Shown here piece after piece: positions 1 through 64,000 of a stretch of DNA of 64,000 bases (position 1 is the stretch's first letter; every line of letters starts with the position of its first letter). This DNA comes from Bacteroidota bacterium (GTDB lineage Bacteria; Bacteroidota; Bacteroidia; B-17B0; Aurantibacillaceae). A program made the position numbers and the translations under genes. Below the pieces are notes generated by a model. It had not been told where the DNA came from and ran no database searches. It saw only the letters and a list, made by a program, of their open reading frames with translations. The stretch is taken from NCBI GenBank assembly GCA_013288015.1, contig JABDCR010000004.1, forward strand, positions 21,087 to 85,086, given 5' to 3'.

Positions 1-101
1 TGGAAAACATTTTAAAATCTCCTACCGATGGCAAAGTAAAAAAGGTTGCCGTTAAAAAAGGTGTGGCTGTTGAAAAAGGACAGATACTGATTGAATTTTA
101 A
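1..101 (+). CDS. biotin carboxyl carrier domain, C-terminal fragment
   Basis: This is the last 32 codons of a gene that begins before the window. The reading frame starts at base 3 and ends with TAA at 99-101. The residues ENILKSPTDGKVKKVAVKKG..VEKGQILIEF fit the final beta-hairpin half of a biotinyl/lipoyl domain, with the 'G.V....V..G..VEKGQ.L' pattern. The biotinylated lysine (MKM) would lie just upstream and is not visible. In Bacteroidota such small proteins are usually biotin carrier subunits of acetyl- or propionyl-CoA carboxylase, or of decarboxylases. The next gene starts 2 bp after the stop, suggesting cotranscription. The family call rests on a short piece. Confidence 0.7.
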   Translation, partial: ENILKSPTDGKVKKVAVKKGVAVEKGQILIEF

Positions 102-103
102 AA

Positions 104-508
104 ATGCCTGCGCTTATTTTACTTAGAGGTTTGCCCGGTAGCGGAAAAACTACTTTGGCAAAACTGCTAAGTGAAAACGAAAAATATCCCATACATTCTA
201 TTGATGCTTATTTTACGGATGCCGAAACAGGCGCCTATAATTTTGATTTTGAAAAAAACCACCTTGCCTATAAACAATGCGAAGAGCAAACGCTTAACAG
301 CATAAAACAAGGGGCCGAAAAAATATTTATTGATAACACCTTTACCATAGAGTGGGAGCTAGAGCCTTATTTTAAACTGGCCGCACAACACCATTACCAA
401 ATTTTTGTGCTTACGGTAGAAAACCGACATGGCAACAAAAACATACATAGCGTTAGCGATGAACAATTGCAAAAAATGGCTGCGAAGTATAAGGTGGTTT
501 TGTTTTAA
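104..508 (+). CDS. small P-loop kinase (AAA_33 / polynucleotide-kinase-like)
   Basis: This 134-residue protein opens directly with a Walker A loop, GLPGSGKTT at about residues 9-17. The following pattern 'IHSIDAYF' (about 31-38) and 'IFIDNTF' (about 74-80) fits the AAA_33 kinase family, which includes NEDD4-binding-protein-2-like and Zeta/PNK-like proteins and transfers a phosphate from ATP. The substrate is unknown. The ATG lies 2 bp after the biotin-carrier stop, so the two are probably cotranscribed. Its last 11 codons (KMAAKYKVVLF) recur at about 1170-1203 with only silent differences, so a related gene copy once lay there. Function is inferred from family only. Confidence 0.75.
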   Translation: MPALILLRGLPGSGKTTLAKLLSENEKYPIHSIDAYFTDAETGAYNFDFEKNHLAYKQCEEQTLNSIKQGAEKIFIDNTFTIEWELEPYFKLAAQHHYQIFVLTVENRHGNKNIHSVSDEQLQKMAAKYKVVLF

Positions 509-512
509 TTAT

Positions 513-536
513 AATTGCCGAGCAAGCCGCTGTTAT
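513..536. repeat. cassette end repeat, left copy A
   Basis: The sequence TGCCGAGCAAGCCGCTGTTA matches TGCCGAGCAAGCTGTTGTTA at about 7157-7176, differing at two positions. Both copies sit just beyond the 3' end of a short minus-strand accessory gene. Read in gene direction each gives TAACARCRGCTTGCTCGGCA. The start resembles the RYYYAAC half-site of integron attC elements, but no complete attC fold could be assembled. It may be one end of a mobile gene cassette. Confidence 0.5.
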
Positions 537-559
537 AAGTAGTAGGGCATACGAAGTTA

Positions 560-1027
560 TTATTCCTCCTTGGTTACTGGCGGTACAAACATAATTTTTG
601 TGATAGAGTCGCAATTACAATGCAGTTTAGGTTTTAATAAAATATGTCCTAATGCAGAACTAAAAAGATTATTCAAACTGTCATTATTACTTTGAAGTCT
701 CATGCAGGTCGGCCACGTTGTACTACGGAGATAAATAATTCCAAAAGTGTCAAGGGTATAATAAAAACGTCCGCCGTCTGTGGGGGCACGATTGTCGGAA
801 GTATAAGCATTTATAATGTGGTCTTTTTTATTATAAATAAAATATTCCTTTGTAATAAATTTGTCTGTTGTCTCTATCGGTTGCATTTTATTATATGGGG
901 TCGTATCTTGATTAGATGACCGGTTGCTGTCGGTTAAATAATACATTATTATTTTATTGGACTTTTCTTTTTTGTCTGAACAGCTAAAAAGCAAGGTTGT
1001 TGTCAGTATAACTATTATTGTTCGCAT
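560..1027 (-). CDS. small lipoprotein of unknown function
   Basis: This 155-residue protein starts with a short hydrophobic segment and a lipobox, LLFSC (Cys about residue 16), followed by charged residues (SDKKEKSNK). It is therefore predicted to be a lipid-anchored periplasmic or outer-membrane protein. No domain was recognised. Cysteines near the C-terminus (HCNCD) might bind metal or form a disulfide. The gene stands alone on the minus strand between two plus-strand genes. It is flanked by end sequences shared with the cassette at 7.15-7.7 kb, so it looks like inserted cargo rather than a member of the local operon. Confidence 0.65.
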   Translation of the reverse strand: MRTIIVILTTTLLFSCSDKKEKSNKIIMYYLTDSNRSSNQDTTPYNKMQPIETTDKFITKEYFIYNKKDHIINAYTSDNRAPTDGGRFYYTLDTFGIIYLRSTTWPTCMRLQSNNDSLNNLFSSALGHILLKPKLHCNCDSITKIMFVPPVTKEE

Positions 1028-1070
1028 GATATTTTGTCTGTGATAATGTCTCTGCCCTATTACTTATAAC

Positions 1071-1136
1071 TTATTTATATATGATAAAACTACGCAAAGC
1101 CATCCAAACAATATCAAAAAAATACTTTTTATTTGA
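1071..1136. repeat. cassette end repeat, right copy A (primase-3'-end-like)
   Basis: TTATTTATATATGATAAAACTAC..AAAGCCA.CC..(N)..TATCAAAAAAAT.C is nearly repeated at 7647-7711. The core GATAAAACTAC(G/A)(C/T)AAAGCCA also matches the end of the primase-like gene at about 24826-24846 (GATAAAATTACATAAAAGCCA). It lies upstream of the start of the minus-strand lipoprotein gene. It could be a recombination junction or, read on the minus strand, contribute promoter sequence. Confidence 0.55.
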
Positions 1137-1152
1137 GTTTTTAAAAACAGGA

Positions 1153-1203
1153 GGAGATAAACGAAAAAAATGGCTGCAAAATATAAAGTGGTGTTATTTT
1201 AAG
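1153..1203 (+). pseudogene. remnant: 3' tail of a second P-loop kinase gene
   Basis: The frame GDKRKKMAAKYKVVLF-stop repeats the last 11 residues of the kinase at 104-508. In the shared stretch the two differ mainly at third codon positions (GCG/GCA, AAG/AAA, GTT/GTG, TTG/TTA). That is the signature of a diverged coding copy, not a fresh duplication. Only the tail remains. The intervening lipoprotein cassette separates it from the intact gene. Confidence 0.6.
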
Positions 1204-1260
1204 AGTAGGCTTTCTTTAATCTTTAGTAATTGTTAGTTTTGAGAACAAAAATTTTTACGT

Positions 1261-1644
1261 ATGAAAAAAATTATTACTTCAGCAAATGCTCCTGCGCCTA
1301 TTGGGCCATACTCGCACGCTAATTTAGCCACGCCTGGCAGTATGCTTTTTGTATCGGGTCAGGTAGCAAAAGATGCTAAAACCGGCGAGTTAATTTTAAG
1401 CGATATAAAAAGTGAAACAAAAAAAGTAATGCAAAACGTTAATGCTATACTTACCGAAGCAGGAATGGATTTTACCCATGTTGTAAAAACCACCATTTTT
1501 TTAAGAAGCATGGATTTTTTTGGAGATGTAAATGAGGTTTACGGCTCATTTTTCAACGGTAATTTTCCTGCCCGAGAAACTGTAGCTGTTTTAGGCTTGC
1601 CTTTAAATGTAAATGTAGAAATTTCGGTTATTGCGATTAAGTAG
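1261..1644 (+). CDS. ridA: RidA family enamine/imine deaminase
   Basis: This 127-residue protein has the normal RidA (YjgF/UK114) length. It has the family signatures APAPIGPYS near the N-terminus and FPARETVAV at about residues 101-109; the arginine there contacts the substrate carboxylate in known members. RidA proteins are cytosolic trimers that hydrolyse reactive enamine/imine intermediates released by PLP enzymes, giving a keto acid and ammonia. A TAGTTTTG element at 1234-1241 fits a Bacteroidota -7 box, 20 bp before the ATG. The downstream neighbour is a broken gene on the other strand. Confidence 0.92.
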   Translation: MKKIITSANAPAPIGPYSHANLATPGSMLFVSGQVAKDAKTGELILSDIKSETKKVMQNVNAILTEAGMDFTHVVKTTIFLRSMDFFGDVNEVYGSFFNGNFPARETVAVLGLPLNVNVEISVIAIK

Positions 1645-1649
1645 CCTTA

Positions 1650-2018
1650 TTAAACAACAGGCTCTAACCTTTCGGTTAAAATTTTTGATATTTCTTCGTG
1701 TTTGTCGTAAACCATAAAGTGCCCGCCACCCATAATTTTAACATCAGGTTTTATAAAGCGGATAGGAAATATTTTATCGGCAGTGCCATGTATGTGATAT
1801 AGGTTTTCAACTTTATGTTTGTTATCCCATTTTGTAATTTTTGAAATAGCCCATTTCAAAAAAACTAAATCGGTATCGTTAATAATGTGCTTTAACAATG
1901 TTTTTTGTTCAGTATGTTTTGTCCCGAATATCCAATATAAAAACCTGTTTGGAGATTTTATAAGATTGGTTGGTATAAGCTTATACAAGTTTAGCATTCC
2001 AAACAATTTAAAATACCA
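1650..2018 (-). pseudogene. alpha/beta hydrolase, N-terminally truncated
   Basis: Only the C-terminal half of an alpha/beta hydrolase is present. The segment 'YHIHGTADKIFPI' carries the usual acid region, and 'GGGHFMVYDKHEEIS' carries the catalytic histidine. The nucleophile elbow (GxSxG) and everything before it are missing. The ORF track starts at an internal TTG (2006), but coding similarity seems to continue as PWYFKLFGML up to about 2018. There it collides with the truncated 5' end of the plus-strand protease. No proper start codon is visible, so the gene is probably dead. Confidence 0.7.
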
Positions 2019-4126
2019 GGGGTGGTAGTGGAGGTTGGACTTTAACCCCGAGCGGTTCTACAAATAACTCAGATTTGCGTCGAAAATATGTAATTGTTGC
2101 TGGCGATACAAGTTGGACAAATTGTAAATCTGAATGGGACGTTTTTTTACAAGATAGTATTTCAAATATTGGACACCATTCAAATACATGCTCTGCTCCA
2201 AACACCGACCCTGATTTGAATATTACATTGGCTAATGGAACTGTTATTGGAAATAATTTTGAATTTGATATTATGGTTTCTTCAACTATCAATAATACTT
2301 ATTTAAACGATGTTTCTCTTGATTTTACTTACAACCCACTAACTTTCGGTACACAAATCGTTACAAACAACAGAATAAATGCAACATTAGGAGCAAATTT
2401 TAATTCAAATACTTTTCAAGACCCCGACTCACTAATATTTGATTTTGGCTCATCTGATACAGTAGATATAACATTTCAGCCAAAAGATTACGCAGGCACT
2501 TGGAATAGGTATTTGCTTACATCAACACCTGTTGTTTTATTGCACCTTAGCATGCAAATTAGTAATTGTAACCATTCGACTAATATTCAGTTTATTAACC
2601 AAACATTCGACGCACAATTTGATAATTATGTAGCTAATGCCAATACCGACCCAAATAATATTCTCAACGATTCTTCATATACTGCTGTAACGTATGGTGG
2701 AGCTTTAAATACAAGTATTCCACCATGTGCCATCAATCCCCAAATTACAAGTTTTATTGGTGGATATGATGGAGCACATTCAGTTATAGCTGGCGCAGAT
2801 TATACCCAAATGCCAAGTGGCGAATCTTTATTAACCATAAATGGAAGTAATTTTGGTACAATAAAAGGAACTGTTTACATGACAAATGCAGTAAACAATA
2901 GCCCTCCGATATATGTTTCACTTGATAACTACGACTTTATTACAAGTTGGACTAATAACCAAATTAATATACTTGTACCATCTGTTTTATTTGGTAACGA
3001 CTCTCTAAATTATCCTGGTACAGGTTTTATTTATGTAAAACCAAATGGAGCAACAGACTCTGTTTCGTCTTCTACGCTTGGAGCAACCAACGGCACTGTA
3101 ATAATTCCATATATTCTAAAAAACAGGAGTTTTAGTTCAGGAGGTATAGGTACAAATAAACAGCGTGTTCCTTTCTCATACAGGAAATTTTTAAGTACTA
3201 CCTCATTTAATGCAGATACAAGTGCTTACGATTTTAGATTTGATGTAACAACTGTAACCAACAACACCCAATCTAATGGTGGCCCAAACTGTCGCGCCTT
3301 ATTAAAACAAGCCATAGAAGATTGGGCTTGCAAAATTCCTATCAAATATCGTATTGGCAGAGACACTACCATTACTAACCCTAATCCTGATGGTATCAGT
3401 TATATCACATTTAAGCCAACACTATCAAATTCTACGTTTGGAGCAGAAACAAAAGTTAGCGTAAACCCTTGCTCTGGGTATAATTATGCAACCGAAGCAG
3501 ATGTAAGTTTTAATTCGACTGTAAATTGGTACTATGTTAGTCCAAGCCTTGTTCCAAATGGTACACCTAATCCAAATATGCAAGGAGGTTCATTTGCAGA
3601 TTTCTTTACTACAGCATTGCATGAGTTCGGACATGTCAGTCTTTTATTGCATGTAAACCAACTAAGCGATTTAATGTATTTTAAAATACCTAACACAACT
3701 GGTATTGGGCCTTATATTTCTTCTGATGACCAAGCAGGTGGCAGTGATAATCTTAATTGGTCTAAAACTTTGCCTCTTAGTGGTTGCCCCTATAATGCAT
3801 TTGCGATTCCCTCATCTGGAGCAACGACTTGTGTTGACCCCGAAACCGGACAGGTAGGCATAGACCAATTTAATGCAAATACACAACTATCAATTTACCC
3901 AAACCCTGCTACTGATTTTATAAACGTAGCTTTCACCAAGCAATCAGAAAGCTCAAATACAATTAAGCTTATCAATACAATTGGACAGACAGTTTTTTAT
4001 AGCAACATTGGCAAAAATGAAGGTGCTCAAGAAGTAATTAATCTTCAATCAATATCAAAAGGTGTTTACTTACTTGTTGTTACTGATAATGGTACCACCA
4101 TTGCTAAAAAAATAATTGTAGAATAA
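2012..4126 (+). pseudogene. T9SS-secreted matrixin-like zinc metalloprotease, 5' end missing
   Basis: The listed ORF starts at an unlikely TTG (2075). The frame is open back to 2012 (..GGSGGWTLTPSG..), with no signal peptide or start before the stop at 2009, so the N-terminus has been lost. Using the ORF numbering, an IPT/TIG-like domain lies at about residues 225-335. A metzincin-type protease domain follows, with the zinc motif HEFGHVSLLLH at about 516-526 and a Met-turn-like LSDLMYF. A type A T9SS sorting domain (SIYPNPATDF to IAKKIIVE) occupies the last 75-80 residues. An intact version would be a secreted peptidase anchored by T9SS. Without a signal peptide this one should not be exported. 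Confidence 0.7.
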
Positions 4127-4146
4127 TAACCTAAAAAAATAAAAAC

Positions 4147-4362
4147 ATGAATTTATACATTATTGTAACAGAATTAACTTCTGCCGGAATTACAGTTAGA
4201 AAGTTTACAGTCGATTATGAAAGAAAGGAAATCATACTTGATGTAAATATCGGCGGTGATTCATCAAAATTAGGTGATGCAATGATAATCATTGAAAAAC
4301 ATGCTGCAGCATACAAAGCCGCTGGTTTTAGACTTATAGTTTCCTATGGCATGTTATATTAA
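4147..4362 (+). CDS. small unknown protein (71 aa)
   Basis: This is a short protein with an alternating strand/helix pattern and no signal peptide or cysteines. A beta-rich N-terminal half (MNLYIIVTELTSAGITVRKF..) is followed by a helix (DAMIIIEKHAAAYKAAG) and a final strand. No family was recognised. It starts 20 bp after the protease stop on the same strand and ends just before a strong hairpin terminator, so the two were probably cotranscribed. Codon use looks ordinary for the window. Confidence 0.55.
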   Translation: MNLYIIVTELTSAGITVRKFTVDYERKEIILDVNIGGDSSKLGDAMIIIEKHAAAYKAAGFRLIVSYGMLY

Positions 4363-4384
4363 TTGAAAAATAATCCAAGGTTAG

Positions 4385-4421
4385 AATAATAAACCCGTCT
4401 CAATAAGGCGGGTTTATTATT
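4385..4421. terminator. hairpin terminator
   Basis: AATAATAAACCCG pairs perfectly (13 bp) with CGGGTTTATTATT around an 11-nt loop. It follows the 71-aa gene by 22 bp. The A/T-rich stem base could serve both strands, although the only gene ending here is on the plus strand. Confidence 0.75.
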
Positions 4422-4472
4422 CCATTTAAACAATAAAAAAATTAACTCTATATTTGTTTTACAAAATGCATC

Positions 4473-4829
4473 ATGCTAAAAAAACTGTTGTCAATAATAT
4501 TACTATTTACAGTTTTCTTTTTAAGTTGCAAAAAAGATACTCAAATTAATCCCCCGATTGCTAAGTCTGTTGATGTAATACCACTAACACCTTTTGTAAT
4601 TAAAGATTCTATTTATCCTACTCCATGCAACGGCACTTTTACAATAAAAACAAATACTACCGATAGTCAAAGTGTACAATTATATAATAGGTGGGGGCAA
4701 TTATTAATAAATCTAACTATAAACGGTACTACGTCCATAGTTGATAATAGTTTAATAAATGGCACATATTTTATTTTAATAACTAACAGCGCAGGCAAAA
4801 AACATTATCTCCTTACTGTATTAAAATAG
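4473..4829 (+). CDS. short lipoprotein with T9SS type A-like C-terminal domain
   Basis: This 118-residue protein has a hydrophobic N-terminus and a lipobox, FFLSC (Cys about residue 19). Almost the whole remainder is a type A sorting-domain-like fold: 'SIYPTPCNGTFTIKTN', 'VQLYNRWGQLL', 'NGTYFILITNSAGKKHYLLTVL'. The usual asparagine of the PNP motif is changed to threonine (YPTPCNG). Having both a lipobox and a sorting domain, with almost no passenger between them, is unusual. It may be an adaptor or lipoprotein variant, or the shrunken remnant of a longer cargo protein. Confidence 0.65.
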   Translation: MLKKLLSIILLFTVFFLSCKKDTQINPPIAKSVDVIPLTPFVIKDSIYPTPCNGTFTIKTNTTDSQSVQLYNRWGQLLINLTINGTTSIVDNSLINGTYFILITNSAGKKHYLLTVLK

Positions 4830-4895
4830 CAACTTATCAATACTAAAAAAATTAGAATTATTTTACTTCTTTCTTTAACTGTAAAAAATGAAAGT

Positions 4896-5489
4896 ATGTC
4901 AAAAGCTTATCAAAAACTAATAGTCGTTTTATTTATTCTTAGTTGCTTTACGGCTTTTTCTCAAACGGAAAAAACACAGCAACAAAAGAATGATGAGTAT
5001 GGCATGGCTTTAAAAAAATGGTGTGATAGTGCCGAAATAATAATTGATTGTGATTTAGCAGAAGAAAATATTATGTTTATTGATACCGGTGGAATAAACC
5101 CAAAAAATGGCTTCAAATACGGTTATGATTGTACAAAGATTAAAATAAACCGTATTTTAAAAGGGGAATTACAAGCTGGTTATATTAATATAAATCCCAA
5201 TTATTTTAAGGATGATTATACACGATACCTTTTAACGGAAGGAGGAACAAGAGATAATAGCAAGTTTATACTTACTGGCCGTAATTTAGTTAGTATTAAG
5301 AAAGGTAAAATTACAAAGGAGGGGTTTACAACCGAGAATAGTGGCGTTTACGAAACTGTTGGAACTGTTTATCATTTAGACACTCCAAATTATGAGGTAA
5401 GAAAAAGAAAAGTAAATGGTAAAGATGAATTTTATAATACCACTAAACTATTTTACGACAAGCTAAAAAATTGTGGCTGTGTGAAATAA
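4896..5489 (+). CDS. exported protein of unknown function
   Basis: This 197-residue protein has a clear signal peptide (KLIVVLFILSCFTAFSQ, cleavage after about residue 23). The mature part has a CD motif (IIIDCDLAEEN), 'KINRILKGEL', a strand-rich centre, and a CGCVK C-terminus. The pattern 'I..ILKGEL..G.I.I' resembles small exported Bacteroidota proteins that measure or bind at the cell surface, but no named family was recognised. It stands alone, 66 bp after the small lipoprotein on the same strand. The mature protein is predicted to be periplasmic or extracellular. Confidence 0.6.
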   Translation: MSKAYQKLIVVLFILSCFTAFSQTEKTQQQKNDEYGMALKKWCDSAEIIIDCDLAEENIMFIDTGGINPKNGFKYGYDCTKIKINRILKGELQAGYININPNYFKDDYTRYLLTEGGTRDNSKFILTGRNLVSIKKGKITKEGFTTENSGVYETVGTVYHLDTPNYEVRKRKVNGKDEFYNTTKLFYDKLKNCGCVK

Positions 5490-5507
5490 AAATAATTAAA
5501 AAAGAAA

Positions 5508-5625
5508 TAAGCACACCTTAACCAAATACCAACCAAGCAAATTCTGTATCTGAGAAAGGCACTTATCTGCATTCGCATCTTTTTTAGGTCGATTGCTTGT
5601 GTTTTTTGGAGCCTCTATTTGGTTG
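5508..5625. other. imperfect long inverted repeat
   Basis: In the 220-bp gap between two convergent genes, AACCAAATAcCAACCAAGCAA is answered by TTGCTTGtG...TATTTGGTT about 60-80 bp later. The arms are interrupted by unpaired bases, so this could fold as an attC-like or structured element, or simply act as a weak bidirectional terminator. The pairing was judged by eye only. Confidence 0.3.
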
Positions 5626-5709
5626 TTGACTTCCTTGTCTGAGTTTAAAATTATTCCGGTTCAAAATAGATACAAGTAAAATAGGGAAGATTTTTGCCTG
5701 AAATCACCT

Positions 5710-5976
5710 TTAATTAAGAAATTCCATAATTATGGAATCAAATACCTTAATAATTTCGTCCAATTCTTCTGAACTTACAACATTGACTCTATCAAACCCC
5801 ATCGCACGCATTGTCTCTAATTCGATTTTGTCCCAATCAATTTTAAAAGGCGGTTTATCTCCGTAATATTCAGACATAACTTCGTCATATACTTTTCGCC
5901 AAATATTTATCCGGTTCAAACAATATTGTTGTTCGGTTTCTGTTTCCGGCTCCTGCGCTTCATTTTTATCTTCCAT
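5710..5976 (-). CDS. small acidic unknown protein (88 aa)
   Basis: This protein has a glutamate-rich N-terminal tail (EDKNEAQEPETETEQQ) followed by predicted helices (YCLNRINIWRKVYDEVMSEYYG, SEELDEIIKVFDSIIMEFLN). It has no signal peptide, membrane segment or known motif. It is divergent from the zinc-finger gene to its right, with 76 bp between the start codons. Small acidic helical proteins in accessory DNA are often immunity or antitoxin proteins, but nothing here proves that. It may be an unrecognised family. Confidence 0.5.
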   Translation of the reverse strand: MEDKNEAQEPETETEQQYCLNRINIWRKVYDEVMSEYYGDKPPFKIDWDKIELETMRAMGFDRVNVVSSEELDEIIKVFDSIIMEFLN

Positions 5977-6052
5977 AAATATAAATAGTGAAGAAAAAAT
6001 CCAAATAATTATAAAGCAAAGCCGTAATTTCGTTATAGATTAATACAAATAA

Positions 6053-6823
6053 ATGGCAATATGTAGGCTATGTTTAAAGAATAAGGAATTGATTAAAAAA
6101 TCGCACATCATTCCTGAATTCATGTACAGGGATTTATTTGATGAAAACCACAAGATACATGTGTTTAATCCCGCAGAATTAGCCACAGAAAACCCAAAAG
6201 TGAAAAGGCCTTCATCAGGAGAGTATGAAGGAAATATACTATGTGCCGATTGCGATAATAAAGTAATTGGTGGTTATGAAGATTATGCTTGTAAAGCAAT
6301 ATATGGCGGACCACTTCATGCGGATGAGTCTCCGATATGCCAAAACTACCAAACTCAAGATGGGCTTGAATTTTCAGCATGTGAAAATATAAATTACAAA
6401 AAATTCAAATTGTTTTTATTATCTATCCTTTGGAGAGCAAGTATTTCGACAAGGCCTCTTTTTAATCAAATTTCATTGGGTCCCCATGAAGAAGTAATTA
6501 GACAAATGGTTTACGGTGGAAACCCTGGAGATGCTTCTGATTATCCAGTTTTTATGCTGACTTATATTACTGATAAATCTATTCCAAAAGACTTAATAGG
6601 ACACCCACAAAAAAGAAAGACCAAAACGGGTCATTTAACAAATTGTTTTGTAATAGCAGGTACTGTTTATGTGTTTTATACAAATTCTAAAACGCATAAA
6701 TTACCTGATTTTGTTTTATCCAGTACAATAAGACCAAGTAATGAATTGAATATTTTTCATATTCCAAAAGGGGAAGGAGAAAATTTAATTTTAAGTTTTT
6801 GTGGTTTTAAGCCAACTCGTTAA
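6053..6823 (+). CDS. treble-clef/HNH-like zinc protein, unknown function
   Basis: This 256-residue cytosolic protein begins CRLCLKNKELIKKSHIIPEFMYRDLF and continues with 'GNILCADCDNKVIGGYEDYA' at about residues 64-83. The CxxC ... SHIIP ... CxxC order resembles an HNH endonuclease zinc scaffold, and the SHIIP histidine could be catalytic. The rest is alpha/beta with no known domain. Genes like this are common in accessory DNA and near defence or restriction loci. A nuclease role is possible but unproven. It is a lone gene, and a 366-bp gene-free stretch follows. Confidence 0.55.
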   Translation: MAICRLCLKNKELIKKSHIIPEFMYRDLFDENHKIHVFNPAELATENPKVKRPSSGEYEGNILCADCDNKVIGGYEDYACKAIYGGPLHADESPICQNYQTQDGLEFSACENINYKKFKLFLLSILWRASISTRPLFNQISLGPHEEVIRQMVYGGNPGDASDYPVFMLTYITDKSIPKDLIGHPQKRKTKTGHLTNCFVIAGTVYVFYTNSKTHKLPDFVLSSTIRPSNELNIFHIPKGEGENLILSFCGFKPTR

Positions 6824-7150
6824 TACTCCAACTTCAATAGTTATAAAGAAAGGCTAAACTTTGTCTGACTTTAGTGGTCCCGCAATTAATGTCATCTTTT
6901 TATTAATTGCAATTAGTGTCGAGAATTAGTGTCGGAATTAGATTTTACCAATAAGGTGGTAAAAGTATAGCCCCGATACTTACACAAGAAATAGCCCCGT
7001 TTGGAAGATTAAAAATGGCCGGAATGCGGGGTGTTAGCAAAAAGAGTTAGCCCCGATTATATATATGAGAAATTTTAGCCCCCTTGCAACCACAGCGCGT
7101 ATTTCTTTAACCAAATGTAAGTAATAATAAACTTTTGTTTCCACCGTCGC
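6824..7150. other. gene-free stretch with short reiterated motifs
   Basis: No credible ORF was found. The stretch contains AATTAGTGTCG-type repeats at about 6910-6940. It also has four spaced copies of (A/T)TAGCCCC(G/C) between about 6970 and 7085, plus GCGGGGTGTTAGC. These may be debris of an older cassette or repeat array. No promoter or tRNA was found. Confidence 0.4.
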
Positions 7151-7154
7151 CCGA

Positions 7155-7180
7155 CTGCCGAGCAAGCTGTTGTTAGGCAC
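7155..7180. repeat. cassette end repeat, left copy B
   Basis: TGCCGAGCAAGCTGTTGTTAGGC matches the copy at 513-536. The last seven bases, GTTAGGC, fit the integron R' consensus GTTRRRY. It ends 10-15 bp from the stop codon of the minus-strand gene at 7190-7579. A matching RYYYAAC partner within attC distance was not found on either side. Confidence 0.5.
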
Positions 7181-7189
7181 AGTAATTCT

Positions 7190-7579
7190 TTAGTCACGGT
7201 TATCATTAATTATTTTTTTCACAAACTCTTGCCCTGAAATTACACTTTCGTCACCTTTAAAGATACTTGATTCAAATTTGCCGTCATTGAATATTTCAAT
7301 TTCAATTCTTGCACCAACAATTGTTGCGCAAACCATTACTGAATTTTCCCTAGTTCGTTCTAATTTGTAATATATTTTTGTTTTGTCCAGTTCTTCTAAT
7401 ATTTCATAAAGAGGATGGTTGTTCGTTTTAACACTTTTCAATTTCTTAAGGATATAACCAATAACATAGTCGGGTTGTGTTGTAACTTGTATGTCTTTAT
7501 TTTTAACAAGTTCTTTTAACGCTTTTTCAATCGTCTTCCATTCTTTCAAAAATTTATATTCGTTGTATGTTGAACTCAT
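7190..7579 (-). CDS. unknown cytosolic protein (129 aa), cassette cargo
   Basis: This protein has an N-terminal helical region rich in Lys and Glu (EWKTIEKALKELVKNK), a middle helix (VIGYILKKLKSVK) and a beta-rich C-terminal half with a GARIEIEIF strand. It has no signal peptide or membrane segment. No family was recognised; size and makeup resemble small immunity-type proteins. It lies alone on the minus strand. Its flanks (7155-7180 and 7647-7711) repeat those of the lipoprotein gene at 560-1027, although the two proteins are unrelated. This argues that both are cargo of the same cassette type. Confidence 0.55.
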   Translation of the reverse strand: MSSTYNEYKFLKEWKTIEKALKELVKNKDIQVTTQPDYVIGYILKKLKSVKTNNHPLYEILEELDKTKIYYKLERTRENSVMVCATIVGARIEIEIFNDGKFESSIFKGDESVISGQEFVKKIINDNRD

Positions 7580-7646
7580 TTCTTTCGTGTTAATTTCTTA
7601 TATTTTTTTCAATATGCGAACAGTTTTCATTATTGCCACTATCTTA

Positions 7647-7711
7647 TTATTTATATGATAAAACTACATAAAGCCACCCACTCGTTATCAAAAAAATGCT
7701 TTTTTATTTAA
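7647..7711. repeat. cassette end repeat, right copy B
   Basis: TTATTTATATGATAAAACTACATAAAGCCACCC..CGTTATCAAAAAAATGC is the partner of the copy at 1071-1136 and lies about 70 bp upstream of the start of the minus-strand cargo gene. Read on the minus strand its core gives GGTGGCTTTATGTAGTTTTATC. This matches the last codons and stop of the primase-like gene at 24833 (GGTGGCTTTTATGTAATTTTATC). Confidence 0.55.
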
Positions 7712-7821
7712 GGTTTTCCCTTAAACGGGTCTATTTATTAAAAATAGGTCTAAATAACCCATTTGAATAGGGTGGATGAAATAATTTCCCCAATTTCCTG
7801 CCTTATTTCTATCAGAATAAC

Positions 7822-7829
7822 TAAATTTG
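7822..7829 (+). promoter_or_regulatory. candidate -7 promoter element for acn
   Basis: TAAATTTG fits the Bacteroidota -7 consensus TAnnTTTG, 45 bp before the aconitase ATG. No convincing -33 TTTG lies at the right distance. The call is tentative. Confidence 0.35.
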
Positions 7830-7874
7830 ATGCTCAAATTAAAATCGCATTTTTAACCTATAATATAATAAACT

Positions 7875-10142
7875 ATGGCTTTTGACATTGAGATGATTAA
7901 AAAGGTGTACGCAGCAATGCCTGCACGCATTGAAGCAGCCCGCAAAGCGTTGGGTCGCCCTTTGACTTTATCAGAGAAAATTTTGTTTTCGCATTTACAT
8001 GCCGAACAAAAATTTGAAAACTTTGAACGCGGAAAATCGTATGTAGATTTTGCGCCGGATAGAGTAACCATGCAGGATGCAACAGCTCAAATGGCTTTGT
8101 TGCAGTTTATGCAGGCGGGTCGCCCAAAAGTGGCTGTGCCATCTACCGTGCATTGCGACCATTTAATTACAGCAAAAGATAACTCAAAACCCGATTTAGA
8201 TAGAGCCATTAAAGTAAACAAAGAGGTTTACGACTTTTTATCGTCGGTAACAAATAAATACGGCATTGGTTTCTGGAAACCGGGTGCCGGTATCATTCAC
8301 CAGGTTATGCTAGAGAATTATGCTTTCCCCGGTGGAATGATGATTGGTACCGATAGTCATACCGTAAACGCGGGTGGTTTAGGCATGGTGGCAATTGGTG
8401 TTGGTGGTGCTGATGCTTGCGATGTAATGGCAGGCTTAGCTTGGGAGTTAAAATGGCCAAAACTTATTGGTGTTAAACTAACGGGTAAACTTAGCGGATG
8501 GTGTTCGGCAAAAGACATTATTTTAAAAGTAGCGGGTATTTTAACCGTAAAAGGCGGTACCGATAAAATTGTAGAATATTTTGGCGAAGGTTCTGAATCA
8601 CTTAGCTGTACAGGTAAAGGCACTATTGCAAACATGGGTGCTGAAATTGGAGCAACTACTTCAACTTTTGGTTACGACGATTCAATGGAGCGTTATTTAC
8701 GCGCTACTAACCGTGCCGATGTAGCTGATTTAGCAAACAAAATTAGAGAGCATTTAACAGGCGATAAAGAAGTTTATGCTGATCCTAAAAAATATTTTGA
8801 TGAAGTAATTGAAATCAACTTATCTGAATTAGAACCCTATGTAAATGGTCCTTTTACACCGGATTTAGCTACACCAATTTCTCAATTGAAAAAAGTAGCT
8901 ACCGAAAAAGGTTGGCCAATGAATGTGCAAGTAGGTTTAATAGGGTCTTGTACTAACTCATCATACGAAGATATTTCTCGTGCGGCATCATTAGCTAAAC
9001 AAGCATCTGATAAAAAATTAAAAGCGAAAGCAGAATTTACTATTACGCCGGGTTCTCAGCAAGTACGTTTTACTATTGAGCGCGATGGATTTATTGACAC
9101 CTTCAATAAAATTGGTGCTGAGGTTTTCTCTAACGCTTGCGGACCATGTATTGGCATGTGGGACAGACCGGGTGCTGATAAAAAAGAAAAAAACACTATC
9201 ATACACTCATTTAACAGAAACTTTGCTGCCCGTCAGGATGGTAACGCAAACACACACGCGTTTGTTGCATCGCCTGAAATTGTAACAGCACTTGCCATTG
9301 CCGGCGATTTAGGTTTTAATCCACTAACTGATACGTTAACTAACTCAGAGGGTCAACAAGTTAAATTAGATGCGCCAACAGGCTACGAATTACCACCTAA
9401 AGGTTTTGATGTTGATGATGCAGGTTATCAGGCACCGGCTGCTGATGGTAAAGGAGTAGAAATAAAAGTAAGTGTAGAAAGCGATCGTTTACAATTATTA
9501 GCCCCTTTTAAACCTTGGGAAGGAACTGATTTACATGGTTTAAAATTATTAATTCGTGTAAAAGGAAAATGTACTACCGACCATATTTCTATGGCGGGCC
9601 CATGGTTAAAATACCGCGGCCATTTAGATAACATTTCTAATAACATGTTAATTGGGGCTGTTAACTCCTATAACGAGAAAACAAACAGCGTAAAAAACCA
9701 GTTAGACGGAAGCTATAACGAAGTACCTAAAGTACAACGTGCTTATAAAGCACAAGGCATAGGCTCAATTGTTATTGGTGATGAAAACTATGGCGAAGGT
9801 TCATCTCGTGAGCACGCGGCAATGGAGCCTCGTTTCTTAGGTGTACGCGCGGTTATGGTAAAATCGTTTGCCCGTATCCACGAAACTAACTTGAAAAAAC
9901 AAGGCATGTTAGGTTTAACCTTTGCAAATAAAGAAGACTACAATAAAATACAAGAAGACGATACTATTGATATTGTTGGTTTAACTTCTTTTGCACCGGG
10001 TGTGCCATTAACGGTTGTGTTTACACATAAAGACGGAACTAAAGATGAAATTAAAGCTAACCATAGCTACAACGCTCAGCAAATTGAGTGGTTTAAAGCG
10101 GGTGGTGCTTTAAATATTATTAGAGCAAGCGTTAAAGCTTAA
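7875..10142 (+). CDS. acn: aconitate hydratase
   Basis: This 755-residue enzyme isomerises citrate to isocitrate in the TCA cycle. It shows the full aconitase signature set. [14 protein letters not shown] is at about residues 358-371 and [10 protein letters not shown] at about 421-430; together these give the three cysteines of the 4Fe-4S cluster. TPGSQQVR lies at about 394-401. The C-terminal swivel domain carries [19 protein letters not shown] at about 635-653. Length and motif spacing match the mitochondrial-type enzyme (about 750 residues) rather than the longer AcnA/IRP type. It is a single-gene unit, with a terminator hairpin about 105 bp downstream and recQ facing it from the right. 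Confidence 0.97.
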
Positions 10143-10147
10143 CTCCT

Positions 10148-10215
10148 GTCATTTCGAAGGAGGCACGACTGAGAAATCTGTTTAGAAACGGATTTCTCCC
10201 TCTGGTCGAAATGAC
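10148..10215. repeat. REP/MITE-like palindrome (copy 1)
   Basis: GTCATTTCGA...GAGAAATCTG...GGATTTCTCCC...TCGAAATGAC forms an imperfect inverted repeat. The same ends recur at 20954-21032, 25776-25901 and 27360-27446. All lie in intergenic DNA; the copy at 27360-27446 also falls inside the upstream extension of a listed ORF. The right flank, CGAAATGACAACACACAAGCGAA, is repeated in inverse orientation at about 25760-25785. Confidence 0.75.
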
Positions 10216-10246
10216 AACACACAAGCGAAAGACAACAAACTATGAG

Positions 10247-10279
10247 AAAACCGCTTCACTAAAATGGAGCGGTTTTTTT
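10247..10279 (+). terminator. rho-independent terminator of acn
   Basis: AAAACCGCT-(12 nt)-AGCGGTTTTTTT is a 9-bp stem followed by a T-run, placed after acn and its REP element. Confidence 0.8.
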
Positions 10280-10316
10280 GTTTGGTAATTTCCCTCCTAA
10301 TAAGGCAAATAAAAAA

Positions 10317-10345
10317 AAAGGGCTTACAATTAATGTAAGCCCTTT
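10317..10345 (-). terminator. terminator of recQ (bidirectional-looking)
   Basis: AAAGGGCTTACA-attaa-TGTAAGCCCTTT is a perfect 12-bp stem preceded by a long A-run on the plus strand, which reads as a T-run after the hairpin on the minus strand. It lies 22 bp beyond the recQ stop. Confidence 0.85.
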
Positions 10346-10366
10346 CGTATTATTATAGAGAGTGGT

Positions 10367-12592
10367 TTAGTTAGCGTACTCGCTTAAAAACTTAATACGC
10401 ATTAAACGTACTTCTTCTTCGGTATAATCATCAGCGCCTAATTCTTTAAGGGCTGCTTCAATTGAGTCTGAAGTAGATTCGCGGAAATATTCAATCACTT
10501 CCTCTTGCTTCTCAACATCCATATTTTCATCTAAGTAATATTTGATATTAAGTTTAGTGCCTGAGAAAACAATGGTTTCCATTTCGTGTAATAAATCGTT
10601 AAACGATAACTGTTTTGATTTAGCTATGTTCTCTAAATTTATTTTACGATCAACATTTTGAATGATGTAAATTTTATTACCCGATTTGTTGGCAACCGAT
10701 TTTACCACCATATCCATTGGGCGTTCGATATCGTTTTCTTCTACATGCTTTTTAATTAAAGCAATGATAGATTTACCGAATTTAGTTGCTTTACCTTGGC
10801 CTACACCGTTGATATGCGTAAGCTCTTCAACCGTAATAGGATATTGTATAGCCATCTCTTCTAACGAAGTCTCGGCAAAAATAGCGTAAGGAGGTAATTT
10901 AGCCTGTTTAGATATTTTTTTAACCTCGTCTTTTAAAAGCGCGTACAACAACTCATCAGCAGCACCTGCGCCTTTGCCTGTTGGTGTAATGATATCATCA
11001 TCATCACTTCCTTCAGCACCACTGTAATCGTGGTCGCGTGCCACCATAATAGAATATGGTTTCTTTAAAAATGCTTTTCCTTTATCGCTTACTTTAAGCA
11101 AGCCGTAATTCTCAATGTCTTTAATAAGCAAGTTGTTTACCAATGCCTGACGGAACACAGCACTCCAGTAACGGTCGTCTTTATCATCTTCAACACCATC
11201 GCCAAACAATTTTAAATCGTTGTGCTTGTATGTTTTTCCGGTTGATGTAAGTGTACCCATCAACACATTAATAACATCTTTAGTTTTATGTTTTTCTTTA
11301 ACGGCAAGTACTGCGTTAAGTGCCAATGCAATGTCTTCTTTTCCTTCAGCTTTTTGTTTAGGATGACGGCAGTTATCGCAAAGGCTATTGCAATCAGCCT
11401 CATTAAAATCTTCGCCAAAATAGTGTAGTAAAACCTTGCGGCGGCAAGATGATGTTTCGGCAAAAGAAACCGTTTCGTTTAAAAGGCTTTTACCAATTTC
11501 CATTTCGGCAACCGGTTTACCTTTTAAAAACTTCTCTAACTTAACAATATCGTCATAGCTGTAAAAAGTAACACAGTTACCCTCACCGCCATCACGTCCT
11601 GCACGTCCTGTTTCCTGGTAATAGCTTTCTAATGATTTTGGAATATCGTGGTGTATTACAAAACGAACATCCGGCTTATCTATTCCCATGCCGAAGGCAA
11701 TGGTAGCTACAATTACGTTTAAATCTTCCATAAGGAAGCCGTCCTGCACTTTAGCACGCTCTTTGGCATCCATGCCTGCATGATACGGTGCGGCTTTTAT
11801 ACCGTTAACCTGTAGTGCCTCAGCAATCTCCTCCACCTTTTTACGGCTTAAGCAATAAACAATGCCCGATTTTCCGGCATTTTGCTTTACGTATTTTATA
11901 ATTTCTTTGTTTACGTTGGTTTTTGGGCGAATGTCATAATATAAGTTACCACGGTTAAACGATGACTTATATAAGTTAGCATCTAACATGCCTAAATTCT
12001 TCTGTATATCTAACTGAACTTTAGGGGTTGCGGTAGCGGTAAGGGCAATTACCGGGATGTTCATTTTCATGCGCTCGCTCACCTTATCTATAATGGGGCG
12101 TAAACGGCGATACTCAGGGCGGAAATCATGTCCCCACTCAGATATACAATGTGCCTCATCAATAGCAAAGAAAGATACGTTAAACTCGGTAAAGAATTTA
12201 ATATTATCTTCTTTTGTTAAAGTTTCAGGGGCTACATATAAAAGTTTGGTTTTTCCGGCAAGTACATCTTTTTTAACCTGGGTAATATCTGCCTTGTTTA
12301 AAGACGAGTTAAGGAAGTGGGCAATGCCATCTTCGTTACTAAAGCCTCTAATAGCATCTACCTGGTTTTTCATTAAAGCAATAAGTGGCGATACTATAAT
12401 AGCCGTACCCTCGCTTACAATGGCAGGTAATTGATAGCACAACGATTTACCCCCGCCCGTGGGCATAATAACAAAAGTATCTTTACCAGCTAAAATGCTG
12501 CTAATGATTTTTTCTTGATTCCCTTTAAATTTTCCGAAACCGAAAAACTTTTTAAGGGTGCCCTGTAGCGATAATTCAAGTGTTGCACTCAT
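10367..12592 (-). CDS. recQ: ATP-dependent DNA helicase RecQ
   Basis: This 741-residue 3'-5' DNA helicase unwinds forked and recombining DNA. The SF2 core occupies about residues 15-340, with Walker A MPTGGGKSLCYQ (about 43-54), the DEAH box AIDEAHCISEWGHDFRPEY (about 141-159), and motif VI YYQETGRAGRDG (about 325-336). A zinc-binding RQC region follows, with C..CDNC at about 390-405. An HRDC domain lies at about 535-620 (ITVEELTHINGVGQGKATKFG), with a short C-terminal extension rich in acidic residues. The gene is transcribed alone, divergent from the OmpA-family gene, and ends in a strong terminator. The length is longer than E. coli RecQ but normal for Bacteroidota. Confidence 0.96.
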   Translation of the reverse strand: MSATLELSLQGTLKKFFGFGKFKGNQEKIISSILAGKDTFVIMPTGGGKSLCYQLPAIVSEGTAIIVSPLIALMKNQVDAIRGFSNEDGIAHFLNSSLNKADITQVKKDVLAGKTKLLYVAPETLTKEDNIKFFTEFNVSFFAIDEAHCISEWGHDFRPEYRRLRPIIDKVSERMKMNIPVIALTATATPKVQLDIQKNLGMLDANLYKSSFNRGNLYYDIRPKTNVNKEIIKYVKQNAGKSGIVYCLSRKKVEEIAEALQVNGIKAAPYHAGMDAKERAKVQDGFLMEDLNVIVATIAFGMGIDKPDVRFVIHHDIPKSLESYYQETGRAGRDGGEGNCVTFYSYDDIVKLEKFLKGKPVAEMEIGKSLLNETVSFAETSSCRRKVLLHYFGEDFNEADCNSLCDNCRHPKQKAEGKEDIALALNAVLAVKEKHKTKDVINVLMGTLTSTGKTYKHNDLKLFGDGVEDDKDDRYWSAVFRQALVNNLLIKDIENYGLLKVSDKGKAFLKKPYSIMVARDHDYSGAEGSDDDDIITPTGKGAGAADELLYALLKDEVKKISKQAKLPPYAIFAETSLEEMAIQYPITVEELTHINGVGQGKATKFGKSIIALIKKHVEENDIERPMDMVVKSVANKSGNKIYIIQNVDRKINLENIAKSKQLSFNDLLHEMETIVFSGTKLNIKYYLDENMDVEKQEEVIEYFRESTSDSIEAALKELGADDYTEEEVRLMRIKFLSEYAN

Positions 12593-12785
12593 TTGTTATA
12601 TATTTTGAAATATGATTATTAACTGTTATATTTATACTAGTAACGTAAAGATATAGTAAAAATTTTGTTCTTATGAAAGTAGAACCCTTAAAAAAGTAAA
12701 AATTATACCAATTTGACTTTTTTGGCGATGAATGCAATTTTATGACAAAAACTGTTACATTTGTTAATGTACATTTTGTGTGTTT

Positions 12786-15071
12786 ATGAAGAAAATTGTT
12801 TCTATAGTTTTTTTATTGATTTTAGTAAATAAGGTTTTCTCTCAAAAAGCTGAGTATTTAAAGGCTTTTACACAGGGTAACTTTTTATTTTTAGAAAAAA
12901 ATTACGATATGGCTCTGCAAAGCTACAAGCAAGCTTATGCCTATGATTCTACCAATGCTAATATAAATTACAAAATAGGTGCTTGTTATATGAATTTGCC
13001 TTCTAAAAAGAAAAAGGCAATGCCTTACATGGAAAAAGCCATTGTAAGTGTTAACCGTAATTATCATGAGGATGAACCGGGTGAAAAAGCAGCACCGCGC
13101 GATGCTTATTATTATTATGGCAAGGCACTCCATCTTTCCGGAAAATTTGAGGATGCTATTGTTCAGTTCGAAAAATATAGGTTAATGGTAGCTAAGGATA
13201 AGGAGCTACTAAAAGAGGTACAAAGACAAATTGAAACCTGCCGTAACGCTATTTTATTAAACAAAAACCCTGAAAACATTTTGATTAAAAACCTGGGCGA
13301 TTCTATTAATACAGAATATGCCGATTATGGTCCGGTAATAAATGCCGATGAAAGTGTATTGATGTTTACGTCTCGTCGTCCGGGCAGTACAGGTGGTGAA
13401 AGAGGAACCGATAATAATTTTTACGACGATATTTATATAAGTAAAAGAAGGACTGATGGGGCATGGGGATATCCCAGTAATTTCCTTCCGGGGCTTAACA
13501 CCAATTCAAACGAGGCAACTATTGGTTTATCGGCCGATGGACAAAAGCTTTATATATATAAGGACGTTAACGGTGGAGATATTTTTTATAGCACCCTTGC
13601 CGGAGATTCATGGTCGACCCCTGTACCTTTTGGACCTGAAATAAACTCACCAAATTTTGAAACGCACTTAACTATTTCTACCGACAGCAGCGTTCTTTAT
13701 TTTTCGGGCGAACGCCCGGGTAACATGGGTGGTGTTGATATATATAGATGTACCAGATTGCCTAATGGGAAATGGAGTCAGGCTTATTTGTTAGATTCTA
13801 CCATTAATTCAAAATATAACGAAGATGCGCCTTATTTGCACCCCGATGGAAAAAAACTTTTCTTTTCATCAGAAGGACATAACAGTATGGGCGGACTAGA
13901 TATTTTTTATACCCTGATATCTACCGATGAAAATGGAAATACTGTTTACTCTACCCCCATAAATTTAAGAGCACCTATAAATACACCCGATGACGATGAG
14001 TTTTATGTGCCAACGGCTGATGGAATACATGCTTATTTCTCATCAGCACGCGAGGGCGGTTATGGCGACCAAGATATATACATTGCCGATTTACCAAAAG
14101 ACATACAAGTTGACCCTTTAGTTTTATTAAAAGGCATTGTAACATTTGATGGCGGGCACGACCGACCTGAAAAAGTGGAGATAAATATTTTTGATGTAGA
14201 AACTAATGAGCTGGTTGCAAAATGTAAACCAAACGCCCTAACCGGAAAATATTTAGCCATACTAAACCCTGGGCCATTGGGTAAAAAGTTTTTATTAAAA
14301 TTTGAGGCAACAGGGTTTCAACCCTCTACACAAACAATTGATGTGTTACCGGGTTCGGCTTATCGTGTGGTGGAGAAAGAAGTTGAGTTTGAGTTTATGA
14401 ACATGGAAAGTAAATCAGCAACTACCATATCGATGGGAGGATTGATTACGAACGAAGACATGGAATCTATTTTAGATGTGCAGGTGGTTGTTAAGGATAA
14501 TAATACAGGCGAGCTTATAAAAACATACACCACCAGTAGCGATGTTGGTTTTTATTATTTAGTGCTAGACCGTGGCCGTAACTACAACATAAGTTTTGAA
14601 GCACCGGGTTATTTGTTTCAATCGCAAAACGTAGACATTCCTAAAAAGGCCGAATCTCAGCACGTAGAAATTTTAAAGAGCATTAAGCTTGAGCACATAC
14701 AAAAAGGAGTTAAGATGACACTTAACAACATATTTTTTGATAAAAATAAAGCCACTATTCGCAAACAATCGGAAGTGGAATTGGAAACAGTTTACAAACT
14801 TTTAAAAGAACATGCTGATGTGGTTGTTGAAGTATCGGGTCATACAGATAATGCGGGTAGCGATGCAATCAATAAAAAACTATCGTTAGACCGTGCCAAA
14901 GCCGTAGTAGCTTACTTAACTAAAAAGGGTGTGCCTGCTAAACAACTTATAGCTAAAGGTTATGGCTCTAGTCAACCCGTGGCCGAAAACAAATTACCAA
15001 ACGGCAAACCCGACCTTGAGGGCATGCAAAAAAACCGCCGTGTTGAATTGAAGATTGAGAATTCTAAGTAA
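12786..15071 (+). CDS. OmpA-family protein with TPR and PD40 repeats
   Basis: The ATG at 12786 gives a clean signal peptide (MKKIVSIVFLLILVNKVFSQ); the track start 6 bp earlier is GTG. The mature protein has TPR-like helices at about 25-150 and a PD40/WD40-like beta-propeller at about 175-440 (repeats such as LMFTSRRPGS, LYFSGERPG, LFFSSEGHNSMGG). Two carboxypeptidase-regulatory-like beta domains lie at about 450-640. A C-terminal OmpA domain follows, with peptidoglycan-binding VEVSGHTDNAGSD and KKLSLDRAKAVVAYL. This architecture is like PorE and related proteins that tie the outer membrane or T9SS apparatus to the cell wall. The ortholog cannot be fixed here. TACATTTG at 12756-12763 is a plausible -7 box. 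Confidence 0.88.
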   Translation: MKKIVSIVFLLILVNKVFSQKAEYLKAFTQGNFLFLEKNYDMALQSYKQAYAYDSTNANINYKIGACYMNLPSKKKKAMPYMEKAIVSVNRNYHEDEPGEKAAPRDAYYYYGKALHLSGKFEDAIVQFEKYRLMVAKDKELLKEVQRQIETCRNAILLNKNPENILIKNLGDSINTEYADYGPVINADESVLMFTSRRPGSTGGERGTDNNFYDDIYISKRRTDGAWGYPSNFLPGLNTNSNEATIGLSADGQKLYIYKDVNGGDIFYSTLAGDSWSTPVPFGPEINSPNFETHLTISTDSSVLYFSGERPGNMGGVDIYRCTRLPNGKWSQAYLLDSTINSKYNEDAPYLHPDGKKLFFSSEGHNSMGGLDIFYTLISTDENGNTVYSTPINLRAPINTPDDDEFYVPTADGIHAYFSSAREGGYGDQDIYIADLPKDIQVDPLVLLKGIVTFDGGHDRPEKVEINIFDVETNELVAKCKPNALTGKYLAILNPGPLGKKFLLKFEATGFQPSTQTIDVLPGSAYRVVEKEVEFEFMNMESKSATTISMGGLITNEDMESILDVQVVVKDNNTGELIKTYTTSSDVGFYYLVLDRGRNYNISFEAPGYLFQSQNVDIPKKAESQHVEILKSIKLEHIQKGVKMTLNNIFFDKNKATIRKQSEVELETVYKLLKEHADVVVEVSGHTDNAGSDAINKKLSLDRAKAVVAYLTKKGVPAKQLIAKGYGSSQPVAENKLPNGKPDLEGMQKNRRVELKIENSK

Positions 15072-15121
15072 ACTTTTGAGATTACATTATTTTTATTAGG
15101 GATAACCCGATAAGGGCAAAA

Positions 15122-15547
15122 ATGAATAAAAAGAACATTACAACATTAGCAATAGTTTTCTTTCATTTTTTTATCCTTGGTCAAAATAATTGTATTAGAG
15201 TAGATACGGTTAAATATTCAAAAAACACTGTTTTTCTTTGCAAATGGGATAGATTAATAGGAGGCGAAATCTTTAATCCGGAAAAACTAATAAAGAAGAC
15301 TGATACAGCCTATCAATGTAGAATTTATGTTGTAAGGCTTAAAGATAAAACGGAAAATAATTTTAAAGGCATCCTGTTTGACGAAAGCCCTGAGGTTATA
15401 AGAAAGTATCATTTTAAATTAAATGACCCTTTTTCTATCCCATGTTTTAATGATACAAGTTTGGTAAACGAAATAACTGTAGTTTCTGGTTGGGTAAATA
15501 CAAAAATAAAATTTGAAAAAAAGCCGGGTAAGTGTAAAGAAGAATAA
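15122..15547 (+). CDS. exported protein of unknown function (141 aa)
   Basis: The N-terminus NKKNITTLAIVFFHFFILGQ is a signal peptide. The mature part is strand-rich, with the segments 'CIRVDTVKYSKNTVFLCKWDRLIGG' and 'IRKYHFKLNDPFSIPCF'. It has no recognised domain. It lies 50 bp after the OmpA-family gene on the same strand, so cotranscription is possible. The protein is predicted to be periplasmic. Confidence 0.55.
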   Translation: MNKKNITTLAIVFFHFFILGQNNCIRVDTVKYSKNTVFLCKWDRLIGGEIFNPEKLIKKTDTAYQCRIYVVRLKDKTENNFKGILFDESPEVIRKYHFKLNDPFSIPCFNDTSLVNEITVVSGWVNTKIKFEKKPGKCKEE

Positions 15548-15652
15548 AAAACATATAGAAATTAATGCTTGCAATATTCTTTCGCCCCTGTTGTTTTTGC
15601 TGCTAATAACCCAAAAGGGCGCAAAAGAAATTTTTATTAAATTTGGTATACT

Positions 15653-16291
15653 TTGAAGAAAACCACTTTTATAATTGCCACGCTAATTTTCTGTTGTTTT
15701 ACTTTTTGGTTTTGCGAAAAAAATGCTTTAACCAATATTGAGATACACGGACGTGTACTTAATTTTTGGGATAAATCTCCTATGCCTTCTCAAGTACAAT
15801 TATGGGTAGGTGGTTCTATGCCGGGTACTAATGGTACTACCAATTATGGAAATTTTGCAACAAATGCCGATGGCAGTTTTGATGTAAAATCAAATGGCCA
15901 ATGGAACGGTAATGATTATACGCTTGTTTTTATCCCAGCAAATACCAGTGGAGATGAGTTTAATGCGCATTATACGGTAAGTAATAATCAAAATCTTAAT
16001 GCAGGTGATATTCTTACAGGTCACGTTACTATTGTCTGTAAAATAACGCTTAATTCTGTATCAGGAGCTTCAATTAATTTTTTGCAGATTGGGTCAGCCC
16101 CTCAAACTACTTTTACTGCCGGAACTCATACAGTTATTACAGCCTCCTCGTATTATGATAGCGATGCAATAAAAAATGTCGGTAATTTTTATCCGATTAC
16201 TTACAGCTTAAGTACCGGTACAACAGATACAACCATTATGGTTCCTTTGCATCCACCGGCAGATACTGCCAGTGTTACTATTAATTATTAA
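15653..16291 (+). CDS. lipoprotein-like protein with carboxypeptidase-regulatory-like fold
   Basis: The 212-residue ORF starts at TTG (15653); no in-frame ATG precedes it. The N-terminus (KKTTFIIATLIFCCFTFWFCEKN) is a hydrophobic leader with a cysteine and charged residues after it, suggesting a lipoprotein. Residues about 28-110 (IEIHGRVLNFWDKSPMPSQVQLWVGG..GSFDVK..YTLVFIPAN) match a Cna-B/carboxypeptidase regulatory-like beta-sandwich. The rest looks like a second such domain. The role is probably structural at the cell surface. The gene stands alone and ends 20 bp before the first island repeat at 16311. Confidence 0.6.
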   Translation: MKKTTFIIATLIFCCFTFWFCEKNALTNIEIHGRVLNFWDKSPMPSQVQLWVGGSMPGTNGTTNYGNFATNADGSFDVKSNGQWNGNDYTLVFIPANTSGDEFNAHYTVSNNQNLNAGDILTGHVTIVCKITLNSVSGASINFLQIGSAPQTTFTAGTHTVITASSYYDSDAIKNVGNFYPITYSLSTGTTDTTIMVPLHPPADTASVTINY

Positions 16292-16310
16292 TAGTAAGCC
16301 TACTACCACA

Positions 16311-16340
16311 CCCCACCAAATAATCAGCTAAACCAATATT
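16311..16340. repeat. primase-3'-end repeat, copy R1 (short)
   Basis: CCCACCAAATAATCAGCTAAA is identical over about 18 bp to the end of the primase-like gene (CCACCAAATAATCAGCTAAATC at about 24844). The similarity then stops. It lies at the 3' end of the minus-strand gene at 16346. Confidence 0.6.
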
Positions 16341-16345
16341 GTAAA

Positions 16346-16918
16346 TTAATTGCGTTTTGTTTGGTAGTGCAGGGCAATTACGCCACAAGCAAATGTTTTG
16401 CTTTCTATAAATTTTAGTTTAGTTATTTCGGTAACATTTTTAAATAGTGGCATTCCTTTGCCAAGCAATATGGGGTTAACAAATAACCAAAACTCATCAA
16501 TTAGCCCCTCACTTAATAAGGAATGAGAAGCACGCGGGCTACCGAAAATTAAAATATTTTTTCCGGCCTGGTTTTTTATTTTATTTATGTTGTCTGCAAG
16601 GTGGTCGCTAATAACGGTAGTGTTGTTAAGTCCTTTTTCACTAAGTGTTTTTGATAAAACAATTTTTGAAACCTTGTTATACCAAGCCGAATGTTCTTTA
16701 TCGTGTTTAGATGCGTTTGGCTTTTCGCCCGCTTTTGGCCAATAAGCCTGCATCATATCATAGGTTACTCGGCCATAAAGTGCAGTATCGGCTTTGTCAG
16801 TCATAGTGCCAACAAAGTCAAACATAGCCTCGTCTAAAGTTATCCAGTTCATTTCTCCGTTAAGTCCTGCCACAAAGCCGTCAAGCGAAGTGTGCATAAA
16901 AAAAATTAAATTTCTCAT
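16346..16918 (-). CDS. dihydrofolate-reductase-family protein (RibD C-terminal-like)
   Basis: This 190-residue protein opens MRNLIFFMHTSLDGFVAG and carries 'TALYGRVTYDMM' (about 46-57), 'IVLSKTL', 'NILIFGSPRASHSLLSEGLIDEFWLFVNPILLGKGMPLF'. It is a typical NADPH-binding RibD-C/DHFR-like fold, common in environmental bacteria, and the actual substrate is usually unknown. It may reduce a pterin, a flavin precursor or another small molecule. It lies between two direct repeats (16311 and 16997), unlike its neighbours in orientation, and so looks like a mobile insert. No operon partners. Confidence 0.85.
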   Translation of the reverse strand: MRNLIFFMHTSLDGFVAGLNGEMNWITLDEAMFDFVGTMTDKADTALYGRVTYDMMQAYWPKAGEKPNASKHDKEHSAWYNKVSKIVLSKTLSEKGLNNTTVISDHLADNINKIKNQAGKNILIFGSPRASHSLLSEGLIDEFWLFVNPILLGKGMPLFKNVTEITKLKFIESKTFACGVIALHYQTKRN

Positions 16919-16996
16919 TTTAATTAGGTTTCTTGTTTTTTTGGGTGTATCAAAACTAATTATTTTCTGTAAATAGTAAAACGAAGCTTTGTTTTT

Positions 16997-17037
16997 AATC
17001 TATTACAAGTTGCCAAATAATCGGCTAAATCTAAGTC
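16997..17037. repeat. primase-3'-end repeat, copy R2
   Basis: TCTATTACAAGTTGCCAAATAATCGGCTAAATCTAAGTCTTA aligns with the primase end CCACCAAATAATCAGCTAAATCTAAGCCTT. It shares the extra left flank TCTATTACAAG with copy R3 at 17561. Confidence 0.65.
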
Positions 17038-17136
17038 TTATAAAAATCTGGCATATTTTTTATGACCTATTAAAATCTTTTTGTTTGAGAAATTTGTTCT
17101 ACAACTAATTGTAAATAAATTGTAAAATTTGCAGTC

Positions 17137-17550
17137 ATGAAACCGCCCGAGAAAATATTTGAAACCAACAAATACAAACTAACCTTTCATAACATTAATT
17201 TTTATGAAATATTAATAAAAGAAAATGTAACATTAGATGTAGAACTACTTTTAGAGATTAAAAATATATCTGAAAATAATCACCTGCACACCAAATCCTG
17301 CATTTTAGTTGAAGGAGTAGGTTTTTTTAATGTAACAAAAGAAGTACGCGAATTAGGTGCCGAAAAAAAATTCTCTGCAAGAGCAATGGCTGTTGCCTGT
17401 TTTTTTAAAAACCCAAGCTTGTTGCTTATAGGCGAGTTATATAATAAAATTAATAAACCCGCTGTAGAAACAAAAATGTTTACCAATAGAGAAAAAGCAA
17501 AAAATTGGCTAAAATCCTTTATAGAAGCGGATAGTAATATTAGAATATAA
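17137..17550 (+). CDS. STAS/SpoIIAA-like small cytosolic protein
   Basis: This 137-residue soluble protein has alternating strands and helices. The segments 'FYEILIKENVTLDVELLLEIKNI', 'ILVEGVGFFNVTKEVRELGAEK' and 'TNREKAKNWLKSFIEA' resemble the SpoIIAA/STAS-like proteins frequent in Bacteroidota (DUF7793 type). The final 'A..WLKSF' is typical of that group. The function is unknown. The gene lies between direct repeats R2 and R3, with no partner gene in the same interval. It lacks the conserved phosphorylatable serine region I would expect in a true anti-sigma antagonist. Confidence 0.55.
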   Translation: MKPPEKIFETNKYKLTFHNINFYEILIKENVTLDVELLLEIKNISENNHLHTKSCILVEGVGFFNVTKEVRELGAEKKFSARAMAVACFFKNPSLLLIGELYNKINKPAVETKMFTNREKAKNWLKSFIEADSNIRI

Positions 17551-17560
17551 TTTAGTTTTT

Positions 17561-17613
17561 TATCTATTACAAGCCACCGAATTTAAACCTTGTTGTTTTT
17601 GTTGTGGCTTGGC
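17561..17613. repeat. primase-3'-end repeat, copy R3 (diverged)
   Basis: TCTATTACAAGCCACCGAATTTAAACCTTGTTGTTTTTGTTGTGGC follows the pattern of R4-R6 (CCACCAAATAATC...AGCCTTGTTGTTTTTC..TTTGGGTGGC), with a short internal deletion. It starts 11 bp after the stop at 17550. Confidence 0.55.
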
Positions 17614-17667
17614 TTGAGGTTTTAATAAAGTAAAAAATTTCTATTTTTATGCGAGAAAATACCGGGC

Positions 17668-18249
17668 ATGGAAAAACATCTTCTTTTAAAAGAACTACAA
17701 TCTAAACATGATTTTTCTGAAGCTGATTTTGAGAAATTGTTACCACTGTTTGAAGAACGCAACTACAAAAAAAATGAAATGATTTTTAAAGCGGGCGATG
17801 TGGTGAAATATGTTTTTTTTATTCTTAAAGGTTGTTTCAGGCAATTTTATATTAATGCAAATGGCATGGAGCGAACTATTTATATAATGGAAGAAGGGCG
17901 TTGGACAGGAGAATCCTTAAGTTTTATGAACGAAATTCCTACCAATATGAATTTGCAGGCACTTGAAGATTGCAAGGTGTTGGCTATGACCAAACCTAAA
18001 TGGGAGTATGCTATTCGCAATATACCCGAGTATGCCTTGTACCATATGAAAAATCATCAGCGTATGATTGCCTGGTTAAAAGAACAACTGGGTGCTGCCG
18101 TTACCGAAAAACCCGATGAACTTTACCGCCGCTTATTAAATGAAACGCCACACCTGTTGCAACGCTTGCCACAATACGAAATTGCCAAGTACTTAGGTGT
18201 AACACCCGAAACTTTAAGTAGAATTAGAAAAAGAAATACCAGGCTGTAA
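17668..18249 (+). CDS. Crp/Fnr family transcriptional regulator
   Basis: This 193-residue regulator has an N-terminal cyclic-nucleotide-binding-like beta-roll at about 20-115 (KAGDVVKYVFFILKGCFRQF). A dimerisation helix and a C-terminal winged helix at about 150-193 (YEIAKYLGVTPETLSRIRKR) follow. The recognition helix ETLSR has the E-xx-SR pattern that in FNR contacts TTGAT half-sites. It lacks the N-terminal cysteine cluster of oxygen-sensing FNR. An exact TTGATnnnnATCAA palindrome lies 9 bp after its stop, ahead of the next two genes, so it probably controls them and possibly itself. The signal is unknown. Confidence 0.9.
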   Translation: MEKHLLLKELQSKHDFSEADFEKLLPLFEERNYKKNEMIFKAGDVVKYVFFILKGCFRQFYINANGMERTIYIMEEGRWTGESLSFMNEIPTNMNLQALEDCKVLAMTKPKWEYAIRNIPEYALYHMKNHQRMIAWLKEQLGAAVTEKPDELYRRLLNETPHLLQRLPQYEIAKYLGVTPETLSRIRKRNTRL

Positions 18250-18255
18250 ATCATT

Positions 18256-18273
18256 TCTTGATTTGAATCAAGA
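18256..18273. promoter_or_regulatory. FNR-type operator
   Basis: TCTTGATT-TG-AATCAAGA is a perfect palindrome that contains the FNR consensus TTGATnnnnATCAA (18258-18271). It is centred about 67 bp before the ATG at 18332. A TACTTTG element (18295-18301) that may act as -7 box would place it near -43. The T-run after it (18274-18279) means it could also act as a terminator for the regulator gene. Confidence 0.6.
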
Positions 18274-18331
18274 TTTTTTAAAATAACACTCCGTTACTTT
18301 GCCTCATATAAACCAATAAAAAATAAAAAGT

Positions 18332-18685
18332 ATGAAAAAAGTAATTATCTCGGCAGCAGTTTTAGCAGTAACTACATTAAGCTTTGCATTTAAATATGCC
18401 GAAAGCGGAAAAAATGTAACCATCATTAACACGGTAGAAGTAAAAGATTATGCCGAGTTTAAAAAAGGGTTTGATGCAGGTGCGCCTATTCGCGAAAAAG
18501 GAGGCATTAAGGTTATAAACCTGTATCAATCGGTTGATAATAAAAACATGGTTACCATTATTGAAGAGGCAGCCAGTGCCGAAGCTGTTAAACAATTTTT
18601 TAGTAACCCCGACATGAAAGCCGCTATGGAAAAAACAGGCGTTATATCTAAACCCGATATGAAAATTTTAACCAAAGTTCAATAA
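18332..18685 (+). CDS. exported ABM-like (dimeric alpha/beta barrel) protein
   Basis: This 117-residue protein begins with a signal peptide (KKVIISAAVLAVTTLSFAF). The mature part, about 90 residues, reads NVTIINTVEVKDYAEFKKGFD and later MVTIIEEAASAEAVKQFFSNPDMKAAMEKTGV. This is the strand-helix pattern of antibiotic-biosynthesis-monooxygenase-like (ABM/DUF3764-type) ferredoxin-like barrels. The export signal on such a fold is unusual. It starts 61 bp after the FNR-type operator and 8 bp before the cupin gene, so regulator, ABM protein and cupin form one unit. The substrate is unknown. Confidence 0.65.
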   Translation: MKKVIISAAVLAVTTLSFAFKYAESGKNVTIINTVEVKDYAEFKKGFDAGAPIREKGGIKVINLYQSVDNKNMVTIIEEAASAEAVKQFFSNPDMKAAMEKTGVISKPDMKILTKVQ

Positions 18686-18693
18686 TATCAGTT

Positions 18694-19125
18694 ATGAGTA
18701 ATCAGGAAATCATAAAGTTTGGCGGTATCGAAGTGCATTACAACCTTGATGCAAGCGATACGCAGAATGCCTTAACCTTGTTTAAGTGCGTTATACACCC
18801 CGGTTCAAAAATTGCCGCTGCACACTATCACGAGCATTTTGACGAAACGGTTTATAGTCTTAAAGGAACCGCCACTTACATAGTTGATGGAAAAACTATT
18901 GAGTTAAACCCCGGCGATTCTCTTTTTATACCGCGCGGTGTGGTACACGCTTTTGCAAATAAAAGTAATGAGCTTATTGAATTTCTTTGCTATTGCAGCC
19001 CCGGCTTAATGGTACCTGATTACTTTAAAGACATTGCCGAAATAATTAATGCAGGTGGCCCACCCGATATGGCAAAATTAAAAGAGGTTATGTTACATTA
19101 TGGTTTAGTGCCGGTGGTTGGATAA
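18694..19125 (+). CDS. cupin-domain protein
   Basis: This 143-residue single-domain cupin has the motifs AAHYHEHFDETVYSLKG (about 38-54) and PGDSLFIPRGVVHAFAN (about 72-88). Two His and one Glu in the first motif, plus the His of the second, form the usual metal site. Proteins of this kind bind a metal and act as small dioxygenases, isomerases or sugar/quercetin-like binding proteins. The specific reaction cannot be assigned. The start lies 8 bp after the ABM-like gene, in an operon likely controlled by the Crp/Fnr regulator upstream. No signal peptide. Confidence 0.85.
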   Translation: MSNQEIIKFGGIEVHYNLDASDTQNALTLFKCVIHPGSKIAAAHYHEHFDETVYSLKGTATYIVDGKTIELNPGDSLFIPRGVVHAFANKSNELIEFLCYCSPGLMVPDYFKDIAEIINAGGPPDMAKLKEVMLHYGLVPVVG

Positions 19126-19184
19126 ACCAGCGGCGCTTTAAACCATTTTATTTGTTATTTAATTTTTTTTGAATACAAAAAAAG

Positions 19185-19820
19185 ATGAACCCTAAAACAT
19201 TTTCGAACATAGAGAAAATTATCCAACTTGTACAAAAAGTTACACCACCTGTTATTTTGTTGTGCGCACTTGTATTGGGTTACACATCGGTTAACCCTTG
19301 GATAACCATGCCGGCAACACTAATGGCGCCGGTAGTAGGCATTGGCTTATCTAAATACGGGGCCAAAAAAAACAAATCTATGCGTTGGTATATTGCTATT
19401 ATAAATGGTTTACTGGTTTTTTTAATTTGTTGCTTAGCGGACAAAAACTCGCCTGTGTTTATTATTGGCATTACTAATATTTTATTTGTTTCTATTTACT
19501 TTCAAAAAACGGCGGAGAAGGCGGTTAATTTTTTATTTTCTTTTTCTTTACTAATCGGAGGCTCTTTGCTTTCTGAAATGCAAAGCCCACTTATTATTGA
19601 AGGGGCGCTACTGTTGGCACTATATGCGTTTGTGCTAAACCAAACTCTGTTATTTGTTGCTATGCAGAGTAAAGAAATACAACATCAAAAAGAAATAATA
19701 GAAGAAAAACACAAAGAGGTAATGGATAGCATACACTATGCAAAACGTATACAAAGTGCTTTAATTACTTCTGAAAAATCTATTGAGGCTAGTTTAAACA
19801 AACTAATGAAACAGAATTAA
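19185..19820 (+). CDS. membrane protein ending in a SpoIIE-type linker
   Basis: This 211-residue protein has about five or six hydrophobic segments over residues 20-165. It ends with a coiled coil (KEIQHQKEIIEEKHKEVMDSI) and the motif HYAKRIQSALITSEKSIEASLNKL. In larger Bacteroidota proteins this motif joins a sensor region to a SpoIIE/PP2C phosphatase domain, but here the protein stops. It may be a short natural family or a truncated sensor. Its stop is 2 bp from the repeat R4. No operon partner could be established. Confidence 0.65.
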   Translation: MNPKTFSNIEKIIQLVQKVTPPVILLCALVLGYTSVNPWITMPATLMAPVVGIGLSKYGAKKNKSMRWYIAIINGLLVFLICCLADKNSPVFIIGITNILFVSIYFQKTAEKAVNFLFSFSLLIGGSLLSEMQSPLIIEGALLLALYAFVLNQTLLFVAMQSKEIQHQKEIIEEKHKEVMDSIHYAKRIQSALITSEKSIEASLNKLMKQN

Positions 19821-19822
19821 AA

Positions 19823-19913
19823 CTCACCAAATAATCAACTAAATCTAAGCCTTGTTGTTTTTCTGTTTGGGTGGCGTTGCGTTCTAACAAATTTGATACG
19901 GTAATTTTTTGCC
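19823..19913. repeat. primase-3'-end repeat, copy R4 (longest)
   Basis: This copy matches the last about 85 bp of the primase-like gene at 24841-24925. On the minus strand it translates as ITVSNLLERNATQTEKQQGLDLVDYLVSF against ISVSNLLQHNATETEKQQGLDLADYLVAF. Most base differences are silent, so it derives from a diverged primase gene rather than a recent copy. Confidence 0.75.
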
Positions 19914-19942
19914 TGACTATTAATGGAAATGAACACCACCAT

Positions 19943-20791
19943 TTACTTAGAGAATAACACGTATCCGTAAGTGTTGTTACCCAGCTTCCGCAATTGCTTC
20001 GGAAACAATAGTGAAGCCAGTTTTAAAGCCGGACTTAAAGGTAGTTTTTTTCCTATACGGTCGGCTTCGTCAAGAATATGAATGTCTTCGTAAATTTTCC
20101 ATCCATGCGAACTAAATAATTGCAACGGCCACTCTACATCAAATTGAATGGGTACCCGTTTCATTTTTTTAAGAAGATCGTTGGCCTGTTTGTGACGACG
20201 CATTTTGCCTTGCTGGTAGTCTTGTATCCAATAGTTGAAATTATTTTGTGCAAAAATATCTTTAGACAAGGTTTCGGCGTCTTCATTGCGCAGATATCCA
20301 ATTACACCTTCGGTGATAACCAAAGCGCTGGTACTTTTTAACGACAGCTGTTCAAATAGTGCTTTTCTTTGTACGGTATCTGAAAGATCGCATCCCAAAC
20401 GTTGCAAATTACACTGCGGTATTTCTGCAGCCAGTTTTTTTTCTTTATAGCTGATTAGTTCCGGATAATCTACTTCAGTCCACTTCAACGAGTTTGGCAG
20501 TTTTAGGCGGTACGGACGTGTATCAAGTCCTGCGCCGAGATTGATTATGTGATTAACGTTTTTTTGAAGTGCTGATTCAATGAGTCTGTCAATCGCCGTT
20601 GTGCGAACTATCATAGCAAACGACATGGCCTGAATATGAGGCATGCTTCGTGCCATTTCGAAACCTTGTTGTCCTGCAAGTTGTGCAGCTAACGGATCAC
20701 GTACAACCGGGTTGGCGAGCTCGGTTTCCATCGCCCTTAAAGCGGCAATCCAATGCGCAGTTTCAGAAATATGGTTAAAGTCTTTTTCCAT
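19943..20791 (-). CDS. class I SAM-dependent methyltransferase (LCM-like)
   Basis: The ORF track starts at 20836, but the ATG at 20791 (MEKDFNHISETAHW) is the likelier start. The protein is about 282 residues. It has the LCM/TIGR00027-type features RTTAIDRLIESAL and the SAM loop IINLGAGLDTRPYRL (about 85-99), then WTEVDYPELISYKEK. Members methylate carboxyl groups or small polyketide-type molecules; the substrate here is unknown. It is on the strand opposite its left neighbours and lies between direct repeats R4 and R5. It looks less AT-rich than flanking genes by eye. Horizontal acquisition is a reasonable inference. Confidence 0.85.
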   Translation of the reverse strand: MEKDFNHISETAHWIAALRAMETELANPVVRDPLAAQLAGQQGFEMARSMPHIQAMSFAMIVRTTAIDRLIESALQKNVNHIINLGAGLDTRPYRLKLPNSLKWTEVDYPELISYKEKKLAAEIPQCNLQRLGCDLSDTVQRKALFEQLSLKSTSALVITEGVIGYLRNEDAETLSKDIFAQNNFNYWIQDYQQGKMRRHKQANDLLKKMKRVPIQFDVEWPLQLFSSHGWKIYEDIHILDEADRIGKKLPLSPALKLASLLFPKQLRKLGNNTYGYVLFSK

Positions 20792-20872
20792 ACTTGTAAA
20801 AATAACTCTCTGCATTTGTTGGGTTTTCACCAACAAGCAATTAATTCTTTATAAATATACAAACTTTTGTTT

Positions 20873-20943
20873 CCCACCAAATAATCAGCAAAATCTAAGC
20901 CCTGTTGTTTTTCTGTTTGGGTGGCGTGACGTTCCAGTAAATC
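20873..20943. repeat. primase-3'-end repeat, copy R5
   Basis: CCCACCAAATAATCAGCAAAATCTAAGCCCTGTTGTTTTTCTGTTTGGGTGGCG is the same unit as R4 and R6, with a few substitutions. It continues directly into a REP palindrome. Confidence 0.75.
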
Positions 20944-20953
20944 CTCACGCTTT

Positions 20954-21032
20954 GTCATTTCGAAAAGGAATGAATGAGAAATCTGTTTGTGAATCTACTT
21001 AGAAACGGATTTCTCCCGCTGGTCGAAATGAC
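20954..21032. repeat. REP/MITE-like palindrome (copy 2)
   Basis: GTCATTTCGA...GAGAAATCTG...CGGATTTCTCCCGCTGGTCGAAATGAC is an imperfect inverted repeat of the same family as 10148-10215. It abuts repeat R5. Confidence 0.75.
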
Positions 21033-21050
21033 AAGGAATTGAAAAGTTTA

Positions 21051-21707
21051 TTACATCACCAATAAGTTTTGAGTTACCTCATTACTTAAAATAGTTTGGT
21101 TGCTGTTATTAATTACAACCGTCATTGATTTATCGAAAGCCTGAATTTCTTTTACCTCAATGCTGTTGTTAATGGTTAAGCCTGTTTTATTAAGGAACTG
21201 CAAAAACGCTGTTGAGTGATTGCAAACCCCAACCAGCTTATATTTTTTATTTACCTGCGCATCGGCTAAAGTCATGGCTTTTAAGGCGGGCATTTTACCA
21301 TTTTTATCGGGTATAGGGTCGCCATGCGGGTCAAACTGAGGCGAGCCTAAAAATTTATCCAGCTGCTCCATTAGCTTTTCGCTTTGTATGTGTTCAAGTT
21401 GCTCGGCAACCTCGTGTACTTCGTCCCAACTAAAATTAAGTTTTTCGTATAAAAAGGTTTCCCACAAACGGTGCTTGCGTATAATTTTTAGTGCACTTTT
21501 TTTACCCGATGCCGTAACGGTTATTTTACCATACTTTTCGTAATCAATTAGTTTTTTTTCTTTCAGCCTTTTAAGCATATCGTTTGCAGTAGCTGTTTTA
21601 ACGCCCAAATTGGTAGCCAACTCGCTTGTGCCTGCTTCTTCATTAGGGTCATCCTGCGTTAAGCGGTATAGGGCTTTTAAATAGTTTTCTTCTGTAAACG
21701 ATAACAT
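21051..21707 (-). CDS. DtxR/MntR-type metal-dependent repressor
   Basis: This 218-residue protein has an N-terminal winged helix (ENYLKALYRLTQ, TSELATNLGVKTATANDMLKRL). A metal-binding dimerisation domain follows, with the family signature KHRLWETFLYEKL, HEVAEQLEHIQSEKL and FDPHGDPIP at about residues 125-133. A C-terminal FeoA/SH3-like domain ends it. In this family Mn2+ or Fe2+ binding allows DNA binding and represses metal uptake genes. The usual partner (mntH or feoB) is not present next to it. It stands between a REP element and a glycosyltransferase gene on the same strand. Confidence 0.9.
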   Translation of the reverse strand: MLSFTEENYLKALYRLTQDDPNEEAGTSELATNLGVKTATANDMLKRLKEKKLIDYEKYGKITVTASGKKSALKIIRKHRLWETFLYEKLNFSWDEVHEVAEQLEHIQSEKLMEQLDKFLGSPQFDPHGDPIPDKNGKMPALKAMTLADAQVNKKYKLVGVCNHSTAFLQFLNKTGLTINNSIEVKEIQAFDKSMTVVINNSNQTILSNEVTQNLLVM

Positions 21708-21774
21708 GGCACTAATTTAATAATTAAATATTTAAGCGGTGCTGCTATGGGATGCTGTGCGAATTTATCGGCAC

Positions 21775-23901
21775 TTACTTCTTCAAAACCTTAATGCACA
21801 AATCATCAAAGTAGCAGGTTTTATTGCCAAAATAATACAAGCACATAACTGCATTACCTGTAAAATTTTTTGTTAAACGTACTTTCAATTGTATTTTTTT
21901 CCAACCCTTACCCAAATCTGCAACAACATCCTGACTTACTCTTTCAAAGCTTTTATCATTTTGCAGCGATAAAATAATGCCCCCTACTTCATCTTCGGCA
22001 AGTCTGTTTACGCTTATCTCAACTTCATCGCCCGGTTTAACTTCAAAATTTACCCCTCCTATATAAGCATGTTTATTATTTGCTTTTAAGGAAGTAGTTG
22101 CCGAAGTAAATTGCTCTTTACAACTTACAGTTAACCCATCGCAAGTGTTTAAACCATCAGCCGATACAAAACCTGATTTGTTTGGAGCAATTTTTTCGAA
22201 ATCAAAATTTATGGTTACCGTGTTGCTATAATGTGGTTTTGCCAAAGCGGTATCAATGTGTATTACATAAAATTCGTCTCCCGTTTCGGGAAAAGTGCGG
22301 GCAAGCTCTATGCTTTTTACGGCATATTTATAATCTACTGTAATGCTATCAAGTACGCTTTGTTTAAAGGCTTCATCTTTTCGCAAAAAGTTAACCAGCA
22401 CTTCTGGGTACTTTTCAAAAATATCTGCATGCGGTGTTTCTCTGTAAAAGCAAAATATTTTATTCGGTATTTTTTCGTACATAAAAGTAGTAGGGTATCT
22501 TTTGCGCACATACTGGCGGCCTTGTTCAAAACTATCGCCCCCATAAGCTATACCAAAATTAAGTGCCGATTCAACAAAGCAACTCTCTTCGTAACCTGTG
22601 GTCATTATTTTAGGCATATTGCCAAATTGCTTGGCCGCTCCTATACTCGATATGTATTGCGGATTTCCTTTGGCATAACTGGTACCATAAAATTGCAATT
22701 TATAAAGTAACAAGCCTGTACTTACTGTTAGCATTAGTACTGCAATAAGCTTGTTTAATTTAATTTGCGAAAAAGCAACCAAGCCTGCTAAAACTGCCGG
22801 AATAGTTACTGCCCTTGCCGGAATTAAATAATGAAAACTATAATGCTTGGCAGCCAGCATAATTTGTAAAACTATAACCAGCCAAAAAGCCAATGCCAGT
22901 TTATAAAAACTACTTTTCCATTTTTTGGTAAACAAACCAACTATTACCATAATAGAAAGCAGTATAAACCCGGTGGTAAAAAAATACTCGTCGGCAAAAA
23001 GTGTTTTTAGGTTTTTTATATATTCTACCTTATCAATAATTTGTTCTTTGCCGCTGCCATATTGCCCCGAGTGCGTTGCCATGCCAAAAAACCATTTATA
23101 CATGCCTTTAAAACTATTCCAAACCGGATATAGAATTAACAAAGCAAAAACCGCTAAACCAATTATGTATATGATAAATTTTTTAGGCTTTTCAATAAAA
23201 AACAAAGGCACCAGTATAAAAGGCACACAGGTTATTTTAGCTACAAACAAAGCGGCTGTTACAAAAGCCATAAACAAAATTGACTTAGTGCTAATAGTAT
23301 AGCCATCTATCTTACTTTTTTTATAGCTCAGCACCCATAAAAAAGCACAGTAATAGGGTAGTGTTAGTAGCATAATATATTCGGGACACACCCTGATAAA
23401 AAAATGAAAATTTAAGTAAGCGCTTATAGCTATAAGCTGAAAAAAGAAAGCCGTAATATAATTGCCCGTGTTTTTGGCAATAAGTTTGCCTGCGGCATAT
23501 ACAGTAAGCATTATTAAAGCAATACAAACAATGGCATCGGCACGTAAATAAAACTCGGGGCGGTTAATTACATCCTCAACTACATTGCCTTTACCCAAAA
23601 AAAGATGCGTAAAAAAAATAATAATGCCTGCCAACCAATGAGCCGTTGTGCCGGGGTTGTCGTAATGACCTAAATCTATATGTCCGTTGGCAATGTTGGT
23701 TCCGTTTATTAAATAGATGTAAGTAGAATCGGTATAGGTTGTAAAAAAGTTTACCCCCTGGTAGTAGTAAAGCCAAGCAAACACACCATAAACTACCGGC
23801 AGCAAAAAAAGCAGGAAACTATTTTTTTTAGTGTACGATATTGCCGCACCCCCTGTAAAAACTGATTTTAGAGCCAATGATAGGTTGTTTTCGCTTTCCA
23901 T
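21775..23901 (-). CDS. glycosyltransferase family 39-like membrane protein
   Basis: This 708-residue protein has about ten transmembrane segments across residues 25-410. An early acidic luminal loop precedes them, in the manner of PMT/ArnT-type transferases that move sugars from polyprenyl phosphate. The C-terminal about 190 residues form a predicted beta-sandwich (FDFEKIAPNKSGFVSADG, YYFGNKTCYFDDLCI) like a carbohydrate-binding module. The protein probably glycosylates an exported protein or lipid. The acceptor is unknown. It is upstream of the DtxR gene on the same strand with a 67-bp gap, so cotranscription is possible. Confidence 0.75.
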   Translation of the reverse strand: MESENNLSLALKSVFTGGAAISYTKKNSFLLFLLPVVYGVFAWLYYYQGVNFFTTYTDSTYIYLINGTNIANGHIDLGHYDNPGTTAHWLAGIIIFFTHLFLGKGNVVEDVINRPEFYLRADAIVCIALIMLTVYAAGKLIAKNTGNYITAFFFQLIAISAYLNFHFFIRVCPEYIMLLTLPYYCAFLWVLSYKKSKIDGYTISTKSILFMAFVTAALFVAKITCVPFILVPLFFIEKPKKFIIYIIGLAVFALLILYPVWNSFKGMYKWFFGMATHSGQYGSGKEQIIDKVEYIKNLKTLFADEYFFTTGFILLSIMVIVGLFTKKWKSSFYKLALAFWLVIVLQIMLAAKHYSFHYLIPARAVTIPAVLAGLVAFSQIKLNKLIAVLMLTVSTGLLLYKLQFYGTSYAKGNPQYISSIGAAKQFGNMPKIMTTGYEESCFVESALNFGIAYGGDSFEQGRQYVRKRYPTTFMYEKIPNKIFCFYRETPHADIFEKYPEVLVNFLRKDEAFKQSVLDSITVDYKYAVKSIELARTFPETGDEFYVIHIDTALAKPHYSNTVTINFDFEKIAPNKSGFVSADGLNTCDGLTVSCKEQFTSATTSLKANNKHAYIGGVNFEVKPGDEVEISVNRLAEDEVGGIILSLQNDKSFERVSQDVVADLGKGWKKIQLKVRLTKNFTGNAVMCLYYFGNKTCYFDDLCIKVLKK

Positions 23902-23973
23902 TTTTATAATAGCCGTTAAAGATACTTTTTTTTGCTATTCTACCACAACACGATTGAAGAGTAGCTGGTACAA

Positions 23974-24204
23974 GGTACAATTTTGTATACTATACTAAAC
24001 CTTGTACCACTTTATATAAATGACAAAACGTAATAAAATAGTGTTGAGGTTTGTTGTTGTCGCAAGGTTTCAAATCCAGCGGAGCGGGGGTACAATTTTG
24101 TATACTAAACTAAACCTTGTACCACTTTATATAAATGACAAAGCGTAATAAAATAATGTTGAGGTTTGTTGTTACCGCAGGATTTCAAATCCAGCGGAGC
24201 GGGG
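23974..24204. repeat. 115-bp tandem repeat, two copies
   Basis: Two almost identical 115-bp units (23974-24088, 24089-24204) run GGTACAATTTTGTATAC...TTGAGGTTTGTTGTT...TTTCAAATCCAGCGGAGCGGG. A third partial unit is at 27956-28024. The first unit also has a hairpin: GGTACAAGGT pairs with ACCTTGTACC (23968-24008). All three copies end 5-27 bp before the stop codon of a minus-strand exported-protein gene. Confidence 0.85.
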
Positions 24205-24230
24205 AACAACAAAGGTAGAGTGGTTATAAT

Positions 24231-24794
24231 TTACTTCTCAAAATCCACACGCCAACCTTTTACACTCTTTTTATAATATCCATGTTGAAAAAGCTTATGG
24301 TCATATCCAAACAATTCATAATAAAATGTTCCATCAATATTATTAAACATTTTTGTATAATCTAATATTTCCTCCATTGAACATATCCCATTCTTGTCCC
24401 ACCTGAAAGCTTTTATTAAGACAGGTCTACCGTTTTGGTATAATTCTTCATAAGATGGGTTTCCATTCTTATATAAAAGTTTTAGAATTCCGTTAATTGG
24501 AGTTGGGTTACCTCTTTGAGATGTAATGCCACTATATTTAATAATATATTTTTTTGGTCTGGGATGTTTCGAGAAAGGATAAACACATTCACCAACATTG
24601 TCATACAATTCATATCCTATATAGAAGGCATTTTTCTTGTCTACTTTATTTGCGTATTCGTTAAGATAGACTTGCCAAAAACCAATTTTCTTATGCTTGT
24701 CATTATATTTATTAATTGTGTCAGAAAGATTCTGCGAAAAAAGATTGCTAATTGTAAGAAAAAGGGTGAGTATAAAAAATTGTCTGATTTTCAT
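24231..24794 (-). CDS. exported MORN-like/YwqK-type protein
   Basis: This 187-residue protein has a signal peptide (KIRQFFILTLFLTISNLFSQ). The mature part has 'KKIGFWQVYL', 'GNPTPINGILKLLYKNGNPSYEELYQNGRPVLIKAFRWDKNG', which resembles the MORN-repeat variants of YwqK-like proteins. These are usually exported and of unknown role. It is framed by repeats: the tandem repeat beyond its 3' end, and the primase stop region 17-40 bp before its start. The gene may be cargo attached to that primase end. Confidence 0.6.
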   Translation of the reverse strand: MKIRQFFILTLFLTISNLFSQNLSDTINKYNDKHKKIGFWQVYLNEYANKVDKKNAFYIGYELYDNVGECVYPFSKHPRPKKYIIKYSGITSQRGNPTPINGILKLLYKNGNPSYEELYQNGRPVLIKAFRWDKNGICSMEEILDYTKMFNNIDGTFYYELFGYDHKLFQHGYYKKSVKGWRVDFEK

Positions 24795-24832
24795 AAATTA
24801 TTATCGCTAACCCATTTATATGTTTGATAAAA

Positions 24833-25744
24833 TTACATAAAAGCCACCAAATAATCAGCTAAATCTAAGCCTTGTTGTTTTTCGGTTTCGGTGGCGTTGT
24901 GTTGTAATAAGTTTGATACGCTAATTTCGCAAATAGCTGATAGCTCTTTTGCTTTGGCGTTCCATTTTTCAAAGGCGTTTAAATCGGGGTAGAGGGTAAC
25001 CGTTTTACCTTTTAGCACGCTGCATTTTTTCAGCGTTAAATTGCTGAGGCTGCCAACGGCCAGCCAAATAAAATCAGGTAAATAAACACTGGCTATTAAG
25101 GCTGTTTTTTCGCTTTCTACCAGGGCAACTTGTTGGTTGTTGTGGGCTAACAAATGCTCGCCAAACAAACATTGCCGTAAATTAAAATGTGTCTGTCCAA
25201 TTGTTTTGTGCGCCCAGTGTATGTGGTTGTAGGGTTGCTTAACCCGCTTGCCTGTTATGGGGTTGTACAGCATGAGTTTGCCTGTATGTATTTTACCCAA
25301 GGCATCTACCTGCCAAAAAACAGTGGTACCCTGCCAGTATTTAGCTGTGCCAATGTAATATTTGTGTACTAATTTTTGTACCACATCAGCATTAAACAAG
25401 CTGCTTAAAAATTGCACAAAATGGTTGTTGCTGTATTGCTTTAGGCTGGCTGCAAAAACACTCTCAGGAATATACGATATGGCTTGTTGTGTAAGTGAAG
25501 TAGGAGGGGTGCAATAAATGGGTTTGGTATATGCTAAATTATTATCAATAAAATATTGTTTGGGTGTGTAGTGGTAGCCGCATTTGCTAAGGCGGTTACA
25601 TATGCCTACGGTGTGGTGTAAGGGCTGATTGGTTTCTGTATCAATGTAAAGAGTAAAGGTTTTATCCCTCTTTTTACATGCCGGACAAACAAACCGTGTG
25701 CTCATGCCCTTATAAGGTTGTAATATATATGGGTAGGTTTTCAT
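24833..25744 (-). CDS. primase-like protein (DUF6371-like), mobile-element replication
   Basis: This 303-residue protein has an N-terminal zinc ribbon, CPACKKRD...C...CGYH at about residues 20-52. A toprim-like region follows (VALVESEKTALIASVYLP; 'LTLKKCSVLKGKTVTLYPDLNAFEKW' at about 235-260). Such proteins prime replication of Bacteroidota plasmids and integrative elements. It is 318 bp downstream of a RepA-like ATPase gene on the same strand, with an iteron-like inverted repeat between them. Its 3' end (QQGLDLADYLVAFM) is the source sequence of the repeats scattered at 16.3-28 kb. The exact catalytic residues could not be verified. Confidence 0.65.
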   Translation of the reverse strand: MKTYPYILQPYKGMSTRFVCPACKKRDKTFTLYIDTETNQPLHHTVGICNRLSKCGYHYTPKQYFIDNNLAYTKPIYCTPPTSLTQQAISYIPESVFAASLKQYSNNHFVQFLSSLFNADVVQKLVHKYYIGTAKYWQGTTVFWQVDALGKIHTGKLMLYNPITGKRVKQPYNHIHWAHKTIGQTHFNLRQCLFGEHLLAHNNQQVALVESEKTALIASVYLPDFIWLAVGSLSNLTLKKCSVLKGKTVTLYPDLNAFEKWNAKAKELSAICEISVSNLLQHNATETEKQQGLDLADYLVAFM

Positions 25745-25775
25745 TTAATACATTTTGTCACTTCGCTTGTGTGTT

Positions 25776-25901
25776 GTCATTTCGACCAGCGGGAGAAATC
25801 CGTTTCAAACAGATTTCTCAGGCTCGCCCTACAAGCTGGCTCTTCACTAAAAATATCCACAGGATATTTTCTTTACGTTCAGCCCTCTCCTTCGAAATGA
25901 C
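25776..25901. repeat. REP/MITE-like palindrome (copy 3, long)
   Basis: GTCATTTCGACCAGCGGGAGAAATCC...AGATTTCTCAGGCTCGCCC...TCGAAATGAC has the ends of the 10148-10215 family, enlarged by a central insert of about 50 bp. Its left flank CTTGTGTGTTGTCATTTCG is the reverse complement of the right flank of copy 1. Confidence 0.75.
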
Positions 25902-25925
25902 AAGCGCTGTTTTCATTTATAAAAA

Positions 25926-26071
25926 GTGGTGTAACAAAAAATATACATAGGGCTTTTGTTGTTATTACACCACTATTTAAATTATTATTATTATTTATTT
26001 GTACTAATATATTACTGGGTAAAGTGGTGTAATAATAACAAAGGGCATAGCAAATTAACTTGTTACACCAC
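25926..26071. other. iteron-like nested inverted repeat, candidate replication origin
   Basis: GTGGTGTAACAA (25926-25937) and GTGGTGTAATAA (26024-26035) pair with inverted copies TTATTACACCAC (25962-25973) and TTGTTACACCAC (26060-26071). The inner arms extend to about 28 bp (AGGGCTTTTGTTGTTATTACACCACT against its near-complement). Between them lies a 47-bp AT-rich tract (TATTTAAATTATTATTATTATT). The element sits between genes for a RepA-like ATPase and a primase, the usual place for an origin of a plasmid-like element. It could instead act as a terminator or att site. Confidence 0.55.
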
Positions 26072-27160
26072 ATTTGATTCATTATTAATTCTCCAACGTT
26101 TATCTACATCCTGTATAATCATTTTATAATCTTTCATGTCAGTAAATAAATTTTTTGAGGTGGACTTACTTTTTTGGGTTTGGTCCATTATTTTGAAAAT
26201 CGCATCGTGATACGTTAACGATGTTTGTCCGCCAAAAACTTGCTGGCAAATAATTTTGATAGAGTTTAAGCGGGTTTCGTTTTTATCCTCGCTTACACTG
26301 CGTATGCCGCAACCCACATGGTAGCCTTTATCTTTATCGTACATAAATTGTATGGCCGGTATATTGGCTTTGCCTGCCATGCGCAATAGCTTGGGCTCTA
26401 TAAACGAAATGTTGCCTTCGGTTTTAACCATCAGTAAACTTTCGCATTTACGCTGACACTGACTGCCTAAATGCCCTCGCTCTTTATCAGTACCCGGGTT
26501 GGTGTGCACTATTACTATAATGGGCATGTGATATTTTACGGCCAGCTCTTCAAAAAATTTTACAATAACCATGCTTTGTTCGGCATCGTTTACATCTTTT
26601 ATAAAATCGGCAATGCCATCAATTACCAGTAGGTGTATGCCGCCAAATTGTTGCAGGGCGCCTTCGCAAATGTCGCTGGTCATTTGCGCATATGTGGCAA
26701 TTTCAAGCTGACGTATGTTGTAGGATAATAAATAATCGCAGCCACTCATATTGGCACGCCGCAAAACCGACATAATATTTTTTAAGTGCTTGTGCTTTGC
26801 CTGTTCGGTATCCATGTGTATAACGGCTTTTTTATGTATGTTGGGTTGCACGTTTACAAACTCAAGTCCGTCAATTAAACCATCGGGGCTAATGGCACCT
26901 GCCATAAGGATACTTGTAAAAGCACTCTTACCGCTTTTGCTGGCGCCGCTAATGGTGGTTAGGTTGCCCTCGGTACTAATAATTTCATCGTTAATGGTTA
27001 TAACGGGCACAGGCTCGGCAATTTGCGAGTGCTCGCTTATGCGGTGCACTTCGTACACATCAAGCATGTTGGGGTTACGTAATTTATAAAGATGGCGCAT
27101 GGCATCTTCTTGTATATCCTTCAGCGTAATTTTTGGGTTTAGTGGTGGTACGTCTTTCAT
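26063..27160 (-). CDS. RepA-like RecA-fold ATPase (AAA_25), replication helicase
   Basis: The ATG at 27160 (MKDVPPLNPKITL) is preferred over the TTG at 27187, giving 365 residues. The core has Walker A ISGASKSGKSAFTS (about 78-91) and Walker B HLLVIDGIADF (about 172-182), with downstream DAEQSMVIVKFFEELA. The C-terminal helices probably bind partners or DNA. The RecA-like architecture is that of RepA/AAA_25 helicases of Bacteroidota plasmids and mobilisable elements. It faces the iteron-like repeat and precedes the primase-like gene on the same strand. No integrase or mobilisation gene was found in the window. Confidence 0.75.
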   Translation of the reverse strand: MKDVPPLNPKITLKDIQEDAMRHLYKLRNPNMLDVYEVHRISEHSQIAEPVPVITINDEIISTEGNLTTISGASKSGKSAFTSILMAGAISPDGLIDGLEFVNVQPNIHKKAVIHMDTEQAKHKHLKNIMSVLRRANMSGCDYLLSYNIRQLEIATYAQMTSDICEGALQQFGGIHLLVIDGIADFIKDVNDAEQSMVIVKFFEELAVKYHMPIIVIVHTNPGTDKERGHLGSQCQRKCESLLMVKTEGNISFIEPKLLRMAGKANIPAIQFMYDKDKGYHVGCGIRSVSEDKNETRLNSIKIICQQVFGGQTSLTYHDAIFKIMDQTQKSKSTSKNLFTDMKDYKMIIQDVDKRWRINNESNVV

Positions 27161-27359
27161 GGTTTTATAATTTTTACGAAAGTACAAAAGGTGTGGAATA
27201 ATACATTCTTTAAAACTGCCGTAAAGCCCTGTATGGCTGTACTGACGCTGTAATAAGTGTGTAATAATATATGAGAATCAGCTTATTGAAAATAAAAACA
27301 AGCCTGTGAATAGAAATATTTTGTTGGTAAGTTTTTGTTTTGTCTTTAGCCGGTGCGTT

Positions 27360-27446
27360 GTCATTTCGACCGCAGGGAGAAATCTGTATTTGGTATTAGA
27401 TTGTTTGCAAATAAAGATTTCTCGGTCGTTCCTTCTTCGAAATGAT
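27360..27446. repeat. REP/MITE-like palindrome (copy 4)
   Basis: GTCATTTCGACCGCAGGGAGAAATCT...AGATTTCTCGGTCG..TTCTTCGAAATGAT is a further copy. The ORF track runs a longer ORF (27306) through it, which explains the non-protein-like N-terminus there. A fragment of the same family also lies at 27928-27961. Nothing else of note was seen in the gene-free stretch 27161-27503. Confidence 0.75.
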
Positions 27447-27503
27447 TTTATTTTTGGTATTTTTAATTTATCTTTGATAACCCAAAATAATGGGCAATCA
27501 ATT

Positions 27504-27908
27504 ATGACAACAGGGAAAGAATTAGCAAATAGGCTTCTTGAAGACATTAATAAATCTGTAGCAATAAGACAAAAAGTTCAAGACCCATTTACTCAAGTAA
27601 GAAACATAGGCATAAGTGGACAAGCGGACTTAAGTGGCTTTATGTCCTCCTTAAATGTTTTAAGTTTTGATGGACACTTAGACATTCTTTCTCAATTCAT
27701 TAATTTTCATAAACGATTGGTTAATCACGATAAAGGGACTAAAGTTGATATTGCTGTTTGGCAAAAAGATGTTCAAAATAATCTTGATGAGATTGCACAT
27801 ACTTTCCAAGAAATTATCTCAAGTGACACGGAAGACGTTTTCACAGAAACTAAATTTTCTGAATTCTTAATTGAACAGTTGGGTTATCTACATGACGACG
27901 CTAATTAA
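27504..27908 (+). CDS. small helical cytosolic protein, unknown (134 aa)
   Basis: The ORF track starts at 27306, but its first 66 residues are translation of a REP element. The ATG at 27504 (MTTGKELANRLLEDINKSV) gives a natural start. The protein is mostly helical and acidic near its end, with 'TQVRNIGISGQADLSGFMSSLNVLSFDGHLDILSQFINFHKRLV'. No family, signal peptide or zinc site was recognised. It stands alone between repeats and its stop overlaps the start of repeat R7. It might be an unrecognised accessory gene. Confidence 0.5.
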   Translation: MTTGKELANRLLEDINKSVAIRQKVQDPFTQVRNIGISGQADLSGFMSSLNVLSFDGHLDILSQFINFHKRLVNHDKGTKVDIAVWQKDVQNNLDEIAHTFQEIISSDTEDVFTETKFSEFLIEQLGYLHDDAN

Positions 27909-28024
27909 ATAATCAGCTAAATCTAATGGAAATACAGATTTCTCCCTCCGGTCGAAATGACAAAGCGTAATAAAATAGTGTTGAGGTTTGTTGTTGCATG
28001 GTTTCAAATCCAACGGAGCAGGCG
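27904..28024. repeat. composite repeat: R7 + REP fragment + third tandem unit
   Basis: Three known repeats lie in series. AATAATCAGCTAAATCTAA (R7, 27908-27926) matches the primase 3' end. CAGATTTCTCCC..GGTCGAAATGAC (27935-27961) is a REP half. TGACAAAGCGTAATAAAATAGTGTTGAGGTTTGTTGTT to GGAGC (27958-28020) is a partial copy of the 115-bp unit. Confidence 0.7.
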
Positions 28025-28028
28025 GTAG

Positions 28029-28508
28029 TTAGTTCTGAAAATTTGGATCCCACCATTCTATTTTATTAATAATCCATTTGTTTTTAACGGGGTCCAGTTT
28101 TATATGAATTTTAATTGGGTCGGAATTGCCATGATATAATTGAGGCCTACTTACATATCCTTTATATGTGGCTCGCTGATAGAGTACTTCAATTGTTTTT
28201 TCTATTTTGTTTTTTTTTGATGACTTAATTTCATAGAAAAAACACATCTCTAAAGTAGTATCGTGTTTTAAAATTTTTAAAAACTCCTTCTCTGATTTAA
28301 TTGTATGATATTTTGCACAATTTATATTTACAGAACTATCTTTTGTTAATGCTGAACTATTTTCAATTTTAGCATAAACATCAAGGAAATTAATTTGTGC
28401 GTGCTTGCAATAAATAGAATCAAAAATAAAATCTGCATTAATTTTTTTTTGAGAGAAACAATATTGAACGAATATAAAAAGGACAATAAGAAATGTTATT
28501 TTCTTCAT
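28029..28508 (-). CDS. exported protein of unknown function (159 aa)
   Basis: The ORF track starts at 28556, but the ATG at 28508 (MKKITFLIVLFIFVQYCFSQ) gives a clean signal peptide. The mature part has 'INADFIFDSIYCKHAQINFLDVYAKIENS', a lysine-rich middle and 'IHIKLDPVKNKWIINKIEWWDPNFQ' at the end. This last pattern is like NTF2/lumazine-type binding proteins or small immunity proteins, but no family was recognised. It lies 52 bp downstream of icmF, on the same strand, with the repeat block beyond its 3' end. It is probably accessory cargo. Confidence 0.55.
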   Translation of the reverse strand: MKKITFLIVLFIFVQYCFSQKKINADFIFDSIYCKHAQINFLDVYAKIENSSALTKDSSVNINCAKYHTIKSEKEFLKILKHDTTLEMCFFYEIKSSKKNKIEKTIEVLYQRATYKGYVSRPQLYHGNSDPIKIHIKLDPVKNKWIINKIEWWDPNFQN

Positions 28509-28559
28509 GATTTGAATATTATAAGATTGGCACGTCGTTCCTACTTGCAATGACAAGCA

Positions 28560-31500
28560 CTACATATTCCTTCTATACTGTCCGCCTACTTCAAATAAAG
28601 CATGGGTAATTTGCCCCAGGCTGCAATATTTTACGGTTTCCATTAAGGAGTTAAAAATGTTTCCGTTTTGTACTGCAACGTGTTGTATCTCTTTCAGTTT
28701 TTCTTTACCGGTAGTGCCTGCGTTTTTCCAAAGGGTTTGCACGGTTTGTATTTGAAACTCTTTTTCCTCTTCGGTACTGCGTATAACTTCTTTCGGTATA
28801 ATGGTTGGCGAACCTTTGCTCGATAAAAATGTATTTACTCCCACAATAGGATACTCGCCCGTGTGTTTCAAGGTTTCGTAATACAAACTCTCTTCCTGTA
28901 TTTTGCCGCGTTGGTACATGGTTTCCATAGCGCCTAAAACACCGCCACGTTCGCTTATACGGTCAAATTCGGTTAGCACGGCTTCTTCTACCAAGTTGGT
29001 AAGTTCCTCTATTATAAACGAACCCTGTAACGGGTTTTCGTTTTTAGCCAAGCCTAATTCTTTATTAATAATTAATTGTATAGCCATTGCACGGCGCACA
29101 CTCTCTTCGGTTGGGGTTGTAATGGCTTCATCATACGCGTTTGTGTGTAATGAATTACAATTATCATAAATGGCATACAGTGCTTGCAGCGTAGTACGTA
29201 TATCGTTAAAGTCAATTTCTTGCGCGTGTAAACTTCTGCCACTTGTTTGTATATGGTACTTCAACATTTGCGAACGCTCGTTTCCGCCGTATTTAAATTT
29301 CATGGCCTTAGCCCAAATTTTACGAGCCACTCTACCAATTACACTATACTCTGGGTCGATGCCATTACTAAAAAAGAAAGATAAGTTAGGCGCAAAATCA
29401 TCTATGTGCATGCCACGGCTTAAATAATACTCAACAAACGTAAAGCCATTTGCAATGGTAAAGGCAAGTTGTGATATAGGATTAGCACCTGCTTCGGCAA
29501 TGTGGTAACCCGATATTGAAACCGAATAAAAATTACGGACTTTGTTATCAATAAAATATTGTTGCACATCGCCCATAACACGTAACGAAAACTCGGTGCT
29601 GAAAATGCAGGTGTTTTGTGCCTGGTCTTCTTTTAAAATATCGGCTTGCACGGTACCGCGTACTTGTGCCAGTGTATCTACTTTAATTTTTTCGTACACA
29701 TCTTTAGGTAAAACCATATCGCCTGTTACACCAAGCAACATTAAACCTAAACCATCATTTCCCTCAGGTAAAGCACCGTTATATTTTGGGCGCGCTATGC
29801 CTTTTGTTTTGTAAATGGCATCAATTTTCTTTTCGGTTTCTTTTTCTAAACCGTTTTTCTTAATGTAGATTTCGCATTGCTGGTCTATGGCGGCATTCAT
29901 AAAAAATGCTGCTATAATTGCTGCCGGACCATTAATGGTCATAGATACCGAAGTTTTTGGGTCGGCTAAATTAAAACCGCTATATAATTTCTTCGCATCA
30001 TCTAAACAGCAAACACTAACACCGCTGTTACCCACCTTGCCATAAATATCGGGGCGGTAATCTGGGTCTTGCCCATATAAAGTAACACTATCAAATGCTG
30101 TACTTAAACGTGCAGCAGGCAAACCTTTACTTACATAATGAAAACGTTTGTTGGTTCTCTCGGGCCCACCCTCGCCGGCAAACATACGTGCAGGGTCTTC
30201 GCCTTCGCGCTTAAACGGATAAATGCCCGCAGCGTAAGGAAATTCCCCGGGAAAATTTTCGGTTAAATTCCATTTCAACACATCGCCCCACGAACGGAAT
30301 TGTGGCACAGCAATTTTTGAAATTTGTGTGTGCGATAAACTTTCGTAATGCGTTTTAATTTTAATTTCTTTATCGCGTACTTTAAAAACATAGTACTCGT
30401 TGGTATATTGTTTTTTGCGGTCTTCCCAAGTATCCAGTAATTTTTTGTTGTGCCCGTCTAAATCAAGTGCAATGGTTTCGTATTCTTCTTCTAAAGATTT
30501 AATCAGTCTATCTCTATCAGCCATTTTACTATCGCGCAACGTATCAATGGTTTTACGAATGCCGTAAAGTTTCTCTGCAATATCGGATTGCAGATTGGCT
30601 TTTTTATCGTAAGCGCGGTTGTTTTCTGATATCTCACTTAAGTAACGCGTGCGGGCAGGAGGGATGATGTAAATTTTTTCGCTCATCTCGTTTGTAATCA
30701 CAAAATTCGATTTTAAATCGGCTCCTGTGCGTTCAACCATTTTATCCATTACCGCTTTGTACAGGCGGTTCATGCCAGGGTCGTTAAACTGAGATGCAAT
30801 GGTGCCGTAAACAGGTAAAGCATCATCACTTGCATCCCACAAATTATGATTGCGTTTGTATTGTTTCTTCACATCACGTATTGCATCAAGTGCGCCACGT
30901 TTATCAAATTTGTTTAAAGCAATAACATCGGCAAACTCAATCATGTCAATTTTTTCTAACTGAGTAGCTGCACCGTATTCGGGTGTCATCACATACAAGC
31001 TCATGTTACTGTGCTCGGTAATTTCGGTATCGCTTTGCCCAATGCCCGCAGTTTCTAAAATAACCAAATCAAAGTTAGATGCCTTTAAAATATCTACCGC
31101 ATCTTTCACATATTTAGATAATGCTAAGTTACTTTGGCGAGTTGCCATACTACGCATAAAAACACGGTCGTTGCGAATGGCATTCATACGGATTCTATCG
31201 CCCAATAAAGCACCGCCTGTTTTGCGTTTACTTGGGTCAACCGAAATAATGCCTAAGGTTTTTGTTGGGAAATCAATTAAAAAACGACGCACCAATTCAT
31301 CAACCAACGATGATTTACCTGCACCACCCGTACCCGTTATACCCAACACAGGTGTTTTAGATTTGCTTGCCTGCTCGTGAATTTTTTTAAGCATGGCTGC
31401 ATTTTCTTCGCCATGATTTTCGGCCGCAGAAATTAAACGTGCGATGGATTTATGATCTCTTTCTTGTAAATGAGCAACCTCTCCGTTTAATTTAATACTT

Positions 31501-31943
31501 GGGTCGTAGTCTGATTGCTGAAGCAAATCGTTTATCATGCCTTGCAAACCAAGCGCACGTCCATCATCCGGACTATAAATTCTGGTAATGCCGTATTTGT
31601 GTAACTCTTCAATCTCGGTTGGTAAAATAACACCGCCACCGCCGCCAAATATTTTAATGTGCGAGCAACCGCGTTCTTTCAACAAATCGTACATGTATTT
31701 AAAATACTCTACGTGTCCGCCCTGGTAGCTGGTAATGGCAATGGCATTGGCATCCTCTTGTATGGCGCAGTTAACCACATCTTGTACCGAGCGGTCGTGC
31801 CCCAAATGTATAACCTCGGTACCGCTGCCCTGCATAATACGGCGCATAATATTAATGGCTGCATCGTGCCCGTCAAAAAGTGCTGCTGCGGTAACAATGC
31901 GTATTTTATGTTTTGCCTGATACGGTTTTGCTTCAATCATCAT
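28560..31943 (-). CDS. icmF: fused acyl-CoA mutase IcmF
   Basis: The protein is about 1127 residues. It joins a cobalamin-binding domain (about 13-145; DGHDAAI motif for the B12 histidine, and GGGGG), a MeaI/ArgK-type G-protein chaperone (about 195-420; Walker [10 protein letters not shown]), and a methylmalonyl-CoA mutase-type TIM barrel (about 520-1110; [19 protein letters not shown]). This order is that of IcmF, which interconverts isobutyryl-CoA and n-butyryl-CoA with adenosylcobalamin. The substrate could instead be another acyl-CoA. Start is the ATG at 31943 or 31940, not the TTG of the track. It is alone, without mutB or epimerase nearby. Confidence 0.9.
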
Positions 31944-32017
31944 AGTCAATGAAATTTCGTGAGCGGCTAATTTACGAATTTTAGGCTGCCGAAATATTTG
32001 ATTTAGACCAATTTTTA

Positions 32018-32051
32018 TTTGTTAAACTCTTTTGAATAGTAATTACTTTTG
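32018..32051 (+). promoter_or_regulatory. candidate promoter for the SGNH esterase gene
   Basis: TTTG at 32018-32021 and TACTTTTG at 32044-32051 are 22 bp apart, close to the Bacteroidota -33/-7 spacing. They lie just upstream of the ATG at 32070. Confidence 0.45.
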
Positions 32052-32069
32052 GCGTAATTGCCCTAACTA

Positions 32070-33119
32070 ATGAGCTGCCTGAAAAAAATTATATTATTTG
32101 TTTTATTTTTTAGAATAAGCGTTTATGCTCAGTTACCACCCATACGGGTTTATATTTTGGCAGGGCAATCAAATATGAGCGGTACACAAAACCCTTTGGT
32201 TAGTCAGTTACCGGCGAGTTTAAAAGATACATTACCAAATGTACTTATAAAGGTTGGCGGCGATAATGTGTATAATTGGCAAACCTTGCGCCCCGGATTA
32301 GGTTCGCAGCCAACTAATTTTGGACCCGAAATAACTTTTGGGCACGATGCTTCAACTTATTTTAACGGCGATAAAATAGCCATCATTAAATATTCGTACG
32401 GTGGCACTACATTAAATGAAGATTGGCGTCCGCCTTCAGTGGGCGGAACAACAGGCTGGTTATACAAAAATTTTATAAGAGATTTAACCAAGTACTTAGA
32501 TACACTTGCTTATACTAACACTGTTCAAATAATGGGCATGTGTTGGATGCAAGGCGAGTATGATGCCAGAGATAACGGCAAGGCATTTAACTACCAAGCA
32601 AACCTTGTCGGTTTTATAACAGATGTACGCGATACATTAAATTTACCTAGGCTGCCTTTTGCTATTGGCATGATTGATAATACATTTGGTTGGACGTATA
32701 ATGCAATAGTAAGACAAGCCGAAATAAACGTAGCAAAAAATACGGATGCTACAAGTGTTTTTGATACGCATGGTTTGGGCACAGATGGGGTTCATTACAA
32801 TACACAAGGGCAAATAGAGTTAGGGCACTTTTTCTTTAATTCGGTAAACAGTTTATACAGCATTTGGCAAGCGGCAAGTAATGGTACGGTAAATGTTTTT
32901 CCTAATCCTACTAATCACAGCTTTGAAGTTTCGTATGCCGATGTTCCGGCAGATTACAGTTATAAAATTACCGATAAAAAAGGCGCTGAGGTTCAGTCGG
33001 GGCAACTGTATTCGGGTTATCAAATAGATGTATCGTTGCTTAGTTCGGGCACCTATTTTATTACCCTTACAATTAATGGCACCAACATCACAGTAAAAAA
33101 AAAACTCATAAAAATTTAA
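32070..33119 (+). CDS. secreted SGNH/sialate-O-acetylesterase-like enzyme with T9SS tail
   Basis: This 349-residue protein has a signal peptide (KKIILFVLFFRISVYAQ). The SASA/SGNH hydrolase core starts at about residue 26 with YILAGQSNMSG (catalytic Ser in the GQSN block). It continues with 'IMGMCWMQGEYDA' (about 150-162) and 'GTDGVHYNTQGQIELG' (about 231-246; Asp-His pair). The last about 75 residues (NVFPNPTNHSFEVSYA to ITVKKKLIKI) are a type A sorting domain. It probably removes acetyl groups from a carbohydrate outside the cell. The function is inferred from family. Confidence 0.8.
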   Translation: MSCLKKIILFVLFFRISVYAQLPPIRVYILAGQSNMSGTQNPLVSQLPASLKDTLPNVLIKVGGDNVYNWQTLRPGLGSQPTNFGPEITFGHDASTYFNGDKIAIIKYSYGGTTLNEDWRPPSVGGTTGWLYKNFIRDLTKYLDTLAYTNTVQIMGMCWMQGEYDARDNGKAFNYQANLVGFITDVRDTLNLPRLPFAIGMIDNTFGWTYNAIVRQAEINVAKNTDATSVFDTHGLGTDGVHYNTQGQIELGHFFFNSVNSLYSIWQAASNGTVNVFPNPTNHSFEVSYADVPADYSYKITDKKGAEVQSGQLYSGYQIDVSLLSSGTYFITLTINGTNITVKKKLIKI

Positions 33120-33250
33120 AAGGGGGCAGTACTAAAAGTGTTTTGTTTGGTCGTTATCCTAAGTAAAGCACAAGTAATTATCAGGTGTTTTATTTAAGTA
33201 GGAATTGTAATTTACTTTTTATATATTTGGTTATATTAAACACCAAACTC

Positions 33251-34786
33251 ATGAAAAAAATATTACTTTCCATCCTAATTATATTTTCTTTTGTTGCTGT
33301 AAAAGCACAATACAAAAATTATGGCGATAATTTAACTGATTTAAAAAAGCAAGGCAAGCTAACGGGCAAAGAACGCATTTACAATCCCAATGCAACAAAG
33401 CATTTGCAAATAACTAAATCAATAAATCAGGTAGCAAAAAATGGCTCGCATAATAATGCAACTATGGGTGTAACATCTACCCAATGTAATTGTTGGATAC
33501 CAAAAGATACTTCTTTTCATACGGTTCCGTTTGATGGCAGTGGTGCAAGTGGACCACCAACTCCCGGAGATCCTAATTATGCAAACGATGATTGGTCTAC
33601 TTATGGTATAACATTACCATTTAATTTTTGTTTATACGGAGATACTGTGGGAATTGATTCAACGCATCAATTATTTATAAATAACAATGGTAACATTTCT
33701 TTTGGCGCACCTTATTCTGATTTTACAGCAGTTCCTTTTCCAAGTGCTCAATATAATATGATAGCTCCTTTTTGGGGGGATGTAGATACAAGAGGTGCTG
33801 GCAGTGGATATGTTTATTATCAATTAACTTCAACTCATTTAATTATTCAGTGGGATAGTGTTGGCTATTTTATGGAACATGATGATAAAAGCAATACATT
33901 TCAATTAATTATTACAGATGGAACGGATCCACTTTTACCGGTAGGATATAACATTTCTTTTTGTTATGGCGATATGCAATGGACAACAGGAGACGCATCT
34001 AGCGGAGTTTTAGGTTTTAGAGGTTTTCCTGCTACAGTGGGTATAAATAAAGGAGATGGAATAAATTATTTTCAATTGAGTTTATTTGATACTGCCGGTA
34101 CTGCTTATACAAACCCTACCGGAACTCCGGCAAGTGGAGTTGATTGGTTAGATTACAGGTCATTTTTGTTTAACTCTTGCGGTACAAGCAACAATTTACC
34201 TCCGCTTTCAATTAGTAACGACTCTACTGTGTGTGATACAATGAATGTTTATGTAGTAGGCGATACACTTATTATACAACGCCTTAGTTTTATTCCGCCC
34301 GAGGCAAATCAATTTACAACCATAGCGGCGGCATCACCTGATTTAGGCTCTAATTTTTCTGTCATAAATTCAAATTCGGGCGTAGTAGCTTCTTTAACTT
34401 TTAGAGTAAGCAGCAATGGTTTAACCCTGGGTAATTATTATCACATAACTGCAACCAGTACAGATAATGGTACACCTGCTTTAAGCACTACCATGAATTA
34501 CGTGGTTCATGTATTAGATTCTTCAAGCGCTGTTACAGGCATTAAAACAATAAATGACAAACAAATTTCAATTTATCCTAACCCAAACAACGGCAATTTT
34601 GTGATAGAAACAAATAACACAAAACAATTTATGCAGGTATACGATGTAACAGGCAAAGTTGTTTTAAGTCAAACTATAACAGGTAAAGCAACTATAGATG
34701 CCAGCAACTTAAGCGAAGGTGTTTATAACGTTAGTCTTACAAGTAGCAAAGGTGTTGTAAATAAACGATTGGTTATTGTAAGGTAA
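33251..34786 (+). CDS. NIDO-domain surface protein with type A sorting domain
   Basis: The ATG at 33251 (MKKILLSILIIFSF..KAQ) is a proper signal peptide start; the track's longer ORF begins 66 bp earlier. The protein is 511 residues. The region about 75-310 is a nidogen-like domain (NNGNISFGAPYSDF, APFWGDVDT, LIIQWDSVGYF). A short putative beta-sandwich follows at about 330-425. The final about 75 residues (SIYPNPNNGNFVIETNN to NKRLVIVR) are a type A T9SS domain. It is a paralogue of 36371-39496, which has the same N-terminal part. TATATTTG at 33222-33229 may be its -7 box. Confidence 0.85.
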   Translation: MKKILLSILIIFSFVAVKAQYKNYGDNLTDLKKQGKLTGKERIYNPNATKHLQITKSINQVAKNGSHNNATMGVTSTQCNCWIPKDTSFHTVPFDGSGASGPPTPGDPNYANDDWSTYGITLPFNFCLYGDTVGIDSTHQLFINNNGNISFGAPYSDFTAVPFPSAQYNMIAPFWGDVDTRGAGSGYVYYQLTSTHLIIQWDSVGYFMEHDDKSNTFQLIITDGTDPLLPVGYNISFCYGDMQWTTGDASSGVLGFRGFPATVGINKGDGINYFQLSLFDTAGTAYTNPTGTPASGVDWLDYRSFLFNSCGTSNNLPPLSISNDSTVCDTMNVYVVGDTLIIQRLSFIPPEANQFTTIAAASPDLGSNFSVINSNSGVVASLTFRVSSNGLTLGNYYHITATSTDNGTPALSTTMNYVVHVLDSSSAVTGIKTINDKQISIYPNPNNGNFVIETNNTKQFMQVYDVTGKVVLSQTITGKATIDASNLSEGVYNVSLTSSKGVVNKRLVIVR

Positions 34787-34920
34787 TTTGTGCCATTTTA
34801 ATGAATAAATAAGGCTTTTAGCCTTGCATGCAAGCTTGTGGTTAAATCTTTTTACTTATTTCGTTAAAACTTCAAATCGGTTTAAGAGTTTTTTTGTATT
34901 ATAGCTTAAAATTTGCTTGT

Positions 34921-36336
34921 ATGAAGAAACTGAACTTTTCGTTGCATAATATATATATAGCACTTAGCACCTTTTGTTTTTTAATTTCACAAAATATATT
35001 TGCCCGTGCCGGTGGCGGAGGTGGTCATAGTGGTGGAGGTGGCCATAGCGGCGGTGGCGGCGGATACAGCGGCGGTAGTGGTTTTTATAGCACCGGCAGT
35101 GGGGGTGGCGGAAGTTTAAGTACAGGCACTATTGTTATCATTATTATTGCAGTAGTAATTTATTTATATCTTAAAAAAAGCGGCAAACTGGGTGGCATTA
35201 CAGGCGGAGATGATGATGGCGATGATGTAGTACAAAGCATGCCCGATAAACCATTACCCGAAGGATTAGATAAAGAAAAAATAAAATCTTCTTTTTTAAG
35301 CATACAAGATGCATGGCAGAAAAAAGAATTGAAAAACGTGCGCAAGTGGGTTTCTGATGGGGTGTATCAGCGTTTTAATGCGCAGTTTGCCATGATGAAC
35401 AAACTATCGCAGGTAAATAAGTTAATTAATATAAAAGTAGATGGCATTAAACTTGCCAATGCAGGTGTTGATGGTCATTATCAAACTGCCGATGTAGCGG
35501 TTAGTTTTACTATGGATGATGAATTTATAAGCGACAAATATCCTTCATTCAACCAAAAATTCAGAGGCGAAAGTGCCATGGAGTACTGGACGTTTATAAA
35601 ACGTAACGATGCGCAACAAAATAAAAATTTATATAACGATAATAATTGCCCTAATTGTGGTGCTACGTTTGATGTGAGCATGGGTGAGATTAGTCGTTGC
35701 AGTGCTTGTGGCACACTTACTAATAATGCTAGTTACGATTGGGTGTTAAGCGAAATTACACAAGAAGATGATTATAACGGTGGTACCAATTTTGGAAGAT
35801 TAGCGGAGTTACAAGCGCTCACCAAAAACGATAATTTATTTTCGGTACAGCGTATAGAAGATGTAGCATCTAATGTGTTTATGCAAACAATGGAAGTTCT
35901 ATCGGGCGCACCCGAAAAAAAATTAACTCGTTTTGCCGATACAGAAACCACTCAAAATATTTTAGCGCATAAAAAGGAGTTGGGCAATTTTATATTCGAC
36001 CGTTTATATTTAAACGATGTTGATTTGGTAGACTTTAATACAAACAACGAACGATTGAATTTAATTTTCTCGTTAAAAGCAACCTACCAACGTGTACAAG
36101 CCGGAGAGAAACTAAAATTGATAGATAACGATATGGTTACAAAGCATTATGCCATCGTACTATCTAAAAACATAAGAGCCCTGCAAACTGCCGAAAAAGA
36201 AACTGTATTTAGTTACGAGTGCGCAAATTGTGGTGCACCTTTTACCGATACTACTAATGATGTTTGCCCTTATTGCAGTGCTGCCATTATTGACTTTAAT
36301 CGTAATTGGGTGCTTACATTTTTTAAAATGAATTAA
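34921..36336 (+). CDS. Tim44-like membrane protein with two zinc ribbons
   Basis: The ATG at 34921 gives 471 residues with a signal peptide (about 1-32). A glycine-rich stretch of GGGHSGGGG type spans about 33-75, and one transmembrane helix spans about 78-100 (GTIVIIIIAVVIYLYL). A Tim44/MRPL45-like cystatin-fold domain follows at about 125-225 (SFLSIQDAWQKKELKNVRKWVSDGVYQRF). Two zinc ribbons lie at about 240-265 (CPNCGATF...CSACGTL) and 435-455 (CANCGAPF...CPYCSAAI). It may handle or sense membrane proteins, but its role is unproven. It stands between two NIDO-domain paralogues on the same strand. Confidence 0.75.
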   Translation: MKKLNFSLHNIYIALSTFCFLISQNIFARAGGGGGHSGGGGHSGGGGGYSGGSGFYSTGSGGGGSLSTGTIVIIIIAVVIYLYLKKSGKLGGITGGDDDGDDVVQSMPDKPLPEGLDKEKIKSSFLSIQDAWQKKELKNVRKWVSDGVYQRFNAQFAMMNKLSQVNKLINIKVDGIKLANAGVDGHYQTADVAVSFTMDDEFISDKYPSFNQKFRGESAMEYWTFIKRNDAQQNKNLYNDNNCPNCGATFDVSMGEISRCSACGTLTNNASYDWVLSEITQEDDYNGGTNFGRLAELQALTKNDNLFSVQRIEDVASNVFMQTMEVLSGAPEKKLTRFADTETTQNILAHKKELGNFIFDRLYLNDVDLVDFNTNNERLNLIFSLKATYQRVQAGEKLKLIDNDMVTKHYAIVLSKNIRALQTAEKETVFSYECANCGAPFTDTTNDVCPYCSAAIIDFNRNWVLTFFKMN

Positions 36337-36370
36337 TGATAACTTTAAAACTTTATTTAATTAAAACAGC

Positions 36371-39300
36371 ATGAAAAAAATACTACTTGTTACTCTAATC
36401 ACTTTGTCTTTTATTTCGGTAAAAGCGCAGTATAAACACATTGGTGATAGTTTGTGTAAATTAAAACAACAGGGTAAACTAACCGGAGACGAGCAGTTTT
36501 ATAATCCTAACGGTACTAAAACCCTGCACCTTTCAACTTTAGTTAATTCAAAAAAAGGTTCGCATAATAATAGTACTATGTCGTCTTCAACAGCATGTAA
36601 TTGCTGGATACCGCGAGATTCATCGTTTCATGTTGTACCATTAGATGGTAGCGGTTCAAGCACGGGGCCAGGTGTGCCTCCAAATTACGCTAACGATGAT
36701 TGGTCGACTAATGGCATTACACTGCCATTTAACTTTTGTTTTTATGGTGCACCGGCCGGAAATGCAAGTAATCAATTGTATATTAATAATAACGGAAACA
36801 TATCTTTTGGCGCACCTTATTCAACATTTTCGGCAGTTGCTTTTCCAAGTAATCAGTATACAATGGTTGCGCCATTTTGGAGTGATGTTGATACCGATGG
36901 ACCTAATAGCAGATATGTTTGGTATAAAATGACTTCAACTTATTTAATTATTCAGTGGGATAGTGTTGGTTATTATATGGCACATGATGATAAATTAAAC
37001 ACCTATCAATTAATTATTACAGATGGAAACGACCCAATTTTACCTGCTGGAAATAATATTTCATTTTGTTATGGCGATATGCAATGGACTACCGGTGATG
37101 CTTCTGGCGGAACTAATGGTTTTGGTGGAACACCTGCAACAGTTGGGATAAATAAAGGTGACGGTACCACTTATTTTCAATTAAGTCTGTTTGATAATTC
37201 TGGAAGCACTTTTACTAACCCAAGCGGAACTCCTACTGCAAGTGGTGTTAATTGGCTTGATTATAAATCTTTTTATTTTAATTCTTGTGGCTCAGGTGGC
37301 AACATTGCCCCATTACCTACAAGTGGTTTATCTCCTTGCGGACAAGATACTTTAAAGATTTGTGCCGTAGGCGATACACTTCTTCAAACGGTTAGTTTTA
37401 CCGGACCAGAGCCTGCCCAATCTGTTAGCGTAACTGCATCGGGTGGTGGAGCATTAGCCGGACATTTTTCGGTTGTAAATTCAACACCGGGCACAACGGC
37501 ATCTTTAACTTTTATGGTAAATAGTGCCGGTTTAACTCCCGGTTTTTATACCGTAACTGTAACGGGAACAGATAATGGTACACCTGTTTTAAGTACAACA
37601 TTAACCTATATCATTAATATATTAAATGCACCTATTCCAAGCCCGGCAATAACGGTAAGCCCTGCAATAACTTGCGGTACCGCGCCTCCGCTTATCACCT
37701 TAACCAATAGTAGTAGTTATGATAGTTATACTTGGAGCACGGGCGCAACAACTTTTACTACCAGTGTGGCTGTTACAACTACGGTACAAGTAACTGTTAC
37801 AAAAAACGGTTGTTCAAAAACCGGCTCGGTGGTAGCGCAAATTTATCCGGTTCCAAGCCCTGTAGTTAATGGGGCTTTAAATATTTGTCCACCAAGTGTA
37901 AATACAGTACTGTCTGTAAATCAGCCTGTAATGGGCGGAACGGCTCCATTTACCTATAATTGGGATGCTGGTGCTTCTACAACTTTTACATTAACTGCAG
38001 CACCCGGCACACATTCGGTTATGGTAACCGATGCGCATGGTTGTAAAGATTCGGTATCGGTAACTGTTACCACAAACACAGCAACGGCAAATCCGGTAAC
38101 CATATCATCGGCAGGTAGTTTGTGTGCAGGTAGCATAGTTCTTTCTTCATCTATTACAAATGCAACATCTTATTTATGGCAACCCGGTGGCGGAACTGCT
38201 TCTACATATACAGTAAGTGCACCTGGTACATATAGTTTATCGGTAGCTATAAACGGATGTAGTTCATCAACCACATATACGTTAGCTAATCCGGTAACAC
38301 CTACTCTAACCGTTTTAGGTGACACATCTATTTGTGCAGGATCGAGCACAACACTTACAGTAAGTGCAACTCCCGCAGGAGTATATACATATACTTGGTC
38401 AAACGGAGCTACACCTATGGGAAATGGCACAACGCAAATAATAAACACAACAGGAAATTTATATAATGTAATAGGTGTAAACAGTAGTACGCAATGCAAA
38501 AGCATTTTAACATTTACCATAAATAATTATAATAATCCAACAGTATCTATTAATGGAAATAGTACCATGTGTGCTGCTGTACCTCATGATTTATTAACGG
38601 CTGTTCCTGTTGGTGCAAATGGTCCATATACTTATTCTTGGTCGCCGGGGGCAACGGTTACAACACAAACAAATAGCGTTACAAGTCCTCATACATATAG
38701 TGTTGTAGTTACCGATAGTAAAGGTTGTAAAGCAAGCGCGCAGTTTGTAGTTAAATTAAGTAACCCTTCGTTGCATATGCTGCCTTATTATATCTGTCCA
38801 AATCAATCAACCATTATGCATGCACATGGTTCGGGAACTCCCCCTCTTACTTATGTATGGTATCCTGGACCAATAACAGGGTCGTCTTACACAACTTCAA
38901 CAGCGGGTAATTATGCAGTTGTTATGACCGATTTTTATGGTTGTAAAGATTCGGTTACAGTTAACGTGATTCAAAACCCTAAGCCTCAGGCAAACTTTAC
39001 CTATAGTCCGGCAACTCCTGAAGATAACACGCCTGTAGGTTTTTCTAATACATCAACTATAGTCACACCCGATTCGATAGCATGGGATATGTGGAATTTT
39101 GGTGATGGCAATAACGATACTGTTTCGTCTATCCAAAACCCAGTGCACACATATACCGTTGGTGGAACTTATCCTGTTACTTTAATTGTAGCAAGCAAAG
39201 AAGGTTGTTTAGATACTATTGTGAAAAATGTAGTTATTCAGTTTGCCATTATCGCTCCAAATATTATTACTCCTAACGGAGATGGATTAAACGAATTTTT

Positions 39301-39496
39301 AGCGTTTAAAAACCTGCTTTATTTTAAAAATAATAAAATATGGATTTATAATCGTTGGGGTACTTTAATTTATCAGGATAATGATTATAAAAATAACTGG
39401 ACGGGTAAAGATTATAGCGATGGCACTTATTTCTACATCTTAGAAGTTCCAGATAAACCTAAAACCTTTAAAGGATTTTTTGAGAGTTTAAAATAG
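36371..39496 (+). CDS. NIDO- and PKD-domain surface protein with gliding-motility C-terminus
   Basis: This 1041-residue protein has a signal peptide (KKILLVTLITLSFISVKAQ). Its first about 310 residues are close to those of 33251-34786 (NIDO: NNGNISFGAPYSTFSAV, APFWSDVDT). Several Ig/PKD-like repeats follow at about 330-900 (VTDAHGCKDSVSVTV, VVTDSKGCKASAQF, a classic PKD with WNFGDGNNDT). The end (APNIITPNGDGLNEFLAFKNLLYFKNNKIWIYNRWGTLIYQ) is the gliding-motility-associated, type B T9SS domain. The protein is predicted to be secreted and held at the cell surface, perhaps as an adhesin. It differs from its paralogue in sorting class. Confidence 0.9.
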   Translation: MKKILLVTLITLSFISVKAQYKHIGDSLCKLKQQGKLTGDEQFYNPNGTKTLHLSTLVNSKKGSHNNSTMSSSTACNCWIPRDSSFHVVPLDGSGSSTGPGVPPNYANDDWSTNGITLPFNFCFYGAPAGNASNQLYINNNGNISFGAPYSTFSAVAFPSNQYTMVAPFWSDVDTDGPNSRYVWYKMTSTYLIIQWDSVGYYMAHDDKLNTYQLIITDGNDPILPAGNNISFCYGDMQWTTGDASGGTNGFGGTPATVGINKGDGTTYFQLSLFDNSGSTFTNPSGTPTASGVNWLDYKSFYFNSCGSGGNIAPLPTSGLSPCGQDTLKICAVGDTLLQTVSFTGPEPAQSVSVTASGGGALAGHFSVVNSTPGTTASLTFMVNSAGLTPGFYTVTVTGTDNGTPVLSTTLTYIINILNAPIPSPAITVSPAITCGTAPPLITLTNSSSYDSYTWSTGATTFTTSVAVTTTVQVTVTKNGCSKTGSVVAQIYPVPSPVVNGALNICPPSVNTVLSVNQPVMGGTAPFTYNWDAGASTTFTLTAAPGTHSVMVTDAHGCKDSVSVTVTTNTATANPVTISSAGSLCAGSIVLSSSITNATSYLWQPGGGTASTYTVSAPGTYSLSVAINGCSSSTTYTLANPVTPTLTVLGDTSICAGSSTTLTVSATPAGVYTYTWSNGATPMGNGTTQIINTTGNLYNVIGVNSSTQCKSILTFTINNYNNPTVSINGNSTMCAAVPHDLLTAVPVGANGPYTYSWSPGATVTTQTNSVTSPHTYSVVVTDSKGCKASAQFVVKLSNPSLHMLPYYICPNQSTIMHAHGSGTPPLTYVWYPGPITGSSYTTSTAGNYAVVMTDFYGCKDSVTVNVIQNPKPQANFTYSPATPEDNTPVGFSNTSTIVTPDSIAWDMWNFGDGNNDTVSSIQNPVHTYTVGGTYPVTLIVASKEGCLDTIVKNVVIQFAIIAPNIITPNGDGLNEFLAFKNLLYFKNNKIWIYNRWGTLIYQDNDYKNNWTGKDYSDGTYFYILEVPDKPKTFKGFFESLK

Positions 39497-39555
39497 ACTT
39501 TGAATGTTCTTTTTATTAATGAATTACTAGTTCATTAACTTAAAGATTAAACGGC

Positions 39556-39563
39556 TACCTTTG
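39556..39563 (+). promoter_or_regulatory. candidate -7 element before the LptF/G gene
   Basis: TACCTTTG fits TAnnTTTG, 6 bp before the ATG at 39569. Such closeness would give a very short or no 5' leader. Confidence 0.4.
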
Positions 39564-39568
39564 CGCGC

Positions 39569-40675
39569 ATGTTTCTTAAAACGATAGACAGATATATTTT
39601 AAAAAAATTTATCGGCACCTTTATTTTTTCTATCATGCTTATTATTTGCGTTGTTGTTATTTTTGATATTTCCGAAAAAGTAGACAATTTTATTCATGCC
39701 TCTTTACGCGAAATTATTTTCGACCATTATTTAAACTTCATTCCTTTTTTTGCCAATAAGCTTAGCCCCTTATTCGCTTTTATTTCGGTTATTTTCTTCA
39801 CTTCAAAAATGGCAACCCGTTACGAAACTGTTGCTATATTGAGTAGTGGCATAACTTACAGAAGATTTTTGCGACCTTATATCATTGGTGCAGGTTGTAT
39901 AGCGCTTACATCTTTATATATCAGTCATTTTATAATTCCTAAAGCAAACCGACACAAACAGGCTTTTGAGGATAAGTATATAAACCAGCATTATCAAACA
40001 ACGGCACGCAACATACACCGTCAGTTAGATAAAAACACGGTAATTTATATGGAAAGCTATTCGGATGGAGATAAGCGCTGTAATAGATTTACCCTGGAAA
40101 AAATAAAAAACTACCAGCAATATTATATGCTTAATGCAGATAATATAAGATGGGATACATTAAAGAAAAAATGGATAGCTTATAATTATTATGAACGTAT
40201 AGCACATAGCGATAGCTCTCAAAAAAACTCGGCTAGACGTTACACAGAGGAGTTAAAGTTTGGGGCAGAGAAAGAAATTGATATAAATTTTAAACCCATT
40301 GATATGGGACGTATAGAAAGTAAAGTAGAAGTGATGACCTATCCTGAATTGACAAAATTTATTGCTGATGAAACGGAAAAAGGCTCAAGTGGCATAGAGC
40401 GTTTTGAGGTAGAAAATTACATGCGCACGGCTTTCCCGTTTTCCACTTTTATTTTAACCATTATTGGTGTTTGTATTTCATCACGCAGGGTGCGTGGTGG
40501 CATAGGTTTACACTTGGCTATGGGTTTATTATTGGCAGCTTCTTATATGCTGTTTTCGCAAGTATCTTCTACGTTTGCTATTAATGGTTTAATGTCGCCT
40601 TTGCTGGCAGTTTGGATACCGAATTTTTTATACGGGGGCATTGCTTTTTATTTATACCACACAGCGCAGAAGTAG
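39569..40675 (+). CDS. LptF/LptG-family lipopolysaccharide transport permease
   Basis: This 368-residue inner-membrane protein has the YjgP/YjgQ architecture. Three N-terminal helices (about 13-125) are followed by a periplasmic beta-jellyroll (about 150-265; YMESYSDGDKRCNRFTLEKIKNY), then three C-terminal helices (about 290-365). LptF/G with LptB and LptC move LPS from the inner membrane to the outer membrane. The gene is alone on this strand between secreted cargo genes and ftsX on the other strand. Whether it is LptF or LptG cannot be decided here. Confidence 0.88.
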   Translation: MFLKTIDRYILKKFIGTFIFSIMLIICVVVIFDISEKVDNFIHASLREIIFDHYLNFIPFFANKLSPLFAFISVIFFTSKMATRYETVAILSSGITYRRFLRPYIIGAGCIALTSLYISHFIIPKANRHKQAFEDKYINQHYQTTARNIHRQLDKNTVIYMESYSDGDKRCNRFTLEKIKNYQQYYMLNADNIRWDTLKKKWIAYNYYERIAHSDSSQKNSARRYTEELKFGAEKEIDINFKPIDMGRIESKVEVMTYPELTKFIADETEKGSSGIERFEVENYMRTAFPFSTFILTIIGVCISSRRVRGGIGLHLAMGLLLAASYMLFSQVSSTFAINGLMSPLLAVWIPNFLYGGIAFYLYHTAQK

Positions 40676-40684
40676 GTAGGATGA

Positions 40685-41605
40685 TTAAAAATATAAATCC
40701 TCAGCTTTTAAGCGAAGATATTTTCTTACCGAAAGGGCAGAACTTAAGCCTGATATTAGTATACCAAGCGAAATAGTTACTAAAAATAAAATCAGTAAAT
40801 AATTGGGGTTTTGCACCACTAACAATTCAGGTATAAATTTATTGGAGGCTATTATAAAAACAACCACCAGTATATCGGCTATAATGCCTGCAATTACACC
40901 GTTTATTATACCGTTAATGATAAATGGTTTTCTGATAAACGATTGTGTAGCACCTACCAAATACATGGTTTTTAATAAAAAGCGTTTAGAGTAAATAGAT
41001 AAACGAATGGTGTTATTAATTAAAGCAACTGCAATTATTATAAGAAGAGCCGAGAAGAATAAAATAATGGCACTTATTTTTTGCGTGTTTTTATTAATGT
41101 TTTCTACCAACACTTTTTGGTAAACAACTTCGCGTACAATTTTTTCTGAGGCAATTTCTTTTTCAATCCATACTAAACTATCGGGGTTAGCGTACTCAGC
41201 TTTTATGTTTGCGTTAATTGAAGAGGGCAGGGGGTTAAAACCTAAAAAGGTAACAAAATCATCACCTGTTTTTTGTTTCATTTCTTCGGCAGCTTCTTCT
41301 TTGCTTTTGTAGGCTACATTTTTGATGTAGATGGCAGCTTCCATTGTTTTCTTAAGCTTATCAATTTCAGGCTGAGGTGCATCTTCTTTTAAATATACCT
41401 GAAAACCTACATTTTCTTTTACATGGTTTACAATTAAGCGCGCATTAATAAATACCCAGCCAACCAAGGCTAATAAAAATAAAACTAAAGATAAACTCAT
41501 TACCACCGTAACTGATGAAGTTTTTATTTTACTTTGCAGTGTGTTGCGTGCCATATCAAAGGCTAATGTACATTTGCTTTTTAGTTGTTTAACTTTGATA
41601 GCCAC
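40685..41605 (-). CDS. ftsX: cell division protein FtsX
   Basis: This 306-residue protein has a cytosolic N-terminal segment and a first transmembrane helix at about 35-57. A periplasmic loop (about 60-175) carries the typical 'VGFQVYLKEDAPQPEIDKL'. Three more helices (about 180-295) end in SGLSSALSVRKYLRL. FtsX with FtsE regulates amidases at the septum; ftsE is not in this window. It starts 25 bp from the divergent queG gene, so the two share an intergenic region. Confidence 0.9.
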   Translation of the reverse strand: MAIKVKQLKSKCTLAFDMARNTLQSKIKTSSVTVVMSLSLVLFLLALVGWVFINARLIVNHVKENVGFQVYLKEDAPQPEIDKLKKTMEAAIYIKNVAYKSKEEAAEEMKQKTGDDFVTFLGFNPLPSSINANIKAEYANPDSLVWIEKEIASEKIVREVVYQKVLVENINKNTQKISAIILFFSALLIIIAVALINNTIRLSIYSKRFLLKTMYLVGATQSFIRKPFIINGIINGVIAGIIADILVVVFIIASNKFIPELLVVQNPNYLLILFLVTISLGILISGLSSALSVRKYLRLKAEDLYF

Positions 41606-41630
41606 GTTTTAACTAACACACAGTTGTTGA

Positions 41631-42554
41631 ATGCCCTTGCCTAAACAAACATATACTACGCTTATAAAACAACATGCCAAGCGCTTGGGTTTTGAATATT
41701 GTGGTATATCTAAAGCCGATTTTTTAGAAGAAGAAGCTCCGCGTTTAGAAAAGTGGTTGAATAACAACATGCATGGCGAAATGAAGTATATGGAAAACTA
41801 CTTCGATAAACGCTTAGACCCCCGCTTGTTGGTTGATGGTGCTAAATCAGTAGTATCCTTATTACTTAATTATTATCCCGAGAAAGAACAAAACCCTGAT
41901 GCGCCAAAAATTTCTAAATACGCTTATGGAAGTGATTATCATTTTGTGATAAAAGAAAAATGCAAAACACTGATTGATGTTTTAAAAGAAGAGATTGGCG
42001 ATGTAAACGGACGCTGCTTTGTTGATTCTGCTCCCGTTATGGATAAAGCTTGGGCACAAAAATCGGGTTTAGGTTGGGTAGGAAAAAATAGTAACCTCAT
42101 TAATAAAAACAGTGGCTCTTTCTTTTTTATTGCCGAACTTATTATTGATGTAGAACTTGAGTATGATGGACCAATAAAAGATTATTGCGGCACTTGCACT
42201 CGTTGTATAGATGCTTGTCCTACCAATGCCATAGTTGAACCGTATGTGGTTGATGGTAGTAAATGTATTTCGTACTTCACGATTGAGTTGAAAGAAAATA
42301 TACCGACTGATTACAAAAATAAATTTGATAACTGGGCTTTTGGCTGCGATGTCTGTCAGGATGTTTGCCCTTGGAATCGTTTTAGTAAAGCACATACCGA
42401 ACCCTTATTTAATAATAACAGCGATTTATTAGATTGGGATGCGAAACAATGGCAAGAAATAACCCAAGAAGTTTTTAGTAAAGTGTTTAAAAACTCGGCC
42501 GTTAAACGTACCGGTTTTAAAGGTTTGAAACGAAATATAGATTTTTTGAAATAA
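41631..42554 (+). CDS. queG: epoxyqueuosine reductase QueG
   Basis: This 307-residue enzyme carries out the last step of queuosine biosynthesis, reducing epoxyqueuosine in tRNA wobble position 34 with cobalamin and two 4Fe-4S clusters. The two clusters are visible as [12 protein letters not shown] (about residues 186-197) and [12 protein letters not shown] (about 240-251). The catalytic region [17 protein letters not shown] lies at about 143-159. Length and motif order are normal. The gene is alone, divergent from ftsX. Confidence 0.95.
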
Positions 42555-42560
42555 TAAGTT

Positions 42561-43169
42561 TTAAAATATCTCCGTAAAAAAACGAGGCAATAAAGCTGGC
42601 TTTAATAATATGGTAAATACAAAACCAAACACCGCACCCCAAAAGTGAGCGTTGTGTCCAATATTATCTAACTGGCGTTTGCCCATGTACCAACTGTAAA
42701 TTAAATACAAGCCTCCAAAACTCCAGGCAGGTATAAAAAACGGAATAAATAAAATACCCATGCCCATAGTTGGGTTAATTAATATGGCGCTAAATACAAT
42801 AGCAGTAACAGCTCCACTTGCACCAACAGATGAGTAACTGGGGTTATCTCGTTGTTTTATAAAATCGAAAAGCGAAGAGAAAAAAATACCGCCTACATAT
42901 AACAAGATGTAATAGAATACAGCTTTCTCTTGAAAGAGAGTAGGGAAATATTGTTCTTCAAGCACTTGCCCAAATAAATAAAGCGCATACATATTAAAAC
43001 CTAAATGCATATAATCGCCATGCAAAAAAGCATGTGTAAACAAACGGTAATATTGTTTGTGATGATAGGTTGCATAAGCGCTAAATAAATATTTATTAAA
43101 AATATTTGCATCATTAAATGCCCAAAAAGAAAAGGCAACGCAGGCAACTATAATACAGGTTGTTATCAT
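42561..43169 (-). CDS. rhomboid-family intramembrane serine protease
   Basis: This 202-residue membrane protein with six or so transmembrane helices has the rhomboid signature HAFLHGDYMHLGFNMYALYLFG (about 45-66). The nucleophile motif SVGASGAVTA lies at about 115-124, and the histidine motif GHNAHFWGAVFG at about 175-186. It cleaves substrates inside the membrane; the target is unknown. It lies directly beyond the ftsZ terminator on the same strand, so it may be read separately. Confidence 0.93.
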   Translation of the reverse strand: MITTCIIVACVAFSFWAFNDANIFNKYLFSAYATYHHKQYYRLFTHAFLHGDYMHLGFNMYALYLFGQVLEEQYFPTLFQEKAVFYYILLYVGGIFFSSLFDFIKQRDNPSYSSVGASGAVTAIVFSAILINPTMGMGILFIPFFIPAWSFGGLYLIYSWYMGKRQLDNIGHNAHFWGAVFGFVFTILLKPALLPRFFTEIF

Positions 43170-43197
43170 ATAAATTTATGCGTCAAATATACCCAAT

Positions 43198-43225
43198 AAA
43201 AAAGGCTGCACTAGCAGCCTTTTTT
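43198..43225 (-). terminator. terminator of the dcw operon
   Basis: AAAAAAGGCTGC-acta-GCAGCCTTTTTT is a 12-bp stem (six GC-rich plus six A:T pairs). On the minus strand it ends in a T-run, 18 bp beyond the ftsZ stop. Confidence 0.9.
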
Positions 43226-43242
43226 ATAAAGTTATTTTTTAT

Positions 43243-44919
43243 TTAGTCAACGTTATCGTGTAAAAAAGAGTTGTTGGGTTTTATCTCCATTTTTTTATCA
43301 TCTCCTTCGCTTAGTGTATAACGAGATACATTGCTTTCGGTAGAGTAATTTACGTTATCTAACTTAATGTTTTGACGAACGAAAGATGGTTCTTTTTCAA
43401 GCTCATTTAAACCTTCTGAGGACTTTAATTTAAATGTAATGTCTTTCAGTTTTTTAATGCGCTCTTGTGCCATGCGGATGCGTTCTTCGCGCTCCAATTT
43501 TTGTAAATCTTCAGCACTTAAGTTTTCAAGGCTTTTTGCCTCTCCTTCAACTTCGTTAGATGAAGAAACCATTTTAATTTCCATGGTCATTTCTTCTTCC
43601 GAAGAATCAGTTGATTCGCTTGCGCTATTTGTAAAAGTATATTCTTCTTCGTTTACTATTTCGTTTGAAGAAGACTCATTTGTAACTACAAATTCAATTT
43701 CAGACTCCTGATTTGAAACCGCGCTTATTTCTTCTTGTGTATTTGTAGAGGTAATTTCAGCTGTTGTTTCTTCCGATTTTTTAATCAACAAGAAAGGCTC
43801 ATCTTCTTTTTTCTCTTCTTCCTTAATTACTTCTTCAATATTAGTTTGTACTACTAATGTATTTGTAACAACGGGTTCAACTACTGCTTCTGGTTTGTGA
43901 GACTCTAATACATTTACAATTTTCTCAGGTTGTTTAGCTGTTTCAAAACCACTTGGTTTGTTGCTTTCAAAACCAGTTGCAATAATGGTTACACCAACAC
44001 TATCACCTAATGATTGGTCGATGCCGTAACCGGTAATTAACTCAGCTGTATAACCACTTGCTTCTTGTATATAATCAGTTATCTCACCAAATTCATCCAT
44101 TGAAATATCATCGGTACCGCTCATGATATTTAATAGTACGTGGCGTGCACCACGAATGTTGTTATCATTTAATAAAGGAGAATTTAAGGCTTGTTCAACC
44201 GCACGTATAGCGCGTCTTTCACCTGATGCAGAAGCAGTACCCATAATAGCTACACCGCTGTCTTTCATCACTGTTTTCACATCATTAAAATCTACGTTAA
44301 TGTGTAAGTTAATGCTTATAATTTCTGCAATAGATTTTGCAGCACCTGTAAGTACATTATCTGCGTGAGCAAATGCTTCGCTCATTTTTAAGTTACCGTA
44401 AATGTCGCGTAATTTATCGTTGCCAATAACAAGTAAAGTATCAACATACTTTTTCATTTCTTCTAAACCTTGTTCGGCTTGTTGTTTACGTTTTTTACCT
44501 TCAAACACAAAAGGCATAGTAACGATACCAACTGAAAGAATTCCCATATCGCGTGCCACCGAAGCAATAATAGGTGCCGCACCTGTACCGGTACCACCAC
44601 CTAAACCTGCGGTAATAAACACCATTTGTGTTCCGTCAGATAAATATTTACGAATCTCTTCAATAGTTTCTAAAGCAGAATTTTTTCCCATTTCAGGAAT
44701 TGAACCTGCACCTAAACCTTTTGTAAGTGCAATGCCTAATTGTATTTTATTAGGCACCGGACTAACTTCAAGTGCTTGCTTATCTGTATTACAAACAATA
44801 AAATCTACACCTTTAATGCCAAGCTTAAACATGTGATTAACTGCATTGCTGCCGCCACCGCCTACACCAATTACTTTGATGATTGAGCCTGGTTCTTGTT
44901 GTATTTCGAATTGCATCAT
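43243..44919 (-). CDS. ftsZ: cell division protein FtsZ
   Basis: This 558-residue tubulin-like GTPase forms the Z ring. The GTPase core (about 1-320) holds GVGGGGSNAVNHM, the tubulin signature GGGTGTGAAP (about 105-114), and NLHINVDFNDVKT. The C-terminal third (about 330-545) is an unusually long, Glu/Ser-rich linker. It ends in the tail SFLHDNVD, which resembles the C-terminal peptide of Bacteroidota FtsZ proteins. It is the last gene of the dcw operon, with a 119-bp gap after ftsA and a strong terminator behind it. Start could be either of two adjacent ATGs. Confidence 0.97.
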   Translation of the reverse strand: MMQFEIQQEPGSIIKVIGVGGGGSNAVNHMFKLGIKGVDFIVCNTDKQALEVSPVPNKIQLGIALTKGLGAGSIPEMGKNSALETIEEIRKYLSDGTQMVFITAGLGGGTGTGAAPIIASVARDMGILSVGIVTMPFVFEGKKRKQQAEQGLEEMKKYVDTLLVIGNDKLRDIYGNLKMSEAFAHADNVLTGAAKSIAEIISINLHINVDFNDVKTVMKDSGVAIMGTASASGERRAIRAVEQALNSPLLNDNNIRGARHVLLNIMSGTDDISMDEFGEITDYIQEASGYTAELITGYGIDQSLGDSVGVTIIATGFESNKPSGFETAKQPEKIVNVLESHKPEAVVEPVVTNTLVVQTNIEEVIKEEEKKEDEPFLLIKKSEETTAEITSTNTQEEISAVSNQESEIEFVVTNESSSNEIVNEEEYTFTNSASESTDSSEEEMTMEIKMVSSSNEVEGEAKSLENLSAEDLQKLEREERIRMAQERIKKLKDITFKLKSSEGLNELEKEPSFVRQNIKLDNVNYSTESNVSRYTLSEGDDKKMEIKPNNSFLHDNVD

Positions 44920-45038
44920 GTGGTTTTGTATTTTAAATGATAAGGTCTTGTTACCGATTTGCTAATTTCTCGATTGTTAGGCCTTCTTTTTATGTTCTAT
45001 CTACTTACTTTTAAACTGCTTATTGTTAATTGTTTAGC

Positions 45039-46412
45039 TTATTCAACATCATCGCGCAACCAATCGGCTACTTTATTGCCAAATGTTTCAAAAAATTTAC
45101 CGCGTACTTTGTTCGAGTGATTAGCCGGTTTTTTCTTCTCTTTTTCTTTCTCTTCGGGCTTCAATTCAATTTTGCTTTCAAACGTTTTGTTTGTTTTGCG
45201 CATCTCATCTTCCATCTTTTTAATGCCCATCATAACTAAACCTACACCAGTTGAAAACATAGGATTGGTAACGTTTTCAGAGCTTTTTGCAAGATGCTCG
45301 TTTGGTGTACCTATGCGGCAATCAATGCCGGTAAAGTACTCTACCAACTGAGGTAAATGTTTTAATTGAGAACCACCACCTGTAACAACTATACCGGCAG
45401 CTAATTTCTTTTCGTAACCTGAATTTTTTATTTCATACAATACAAAGGCAAGAATTTCTTCCATACGGGCTTGTATAATATGCGCTAAGTTTTTTACCGA
45501 AATTTCTTTATGCGGACGACCACGTAAACCCGGAATAGAAATTACTTCATTCTCATGGTTTTCAATCGCTAATGCCGAACCGAATTTTGTTTTTAATAAT
45601 TCGGCTTGGTTAGTGATAATAGAACATCCTACTTTAATATCTTCAGTAATAATGTTGCCACCTAATGGAATAACTGCAGTATGACGAATAATGCCATCAT
45701 AAAAAATAGCTACATCACTTGTACCACCACCAATATCAACTAATACAACACCGGCTTCTTTTTCTTCTTCGCTTAAGCAAGCATCAGCAGATGCAAGCGG
45801 CTCTAAATTTAAATCAACTACTTTTAAACTGCTACGGTCAACACATTTGTAAATATTTTTAACCGCAGAAACTTGTCCGGTAATAATATGGAAATTTCCT
45901 TCTAAACGAACACCCGCCATCCCAATTGGGTTGCGTATGCCTTGCTCGTTATCCACAATATAATCTTGTGGAATTACATGTATAATTTCTTCGCCCGGCT
46001 GCATAACCAAACGATGCATATTGTCAATTAAATTATCTACATCGCGTTGTGCAACTTCTTCCTCAATTTGCTGACGTGTAATCATGCCGCGGTGTTGCAA
46101 GCTTTTAATGTGCTGCCCCGCTATACCAACTACAACTTCGTTTAACTCGCAAACTTGCTCCAATTTAAAAGTTTGCATTTCGCCTTTTTCGTTTTTAAGC
46201 GTAATGTCTTTGGTAAGCGCATCAGCTACGGCTGCTTTAATAGAGCGAATGGTATCTTCGATATTAGACACAACGCCACGTTTAACACCTAATGAGGGTG
46301 CTTTACCTATGGCAAGAATTTCAATTTTACCATACTCGTTTTTACGGCCAACAATTGCTGCAATTTTTGTTGTTCCGATGTCTAAGCCTACTACAAAGTC
46401 TGATGCTTCCAT
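45039..46412 (-). CDS. ftsA: cell division protein FtsA
   Basis: This 457-residue actin-like protein anchors FtsZ to the membrane. Phosphate-binding loops are GLDIGTTKIAAIVG at about 9-22 and VVLVDIGGGTSDVAIF at about 205-220, with adenosine-site VVTGGGSQLKHLP at about 345-357. The C-terminus (KFFETFGNKVADWLRDDVE) is a probable amphipathic membrane-targeting helix. Length is slightly above that of E. coli FtsA because of a charged insert near the end (ELKPEEKEKEKKKPAN). The gene follows ftsQ by 5 bp, so they are translated together. Confidence 0.97.
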   Translation of the reverse strand: MEASDFVVGLDIGTTKIAAIVGRKNEYGKIEILAIGKAPSLGVKRGVVSNIEDTIRSIKAAVADALTKDITLKNEKGEMQTFKLEQVCELNEVVVGIAGQHIKSLQHRGMITRQQIEEEVAQRDVDNLIDNMHRLVMQPGEEIIHVIPQDYIVDNEQGIRNPIGMAGVRLEGNFHIITGQVSAVKNIYKCVDRSSLKVVDLNLEPLASADACLSEEEKEAGVVLVDIGGGTSDVAIFYDGIIRHTAVIPLGGNIITEDIKVGCSIITNQAELLKTKFGSALAIENHENEVISIPGLRGRPHKEISVKNLAHIIQARMEEILAFVLYEIKNSGYEKKLAAGIVVTGGGSQLKHLPQLVEYFTGIDCRIGTPNEHLAKSSENVTNPMFSTGVGLVMMGIKKMEDEMRKTNKTFESKIELKPEEKEKEKKKPANHSNKVRGKFFETFGNKVADWLRDDVE

Positions 46413-46417
46413 GTTTT

Positions 46418-47230
46418 TTATTTTTTAATGCAAACTACTTGGTTCTTATATTTTAAATTAATGATTGAATATTTGTTCCAACCATTTACACTGTTTAATC
46501 CTTGGGTATAAAAAATTTTAAGTTTCTCAAATTTATCTGCGATGTCATTATCATTTCCGAAAATTATTTTCTGATTTCCAATTGCAGGGTATAGTTCAAT
46601 TTCTCTGTCGCTATTTACGTATGCTTGTGTTATCAATCCGTTTAAAAGTGAATCGTTTTTAATGTAGTTGGCTATTTCGTATATATCATCTATTACAGTT
46701 ATGGCTTTAAAGGCTGAATCTTTTTCTATTTGAGGGATTGAGAAATTATAAAACTGAGAATATTTTTCGGGTATAAAGCCATTTACAATTAACACGCGTG
46801 CTGTATAATGATCGGCCAAAGGCATAATGGTTGCTTTATTATCAATGTAAAAACTCTCACCTCGTGTGTTAATGATTCTTACAACCGGTTTGCGTTGTTT
46901 TACGTTGATGCTTACATCGCCACTTACGGTAACAGCAACTTCTGAACTGGCAATAGATGGATGTGTGTTTAAAGCTTTCTCTAAACGATACACATTTATA
47001 TCTTTCATGGGTTGATTGATAAGTGTATCATTTCTGTCTTTCAGAAATTTTAAAATATCATCTTCATCCAAAAAGCTGTTATCATCATCCTGCTCAATAG
47101 TAACGGTAACAGTTTTACCTTTTACTTTTTTTTCGTTAGCAGTTACAAATGCCAACGAACTTACTAATCCTGCAATTCCAAGAAACCAAAGAACAATTAC
47201 TCCTATCTTTTTAAAATTAATTTTCTTCAT
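46418..47230 (-). CDS. ftsQ: cell division protein FtsQ
   Basis: This 270-residue bitopic protein has a short cytosolic lead, a single transmembrane helix at about 9-27 (VIVLWFLGIAGLVSSLAFV), then a POTRA domain (about 45-115) and a beta domain typical of FtsQ/DivIB. It links FtsB/L to the divisome. The 5-bp gap to ftsA and 25-bp gap to murC place it in the operon. The sequence is divergent from proteobacterial FtsQ. The assignment depends on order and architecture. Confidence 0.85.
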   Translation of the reverse strand: MKKINFKKIGVIVLWFLGIAGLVSSLAFVTANEKKVKGKTVTVTIEQDDDNSFLDEDDILKFLKDRNDTLINQPMKDINVYRLEKALNTHPSIASSEVAVTVSGDVSINVKQRKPVVRIINTRGESFYIDNKATIMPLADHYTARVLIVNGFIPEKYSQFYNFSIPQIEKDSAFKAITVIDDIYEIANYIKNDSLLNGLITQAYVNSDREIELYPAIGNQKIIFGNDNDIADKFEKLKIFYTQGLNSVNGWNKYSIINLKYKNQVVCIKK

Positions 47231-47255
47231 TTTATAATTTCACCCCTAAACAAGT

Positions 47256-48659
47256 TTAGGATGACACTTCCATTTTCTTCTTCAAAAAACCTTCTATAGG
47301 TTCAACTAACATATCTATATCTCCTGCACCTAATGTCAACAGCACTTCTGTGTTATGTTCCTTTAAATAAGCAACCACTTCATTCTTTTGCAACACTTTT
47401 TTATTTGTCGATTTCATTTTGCTCAACAACATAGCTGACGTAATTCCTTCAATAGGCAATTCACGTGCAGGGTAAATGTCTAATAGCAAACATTCATCCA
47501 GCATATCCAAACTCTCTGCAAAGCCATCTGCAAAATCGCGTGTGCGTGTAAACAAATGCGGCTGAAAAATGCCGGTAATTTTTTTAGCCGGATACAAGGC
47601 TTTTGCTGCTCCAATTGCTGCCTTCAACTCCTCAGGGTGATGCGCATAATCATCGATGTAAATAACATTTTTTGTTTTTACCCGATAATCAAACCTGCGT
47701 TTTACGCCACCAAAACTTTGTAATGCTTTTTTTATTACAGCATTATCAATGTTTAGTAGTTGTGCTACAGCTACTGCGGCTGTTGCATTTTCTACATTAT
47801 GTAAACCCGGAATGCCCAACACAGCATTACTTAAATACGACAAAGAACTCGCTACATCAAAATAAAAATCACCGTCACGTATCTCTACGTTTTTCGCACA
47901 GAAATCTGCTTCTAAATTTACAGCGTATGTTTGCCTCTTTACTTCAAGCGATAATGTGTTATCAACATTTTTCTTAACAATTAAATGTCCCTTGGCATTT
48001 ACCTGATTTGCAAACATGGTATACGAATCGTGCATGTAACTTACATCGCCATATATATCTAAATGGTCAGCATCAACACTTGTAATTACTCCCATATAAG
48101 GGTATAGAGTTAAAAAAGAACGGTCGTACTCGTCAGCCTCAACCACTACAAATGTATTTTCACTAGGTTGTTTGTTTCCTAAAAGTAAATTGGTGTTATA
48201 GTTTTTTGTGATGCCACCTAAAAAAGCGTAGCAGTCAAAGCCTGCGGTTTTTAAAATATGAGCTACTAAAGAAGATGTGGTTGTTTTACCATGCGTGCCT
48301 GCCACAGCAATAGTTTTAAACTGCTTGGTTATTTCGCCTAAAACCTCGGCACGTTTTTTTAATATGTAGTTTTCTTTTTGAACAAAAACAAATTCAGCAT
48401 GGTCTTTTGGTACAGCAGGGGTGTAAATAATTAAAATATTTTCTTTTTCATATTCGGCCAGCAGGTAATTCAAATATTCCACATTTTCATCAAAATGTAT
48501 ATCTATGCCTTCTGCTTGTAACTCACTGGTAAGTGTGGTGGGCGTTTTATCATAACCTGCCACTTTAATACCATAATGATTAAAATAGCGAGCCAGCGCA
48601 CTCATGCCAATGCCACCAATCCCCAAAAAATAAATAAGTTTATAATTAAACAGGTTCAT
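47256..48659 (-). CDS. murC: UDP-N-acetylmuramate--L-alanine ligase MurC
   Basis: This 467-residue enzyme adds L-alanine to UDP-MurNAc. The N-terminal Rossmann motif is LGIGGIGMSALARYF (about 12-26). The ATP loop is VAGTHGKTTTSSLVAHI (about 118-134), followed by EADEYDRSF (about 172-180) and DYAHHPEELKAAI (about 330-342). These are the MurC form of the Mur ligase motifs. It lies in the operon after murG with an 11-bp gap, and ftsQ follows after 25 bp. Confidence 0.96.
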   Translation of the reverse strand: MNLFNYKLIYFLGIGGIGMSALARYFNHYGIKVAGYDKTPTTLTSELQAEGIDIHFDENVEYLNYLLAEYEKENILIIYTPAVPKDHAEFVFVQKENYILKKRAEVLGEITKQFKTIAVAGTHGKTTTSSLVAHILKTAGFDCYAFLGGITKNYNTNLLLGNKQPSENTFVVVEADEYDRSFLTLYPYMGVITSVDADHLDIYGDVSYMHDSYTMFANQVNAKGHLIVKKNVDNTLSLEVKRQTYAVNLEADFCAKNVEIRDGDFYFDVASSLSYLSNAVLGIPGLHNVENATAAVAVAQLLNIDNAVIKKALQSFGGVKRRFDYRVKTKNVIYIDDYAHHPEELKAAIGAAKALYPAKKITGIFQPHLFTRTRDFADGFAESLDMLDECLLLDIYPARELPIEGITSAMLLSKMKSTNKKVLQKNEVVAYLKEHNTEVLLTLGAGDIDMLVEPIEGFLKKKMEVSS

Positions 48660-48670
48660 TTATCGAAAAA

Positions 48671-49777
48671 TTATTTATAGCCCACTAATTTTAAAACCTC
48701 GTTTGTAATAACTTCTGCCGCATTTGGCAAAGCCATTTTTGCCATGTTTTGTTTTAGCTCTTGTTGTCTTGCATCATCGGCAATTAGCTTAACAGCCTCG
48801 TTTACTAATTTGCTCGATGCTTCAGTATCTTTTACTAAAATGGCTGCATTTTTATTTACTAACGACATGGCATTTTTAGTTTGATGATCTTCTGCCGCAG
48901 TAGGCAGCGGAACTAAAATACAAGGCTTTTGAATGATGCATAATTCTGAAATAGCACCCGCACCCGCACGAGATACCACGCAATCTGCCACGGCATAAGC
49001 CAAATCCATACGGGTAATAAAATCAACTGCTTTTATATTTTTATCTGTGAATGGAGCTGTTTGTTGTTTAGCAGTATCAATATAAATTTTACCTGTTTGC
49101 CAAACCAACTGAATGTTGTTGTCGGCTAACTGTTGTAAACCCTTACCCATAGCCTCGTTGATACCCTTAGCACCAAGACTTCCACCAACAACTAAAATGA
49201 TTTTTTTGTTTCCGTCTAAATTGAAAAATTTTAAACCTTCCTCACGTTTATCAGCTACTTGTCGTAAATCTTGTCTAACCGGGTTTCCGGTCAAAATAAT
49301 TTTTTCTTTCGGAAAAAATTTGTCCATGCCCTCATAAGCCACACAAATTTTACTAACCTTTTTTGAAAGAATTTTATTTGTAATGCCCGGGTATGAATTT
49401 TGTTCTTGAATCAACGTTGCAATGCCTCTTGATGATGCCGCACGTAACATAGGCCCACTGGCATAACCACCCGTGCCTATAACAACATGGGGTTTAAAAT
49501 CATTTAATATTTTTCTTGCTTTTAAAATGCTTGATATAACCTTAAATGGAAAAGATAAATTTGATAATGTGAGCTTGCGTTGCAAACCGCTTATCCAAAG
49601 CCCTATAATTTTGTAACCGGCAGCCGGAACTTTTTCCATTTCCATTCTGCCTTCAGCACCCACAAATAAAATATCTGCATCGGGTACTTGTTTTTTTATT
49701 TGATTAGCAATAGCAACTGCCGGAAAAATATGTCCGCCGGTGCCACCGCCACTCAGTATAACTTTAAGCTGTGGCAA
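48671..49777 (-). CDS. murG: undecaprenyldiphospho-muramoylpentapeptide GlcNAc-transferase MurG
   Basis: This 368-residue peripheral membrane glycosyltransferase adds GlcNAc to lipid I to make lipid II. The N-terminal motif is LSGGGTGGHIFPAVAIA (about 9-25). The donor-site region is VVSRAGAGAISEL and PLPTAAEDHQTKNA (about 260-300). Its start overlaps the ftsW end by 14 bp, which indicates translational coupling. Length is normal. Confidence 0.96.
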   Translation of the reverse strand: MPQLKVILSGGGTGGHIFPAVAIANQIKKQVPDADILFVGAEGRMEMEKVPAAGYKIIGLWISGLQRKLTLSNLSFPFKVISSILKARKILNDFKPHVVIGTGGYASGPMLRAASSRGIATLIQEQNSYPGITNKILSKKVSKICVAYEGMDKFFPKEKIILTGNPVRQDLRQVADKREEGLKFFNLDGNKKIILVVGGSLGAKGINEAMGKGLQQLADNNIQLVWQTGKIYIDTAKQQTAPFTDKNIKAVDFITRMDLAYAVADCVVSRAGAGAISELCIIQKPCILVPLPTAAEDHQTKNAMSLVNKNAAILVKDTEASSKLVNEAVKLIADDARQQELKQNMAKMALPNAAEVITNEVLKLVGYK

Positions 49778-50939
49778 GTTCGCCTCCTTTCTCGGTTTCT
49801 ATTTCTTCTTTGCCATCGTTATCGTAAACTTCGCGGCTAACACTTAAAATAATGCCCACCGAAATACTGGTAAACCAAATAGAAGTTCCTCCCATGCTCA
49901 CTAAAGGCAATGGCTGACCCGTTACCGGAAATAAATTTACCGCGACCGCCATATTTACCATGGCCTGAAAAACCAAACTAAAACTTAAACCAACGGCTAG
50001 TAAACCTCCAAAGGTTTTTTCTGCCTTCCGTAAAATTCGTATCGACCTAAAAAATAAAATAAGATACAAAAATAAAAGTGATAAACCCATAAGTGACCCG
50101 TACTCTTCTATAATAATAGCATATATAAAGTCAGATGCAGCTTGCGGTAAAAAATTCCGTTGTGTGCTGTTGCCCGGGCCAACCCCAAAACCGTATCCAC
50201 GGGCTATAGCAATTTTAGCTTGTTCTGACTGATAATTACTTTGCGAATCTCCACTCGTAAAATTCTCAATACGGGCTTTCCATGTGGCACCCCTGCGCAT
50301 AATATCGGGCTTTACATAAATCACCGTTCCAAAAAGTATCCCGGCTAATAAACCTGCTCCAACAATGGCTCCAATAAATTTTAATGGAACTCTACCAACA
50401 AACATAATAAGCAGGCACGTAAAAAATAATAAAGCAGCTGTAGAAAAGTTTGCCGGAAAAATTAATGCGCAAATTATTCCTACCGGAAGAAGAATGGATT
50501 TTAGGATAACCTTGAAATCATCTAACTGATCTTGTTTTATAGTAAGCATTCGGGCTACAAAAACAATGAGTGCGAGTTTTGCAAAATCGGAGGTTTGAAA
50601 GGTTAAACCAATCCCCGGAATCTCTAGCCAACGATTTGCCTCGCCTGCACTAACACCTTTTAGTAACGTAAATAATAAAAGTGGAATAGAAATAATTAAA
50701 CCAACTTGCGATAAACGCGAAAATAATTTGTAATTAAATTTATGTACTAGGTACATAATTACAAACCCCATTAGGCATATCACCCCGTGCTTTATTAAAA
50801 AGTACTCGGTGTTTCCGCCTTTTGATTTTTGCGCCAATGCGTTACTTGAACTGTATACTACCAATACAGAAATAATGGTAAGTAAAAATACAACCATCCA
50901 AATAACGCGGTCGCCTTTTATATAGTTAGTTAGTTTCAA
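49764..50939 (-). CDS. ftsW: lipid II polymerase FtsW (SEDS family)
   Basis: This 391-residue polytopic protein with about ten helices is the septal peptidoglycan polymerase partner of FtsI. The SEDS signatures include the late-loop RNFLPQAASDFIYAIIIEEYG (about 255-275) and NMAVAVNLFPVTGQPLPLVSMGGTS (about 325-350). The C-terminal tail is acidic (KEEIETEKGGELATA). It is 9 bp after murD and overlaps murG. Confidence 0.95.
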   Translation of the reverse strand: MKLTNYIKGDRVIWMVVFLLTIISVLVVYSSSNALAQKSKGGNTEYFLIKHGVICLMGFVIMYLVHKFNYKLFSRLSQVGLIISIPLLLFTLLKGVSAGEANRWLEIPGIGLTFQTSDFAKLALIVFVARMLTIKQDQLDDFKVILKSILLPVGIICALIFPANFSTAALLFFTCLLIMFVGRVPLKFIGAIVGAGLLAGILFGTVIYVKPDIMRRGATWKARIENFTSGDSQSNYQSEQAKIAIARGYGFGVGPGNSTQRNFLPQAASDFIYAIIIEEYGSLMGLSLLFLYLILFFRSIRILRKAEKTFGGLLAVGLSFSLVFQAMVNMAVAVNLFPVTGQPLPLVSMGGTSIWFTSISVGIILSVSREVYDNDGKEEIETEKGGELATA

Positions 50940-50948
50940 TTTTTAATT

Positions 50949-52289
50949 TTAAAGAGAACGAACTGATGATTTGAATTGAGAGCCACGGTCTTCGTAATTT
51001 TGAAACAAATCAAAACTTGCACAAGCTGGCGATAATAAAACCGCATCACCTTTTTTACCCAATTTGTAAGAATAAGAAACTGCTTCGTGCATTGATTGTG
51101 CTTCAACAATAGTTTCAACTGCTGAAGTGAAATTTTCAATCAGCTTAGAGTTATCTACTCCTAAACAAACAATTGCTTTTACTTTACTTTTTACTAAATC
51201 GTAAAGTTGAGTGTAATCGTTTCCTTTATCAACACCACCCATAATTAACACTACAGGTTTAGTCATGCTTTCTAAGGCATACCATACTGAGTTAATATTT
51301 GTAGCTTTTGAATCATTTATAAATTCAATGCCGTTAATGGTTGCAACAACTTCTAAACGGTGTTCTACATTTACAAAATCGCTCAGGCTTTCGCGAACGT
51401 TTTCTTTGCGTACATCAACCAGGCGAGCTGCAATTGCAGATGCCATTGAGTTGTAAACGTTGTGCTTGCCTTGCAGGGCTAATTGTTCTATGGTCATGGT
51501 TATAGGGTTTTGGTTTATATTTATGGTTATTTCGTTTTCGTTTAAATAGGCTCCGTCTTGTTCAATTTTTTTCTTGATAGAAAAAGGATAGCGAGTTGCT
51601 TGAGGATTTACTTGCTCTAAATATTGCATGATGGCCTCGTCATCTGCACAATAAATAAAAGCACCATCGGCGGTTTGGTTTTGCGCTACGCGGAATTTTG
51701 ACATCGCATAATTCTCAAACTTATATTCGTATCTATCTAAATGATCAGGAGTAATATTTAAAAGAATGGCTATATCTGCTTTAAAATCATACATGCCATC
51801 TAACTGAAAACTGCTTAATTCAATAACATAGTAGTCAAAATTTTCAGTAGCTACTTGCCAAGCTAAACTTTTGCCAATGTTGCCTGCTAAGCCTACATTG
51901 TAACCAGCATTAGTAAGTATATGATACGTTAGCATGGTAGTTGTTGTTTTACCATTGCTACCGGTAATGCAAATCTTTTTTGCATTCGTATATCTACCCG
52001 CAAATTCAATTTCAGAAATAACTTTAATGCCTTTTGCTTTTGCTTTTTTTACTAAATCAGCTTTATCAGGGATGCCCGGACTTTTAATTATTTCGCTGGC
52101 GTTTAAAATTTTCTCTTCGGTATGTACGCCCTCTTCAAATGCAATATTGCTTTCTTGCAATGCGGTTTTATATTTTTCTTTTATCTCACCTTTGTCAGAT
52201 ACAAATACATCAAAGCCCTTAGCTTGCGCCAGGATAGCAGCACCCACGCCGCTTTCTCCGCTACCTAATATGACGATACGTTTTTCCAC
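50949..52289 (-). CDS. murD: UDP-N-acetylmuramoylalanine--D-glutamate ligase MurD
   Basis: This 446-residue Mur ligase adds D-glutamate to UDP-MurNAc-L-Ala. The N-terminal motif is VILGSGESGVGAAILA (about 5-20). The ATP loop is CITGSNGKTTTTMLTY (about 107-122). HRLEVVATINGIEFINDSKATN (about 290-311) is the usual MurD signature. It overlaps mraY by one base and precedes ftsW by 9 bp. Confidence 0.96.
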   Translation of the reverse strand: MEKRIVILGSGESGVGAAILAQAKGFDVFVSDKGEIKEKYKTALQESNIAFEEGVHTEEKILNASEIIKSPGIPDKADLVKKAKAKGIKVISEIEFAGRYTNAKKICITGSNGKTTTTMLTYHILTNAGYNVGLAGNIGKSLAWQVATENFDYYVIELSSFQLDGMYDFKADIAILLNITPDHLDRYEYKFENYAMSKFRVAQNQTADGAFIYCADDEAIMQYLEQVNPQATRYPFSIKKKIEQDGAYLNENEITININQNPITMTIEQLALQGKHNVYNSMASAIAARLVDVRKENVRESLSDFVNVEHRLEVVATINGIEFINDSKATNINSVWYALESMTKPVVLIMGGVDKGNDYTQLYDLVKSKVKAIVCLGVDNSKLIENFTSAVETIVEAQSMHEAVSYSYKLGKKGDAVLLSPACASFDLFQNYEDRGSQFKSSVRSL

Positions 52290-53557
52290 TATCTAAGTTT
52301 CAGCGTTACAATGGTTAGTATGGCTAACATGATTCCTATAATCCAAAAACGAGAAACAATTTTTGATTCATGTAAACCACCTTTGTGATAATGGTGATGA
52401 AGAGGTGCCATTTTAAATAAGCGATGTGTTTTTGCGTACTCAAGTCCGTGTTTCTTTTTTCTGATTTTAAAAACAAATACTTGCATTACAACCGAAAGGT
52501 TTTCCACTAAAAAAATTCCGCATAGAATAGGAATTAAAAGTTCTTTGCGGATAGCAATTGCAAATACGGCAATGATCCCACCTAATGCTAAACTTCCGGT
52601 ATCGCCCATAAAAACCTGAGCAGGATATGAATTGTACCAAAGGAAACCAATACAAGCACCCACAAATGCTGCAATAAAAATTACCAACTCACCCGAGTTG
52701 GGGATGTACATAATATTGAGGTAATCGGCAAAAACCATATTACCCGATACATAAGCTAAAATGCCGAGTGTGGTTCCAATAATAGCAGATGTGCCCGTAG
52801 CCAAACCATCCATGCCATCGGTTAAATTTGCTCCGTTAGAAACCGCTGTTACAATTATAATTACAATAGGAATAAAAATTATCCATCCCCATTTATTACA
52901 ATCATTACAAACCCATCCGATTAGATTGTTGTAATCAAACTCATTATTTTTTACAAACGGAATAGTTGTTTTTAATGTTTTGGTTTCTTCAACAGCATAC
53001 TTAGGTGCTTTGTATTCGTTGCCTTGACTTATAGCTACATCGAAAGAAGTAGATTTTGGGCCGCTTGAATAAACACGTTCCTTAATGGTAACTTCCGGAT
53101 TAAAATAAAGTGTAACGCCAACAATTAATCCAATACCAACTTGGCCTATTATTTTAAATCGCCCTTGTAAACCTTCTTTATTTTTTTTGAACACTTTAAT
53201 GTAATCATCCAAAAACCCTATTAAACCAAGCCATACAGTAGATACCAGCATTAAGATGATATATACATTATGAAGTTTTGCAAATAATAAAGTTGGAATG
53301 ATTATAGCAGCAAGAATAATTAAACCACCCATGGTTGGTGTACCTGCTTTTTGTTTTTCGCCGGCTAAACCTAAATCGCGAATAGTTTCGCCAATTTGTT
53401 TGTGACGAATAAAATCGATAATGCGTTTACCAAATACTAAAGAGATAACCAGTGACGTAATTACAGCCATGGCCGCGCGAAACGATATGTACTGAAACAC
53501 ACCTGCACCCGGAAAATCAAAGGCTTTGTGAAGCCATGTAAACAAATAGTAAAACAT
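52289..53557 (-). CDS. mraY: phospho-N-acetylmuramoyl-pentapeptide transferase MraY
   Basis: This 422-residue membrane enzyme joins UDP-MurNAc-pentapeptide to undecaprenyl phosphate to form lipid I. The catalytic motifs are [22 protein letters not shown] (about 115-137), [12 protein letters not shown] (about 245-256) and [11 protein letters not shown] (about 384-394). It is longer than E. coli MraY because of a loop at about 155-220 ([15 protein letters not shown]..); such inserts are typical of the phylum. It overlaps the stop/start of murE and murD. Confidence 0.96.
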
Positions 53558-55020
53558 TATACGTTAAGTGTTTTTAAGGTTTCTTTTAAAATTTCAAAAT
53601 CATCAAACGGATGTTTTATACCTTTTATCTCCTGATATTTTTCATGCCCTTTACCTGCAATTAAAATAATGTCACCGGGTTTGGCTAACGAACAGGCAGT
53701 TTTTATGGCTTCTTTTCTGTCCGTAATACGTAATGTTTTTTTTGCATCAACCGGATCAATGCCTTTTTGCATTTGATTTAAAATTTCTTCAGGGTTTTCG
53801 CTGCGCGGATTATCAGATGTAAGAATTACTTTGTTGCTAAACTGACAAGCAATCTTCGCCATAATAGGTCGCTTAGTGGCATCTCTGTCTCCACCACAAC
53901 CTGCAAGCGTTACAACCTGCTCGTTACCCGTACGAATTCCTTTTATAGTTTCTAAAACATTTTTTAAAGCATCAGGTGTATGGGCATAATCAACAATGCC
54001 AATAATGCCTGTTTCTGATTTTAAATATTGAAACCTTCCTTCAACTGAATTTAAGGTGCTAAGCGCGGTAAGTATATTGGTAGCATCTTGCTTTAATAAA
54101 ACAGCTACGCTGTAAACAGCTAACACGTTATAAGCATTAAACATGCCTATTAGTTTTACCCAAACTTCTTTGTTATCTATATTTAGTAATAAACCATTTA
54201 AATGATTTTCTACAATACGGCATTTATGGTCGGCTGGAGATTTAAGCGCATAAGTAACACGAGTTGCCTTGGTGTTTTGCAAGATCACCATGCCATTAGC
54301 ATCATCTTTATTAGTTAAAGCAAATGCTTCTTCAGGTAAATTATCGAAGAAAGTTTTTTTAGCTTTAATGTATTCGTCAAATGTTTTGTGGTAGTCTAAA
54401 TGATCGTGTGTAATGTTGGTGAAAACGCCGCCCGCAAAAGTTATTCCGGTCACGCGGTGTTGCACAATAGCATGTGAGCTAACTTCCATAAACACATACT
54501 GACAACCTTTTTCAAGCATTTTGTTCAGCAACTTGTTTAAAGAAATAGCATCGGGTGTTGTATGTGTAGCAACAAGCTCTTCGTTATTAATTTTATTTTT
54601 TACGGTAGATAATAAACCTACTGTATATCCTAATGATTTAAAAAGATTGTATAAAAGTGTAACAGTAGTTGTTTTACCATTAGTGCCGGTAACACCAACT
54701 AATTTTAATTTTTGCGAAGGATTATCATAAAAGTTAGCCGCAATAATTCCTAAAGCATAATTCGCATTCTTAACTTTTACATACGTAATGTTTTCAAGTT
54801 GCATTGTAGGAATTTCTTCACAAACAATTGCAATAGCACCTGTTTCAATGGCTTGTGTAATAAAATTATGTCCATCAACCGCAGTACCTCTTACGGCAAT
54901 AAACAAACTATCTTTTTTTACTTTGCGAGAATCAAATGTTATAGAAGATACCGCCACATTAGTAGTGCCAATTATTTCTTCTAATCCCGCTTTATAAAGT
55001 ATGTCAGTTAATAAACGCAT
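53557..55020 (-). CDS. murE: UDP-MurNAc-tripeptide synthetase MurE
   Basis: This 487-residue Mur ligase adds the third amino acid of the stem peptide. The ATP loop is [17 protein letters not shown] (about 108-124). The motif [12 protein letters not shown] (about 400-411) is the DNPR form that selects meso-diaminopimelate, so the cell wall is predicted to be DAP-type. It overlaps the ends of ftsI and mraY by one base each. Confidence 0.96.
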
Positions 55021-57140
55021 TAGCCTAGTGTTAAAACGATTTGAGATCCTCTAGAAAATTTTGTTCCTGCTTCTAATGATTGTTTTTTTACTGCACCAAA
55101 ACCTTGCAGCTTAACATTTAAGCCATTATTTTCTAAAAGAAATAAAGCGTCTTTGGCCGATAAACCTTGTAGGTTTGGTACCATGCCTTTTTTTAATTGC
55201 GTTTCTAAATCAATTCCTTGTAAGGTTATTTTTGTTGAATCAGTGTTACTATTTACAATCCAATTAGATTCGCCTGTCATATTTTTAAACGGAATGTTTA
55301 AATCGGCCAGCACATAATCTAAATCTTGTCTTTTACCTTTAATCATTTCAGGTGCTTTGCTTAGCAAGGGTGTTTTACCTAGATTAATCTCTGTTTGAAA
55401 ATCTAAAGAGCTTGAATAAACTTTTTCAGCTACTTCTTTAAATACGGGTCCTGCTACCAAGGCACCATAATAAGTGCCGTTAGATGGAGAGTTGATAACT
55501 ACAATACAACTATACAATGGCCTTTCTGCCGGAAAATATCCGACAAAAGATGCCTGATAAATGTGACCACCTTGTTTTGTTATATATGAACCACCAACAG
55601 AAATCTGCGCTGTACCTGTTTTGCCTGCCACTTTAAATGCGGTAATGTTTAAACCTTTACCCGAACCTCTTTCAACAACACCTTCTAACATGCGTTTTGC
55701 TTTTTTTACGGTAGATGCTTTTACTATATGCTCATTAATAATTTCGGGCTTATACTTTCTTATTATAACGCCGTTACTAATAACCTCTTTTATAAAACGA
55801 GGTTTTACCATTTGCCCATTATTAGCAATGGCATTATATAATGTAAGCGTTTGTAAAGGGGTAACTAAAACTTCGTATCCATAAGCCATTTGCGGAAGTG
55901 TAAGGCCCGACCAATGTTTATCTTTTACGTTTTTAATAAGTGGTATCCCTTCACCCGGAATGCCTAGGCCAAGTTGTTTACCCAAATTAAAAGTCAATAA
56001 TTTGTCTACAAACTTTTGTGGGTCTTTAGTGTAGTACTTAGTAATAATTTTTGTAGTACCAACGTTCGATGATGTTTCAAAAATTTCCTGTACAGTTAAA
56101 TCCGGTTTTTTTGGAGGATGCGAATCTTTTACTTTTTTATTATAGTACATACACTCACCATTGCCCACATTAAATACATCATCTAAGTCAACATAATCAT
56201 CATCAAGTGCAACTAGTAACGAAGCAAGTTTAAAAGTTGAACCGGGTTCTGTTGGATAACCCATGGCGTAATTCAATCGCTCGCTATACATGCCTGAATC
56301 GGTACGCGTAAGGTTTGCAATGGCACGTATCTCACCGGTTTTTACTTCCATTAAAACAACGCAACCTTGTGCCGCATCATTTTTTACAAGTGCTTTTAAT
56401 AAAGCATTTTCAGCAACGTCTTGTATGTTTACATCAATCGTAGTATAAATATCGTTGCCATCTTTAGGTTCAATTTCATTTTCATCATTAATGGGGCGCC
56501 ACACATCTGCCGCAACTTTTTCCATTAAACGTTTTCCGCTGGTGCCGCGTAAAATAGTATCATAAGCTCCTTCAATGCCAACACGTAAATCGTTACGTGT
56601 ATAACCAATAGTACGTGCTGCTAAAATTTTAAAAGGAAGTTCTCTTTTATTAGTTTGTATATATACTAAGCCCCCACGTTTGCCTTTTTTAAGCAACGGA
56701 AACTTTTTCATCTTTTGTAAATCCCTGTATGAAACATTTCGATGCAACACTACATAACGGTCTTTTGTTTTGCGGGCATCAGCTAATGTTAATTTAAATT
56801 CTTTTTTACTTTTATTAGGAAACATAATAGCTAACTCTTTTGATAATGGACCAACGTATCTGTTAAATGTATCGGGCGTAAGTGCAGGTGCGTTTACATC
56901 CATGCCAACTTCATAGTAGGGTAGGGAGGTTGCTAAAAGATTTTCGTTTACATCAAAAATATTTCCGCGTGATGCTTCAATATTTTCATAAGAGATGGTA
57001 AGTTGTTTAGCTTTCTCGCGCCACGCATCACCTTGCACGTACTGTACTTGCACTATACGGTAAACAATAGAAAGTGCAAACACGCACATAAAAATGTACA
57101 CCAAATAGGTTCTCCACAATATGTCTTTTCTGTTTTCCAA
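55020..57140 (-). CDS. ftsI: septal peptidoglycan transpeptidase FtsI (PBP3) with PASTA domain
   Basis: This 706-residue class B penicillin-binding protein has a signal anchor at about 10-27. A dimerisation region spans about 50-220. The transpeptidase domain has SxxK (GSTFKLAS, about 297-304), SxN (SSN, about 352-354) and KTG (KTGTAQIS, about 503-510). The last 65 residues (VPNLQGLSAKDALFLLENNGLNVKLQ) are a PASTA domain. It cross-links septal peptidoglycan with FtsW. The gene overlaps murE by one base and follows the ftsL-like gene by 3 bp. Confidence 0.95.
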   Translation of the reverse strand: MENRKDILWRTYLVYIFMCVFALSIVYRIVQVQYVQGDAWREKAKQLTISYENIEASRGNIFDVNENLLATSLPYYEVGMDVNAPALTPDTFNRYVGPLSKELAIMFPNKSKKEFKLTLADARKTKDRYVVLHRNVSYRDLQKMKKFPLLKKGKRGGLVYIQTNKRELPFKILAARTIGYTRNDLRVGIEGAYDTILRGTSGKRLMEKVAADVWRPINDENEIEPKDGNDIYTTIDVNIQDVAENALLKALVKNDAAQGCVVLMEVKTGEIRAIANLTRTDSGMYSERLNYAMGYPTEPGSTFKLASLLVALDDDYVDLDDVFNVGNGECMYYNKKVKDSHPPKKPDLTVQEIFETSSNVGTTKIITKYYTKDPQKFVDKLLTFNLGKQLGLGIPGEGIPLIKNVKDKHWSGLTLPQMAYGYEVLVTPLQTLTLYNAIANNGQMVKPRFIKEVISNGVIIRKYKPEIINEHIVKASTVKKAKRMLEGVVERGSGKGLNITAFKVAGKTGTAQISVGGSYITKQGGHIYQASFVGYFPAERPLYSCIVVINSPSNGTYYGALVAGPVFKEVAEKVYSSSLDFQTEINLGKTPLLSKAPEMIKGKRQDLDYVLADLNIPFKNMTGESNWIVNSNTDSTKITLQGIDLETQLKKGMVPNLQGLSAKDALFLLENNGLNVKLQGFGAVKKQSLEAGTKFSRGSQIVLTLG

Positions 57141-57143
57141 TTT

Positions 57144-57599
57144 CTATTCTTGTACTTTGTTTTTATCTGCTGCTACTTTACTTGATGTGTCCACTACAAT
57201 TTTCATAGGTGGTACTATGGGTTCTTTTAATCCTAATTTTTCAACTGATTTTGCTACTTCACTTTGTTTACTCACAAACATTAAATCAGATTTGGTAGAT
57301 ATATACTCACTACGAAAATCTTTTATCTGCGCGTTTAATTTATTTACCTGCCTTACTTTATCATCGGCCCAATAGCCATTAGCTATATATAGTATTGCAA
57401 TAACTGATAGAAATAAAATAAAAGGAATGTGTTTTAGTACGTTATCGTTACTTAAAAAAGTACCACTAAATACCGTGTTTAAAGATTTTACGATACCACT
57501 TTTCTTTTTTCTTGGGGTCGGTGGAGGTGTCACTGAGGTGGGCTTTGCCTCTTCAATAACTGGTTCTTCGTTTTTTATCTCTTTAAATTTGTTTGCCAC
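57144..57599 (-). CDS. FtsL-like divisome protein
   Basis: This 151-residue bitopic protein has a cytosolic N-terminus of about 55 residues rich in Pro and charged residues (KPTSVTPPPTPRKKKS). A transmembrane helix follows (IPFILFLSVIAILYIANGYW, about 60-79), then a coiled-coil-like periplasmic part (VRQVNKLNAQIKDFRSEYISTKSDLMFVSKQSEVAKSVEKLGL). Position between rsmH and ftsI and the topology match FtsL, which is always divergent in sequence. The assignment is by position and architecture. Confidence 0.8.
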   Translation of the reverse strand: MANKFKEIKNEEPVIEEAKPTSVTPPPTPRKKKSGIVKSLNTVFSGTFLSNDNVLKHIPFILFLSVIAILYIANGYWADDKVRQVNKLNAQIKDFRSEYISTKSDLMFVSKQSEVAKSVEKLGLKEPIVPPMKIVVDTSSKVAADKNKVQE

Positions 57600-57618
57600 T
57601 TTTTATTTTAGGGTTGTC

Positions 57619-58518
57619 TTATACTTTTTCTGCTACTCGTAGTTTAGCACTTCGCGACCTACTATTTCTTTCTATCTCCTTGTCGCCAGGTGTTATTGGT
57701 TTTCTTGTTATTAGTTCAAATGGTCTTGCTATGTTTCCGTAAAAATCTTTTACTGCCTCGCCTTCAAAATTTCCACTCTTTATAAAGTTCTTTACTAACC
57801 TGTCTTCTAATGAGTGGTAACTCATTACTACCAACCTTCCACCCACACTTAAAACTTCTAAAGCCTGTTTCAGCATTTCTTTCAACACATCCATTTCATT
57901 GTTTACTTCTATGCGTAATGCTTGAAACACTTTTGCCAAATACTGATGGTCTTTAAACTTTGGTGTACAAGGCGCAATAATATTTTTTAGCTGCTCTGTA
58001 TTTGTAATAGGCTGTGTAATGCGCGCATCTGTAATCAACTTCACTAATTTGTAAGCATTATCAACTTCGCCATAGCTTCTAAAAATTTGTTTGAGTTGAT
58101 TTTCATCATACTCATTCAACACAGTAGCTGCCGTTTTTTTTGAAGACTGATTCATGCGCATATCCAACTCAGCCTCAAAGCGAATAGAGAAACCTCTATC
58201 TGCAATATCAAACTGATGAGATGATACACCTAGGTCAGCCAATATGCCATCTACTTGTTTAACTTCATACATCCTCAAAAAATTCTTCATGTACATAAAG
58301 TTTTGAGGGATGAAAGTCAAACGCTCATCAGCAGGCAAATTGTTAGCAGCATCTTTATCTTGGTCAAAAGCAAATAACTTTCCCTTGGGGCCAAGCTTTT
58401 CTAAAATTACTTTGCTGTGTCCGCCACCACCAAAAGTCACATCTACATAAACGCCGTCGGGCTTAATACGCAAGCCATCTAAACATTCTTTTAAAAGAAC
58501 GGGCTGATGATAATCCAT
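57619..58518 (-). CDS. rsmH: 16S rRNA m4C1402 methyltransferase RsmH
   Basis: This 299-residue enzyme methylates N4 of C1402 in 16S rRNA. Sequence signatures are HQPVLLKECLDGL (about 4-16), YVDVTFGGGGHSKVILEKL (about 24-42), GILADLGVSSHQFD (about 92-105) and the tail 'RNSRSRSAKLRVAEKV'. It is the second gene of the dcw operon, starting right after mraZ with no gap. Confidence 0.97.
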   Translation of the reverse strand: MDYHQPVLLKECLDGLRIKPDGVYVDVTFGGGGHSKVILEKLGPKGKLFAFDQDKDAANNLPADERLTFIPQNFMYMKNFLRMYEVKQVDGILADLGVSSHQFDIADRGFSIRFEAELDMRMNQSSKKTAATVLNEYDENQLKQIFRSYGEVDNAYKLVKLITDARITQPITNTEQLKNIIAPCTPKFKDHQYLAKVFQALRIEVNNEMDVLKEMLKQALEVLSVGGRLVVMSYHSLEDRLVKNFIKSGNFEGEAVKDFYGNIARPFELITRKPITPGDKEIERNSRSRSAKLRVAEKV

Positions 58519-58992
58519 TTAGTCCTTATCATCATTAAAGTCTATCCCCTCAAAAACATCATCTGCTAATTTTGCTATATCAACATCCTGCGATAAGAAG
58601 TTTTCATACATCTTCTTATCCCATATTTCAATAATGTTGTTGCTGCCTAAAACTTTTATATCGCTCTTAATGTCTGCGTATTCTGATAGTGGTTTTGGAA
58701 TTAGTATACGACCGGTGTTATCTGCTTCGCAATTTGTTGCTCCACCGGTAACTCGTCTAATAAAAATGTCTACATCTTTTTTCAGGCGATTTAGCTTGCC
58801 TAATTTTTTGTTCAGCTTATTCCATTCTTCTAAAGGGTAAAGCGCTAAACATTTTTGATGTAGATTTCTGTTTATAACAAATCCTTTGTCAAATATCTCG
58901 GCCATCTGTTTTTTAAGCGTAACAGGGAACATAAAGCGACCTTTTGCGTCCACTTTACACTCAAATTCACCTATTAAACTATTGATAGCCAT
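58519..58992 (-). CDS. mraZ: transcriptional regulator MraZ
   Basis: This 157-residue protein has two AbrB/SpoVT-like domains, marked by GEFECKVDAKGRFMFPVTLK (about 8-27) and CEADNTGRILIPKPLSEYA (about 88-106). MraZ binds direct repeats upstream of its own gene and controls the dcw operon. Here the four 10-bp-spaced repeats lie 37-71 bp before its ATG. It is the first gene of the operon. Confidence 0.95.
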   Translation of the reverse strand: MAINSLIGEFECKVDAKGRFMFPVTLKKQMAEIFDKGFVINRNLHQKCLALYPLEEWNKLNKKLGKLNRLKKDVDIFIRRVTGGATNCEADNTGRILIPKPLSEYADIKSDIKVLGSNNIIEIWDKKMYENFLSQDVDIAKLADDVFEGIDFNDDKD

Positions 58993-59028
58993 TTTATTAT
59001 TGGATTACGACAAAAATAAACAGTTTTT

Positions 59029-59063
59029 ACCACCATTTACCACTTACAACCACTTTTTACCAC
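59029..59063 (-). promoter_or_regulatory. MraZ-box-like operator (four direct repeats)
   Basis: On the minus strand GTGGT occurs four times at exact 10-bp steps: plus-strand ACCAC at 59029, 59039, 59049, 59059. MraZ boxes in other bacteria are TGGGN repeats with 5-nt spacers; this is TGGTN with the same spacing. TATTTTTG (minus strand 59018-59011) could be the -7 box, 18 bp from the ATG. Confidence 0.7.
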
Positions 59064-59230
59064 TTTTGTTGAAAAGTTTTCGGCCTCAACATAATTTTGT
59101 GTAAATAAAAAATCTTTACTTAGTGCTTATAAAAGCCTGTTAAATCAGACTTTTTAAAAGATTAGAAGTTTGTTTTTTTGAAGAAAAGGGATTGGAGAAA
59201 TGAACAGGAAATGAACAATTTGAAAAAAAT

Positions 59231-60052
59231 ATGGAAGAGTTTAAAAAAACCATAGACATAGAAAAAATAATAAAAGACAAAAGCCCTTCTTTACACAAGT
59301 GGTTACCACGTTTTTTAATAAATTATTTGAAACGTAAATTGCACGAACACCGCATAAATGAATGTGTTTGGATTAACCGTGATAAGTTTGGCTATGATTT
59401 TAATGATGCATGTTTAAAATATATAGGTGCTAATGTTACCTGGCAAGGTTTAGAAAACTTACCTGAAACAGGCGGAGTAATTTTAGTGGCTAATCATCCG
59501 CTTGGCGGAATAGATGGGCTTGCCATAATACAAGCCGTTACTCAAAAAAGAAAAGATATACGCTCAACTGTAAACGATATTTTAACTAACCTTACTAATT
59601 TCGAAGACCTTTTTGTTGGTGTAAATAAAGTAGGTACAACGTCAGTAGAAGCCTTAAAAGCTATTGATAATTTCTATGCTTCTAATGGTGTATCCATGGT
59701 TTTTCCTGCGGGTTTGGTTAGTCGTAAACAAAATGGAAAAATTGAAGACCTTGAATGGAAAAAAAGTTTTATAACTAAATCTATTCTATATAATAAACCG
59801 GTGTTGCCTGTTTACGTGGATGGAAAAAATTCCCCTTTCTTTTACAATTTTGCGCTTTGGCGAAAACGTTTAGGTATAAAAGCCAATATTGAAATGTTTT
59901 TTTTGCCCGATGAAATGTTTTCATTAAAAAATAAAAATATAAAATTAAAATTTGGAAAGTTAATAATGCCTGATACATTTGACAGAAGTAAAACACATCA
60001 ACAATGGGCGCAAATTGTTAAAGAAAAGGTGTATAAATTAGAAAAGAATTAA
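59231..60052 (+). CDS. PlsC/OlsB-like acyltransferase
   Basis: This 273-residue protein has the acyltransferase motif VANHPLGGIDGLAI (about 90-103), the substrate motif GTTSVEALKAI, then VFPAGLVSRKQNGKIEDLEWKKSF (about 157-180). It resembles the hemolysin-type, OlsB-like lyso-ornithine/lysophospholipid acyltransferases that transfer acyl chains to membrane lipids. It is divergent from the dcw operon and starts 239 bp upstream of mraZ's start on the other strand. The precise lipid is unknown. Confidence 0.8.
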   Translation: MEEFKKTIDIEKIIKDKSPSLHKWLPRFLINYLKRKLHEHRINECVWINRDKFGYDFNDACLKYIGANVTWQGLENLPETGGVILVANHPLGGIDGLAIIQAVTQKRKDIRSTVNDILTNLTNFEDLFVGVNKVGTTSVEALKAIDNFYASNGVSMVFPAGLVSRKQNGKIEDLEWKKSFITKSILYNKPVLPVYVDGKNSPFFYNFALWRKRLGIKANIEMFFLPDEMFSLKNKNIKLKFGKLIMPDTFDRSKTHQQWAQIVKEKVYKLEKN

Positions 60053-60101
60053 TAATCAGTCTTTAACTCATTGAAACTGAAGTTTTTTAACAGAAAAACC
60101 C

Positions 60102-60132
60102 TTGACTTTATCTGTATATTAGTTTACATTTG
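60102..60132 (+). promoter_or_regulatory. candidate promoter for the giant PKD-repeat gene
   Basis: TTG (60102-60104) and TACATTTG (60125-60132) lie 20 bp apart, matching the Bacteroidota TTG-19..21-TAnnTTTG pattern. The leader would be about 90-100 nt. Confidence 0.55.
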
Positions 60133-60231
60133 GTTCGCTCTAAAAAAGTAAAAAACACTATAAGGCATCAAAAATCCTTAACCGTTTTTTAACTTTCGAT
60201 TAAAAATTTACTTATTTTAATAATGGTAAAT

Positions 60232-63200
60232 ATGTATAAAACAATAAAAGCATTTTATTCCCTTTGTATTTTGGTGTTGTTTTTTGGATTTAACCAAACA
60301 ATTCAAGCACAAGTTCTTAGAGAACAGAGACTAAAATTACCCCCATCAAAAATTAAAAAGGAAGCCAATACTAATCGAGTAAGCCAAAGTGTAAATAATG
60401 TTTTAGCTGGAGTTTGTAATAATTTAGATTTTGAAACCGGAGATTTTACAGGATGGACAGGTGGTATAGGTTACAACCCCGCTACCAATTCACCTTTAGT
60501 TATTACTGGTCCGGCTATAAGTACTTTAGGTAATAATTCACCTGAAACATCTTGTTCTTTTCATACACTTCTTAGTGGAGCTGGTACTGATCCTTATGGT
60601 GGATTCCCTATAGTTGATCCAGGAGGGGGGAATTTTTCGTGCCGTTTAGGAGGCGAACTTTTAAACATAGGCTGCGATGCCTATAATTCAAGTTCTGTAG
60701 TTTATCCTTTGTTAGGAAACCCACCACCACCCAATATAACTACATGTACTTCTAACGACCCTAATGCAAGCAATACTGCAAGCCCTTCATTTTATGAACC
60801 CTGTTCTAATGGCGAAAGCATTCAACAAACGTTTCCTGTAACACAAGCCAACTGTTTATTTTCATATAGTTATGCGGTTGTTATGGCTAATGCACCACAT
60901 AGTGGAGATTCTTGTAACTATTTTCGCGTGGAAGTTTTCGATCATACCGGAGCTTTAATTCCTTGTTTAAGTTATTTTGTTGAAACAGATACTACTGGGC
61001 ATGGCTTAACACCTCCAGGTTTTCAGGCATCGGCGCAAATGGATCAGTTAGGTAATGGAGTCCTTTTTCAGCCATGGACTAAAAACTCATTAAACTTGCA
61101 ACCTTATATTGGTACAAACGTAACAGTAAAATTTACTGCAGCTGGTTGTTGGCTTGGTGGGCATTTTTGTTATGCCTATATAGACTGTTCTTGTGGACCT
61201 CTTCAGTTAGTAGTTCCAAGTGGTCCGGTTTGTGTTGGATTAACTCAAACAATAACTGCTCCGGCCGATGGTTTTGGAGGTAGTTATGCTTGGACAGGGC
61301 CTGGTATAGTAGGTAGTTCAACAACAGGAACTATAACAGCGAATCAACCAGGCACTTATTCAGTAACTATAACTAATCAAAAAGGTTGTTTTTATAAAAT
61401 GGATACAAGCATAACTTTTTATCCTACACCTACTTTAACCGTTAACAGCCCTACTTTATGTACAGGTGGAACAACCACACTTACCGTAAATAGTACAGGA
61501 GCAGGCACAACAACTTATGCATGGAATCCTGTAGCAGGGCTTACTTTTTCTCCGGGCGATAGTGTGGCAACGTTAAACCCCGCCGCAAATGTTACGTACA
61601 ACATTACGGGCACAAGTGCACATGGGTGTACAAATACGGCAGTCGCCAATGTTACGGTAAATAATATTCCACCACCAACTTTTACTGCGCCACCTGTTTG
61701 TAATGGTACATCAACTGTATTTACAACAACAACAACGGCAGCAGTTTATAGTTGGAATTTTGGAGATTTAACAACCCTTGCCGATACATCACATTTGCAA
61801 AATCCAACATACACTTATCCGGGAGCAGGCAATTATGTAGTTAATTTTTCGGTTACTACAGCAGCTGGTTGCCAATCAAGCGTAACACAAACAGTAACAG
61901 TTAACCCAATGCCTTTATTAAGTTTTAATACAGTTCCTGTTTGCGATCAATTACCTGTAACTATAAACAACACAACTCCTGCTCAAGGTACATTCACTCA
62001 ATGGGCATGGACTTTTGGCGATGGAGTAGGAACAAGTATCGCGGTCGCTCCCGGCAGTTATACGTATCCTGCCCCGGGCATTTATACTGTTGTGTTAACA
62101 GCTACAACTTCTACAGGTTGTAGCGGTACAGTAACAGCAACAGCTACGGTGCATCCAAATCCTATAGCTAATGGAAATCTTACTAATGTTTGTTTAGGTA
62201 CAGGTACAGCATTTTCAGATGCTTCAACTATTACAAACCCAGTAGGCATAAATGATCACATTACAACCTGGAACTGGGCTTTTGGAGACGGAGGCACAAG
62301 TGCGCAAGTTTCGCCTACTTATACATATGTAGCTTGTGGCCCTTATACAGTATCTTTAACAGTAACTACTAATTTCAATTGTACCAATACAATTAGTGGA
62401 CCAGATACTGTATTTTGTTTGCCACAAGTAACGGCTCCACCAAGTTTTAGTATTTGTCCAAGCACTCCTGTAGCATCAGCTCAAACAACTTTTACAACAA
62501 CTTGCGCTGCTCCTGCTTGGGGAGCTCCTGCTTCGGTAATATTTGTAAATAATCCAAATCCGGCCAACAATACAACAACACATGGTGGCATCCCTTTAGC
62601 AGATACAGTAGATATAAATTCAATTCCTAATTATACAGCCATTAATCCTAATTTAACTTGCGGTTTATTAGTAGATACTATTTATGGTTATGCAGTAACC
62701 ATTGCTTCTAATAGTGTTGCCTGTATAGGAAATATGCAAACGTTTACTATTAGTGTTTATCCAACGCCAACGGTAACTCCTGTTAGTAGTGTTACAGTTT
62801 GTCCTAACATAATTGTTCCTGCCTTTAACTTTACAGGCTGTCCCGGCACTCCGGCAGAAACATATAGTTGGAGCACAACTGGAAATAATGTTGGTATAGC
62901 AACTCCTAGTCCTGGTCTTGTAATAAATGCTTTTACCAGTCAAAATACCACAGATTTAGTTGCAGTTGGAACAGTAAGCGTAACCCCTTTGGCTAATGGT
63001 TGTTCGGGTCCAGCAACAACGTTTAGTGTTACAGTAAACCCAACACCAAGCATGACGGTAACCTCACCGGCACCTTATTGCCCGGGTGATTTAATTTCTT
63101 CAACAGATTATGCAATTACTACCGACCCTGCCGCGGGTGTTACTTACACATGGACCTCGACTCCTAATATTGGGATGCCTTTAACGGGTACTGGCGCGGC

Positions 63201-64000
63201 GCCTAATGTTGCTTATAATGCTCCTGCTAATGCAACACTGGCAAATATAGTGGGTGTGATTACATATACCCCTTCACTAAGCGGTTGTATTGGTACACCG
63301 ATTACCGAAACTGTTACTATTAAACCAACACCTATTGTTGACCCTGTGCCTCCTGCATTTTATTGTCCGAATGAGGTAACTAATGCCATCAATTTTACTT
63401 GTCAGCCTGCTGGTGGAATTCCTGTATTTACATATACTGTTCCGGGAGGGCTTGGTCAAACTGGCACAGGTAACTTACCATCTTTTACAACTGTTAACGG
63501 AGGCACTACTAATTTAGTAACAACTTTTACGGTTAATGCAACATTAAATAATTGTAAGGGGCCAAATTCTACTTTTAATATTACGGTACATCCAAATCCA
63601 GTAGCCAGCTTTATTTATAAACCAAGAGTGTGTATAGGCAGCCCAATGAATTTTATAGATGAATCAGTAGCTTATAGTGGTTATGCCATTAACTCATGGC
63701 AGTGGGATATGAATGGCGATGGAATTATTGATGAAACAGGACCTACGCCTCAGTATTTATTTCCAACCGTAGGATTAGATTCTGTTAAATTATATGTTGC
63801 AACAAATTCTGTTCCTTCTTGTACAGCGCAAGTAACAGAAGCTGTTTTCGTAAACCCAAAGCCAGTTGCAGATTTTATTGGAGTAAATTTACAAGGTTGC
63901 CCACATCCAACCTTACAAACTGCTTTTACTGACAAATCAACTCCAATAGGACAGATTGCTTCCTGGAACTGGAATTTTGGTAATGGAAACACATCAAATT
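60232..64000 (+). CDS. giant PKD/Ig-repeat surface protein, 3' truncated by window
   Basis: The frame stays open from the ATG at 60232 (MYKTIKAFYSLCILVLFFGF..QAQ; 60223 is an alternative) to the window end, giving about 1256 codons. It is missing from the supplied ORF list. After the signal peptide there is a cysteine-rich N-terminal domain of about 300 residues. Many PKD- and Ig-like repeats follow, with PKD motifs such as WNFGDLTT, WTFGDGVG, WAFGDGGTS, WDMNGDG and WNFGNGN, most followed by Y.YP..G.Y.V. Expected features are T9SS export and a C-terminal sorting domain beyond the window. It is probably an adhesin or gliding-related surface protein. Confidence 0.85.
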   Translation, partial: MYKTIKAFYSLCILVLFFGFNQTIQAQVLREQRLKLPPSKIKKEANTNRVSQSVNNVLAGVCNNLDFETGDFTGWTGGIGYNPATNSPLVITGPAISTLGNNSPETSCSFHTLLSGAGTDPYGGFPIVDPGGGNFSCRLGGELLNIGCDAYNSSSVVYPLLGNPPPPNITTCTSNDPNASNTASPSFYEPCSNGESIQQTFPVTQANCLFSYSYAVVMANAPHSGDSCNYFRVEVFDHTGALIPCLSYFVETDTTGHGLTPPGFQASAQMDQLGNGVLFQPWTKNSLNLQPYIGTNVTVKFTAAGCWLGGHFCYAYIDCSCGPLQLVVPSGPVCVGLTQTITAPADGFGGSYAWTGPGIVGSSTTGTITANQPGTYSVTITNQKGCFYKMDTSITFYPTPTLTVNSPTLCTGGTTTLTVNSTGAGTTTYAWNPVAGLTFSPGDSVATLNPAANVTYNITGTSAHGCTNTAVANVTVNNIPPPTFTAPPVCNGTSTVFTTTTTAAVYSWNFGDLTTLADTSHLQNPTYTYPGAGNYVVNFSVTTAAGCQSSVTQTVTVNPMPLLSFNTVPVCDQLPVTINNTTPAQGTFTQWAWTFGDGVGTSIAVAPGSYTYPAPGIYTVVLTATTSTGCSGTVTATATVHPNPIANGNLTNVCLGTGTAFSDASTITNPVGINDHITTWNWAFGDGGTSAQVSPTYTYVACGPYTVSLTVTTNFNCTNTISGPDTVFCLPQVTAPPSFSICPSTPVASAQTTFTTTCAAPAWGAPASVIFVNNPNPANNTTTHGGIPLADTVDINSIPNYTAINPNLTCGLLVDTIYGYAVTIASNSVACIGNMQTFTISVYPTPTVTPVSSVTVCPNIIVPAFNFTGCPGTPAETYSWSTTGNNVGIATPSPGLVINAFTSQNTTDLVAVGTVSVTPLANGCSGPATTFSVTVNPTPSMTVTSPAPYCPGDLISSTDYAITTDPAAGVTYTWTSTPNIGMPLTGTGAAPNVAYNAPANATLANIVGVITYTPSLSGCIGTPITETVTIKPTPIVDPVPPAFYCPNEVTNAINFTCQPAGGIPVFTYTVPGGLGQTGTGNLPSFTTVNGGTTNLVTTFTVNATLNNCKGPNSTFNITVHPNPVASFIYKPRVCIGSPMNFIDESVAYSGYAINSWQWDMNGDGIIDETGPTPQYLFPTVGLDSVKLYVATNSVPSCTAQVTEAVFVNPKPVADFIGVNLQGCPHPTLQTAFTDKSTPIGQIASWNWNFGNGNTSN

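Follow-up and report, generated by a model that had tools for sequence, protein, structure and literature searches.

A palindromic repeat at the 3' end of a DnaB-like ATPase gene in a Bacteroidota genome: the putative replication origin of a degraded integrative element

Introduction

SaPI origins consist of two iteron sets around an AT-rich stretch. The C-terminal domain of SaPI Rep recognises this iteron origin, which is located directly downstream of rep, and the primase is encoded by the element itself (PMC7581432). Similarly, the C-terminal domain of SCCmec Cch2 binds an iteron-bearing putative origin in the gap that follows the helicase gene, and this binding is abolished by deletion of the direct repeats, but not of the inverted repeats (PMC7581432). 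In the integrative mobilizable element SGI1, an iteron oriV is found immediately downstream of rep (PMC7433901). Dispersed palindromes of the REP type, in turn, carry a GTAG/CGTC tag at the end of the palindrome (PMC3733652).

Here, we describe a palindromic repeat in a 64,000-nucleotide stretch of DNA from a Bacteroidota bacterium, referred to as the window. As in SaPIs, the repeats directly follow the gene of a putative initiator/helicase, an AT-rich segment is present and a primase belongs to the element; however, a RecA/DnaB-like AAA_25 ATPase takes the place of SaPI Rep, the primase is of the Zn_ribbon_16 + DUF6371 type, the host belongs to the Bacteroidota and the function is predicted from sequence; the likeness described here is one of plan. 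The locus shares with SCCmec Cch2 and CCPol-MP the helicase-primase module of an integrated element and the iterons after the helicase gene, while the primase types are unrelated. The putative origin immediately follows the ATPase gene, as that of SGI1 follows rep; SGI1, in contrast, uses a RepA_C initiator, 17-bp direct iterons and a DnaA box where the window has inverted palindromes and a helicase-like protein. Finally, REP/BIME elements and REPtrons resemble the present repeat family as dispersed intergenic inverted palindromes, some of them flanking a gene (as at the C61 copy described below), but the units studied here are about 50 bp long, lack the GTAG/CGTC tag, occur at low copy number and accompany a replicative-helicase-like gene where REPtrons have a RAYT transposase. 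Our comparative analysis suggests that a degraded integrative element most likely has its origin here, although this origin may have ceased to be active.

Results

The features of the locus are given below (positions in the window; a dot denotes no strand).

24833..25744, minus strand: primase-like protein (Zn_ribbon_16 + DUF6371), C-terminus shortened compared to most relatives
24849..24868, plus strand: 20-bp direct repeat at the primase 3' end, candidate element boundary
25774..25903, dot: dispersed TCATTTCGA...GAGAAATC palindromic repeat inside the ATPase-primase gap, a separate family
25926..25973, minus strand: palindromic unit 1, loop subtype A, AAAGCCCTATGTATATTT on the minus strand; arms GTGGTGTAA.../...TTACACCAC
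25974..26023, dot: AT-rich core (AT content 88%), sharing homology with the central spacers in the other arrays (TTTGTACTWAYCTATTAC)
26024..26071, plus strand: palindromic unit 2, loop subtype B, AAAGGGCATAGCAAATT; holds the ATPase stop codon 26063-26065
26063..27160, minus strand: RepA-like/DnaB-like AAA_25 ATPase, proposed initiator helicase; ORF extendable to 27187
27189..27203, plus strand: half-site-like GGTGTGGAATAATA upstream of the ATPase gene, possible operator
27256..27270, plus strand: second half-site-like GTGTGTAATAATA upstream of the ATPase gene, possible operator
27907..27926, plus strand: exact second copy of the 20-bp direct repeat, candidate for the opposite element boundary; a remnant of 3.06 kb would lie between the two

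A first-pass annotation of this DNA had described four copies of a 12-mer, two direct and two inverted, around an AT-rich core, and all four are present exactly where it had placed them. Exact copies of GTGGTGTAAYAA occupy positions 25926-25937 (+), 25962-25973 (-), 26024-26035 (+) and 26060-26071 (-) and are the only exact matches within the window; none arose by chance in 300 dinucleotide shuffles of the 4-kb region, and just two further exact copies exist genome-wide, next to many diverged units of the family. The copies delimit two 48-bp imperfect palindromes, mutually inverted, which flank the 50-bp core (88% AT compared to 64% for the window) and score 68.8 bits (unit 1, covariance model R1) and 64.4 bits (unit 2, covariance model). 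The last half-site includes the stop codon of the ATPase gene at 26063-26065 (...AAT GTG GTG TAA CAA... on the minus strand). The inverted-repeat arrangement at 25926-26071 is thereby confirmed as real and far beyond chance. Its description as an iteron-like nested inverted repeat is correct with regard to the inverted repeat; the units, however, are palindromic modules and not plain iterons. The weaker similar motifs that had been mentioned upstream of the ATPase gene were also recovered (about 27189-27203 and 27256-27270), and another copy of the gene, C43, has kept part of them.

As DNA, the two hairpins fold with z-scores of -4.1 and -2.3. A role solely as a terminator, considered beforehand as an explanation of the repeat, found no counterpart in the sequence, as the number of intrinsic terminators (a G+C-rich stem-loop followed by a T run) in 24700-28000 was zero. 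No Rfam family reached its gathering score in 23500-28500. Structure at the RNA level was rejected as the main reading: paired changes almost never proceed via G-U (5/390 cells), and the near absence of G-U intermediates is better explained by symmetry at the DNA level.

The ATPase matches AAA_25 and DnaB-like replicative helicase profiles. Its C-terminus is proposed to be an iteron reader of the winged-helix type; a search of this region against Pfam yielded no HTH match, AlphaFold2 models of the protein were of low confidence (mean pLDDT 33 for the single-sequence and 36 for the 7-row model) and a profile search of solved structures returned nothing. The domain composition of the left-hand gene product (Zn_ribbon_16 + DUF6371) is consistent with a primase, and the protein stops at ...GLDLADYLVAFM, where most relatives run on. 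The ATPase-primase gap measures 318 bp and is longer than the gaps of the relatives. None of the ORFs enclosed by the two 20-bp repeats (24849 and 27907) encodes an integrase, and no relaxase was seen in the 3.06-kb remnant. The local element looks decayed, and the absence of an integrase together with the unrelated repeat within the gap renders present activity at the locus doubtful. The earlier proposal of an integrated or formerly replicating element has to be restricted in this respect, since what is left locally is a decayed-looking remnant without an integrase.

Homologues of the ATPase-primase pair were collected from whole genomes, viral contigs and a Taibaiella soli contig, Bacteroides-group plasmids being covered by search only, and the palindrome score of each gap was judged against dinucleotide shuffles. 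Among 32 non-redundant ATPase-primase gaps, the window included, an inverted repeat was significant at p<=0.05 in 27 and at p<=0.01 in 24, compared to 4/30 and 1/30, respectively, for same-strand control gaps from the same loci. In those relatives that have an ATPase gene ahead of the primase gene, the gap usually spans 54-180 bp and holds symmetric repeats, typically two to three copies per direction. These inverted iterons are usually specific to the element, with the first copy located at the ATPase stop codon, and the motifs include TGTAACA, TGTTCAC, CGTACT, CGTCCG, GTGGCATTT, AACTGCAA and others. The gap of locus L114, for example, contains CTGTAACAC three times and TGTTACA three times, that of L116 three copies each of GTGTTCACA and TGAACAC, that of L085 three copies of GTGGCATTT followed by its inverse, and that of L002 a 50-bp inverted repeat. 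In L016, an iteron holds the ATPase stop codon (CTG TAA CAA), as it does in the window. Thus, an absence of the repeat beside close homologues, which would have spoken against an origin, was not observed: nearly all of them possess inverted repeats, each with its own motif. The viral contigs yielded no relative of the window ATPase itself.

Pairs of a DUF6371 primase and an AAA_25 ATPase are widespread in mobile elements, plasmids and phage-like contigs of Bacteroidota, and a full-text search of an open-access library turned up a single paper with a mention of DUF6371; the comparison provides the pair with a testable function and points to the origin site of each element. At two loci (L002, L021), the primase relatives belong to elements with a phage-integrase-like ORF that adjoins the 3' end of trmE (mnmE). 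This gene end is the known SGI1 site in Gammaproteobacteria.

The ATPase C-terminus and the iteron motif were compared in a subset of 12 loci with a recognisable C-terminal HTH, which were picked after the sequences had been viewed; the C-terminus of L118 reaches the Pfam cut-offs for HTH_23 and Sigma70_r4_2, and others match more weakly. The recognition segment SHMKVSRLL/SHMKVSRIL coincides with TGTAACA (L016, L100, L114), S/A-x-G-x-VNKY with TGTTCAC (L099, L111, L116, L119), SEGAVRKW with CGTAC (L113, L118) and SHQKADRL with CGTCCG (L090, L106). Repeated 6-mers are shared within each of the 11 most similar HTH pairs; the next 11 pairs have almost none in common. With the similarity of the ATPase core controlled, motif and HTH show a partial rank correlation of 0.53 across the 12 loci (permutation p=0.0002), and L114 and L119, with a core similarity of 0.86 and an HTH similarity of 0.38, share no motif. 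When the 34 loci are taken together, whatever their C-terminal type, the coupling between motif and C-terminus is non-significant (r=0.05, p=0.12, core similarity controlled), and the claim is therefore limited to the HTH subset. Two loci of another C-terminal type, L018 and L108, have the motif GGTTTA in common. Within the HTH subset, these data point to an initiator helicase whose C-terminus would read an origin located where its own gene ends. They suggest that HTH type and iteron motif form a readable match, which would help to foresee which elements are incompatible and which act as helpers for others.

The window ATPase has few close homologues, namely a second copy in the same genome (C61, 70% identical), a fragment at a contig end of this genome (C43, 83% over 109 residues) and a relative in G286 (47-49%). 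In C61, a palindromic unit, GGGGGGTGGAATAAAGGGGTATAGGAAATTGTACCACCCTACC, starts a few bases past the ATPase stop codon (p=0.15 in an ungapped palindrome test), and two more units reside upstream of the gene, one of them a near-exact inverse of the downstream unit; the upstream palindrome is significant as a DNA fold (z=-8.1). The C61 palindromes on both sides of the gene are worded differently from those of the window, and in G286 the ATPase stop codon lies inside one of several GGTATAA repeats. The half-sites are therefore related yet distinct, with GTGGTGTAAYAA in the window, GGGTGGWAYAA in C61 and GGTATAA in G286, and the loop core CCCTAT of the window hairpins occurs again in both C61 and G286. 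The 3' end is visible for two ATPase genes of this genome, and each of them has a unit at its stop codon, although only about 33 units were detected in 2.47 Mb. The distinct units at the C61 and G286 ATPase genes make a chance insertion beside the window ATPase gene unlikely.

The same unit family also forms five arrays elsewhere in this genome (C1, C16, C18, C27, C49), none of which has a rep gene nearby and most of which lie beside ordinary genes, and one array in the sister species G062 at a position orthologous to C49. The covariance model identified 32 matches in this genome, a few of which represent one unit on both strands, five in G062 and only two weak single matches among the remaining 85 genomes of the order. 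Diverged stems of different motif could not be aligned with one another. The arms covary strongly, with 45 double-changed cells compared to 18.8+-3.5 after shuffling (0/500 shuffles). All seven arrays show a fixed polarity, left units on the minus and right units on the plus strand, with loop subtypes A and B on opposite sides and a conserved central spacer; about five of the arrays are independent, as C16 and C18 are mutual copies and C49 and the G062 array are orthologous. The seven-unit arrays at C18 (L061) and C16 (L059) reside in unrelated places and have the same unit order, indicating that a whole array was copied within the genome. At the C27 and C18 sites the array is absent in G062, which fits a gain in this genome or a loss in G062. 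A lone hairpin in G062 (C40; L063 4790-4870) combines a B-type loop with an unrelated stem (GGTGTCCAAGTCCAAAGGGTATACTAAATTGGACTGGAGACC) and directly adjoins a primase-tail fragment; it thereby ties the hairpins to these elements a second time. The orphan arrays probably descend from such elements, either as relics of their origins or as non-autonomous derivatives.

Discussion

Taken together, it appears likely that the feature serves, or once served, a small integrative element as replication origin, with the AAA_25 ATPase as initiator helicase, an interpretation that gains strong comparative support from the ATPase-primase relatives. The C-terminal DNA-binding domain of the ATPase might bind the palindromic half-sites that start at its own stop codon, the helicase would assemble or be loaded on the AT-rich core beside them, and the opened strands would be primed by the product of the neighbouring primase gene; for the window, binding by its ATPase, strand opening and replication are steps that we infer from the comparison. 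The long gap with its second repeat and the five arrays of this genome without a rep gene count against this reading, as do the non-significant coupling across the 34 loci, the low-confidence models and missing Pfam HTH match of the window ATPase, the p value of 0.15 for the unit past the C61 stop codon and the lack of an integrase or relaxase in the remnant. The candidate origin put forward by the first-pass annotation is strengthened by the inverted repeats of homologues at the same position and by the motif-HTH coupling in the HTH subset; it has to be modified in that the unit family is not unique to the gene pair.

Alternatively, the palindromes might represent a dispersed REP- or MITE-like family of this species which came to lie between the two genes by accident and is unrelated to replication. 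The concentration of model matches in this genome (32, compared to five in the sister species and two weak single ones in 85 others), the ordinary genes next to most arrays and the two array sites that are empty in the sister species would all be in line with such a family. We nevertheless regard this as unlikely, as stop-codon units with differing stems are present at each of the two ATPase copies whose 3' end can be seen, homologous gene pairs of other genera have inverted repeats at the same place, and the unit ends read AGTG...CACT and not GTAG or CGTC as the end tags of REPs (PMC3733652). In addition, no match to a Y1/RAYT-type transposase (PF01797) was found in either array-bearing genome (G000, G062), and mobilisation by a RAYT was rejected on these grounds, which is a weak test as both are fragmented assemblies of 56-58% completeness. 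In a REPtron-like selfish system, the helicase-primase pair instead of a transposase would spread and amplify the arrays and match their arms. We consider such a system improbable as well; if it existed, the arrays without genes would be non-autonomous offspring, or chromosomal decoys that titrate the initiators of incoming elements. The arrays, with covarying arms and fixed polarity, constitute an unexplained repeat system whose link is to a replication gene and not to a transposase.

The position of the repeats within the operon and upstream of the primase gene, along with the half-site-like sequences upstream of the ATPase gene, would also suit an operator by which the ATPase C-terminus regulates its own operon, notably primase expression, without an origin being involved. 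However, the upstream sites alone would suffice for autoregulation, and the large symmetric iteron sets of the relatives are located after the ATPase gene, as is the SaPI origin downstream of rep (PMC7581432), which leaves a purely regulatory role quite improbable. Operator and origin roles are not mutually exclusive.

A pair of inverted hairpins next to a primase gene, conserved in the loop and variable in the stem, is, moreover, reminiscent of the single-strand initiation sites ssiA and ssiB of RSF1010, which are recognised by RepB'. The shared loop core CCCTAT and the folding z-scores of the hairpins would agree with sites read by the primase instead of duplex iterons bound by the ATPase, but motif variation among the relatives tracks the ATPase HTH, the iterons of many relatives are without a loop comparable to that of the window hairpins, and the window primase is, by its Pfam domains, not a relative of RSF1010 RepB', so that we deem this reading very improbable. 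Integron attC sites were rejected because it is the stem that varies and the units are not separated by cassettes.

With respect to the origin favoured here, primase-derived repeats nearby had been taken as further support; this did not hold, as these repeats show no origin function and resemble relics of attachment sites or accretion. The primase 3' end (AAATAATCAGCTAAATCTAA core) is present six times, at window positions 16318, 17015, 19829, 20879, 24849 and 27907, in one shared orientation and with unrelated genes between the copies. In most copies the left end is shared and falls on CCACC or close to it, and the right ends vary from 15 to ~150 bases; G062:C40 and C14:31549-31670 hold more copies. 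Elements that integrated repeatedly at a putative attachment site at the primase end may have left these copies behind as relics.

Further repeats were observed in the same region. At 23966-24210 of the window, a 115-bp unit occurs twice in tandem. It includes the hairpin TGGTACAAGG...CCTTGTACCA, to which a hairpin within the C27 array is related, together with the block AAATGACAAARCGTAATAAAATA, which is found again at about 27955-27996. The TCATTTCGACC...GGGAGAAATC palindromic repeat is present at 25774-25903, 27358-27423, 20976-21034 and 27919-27966 of the window, is dispersed in this genome and flanks several of the arrays.
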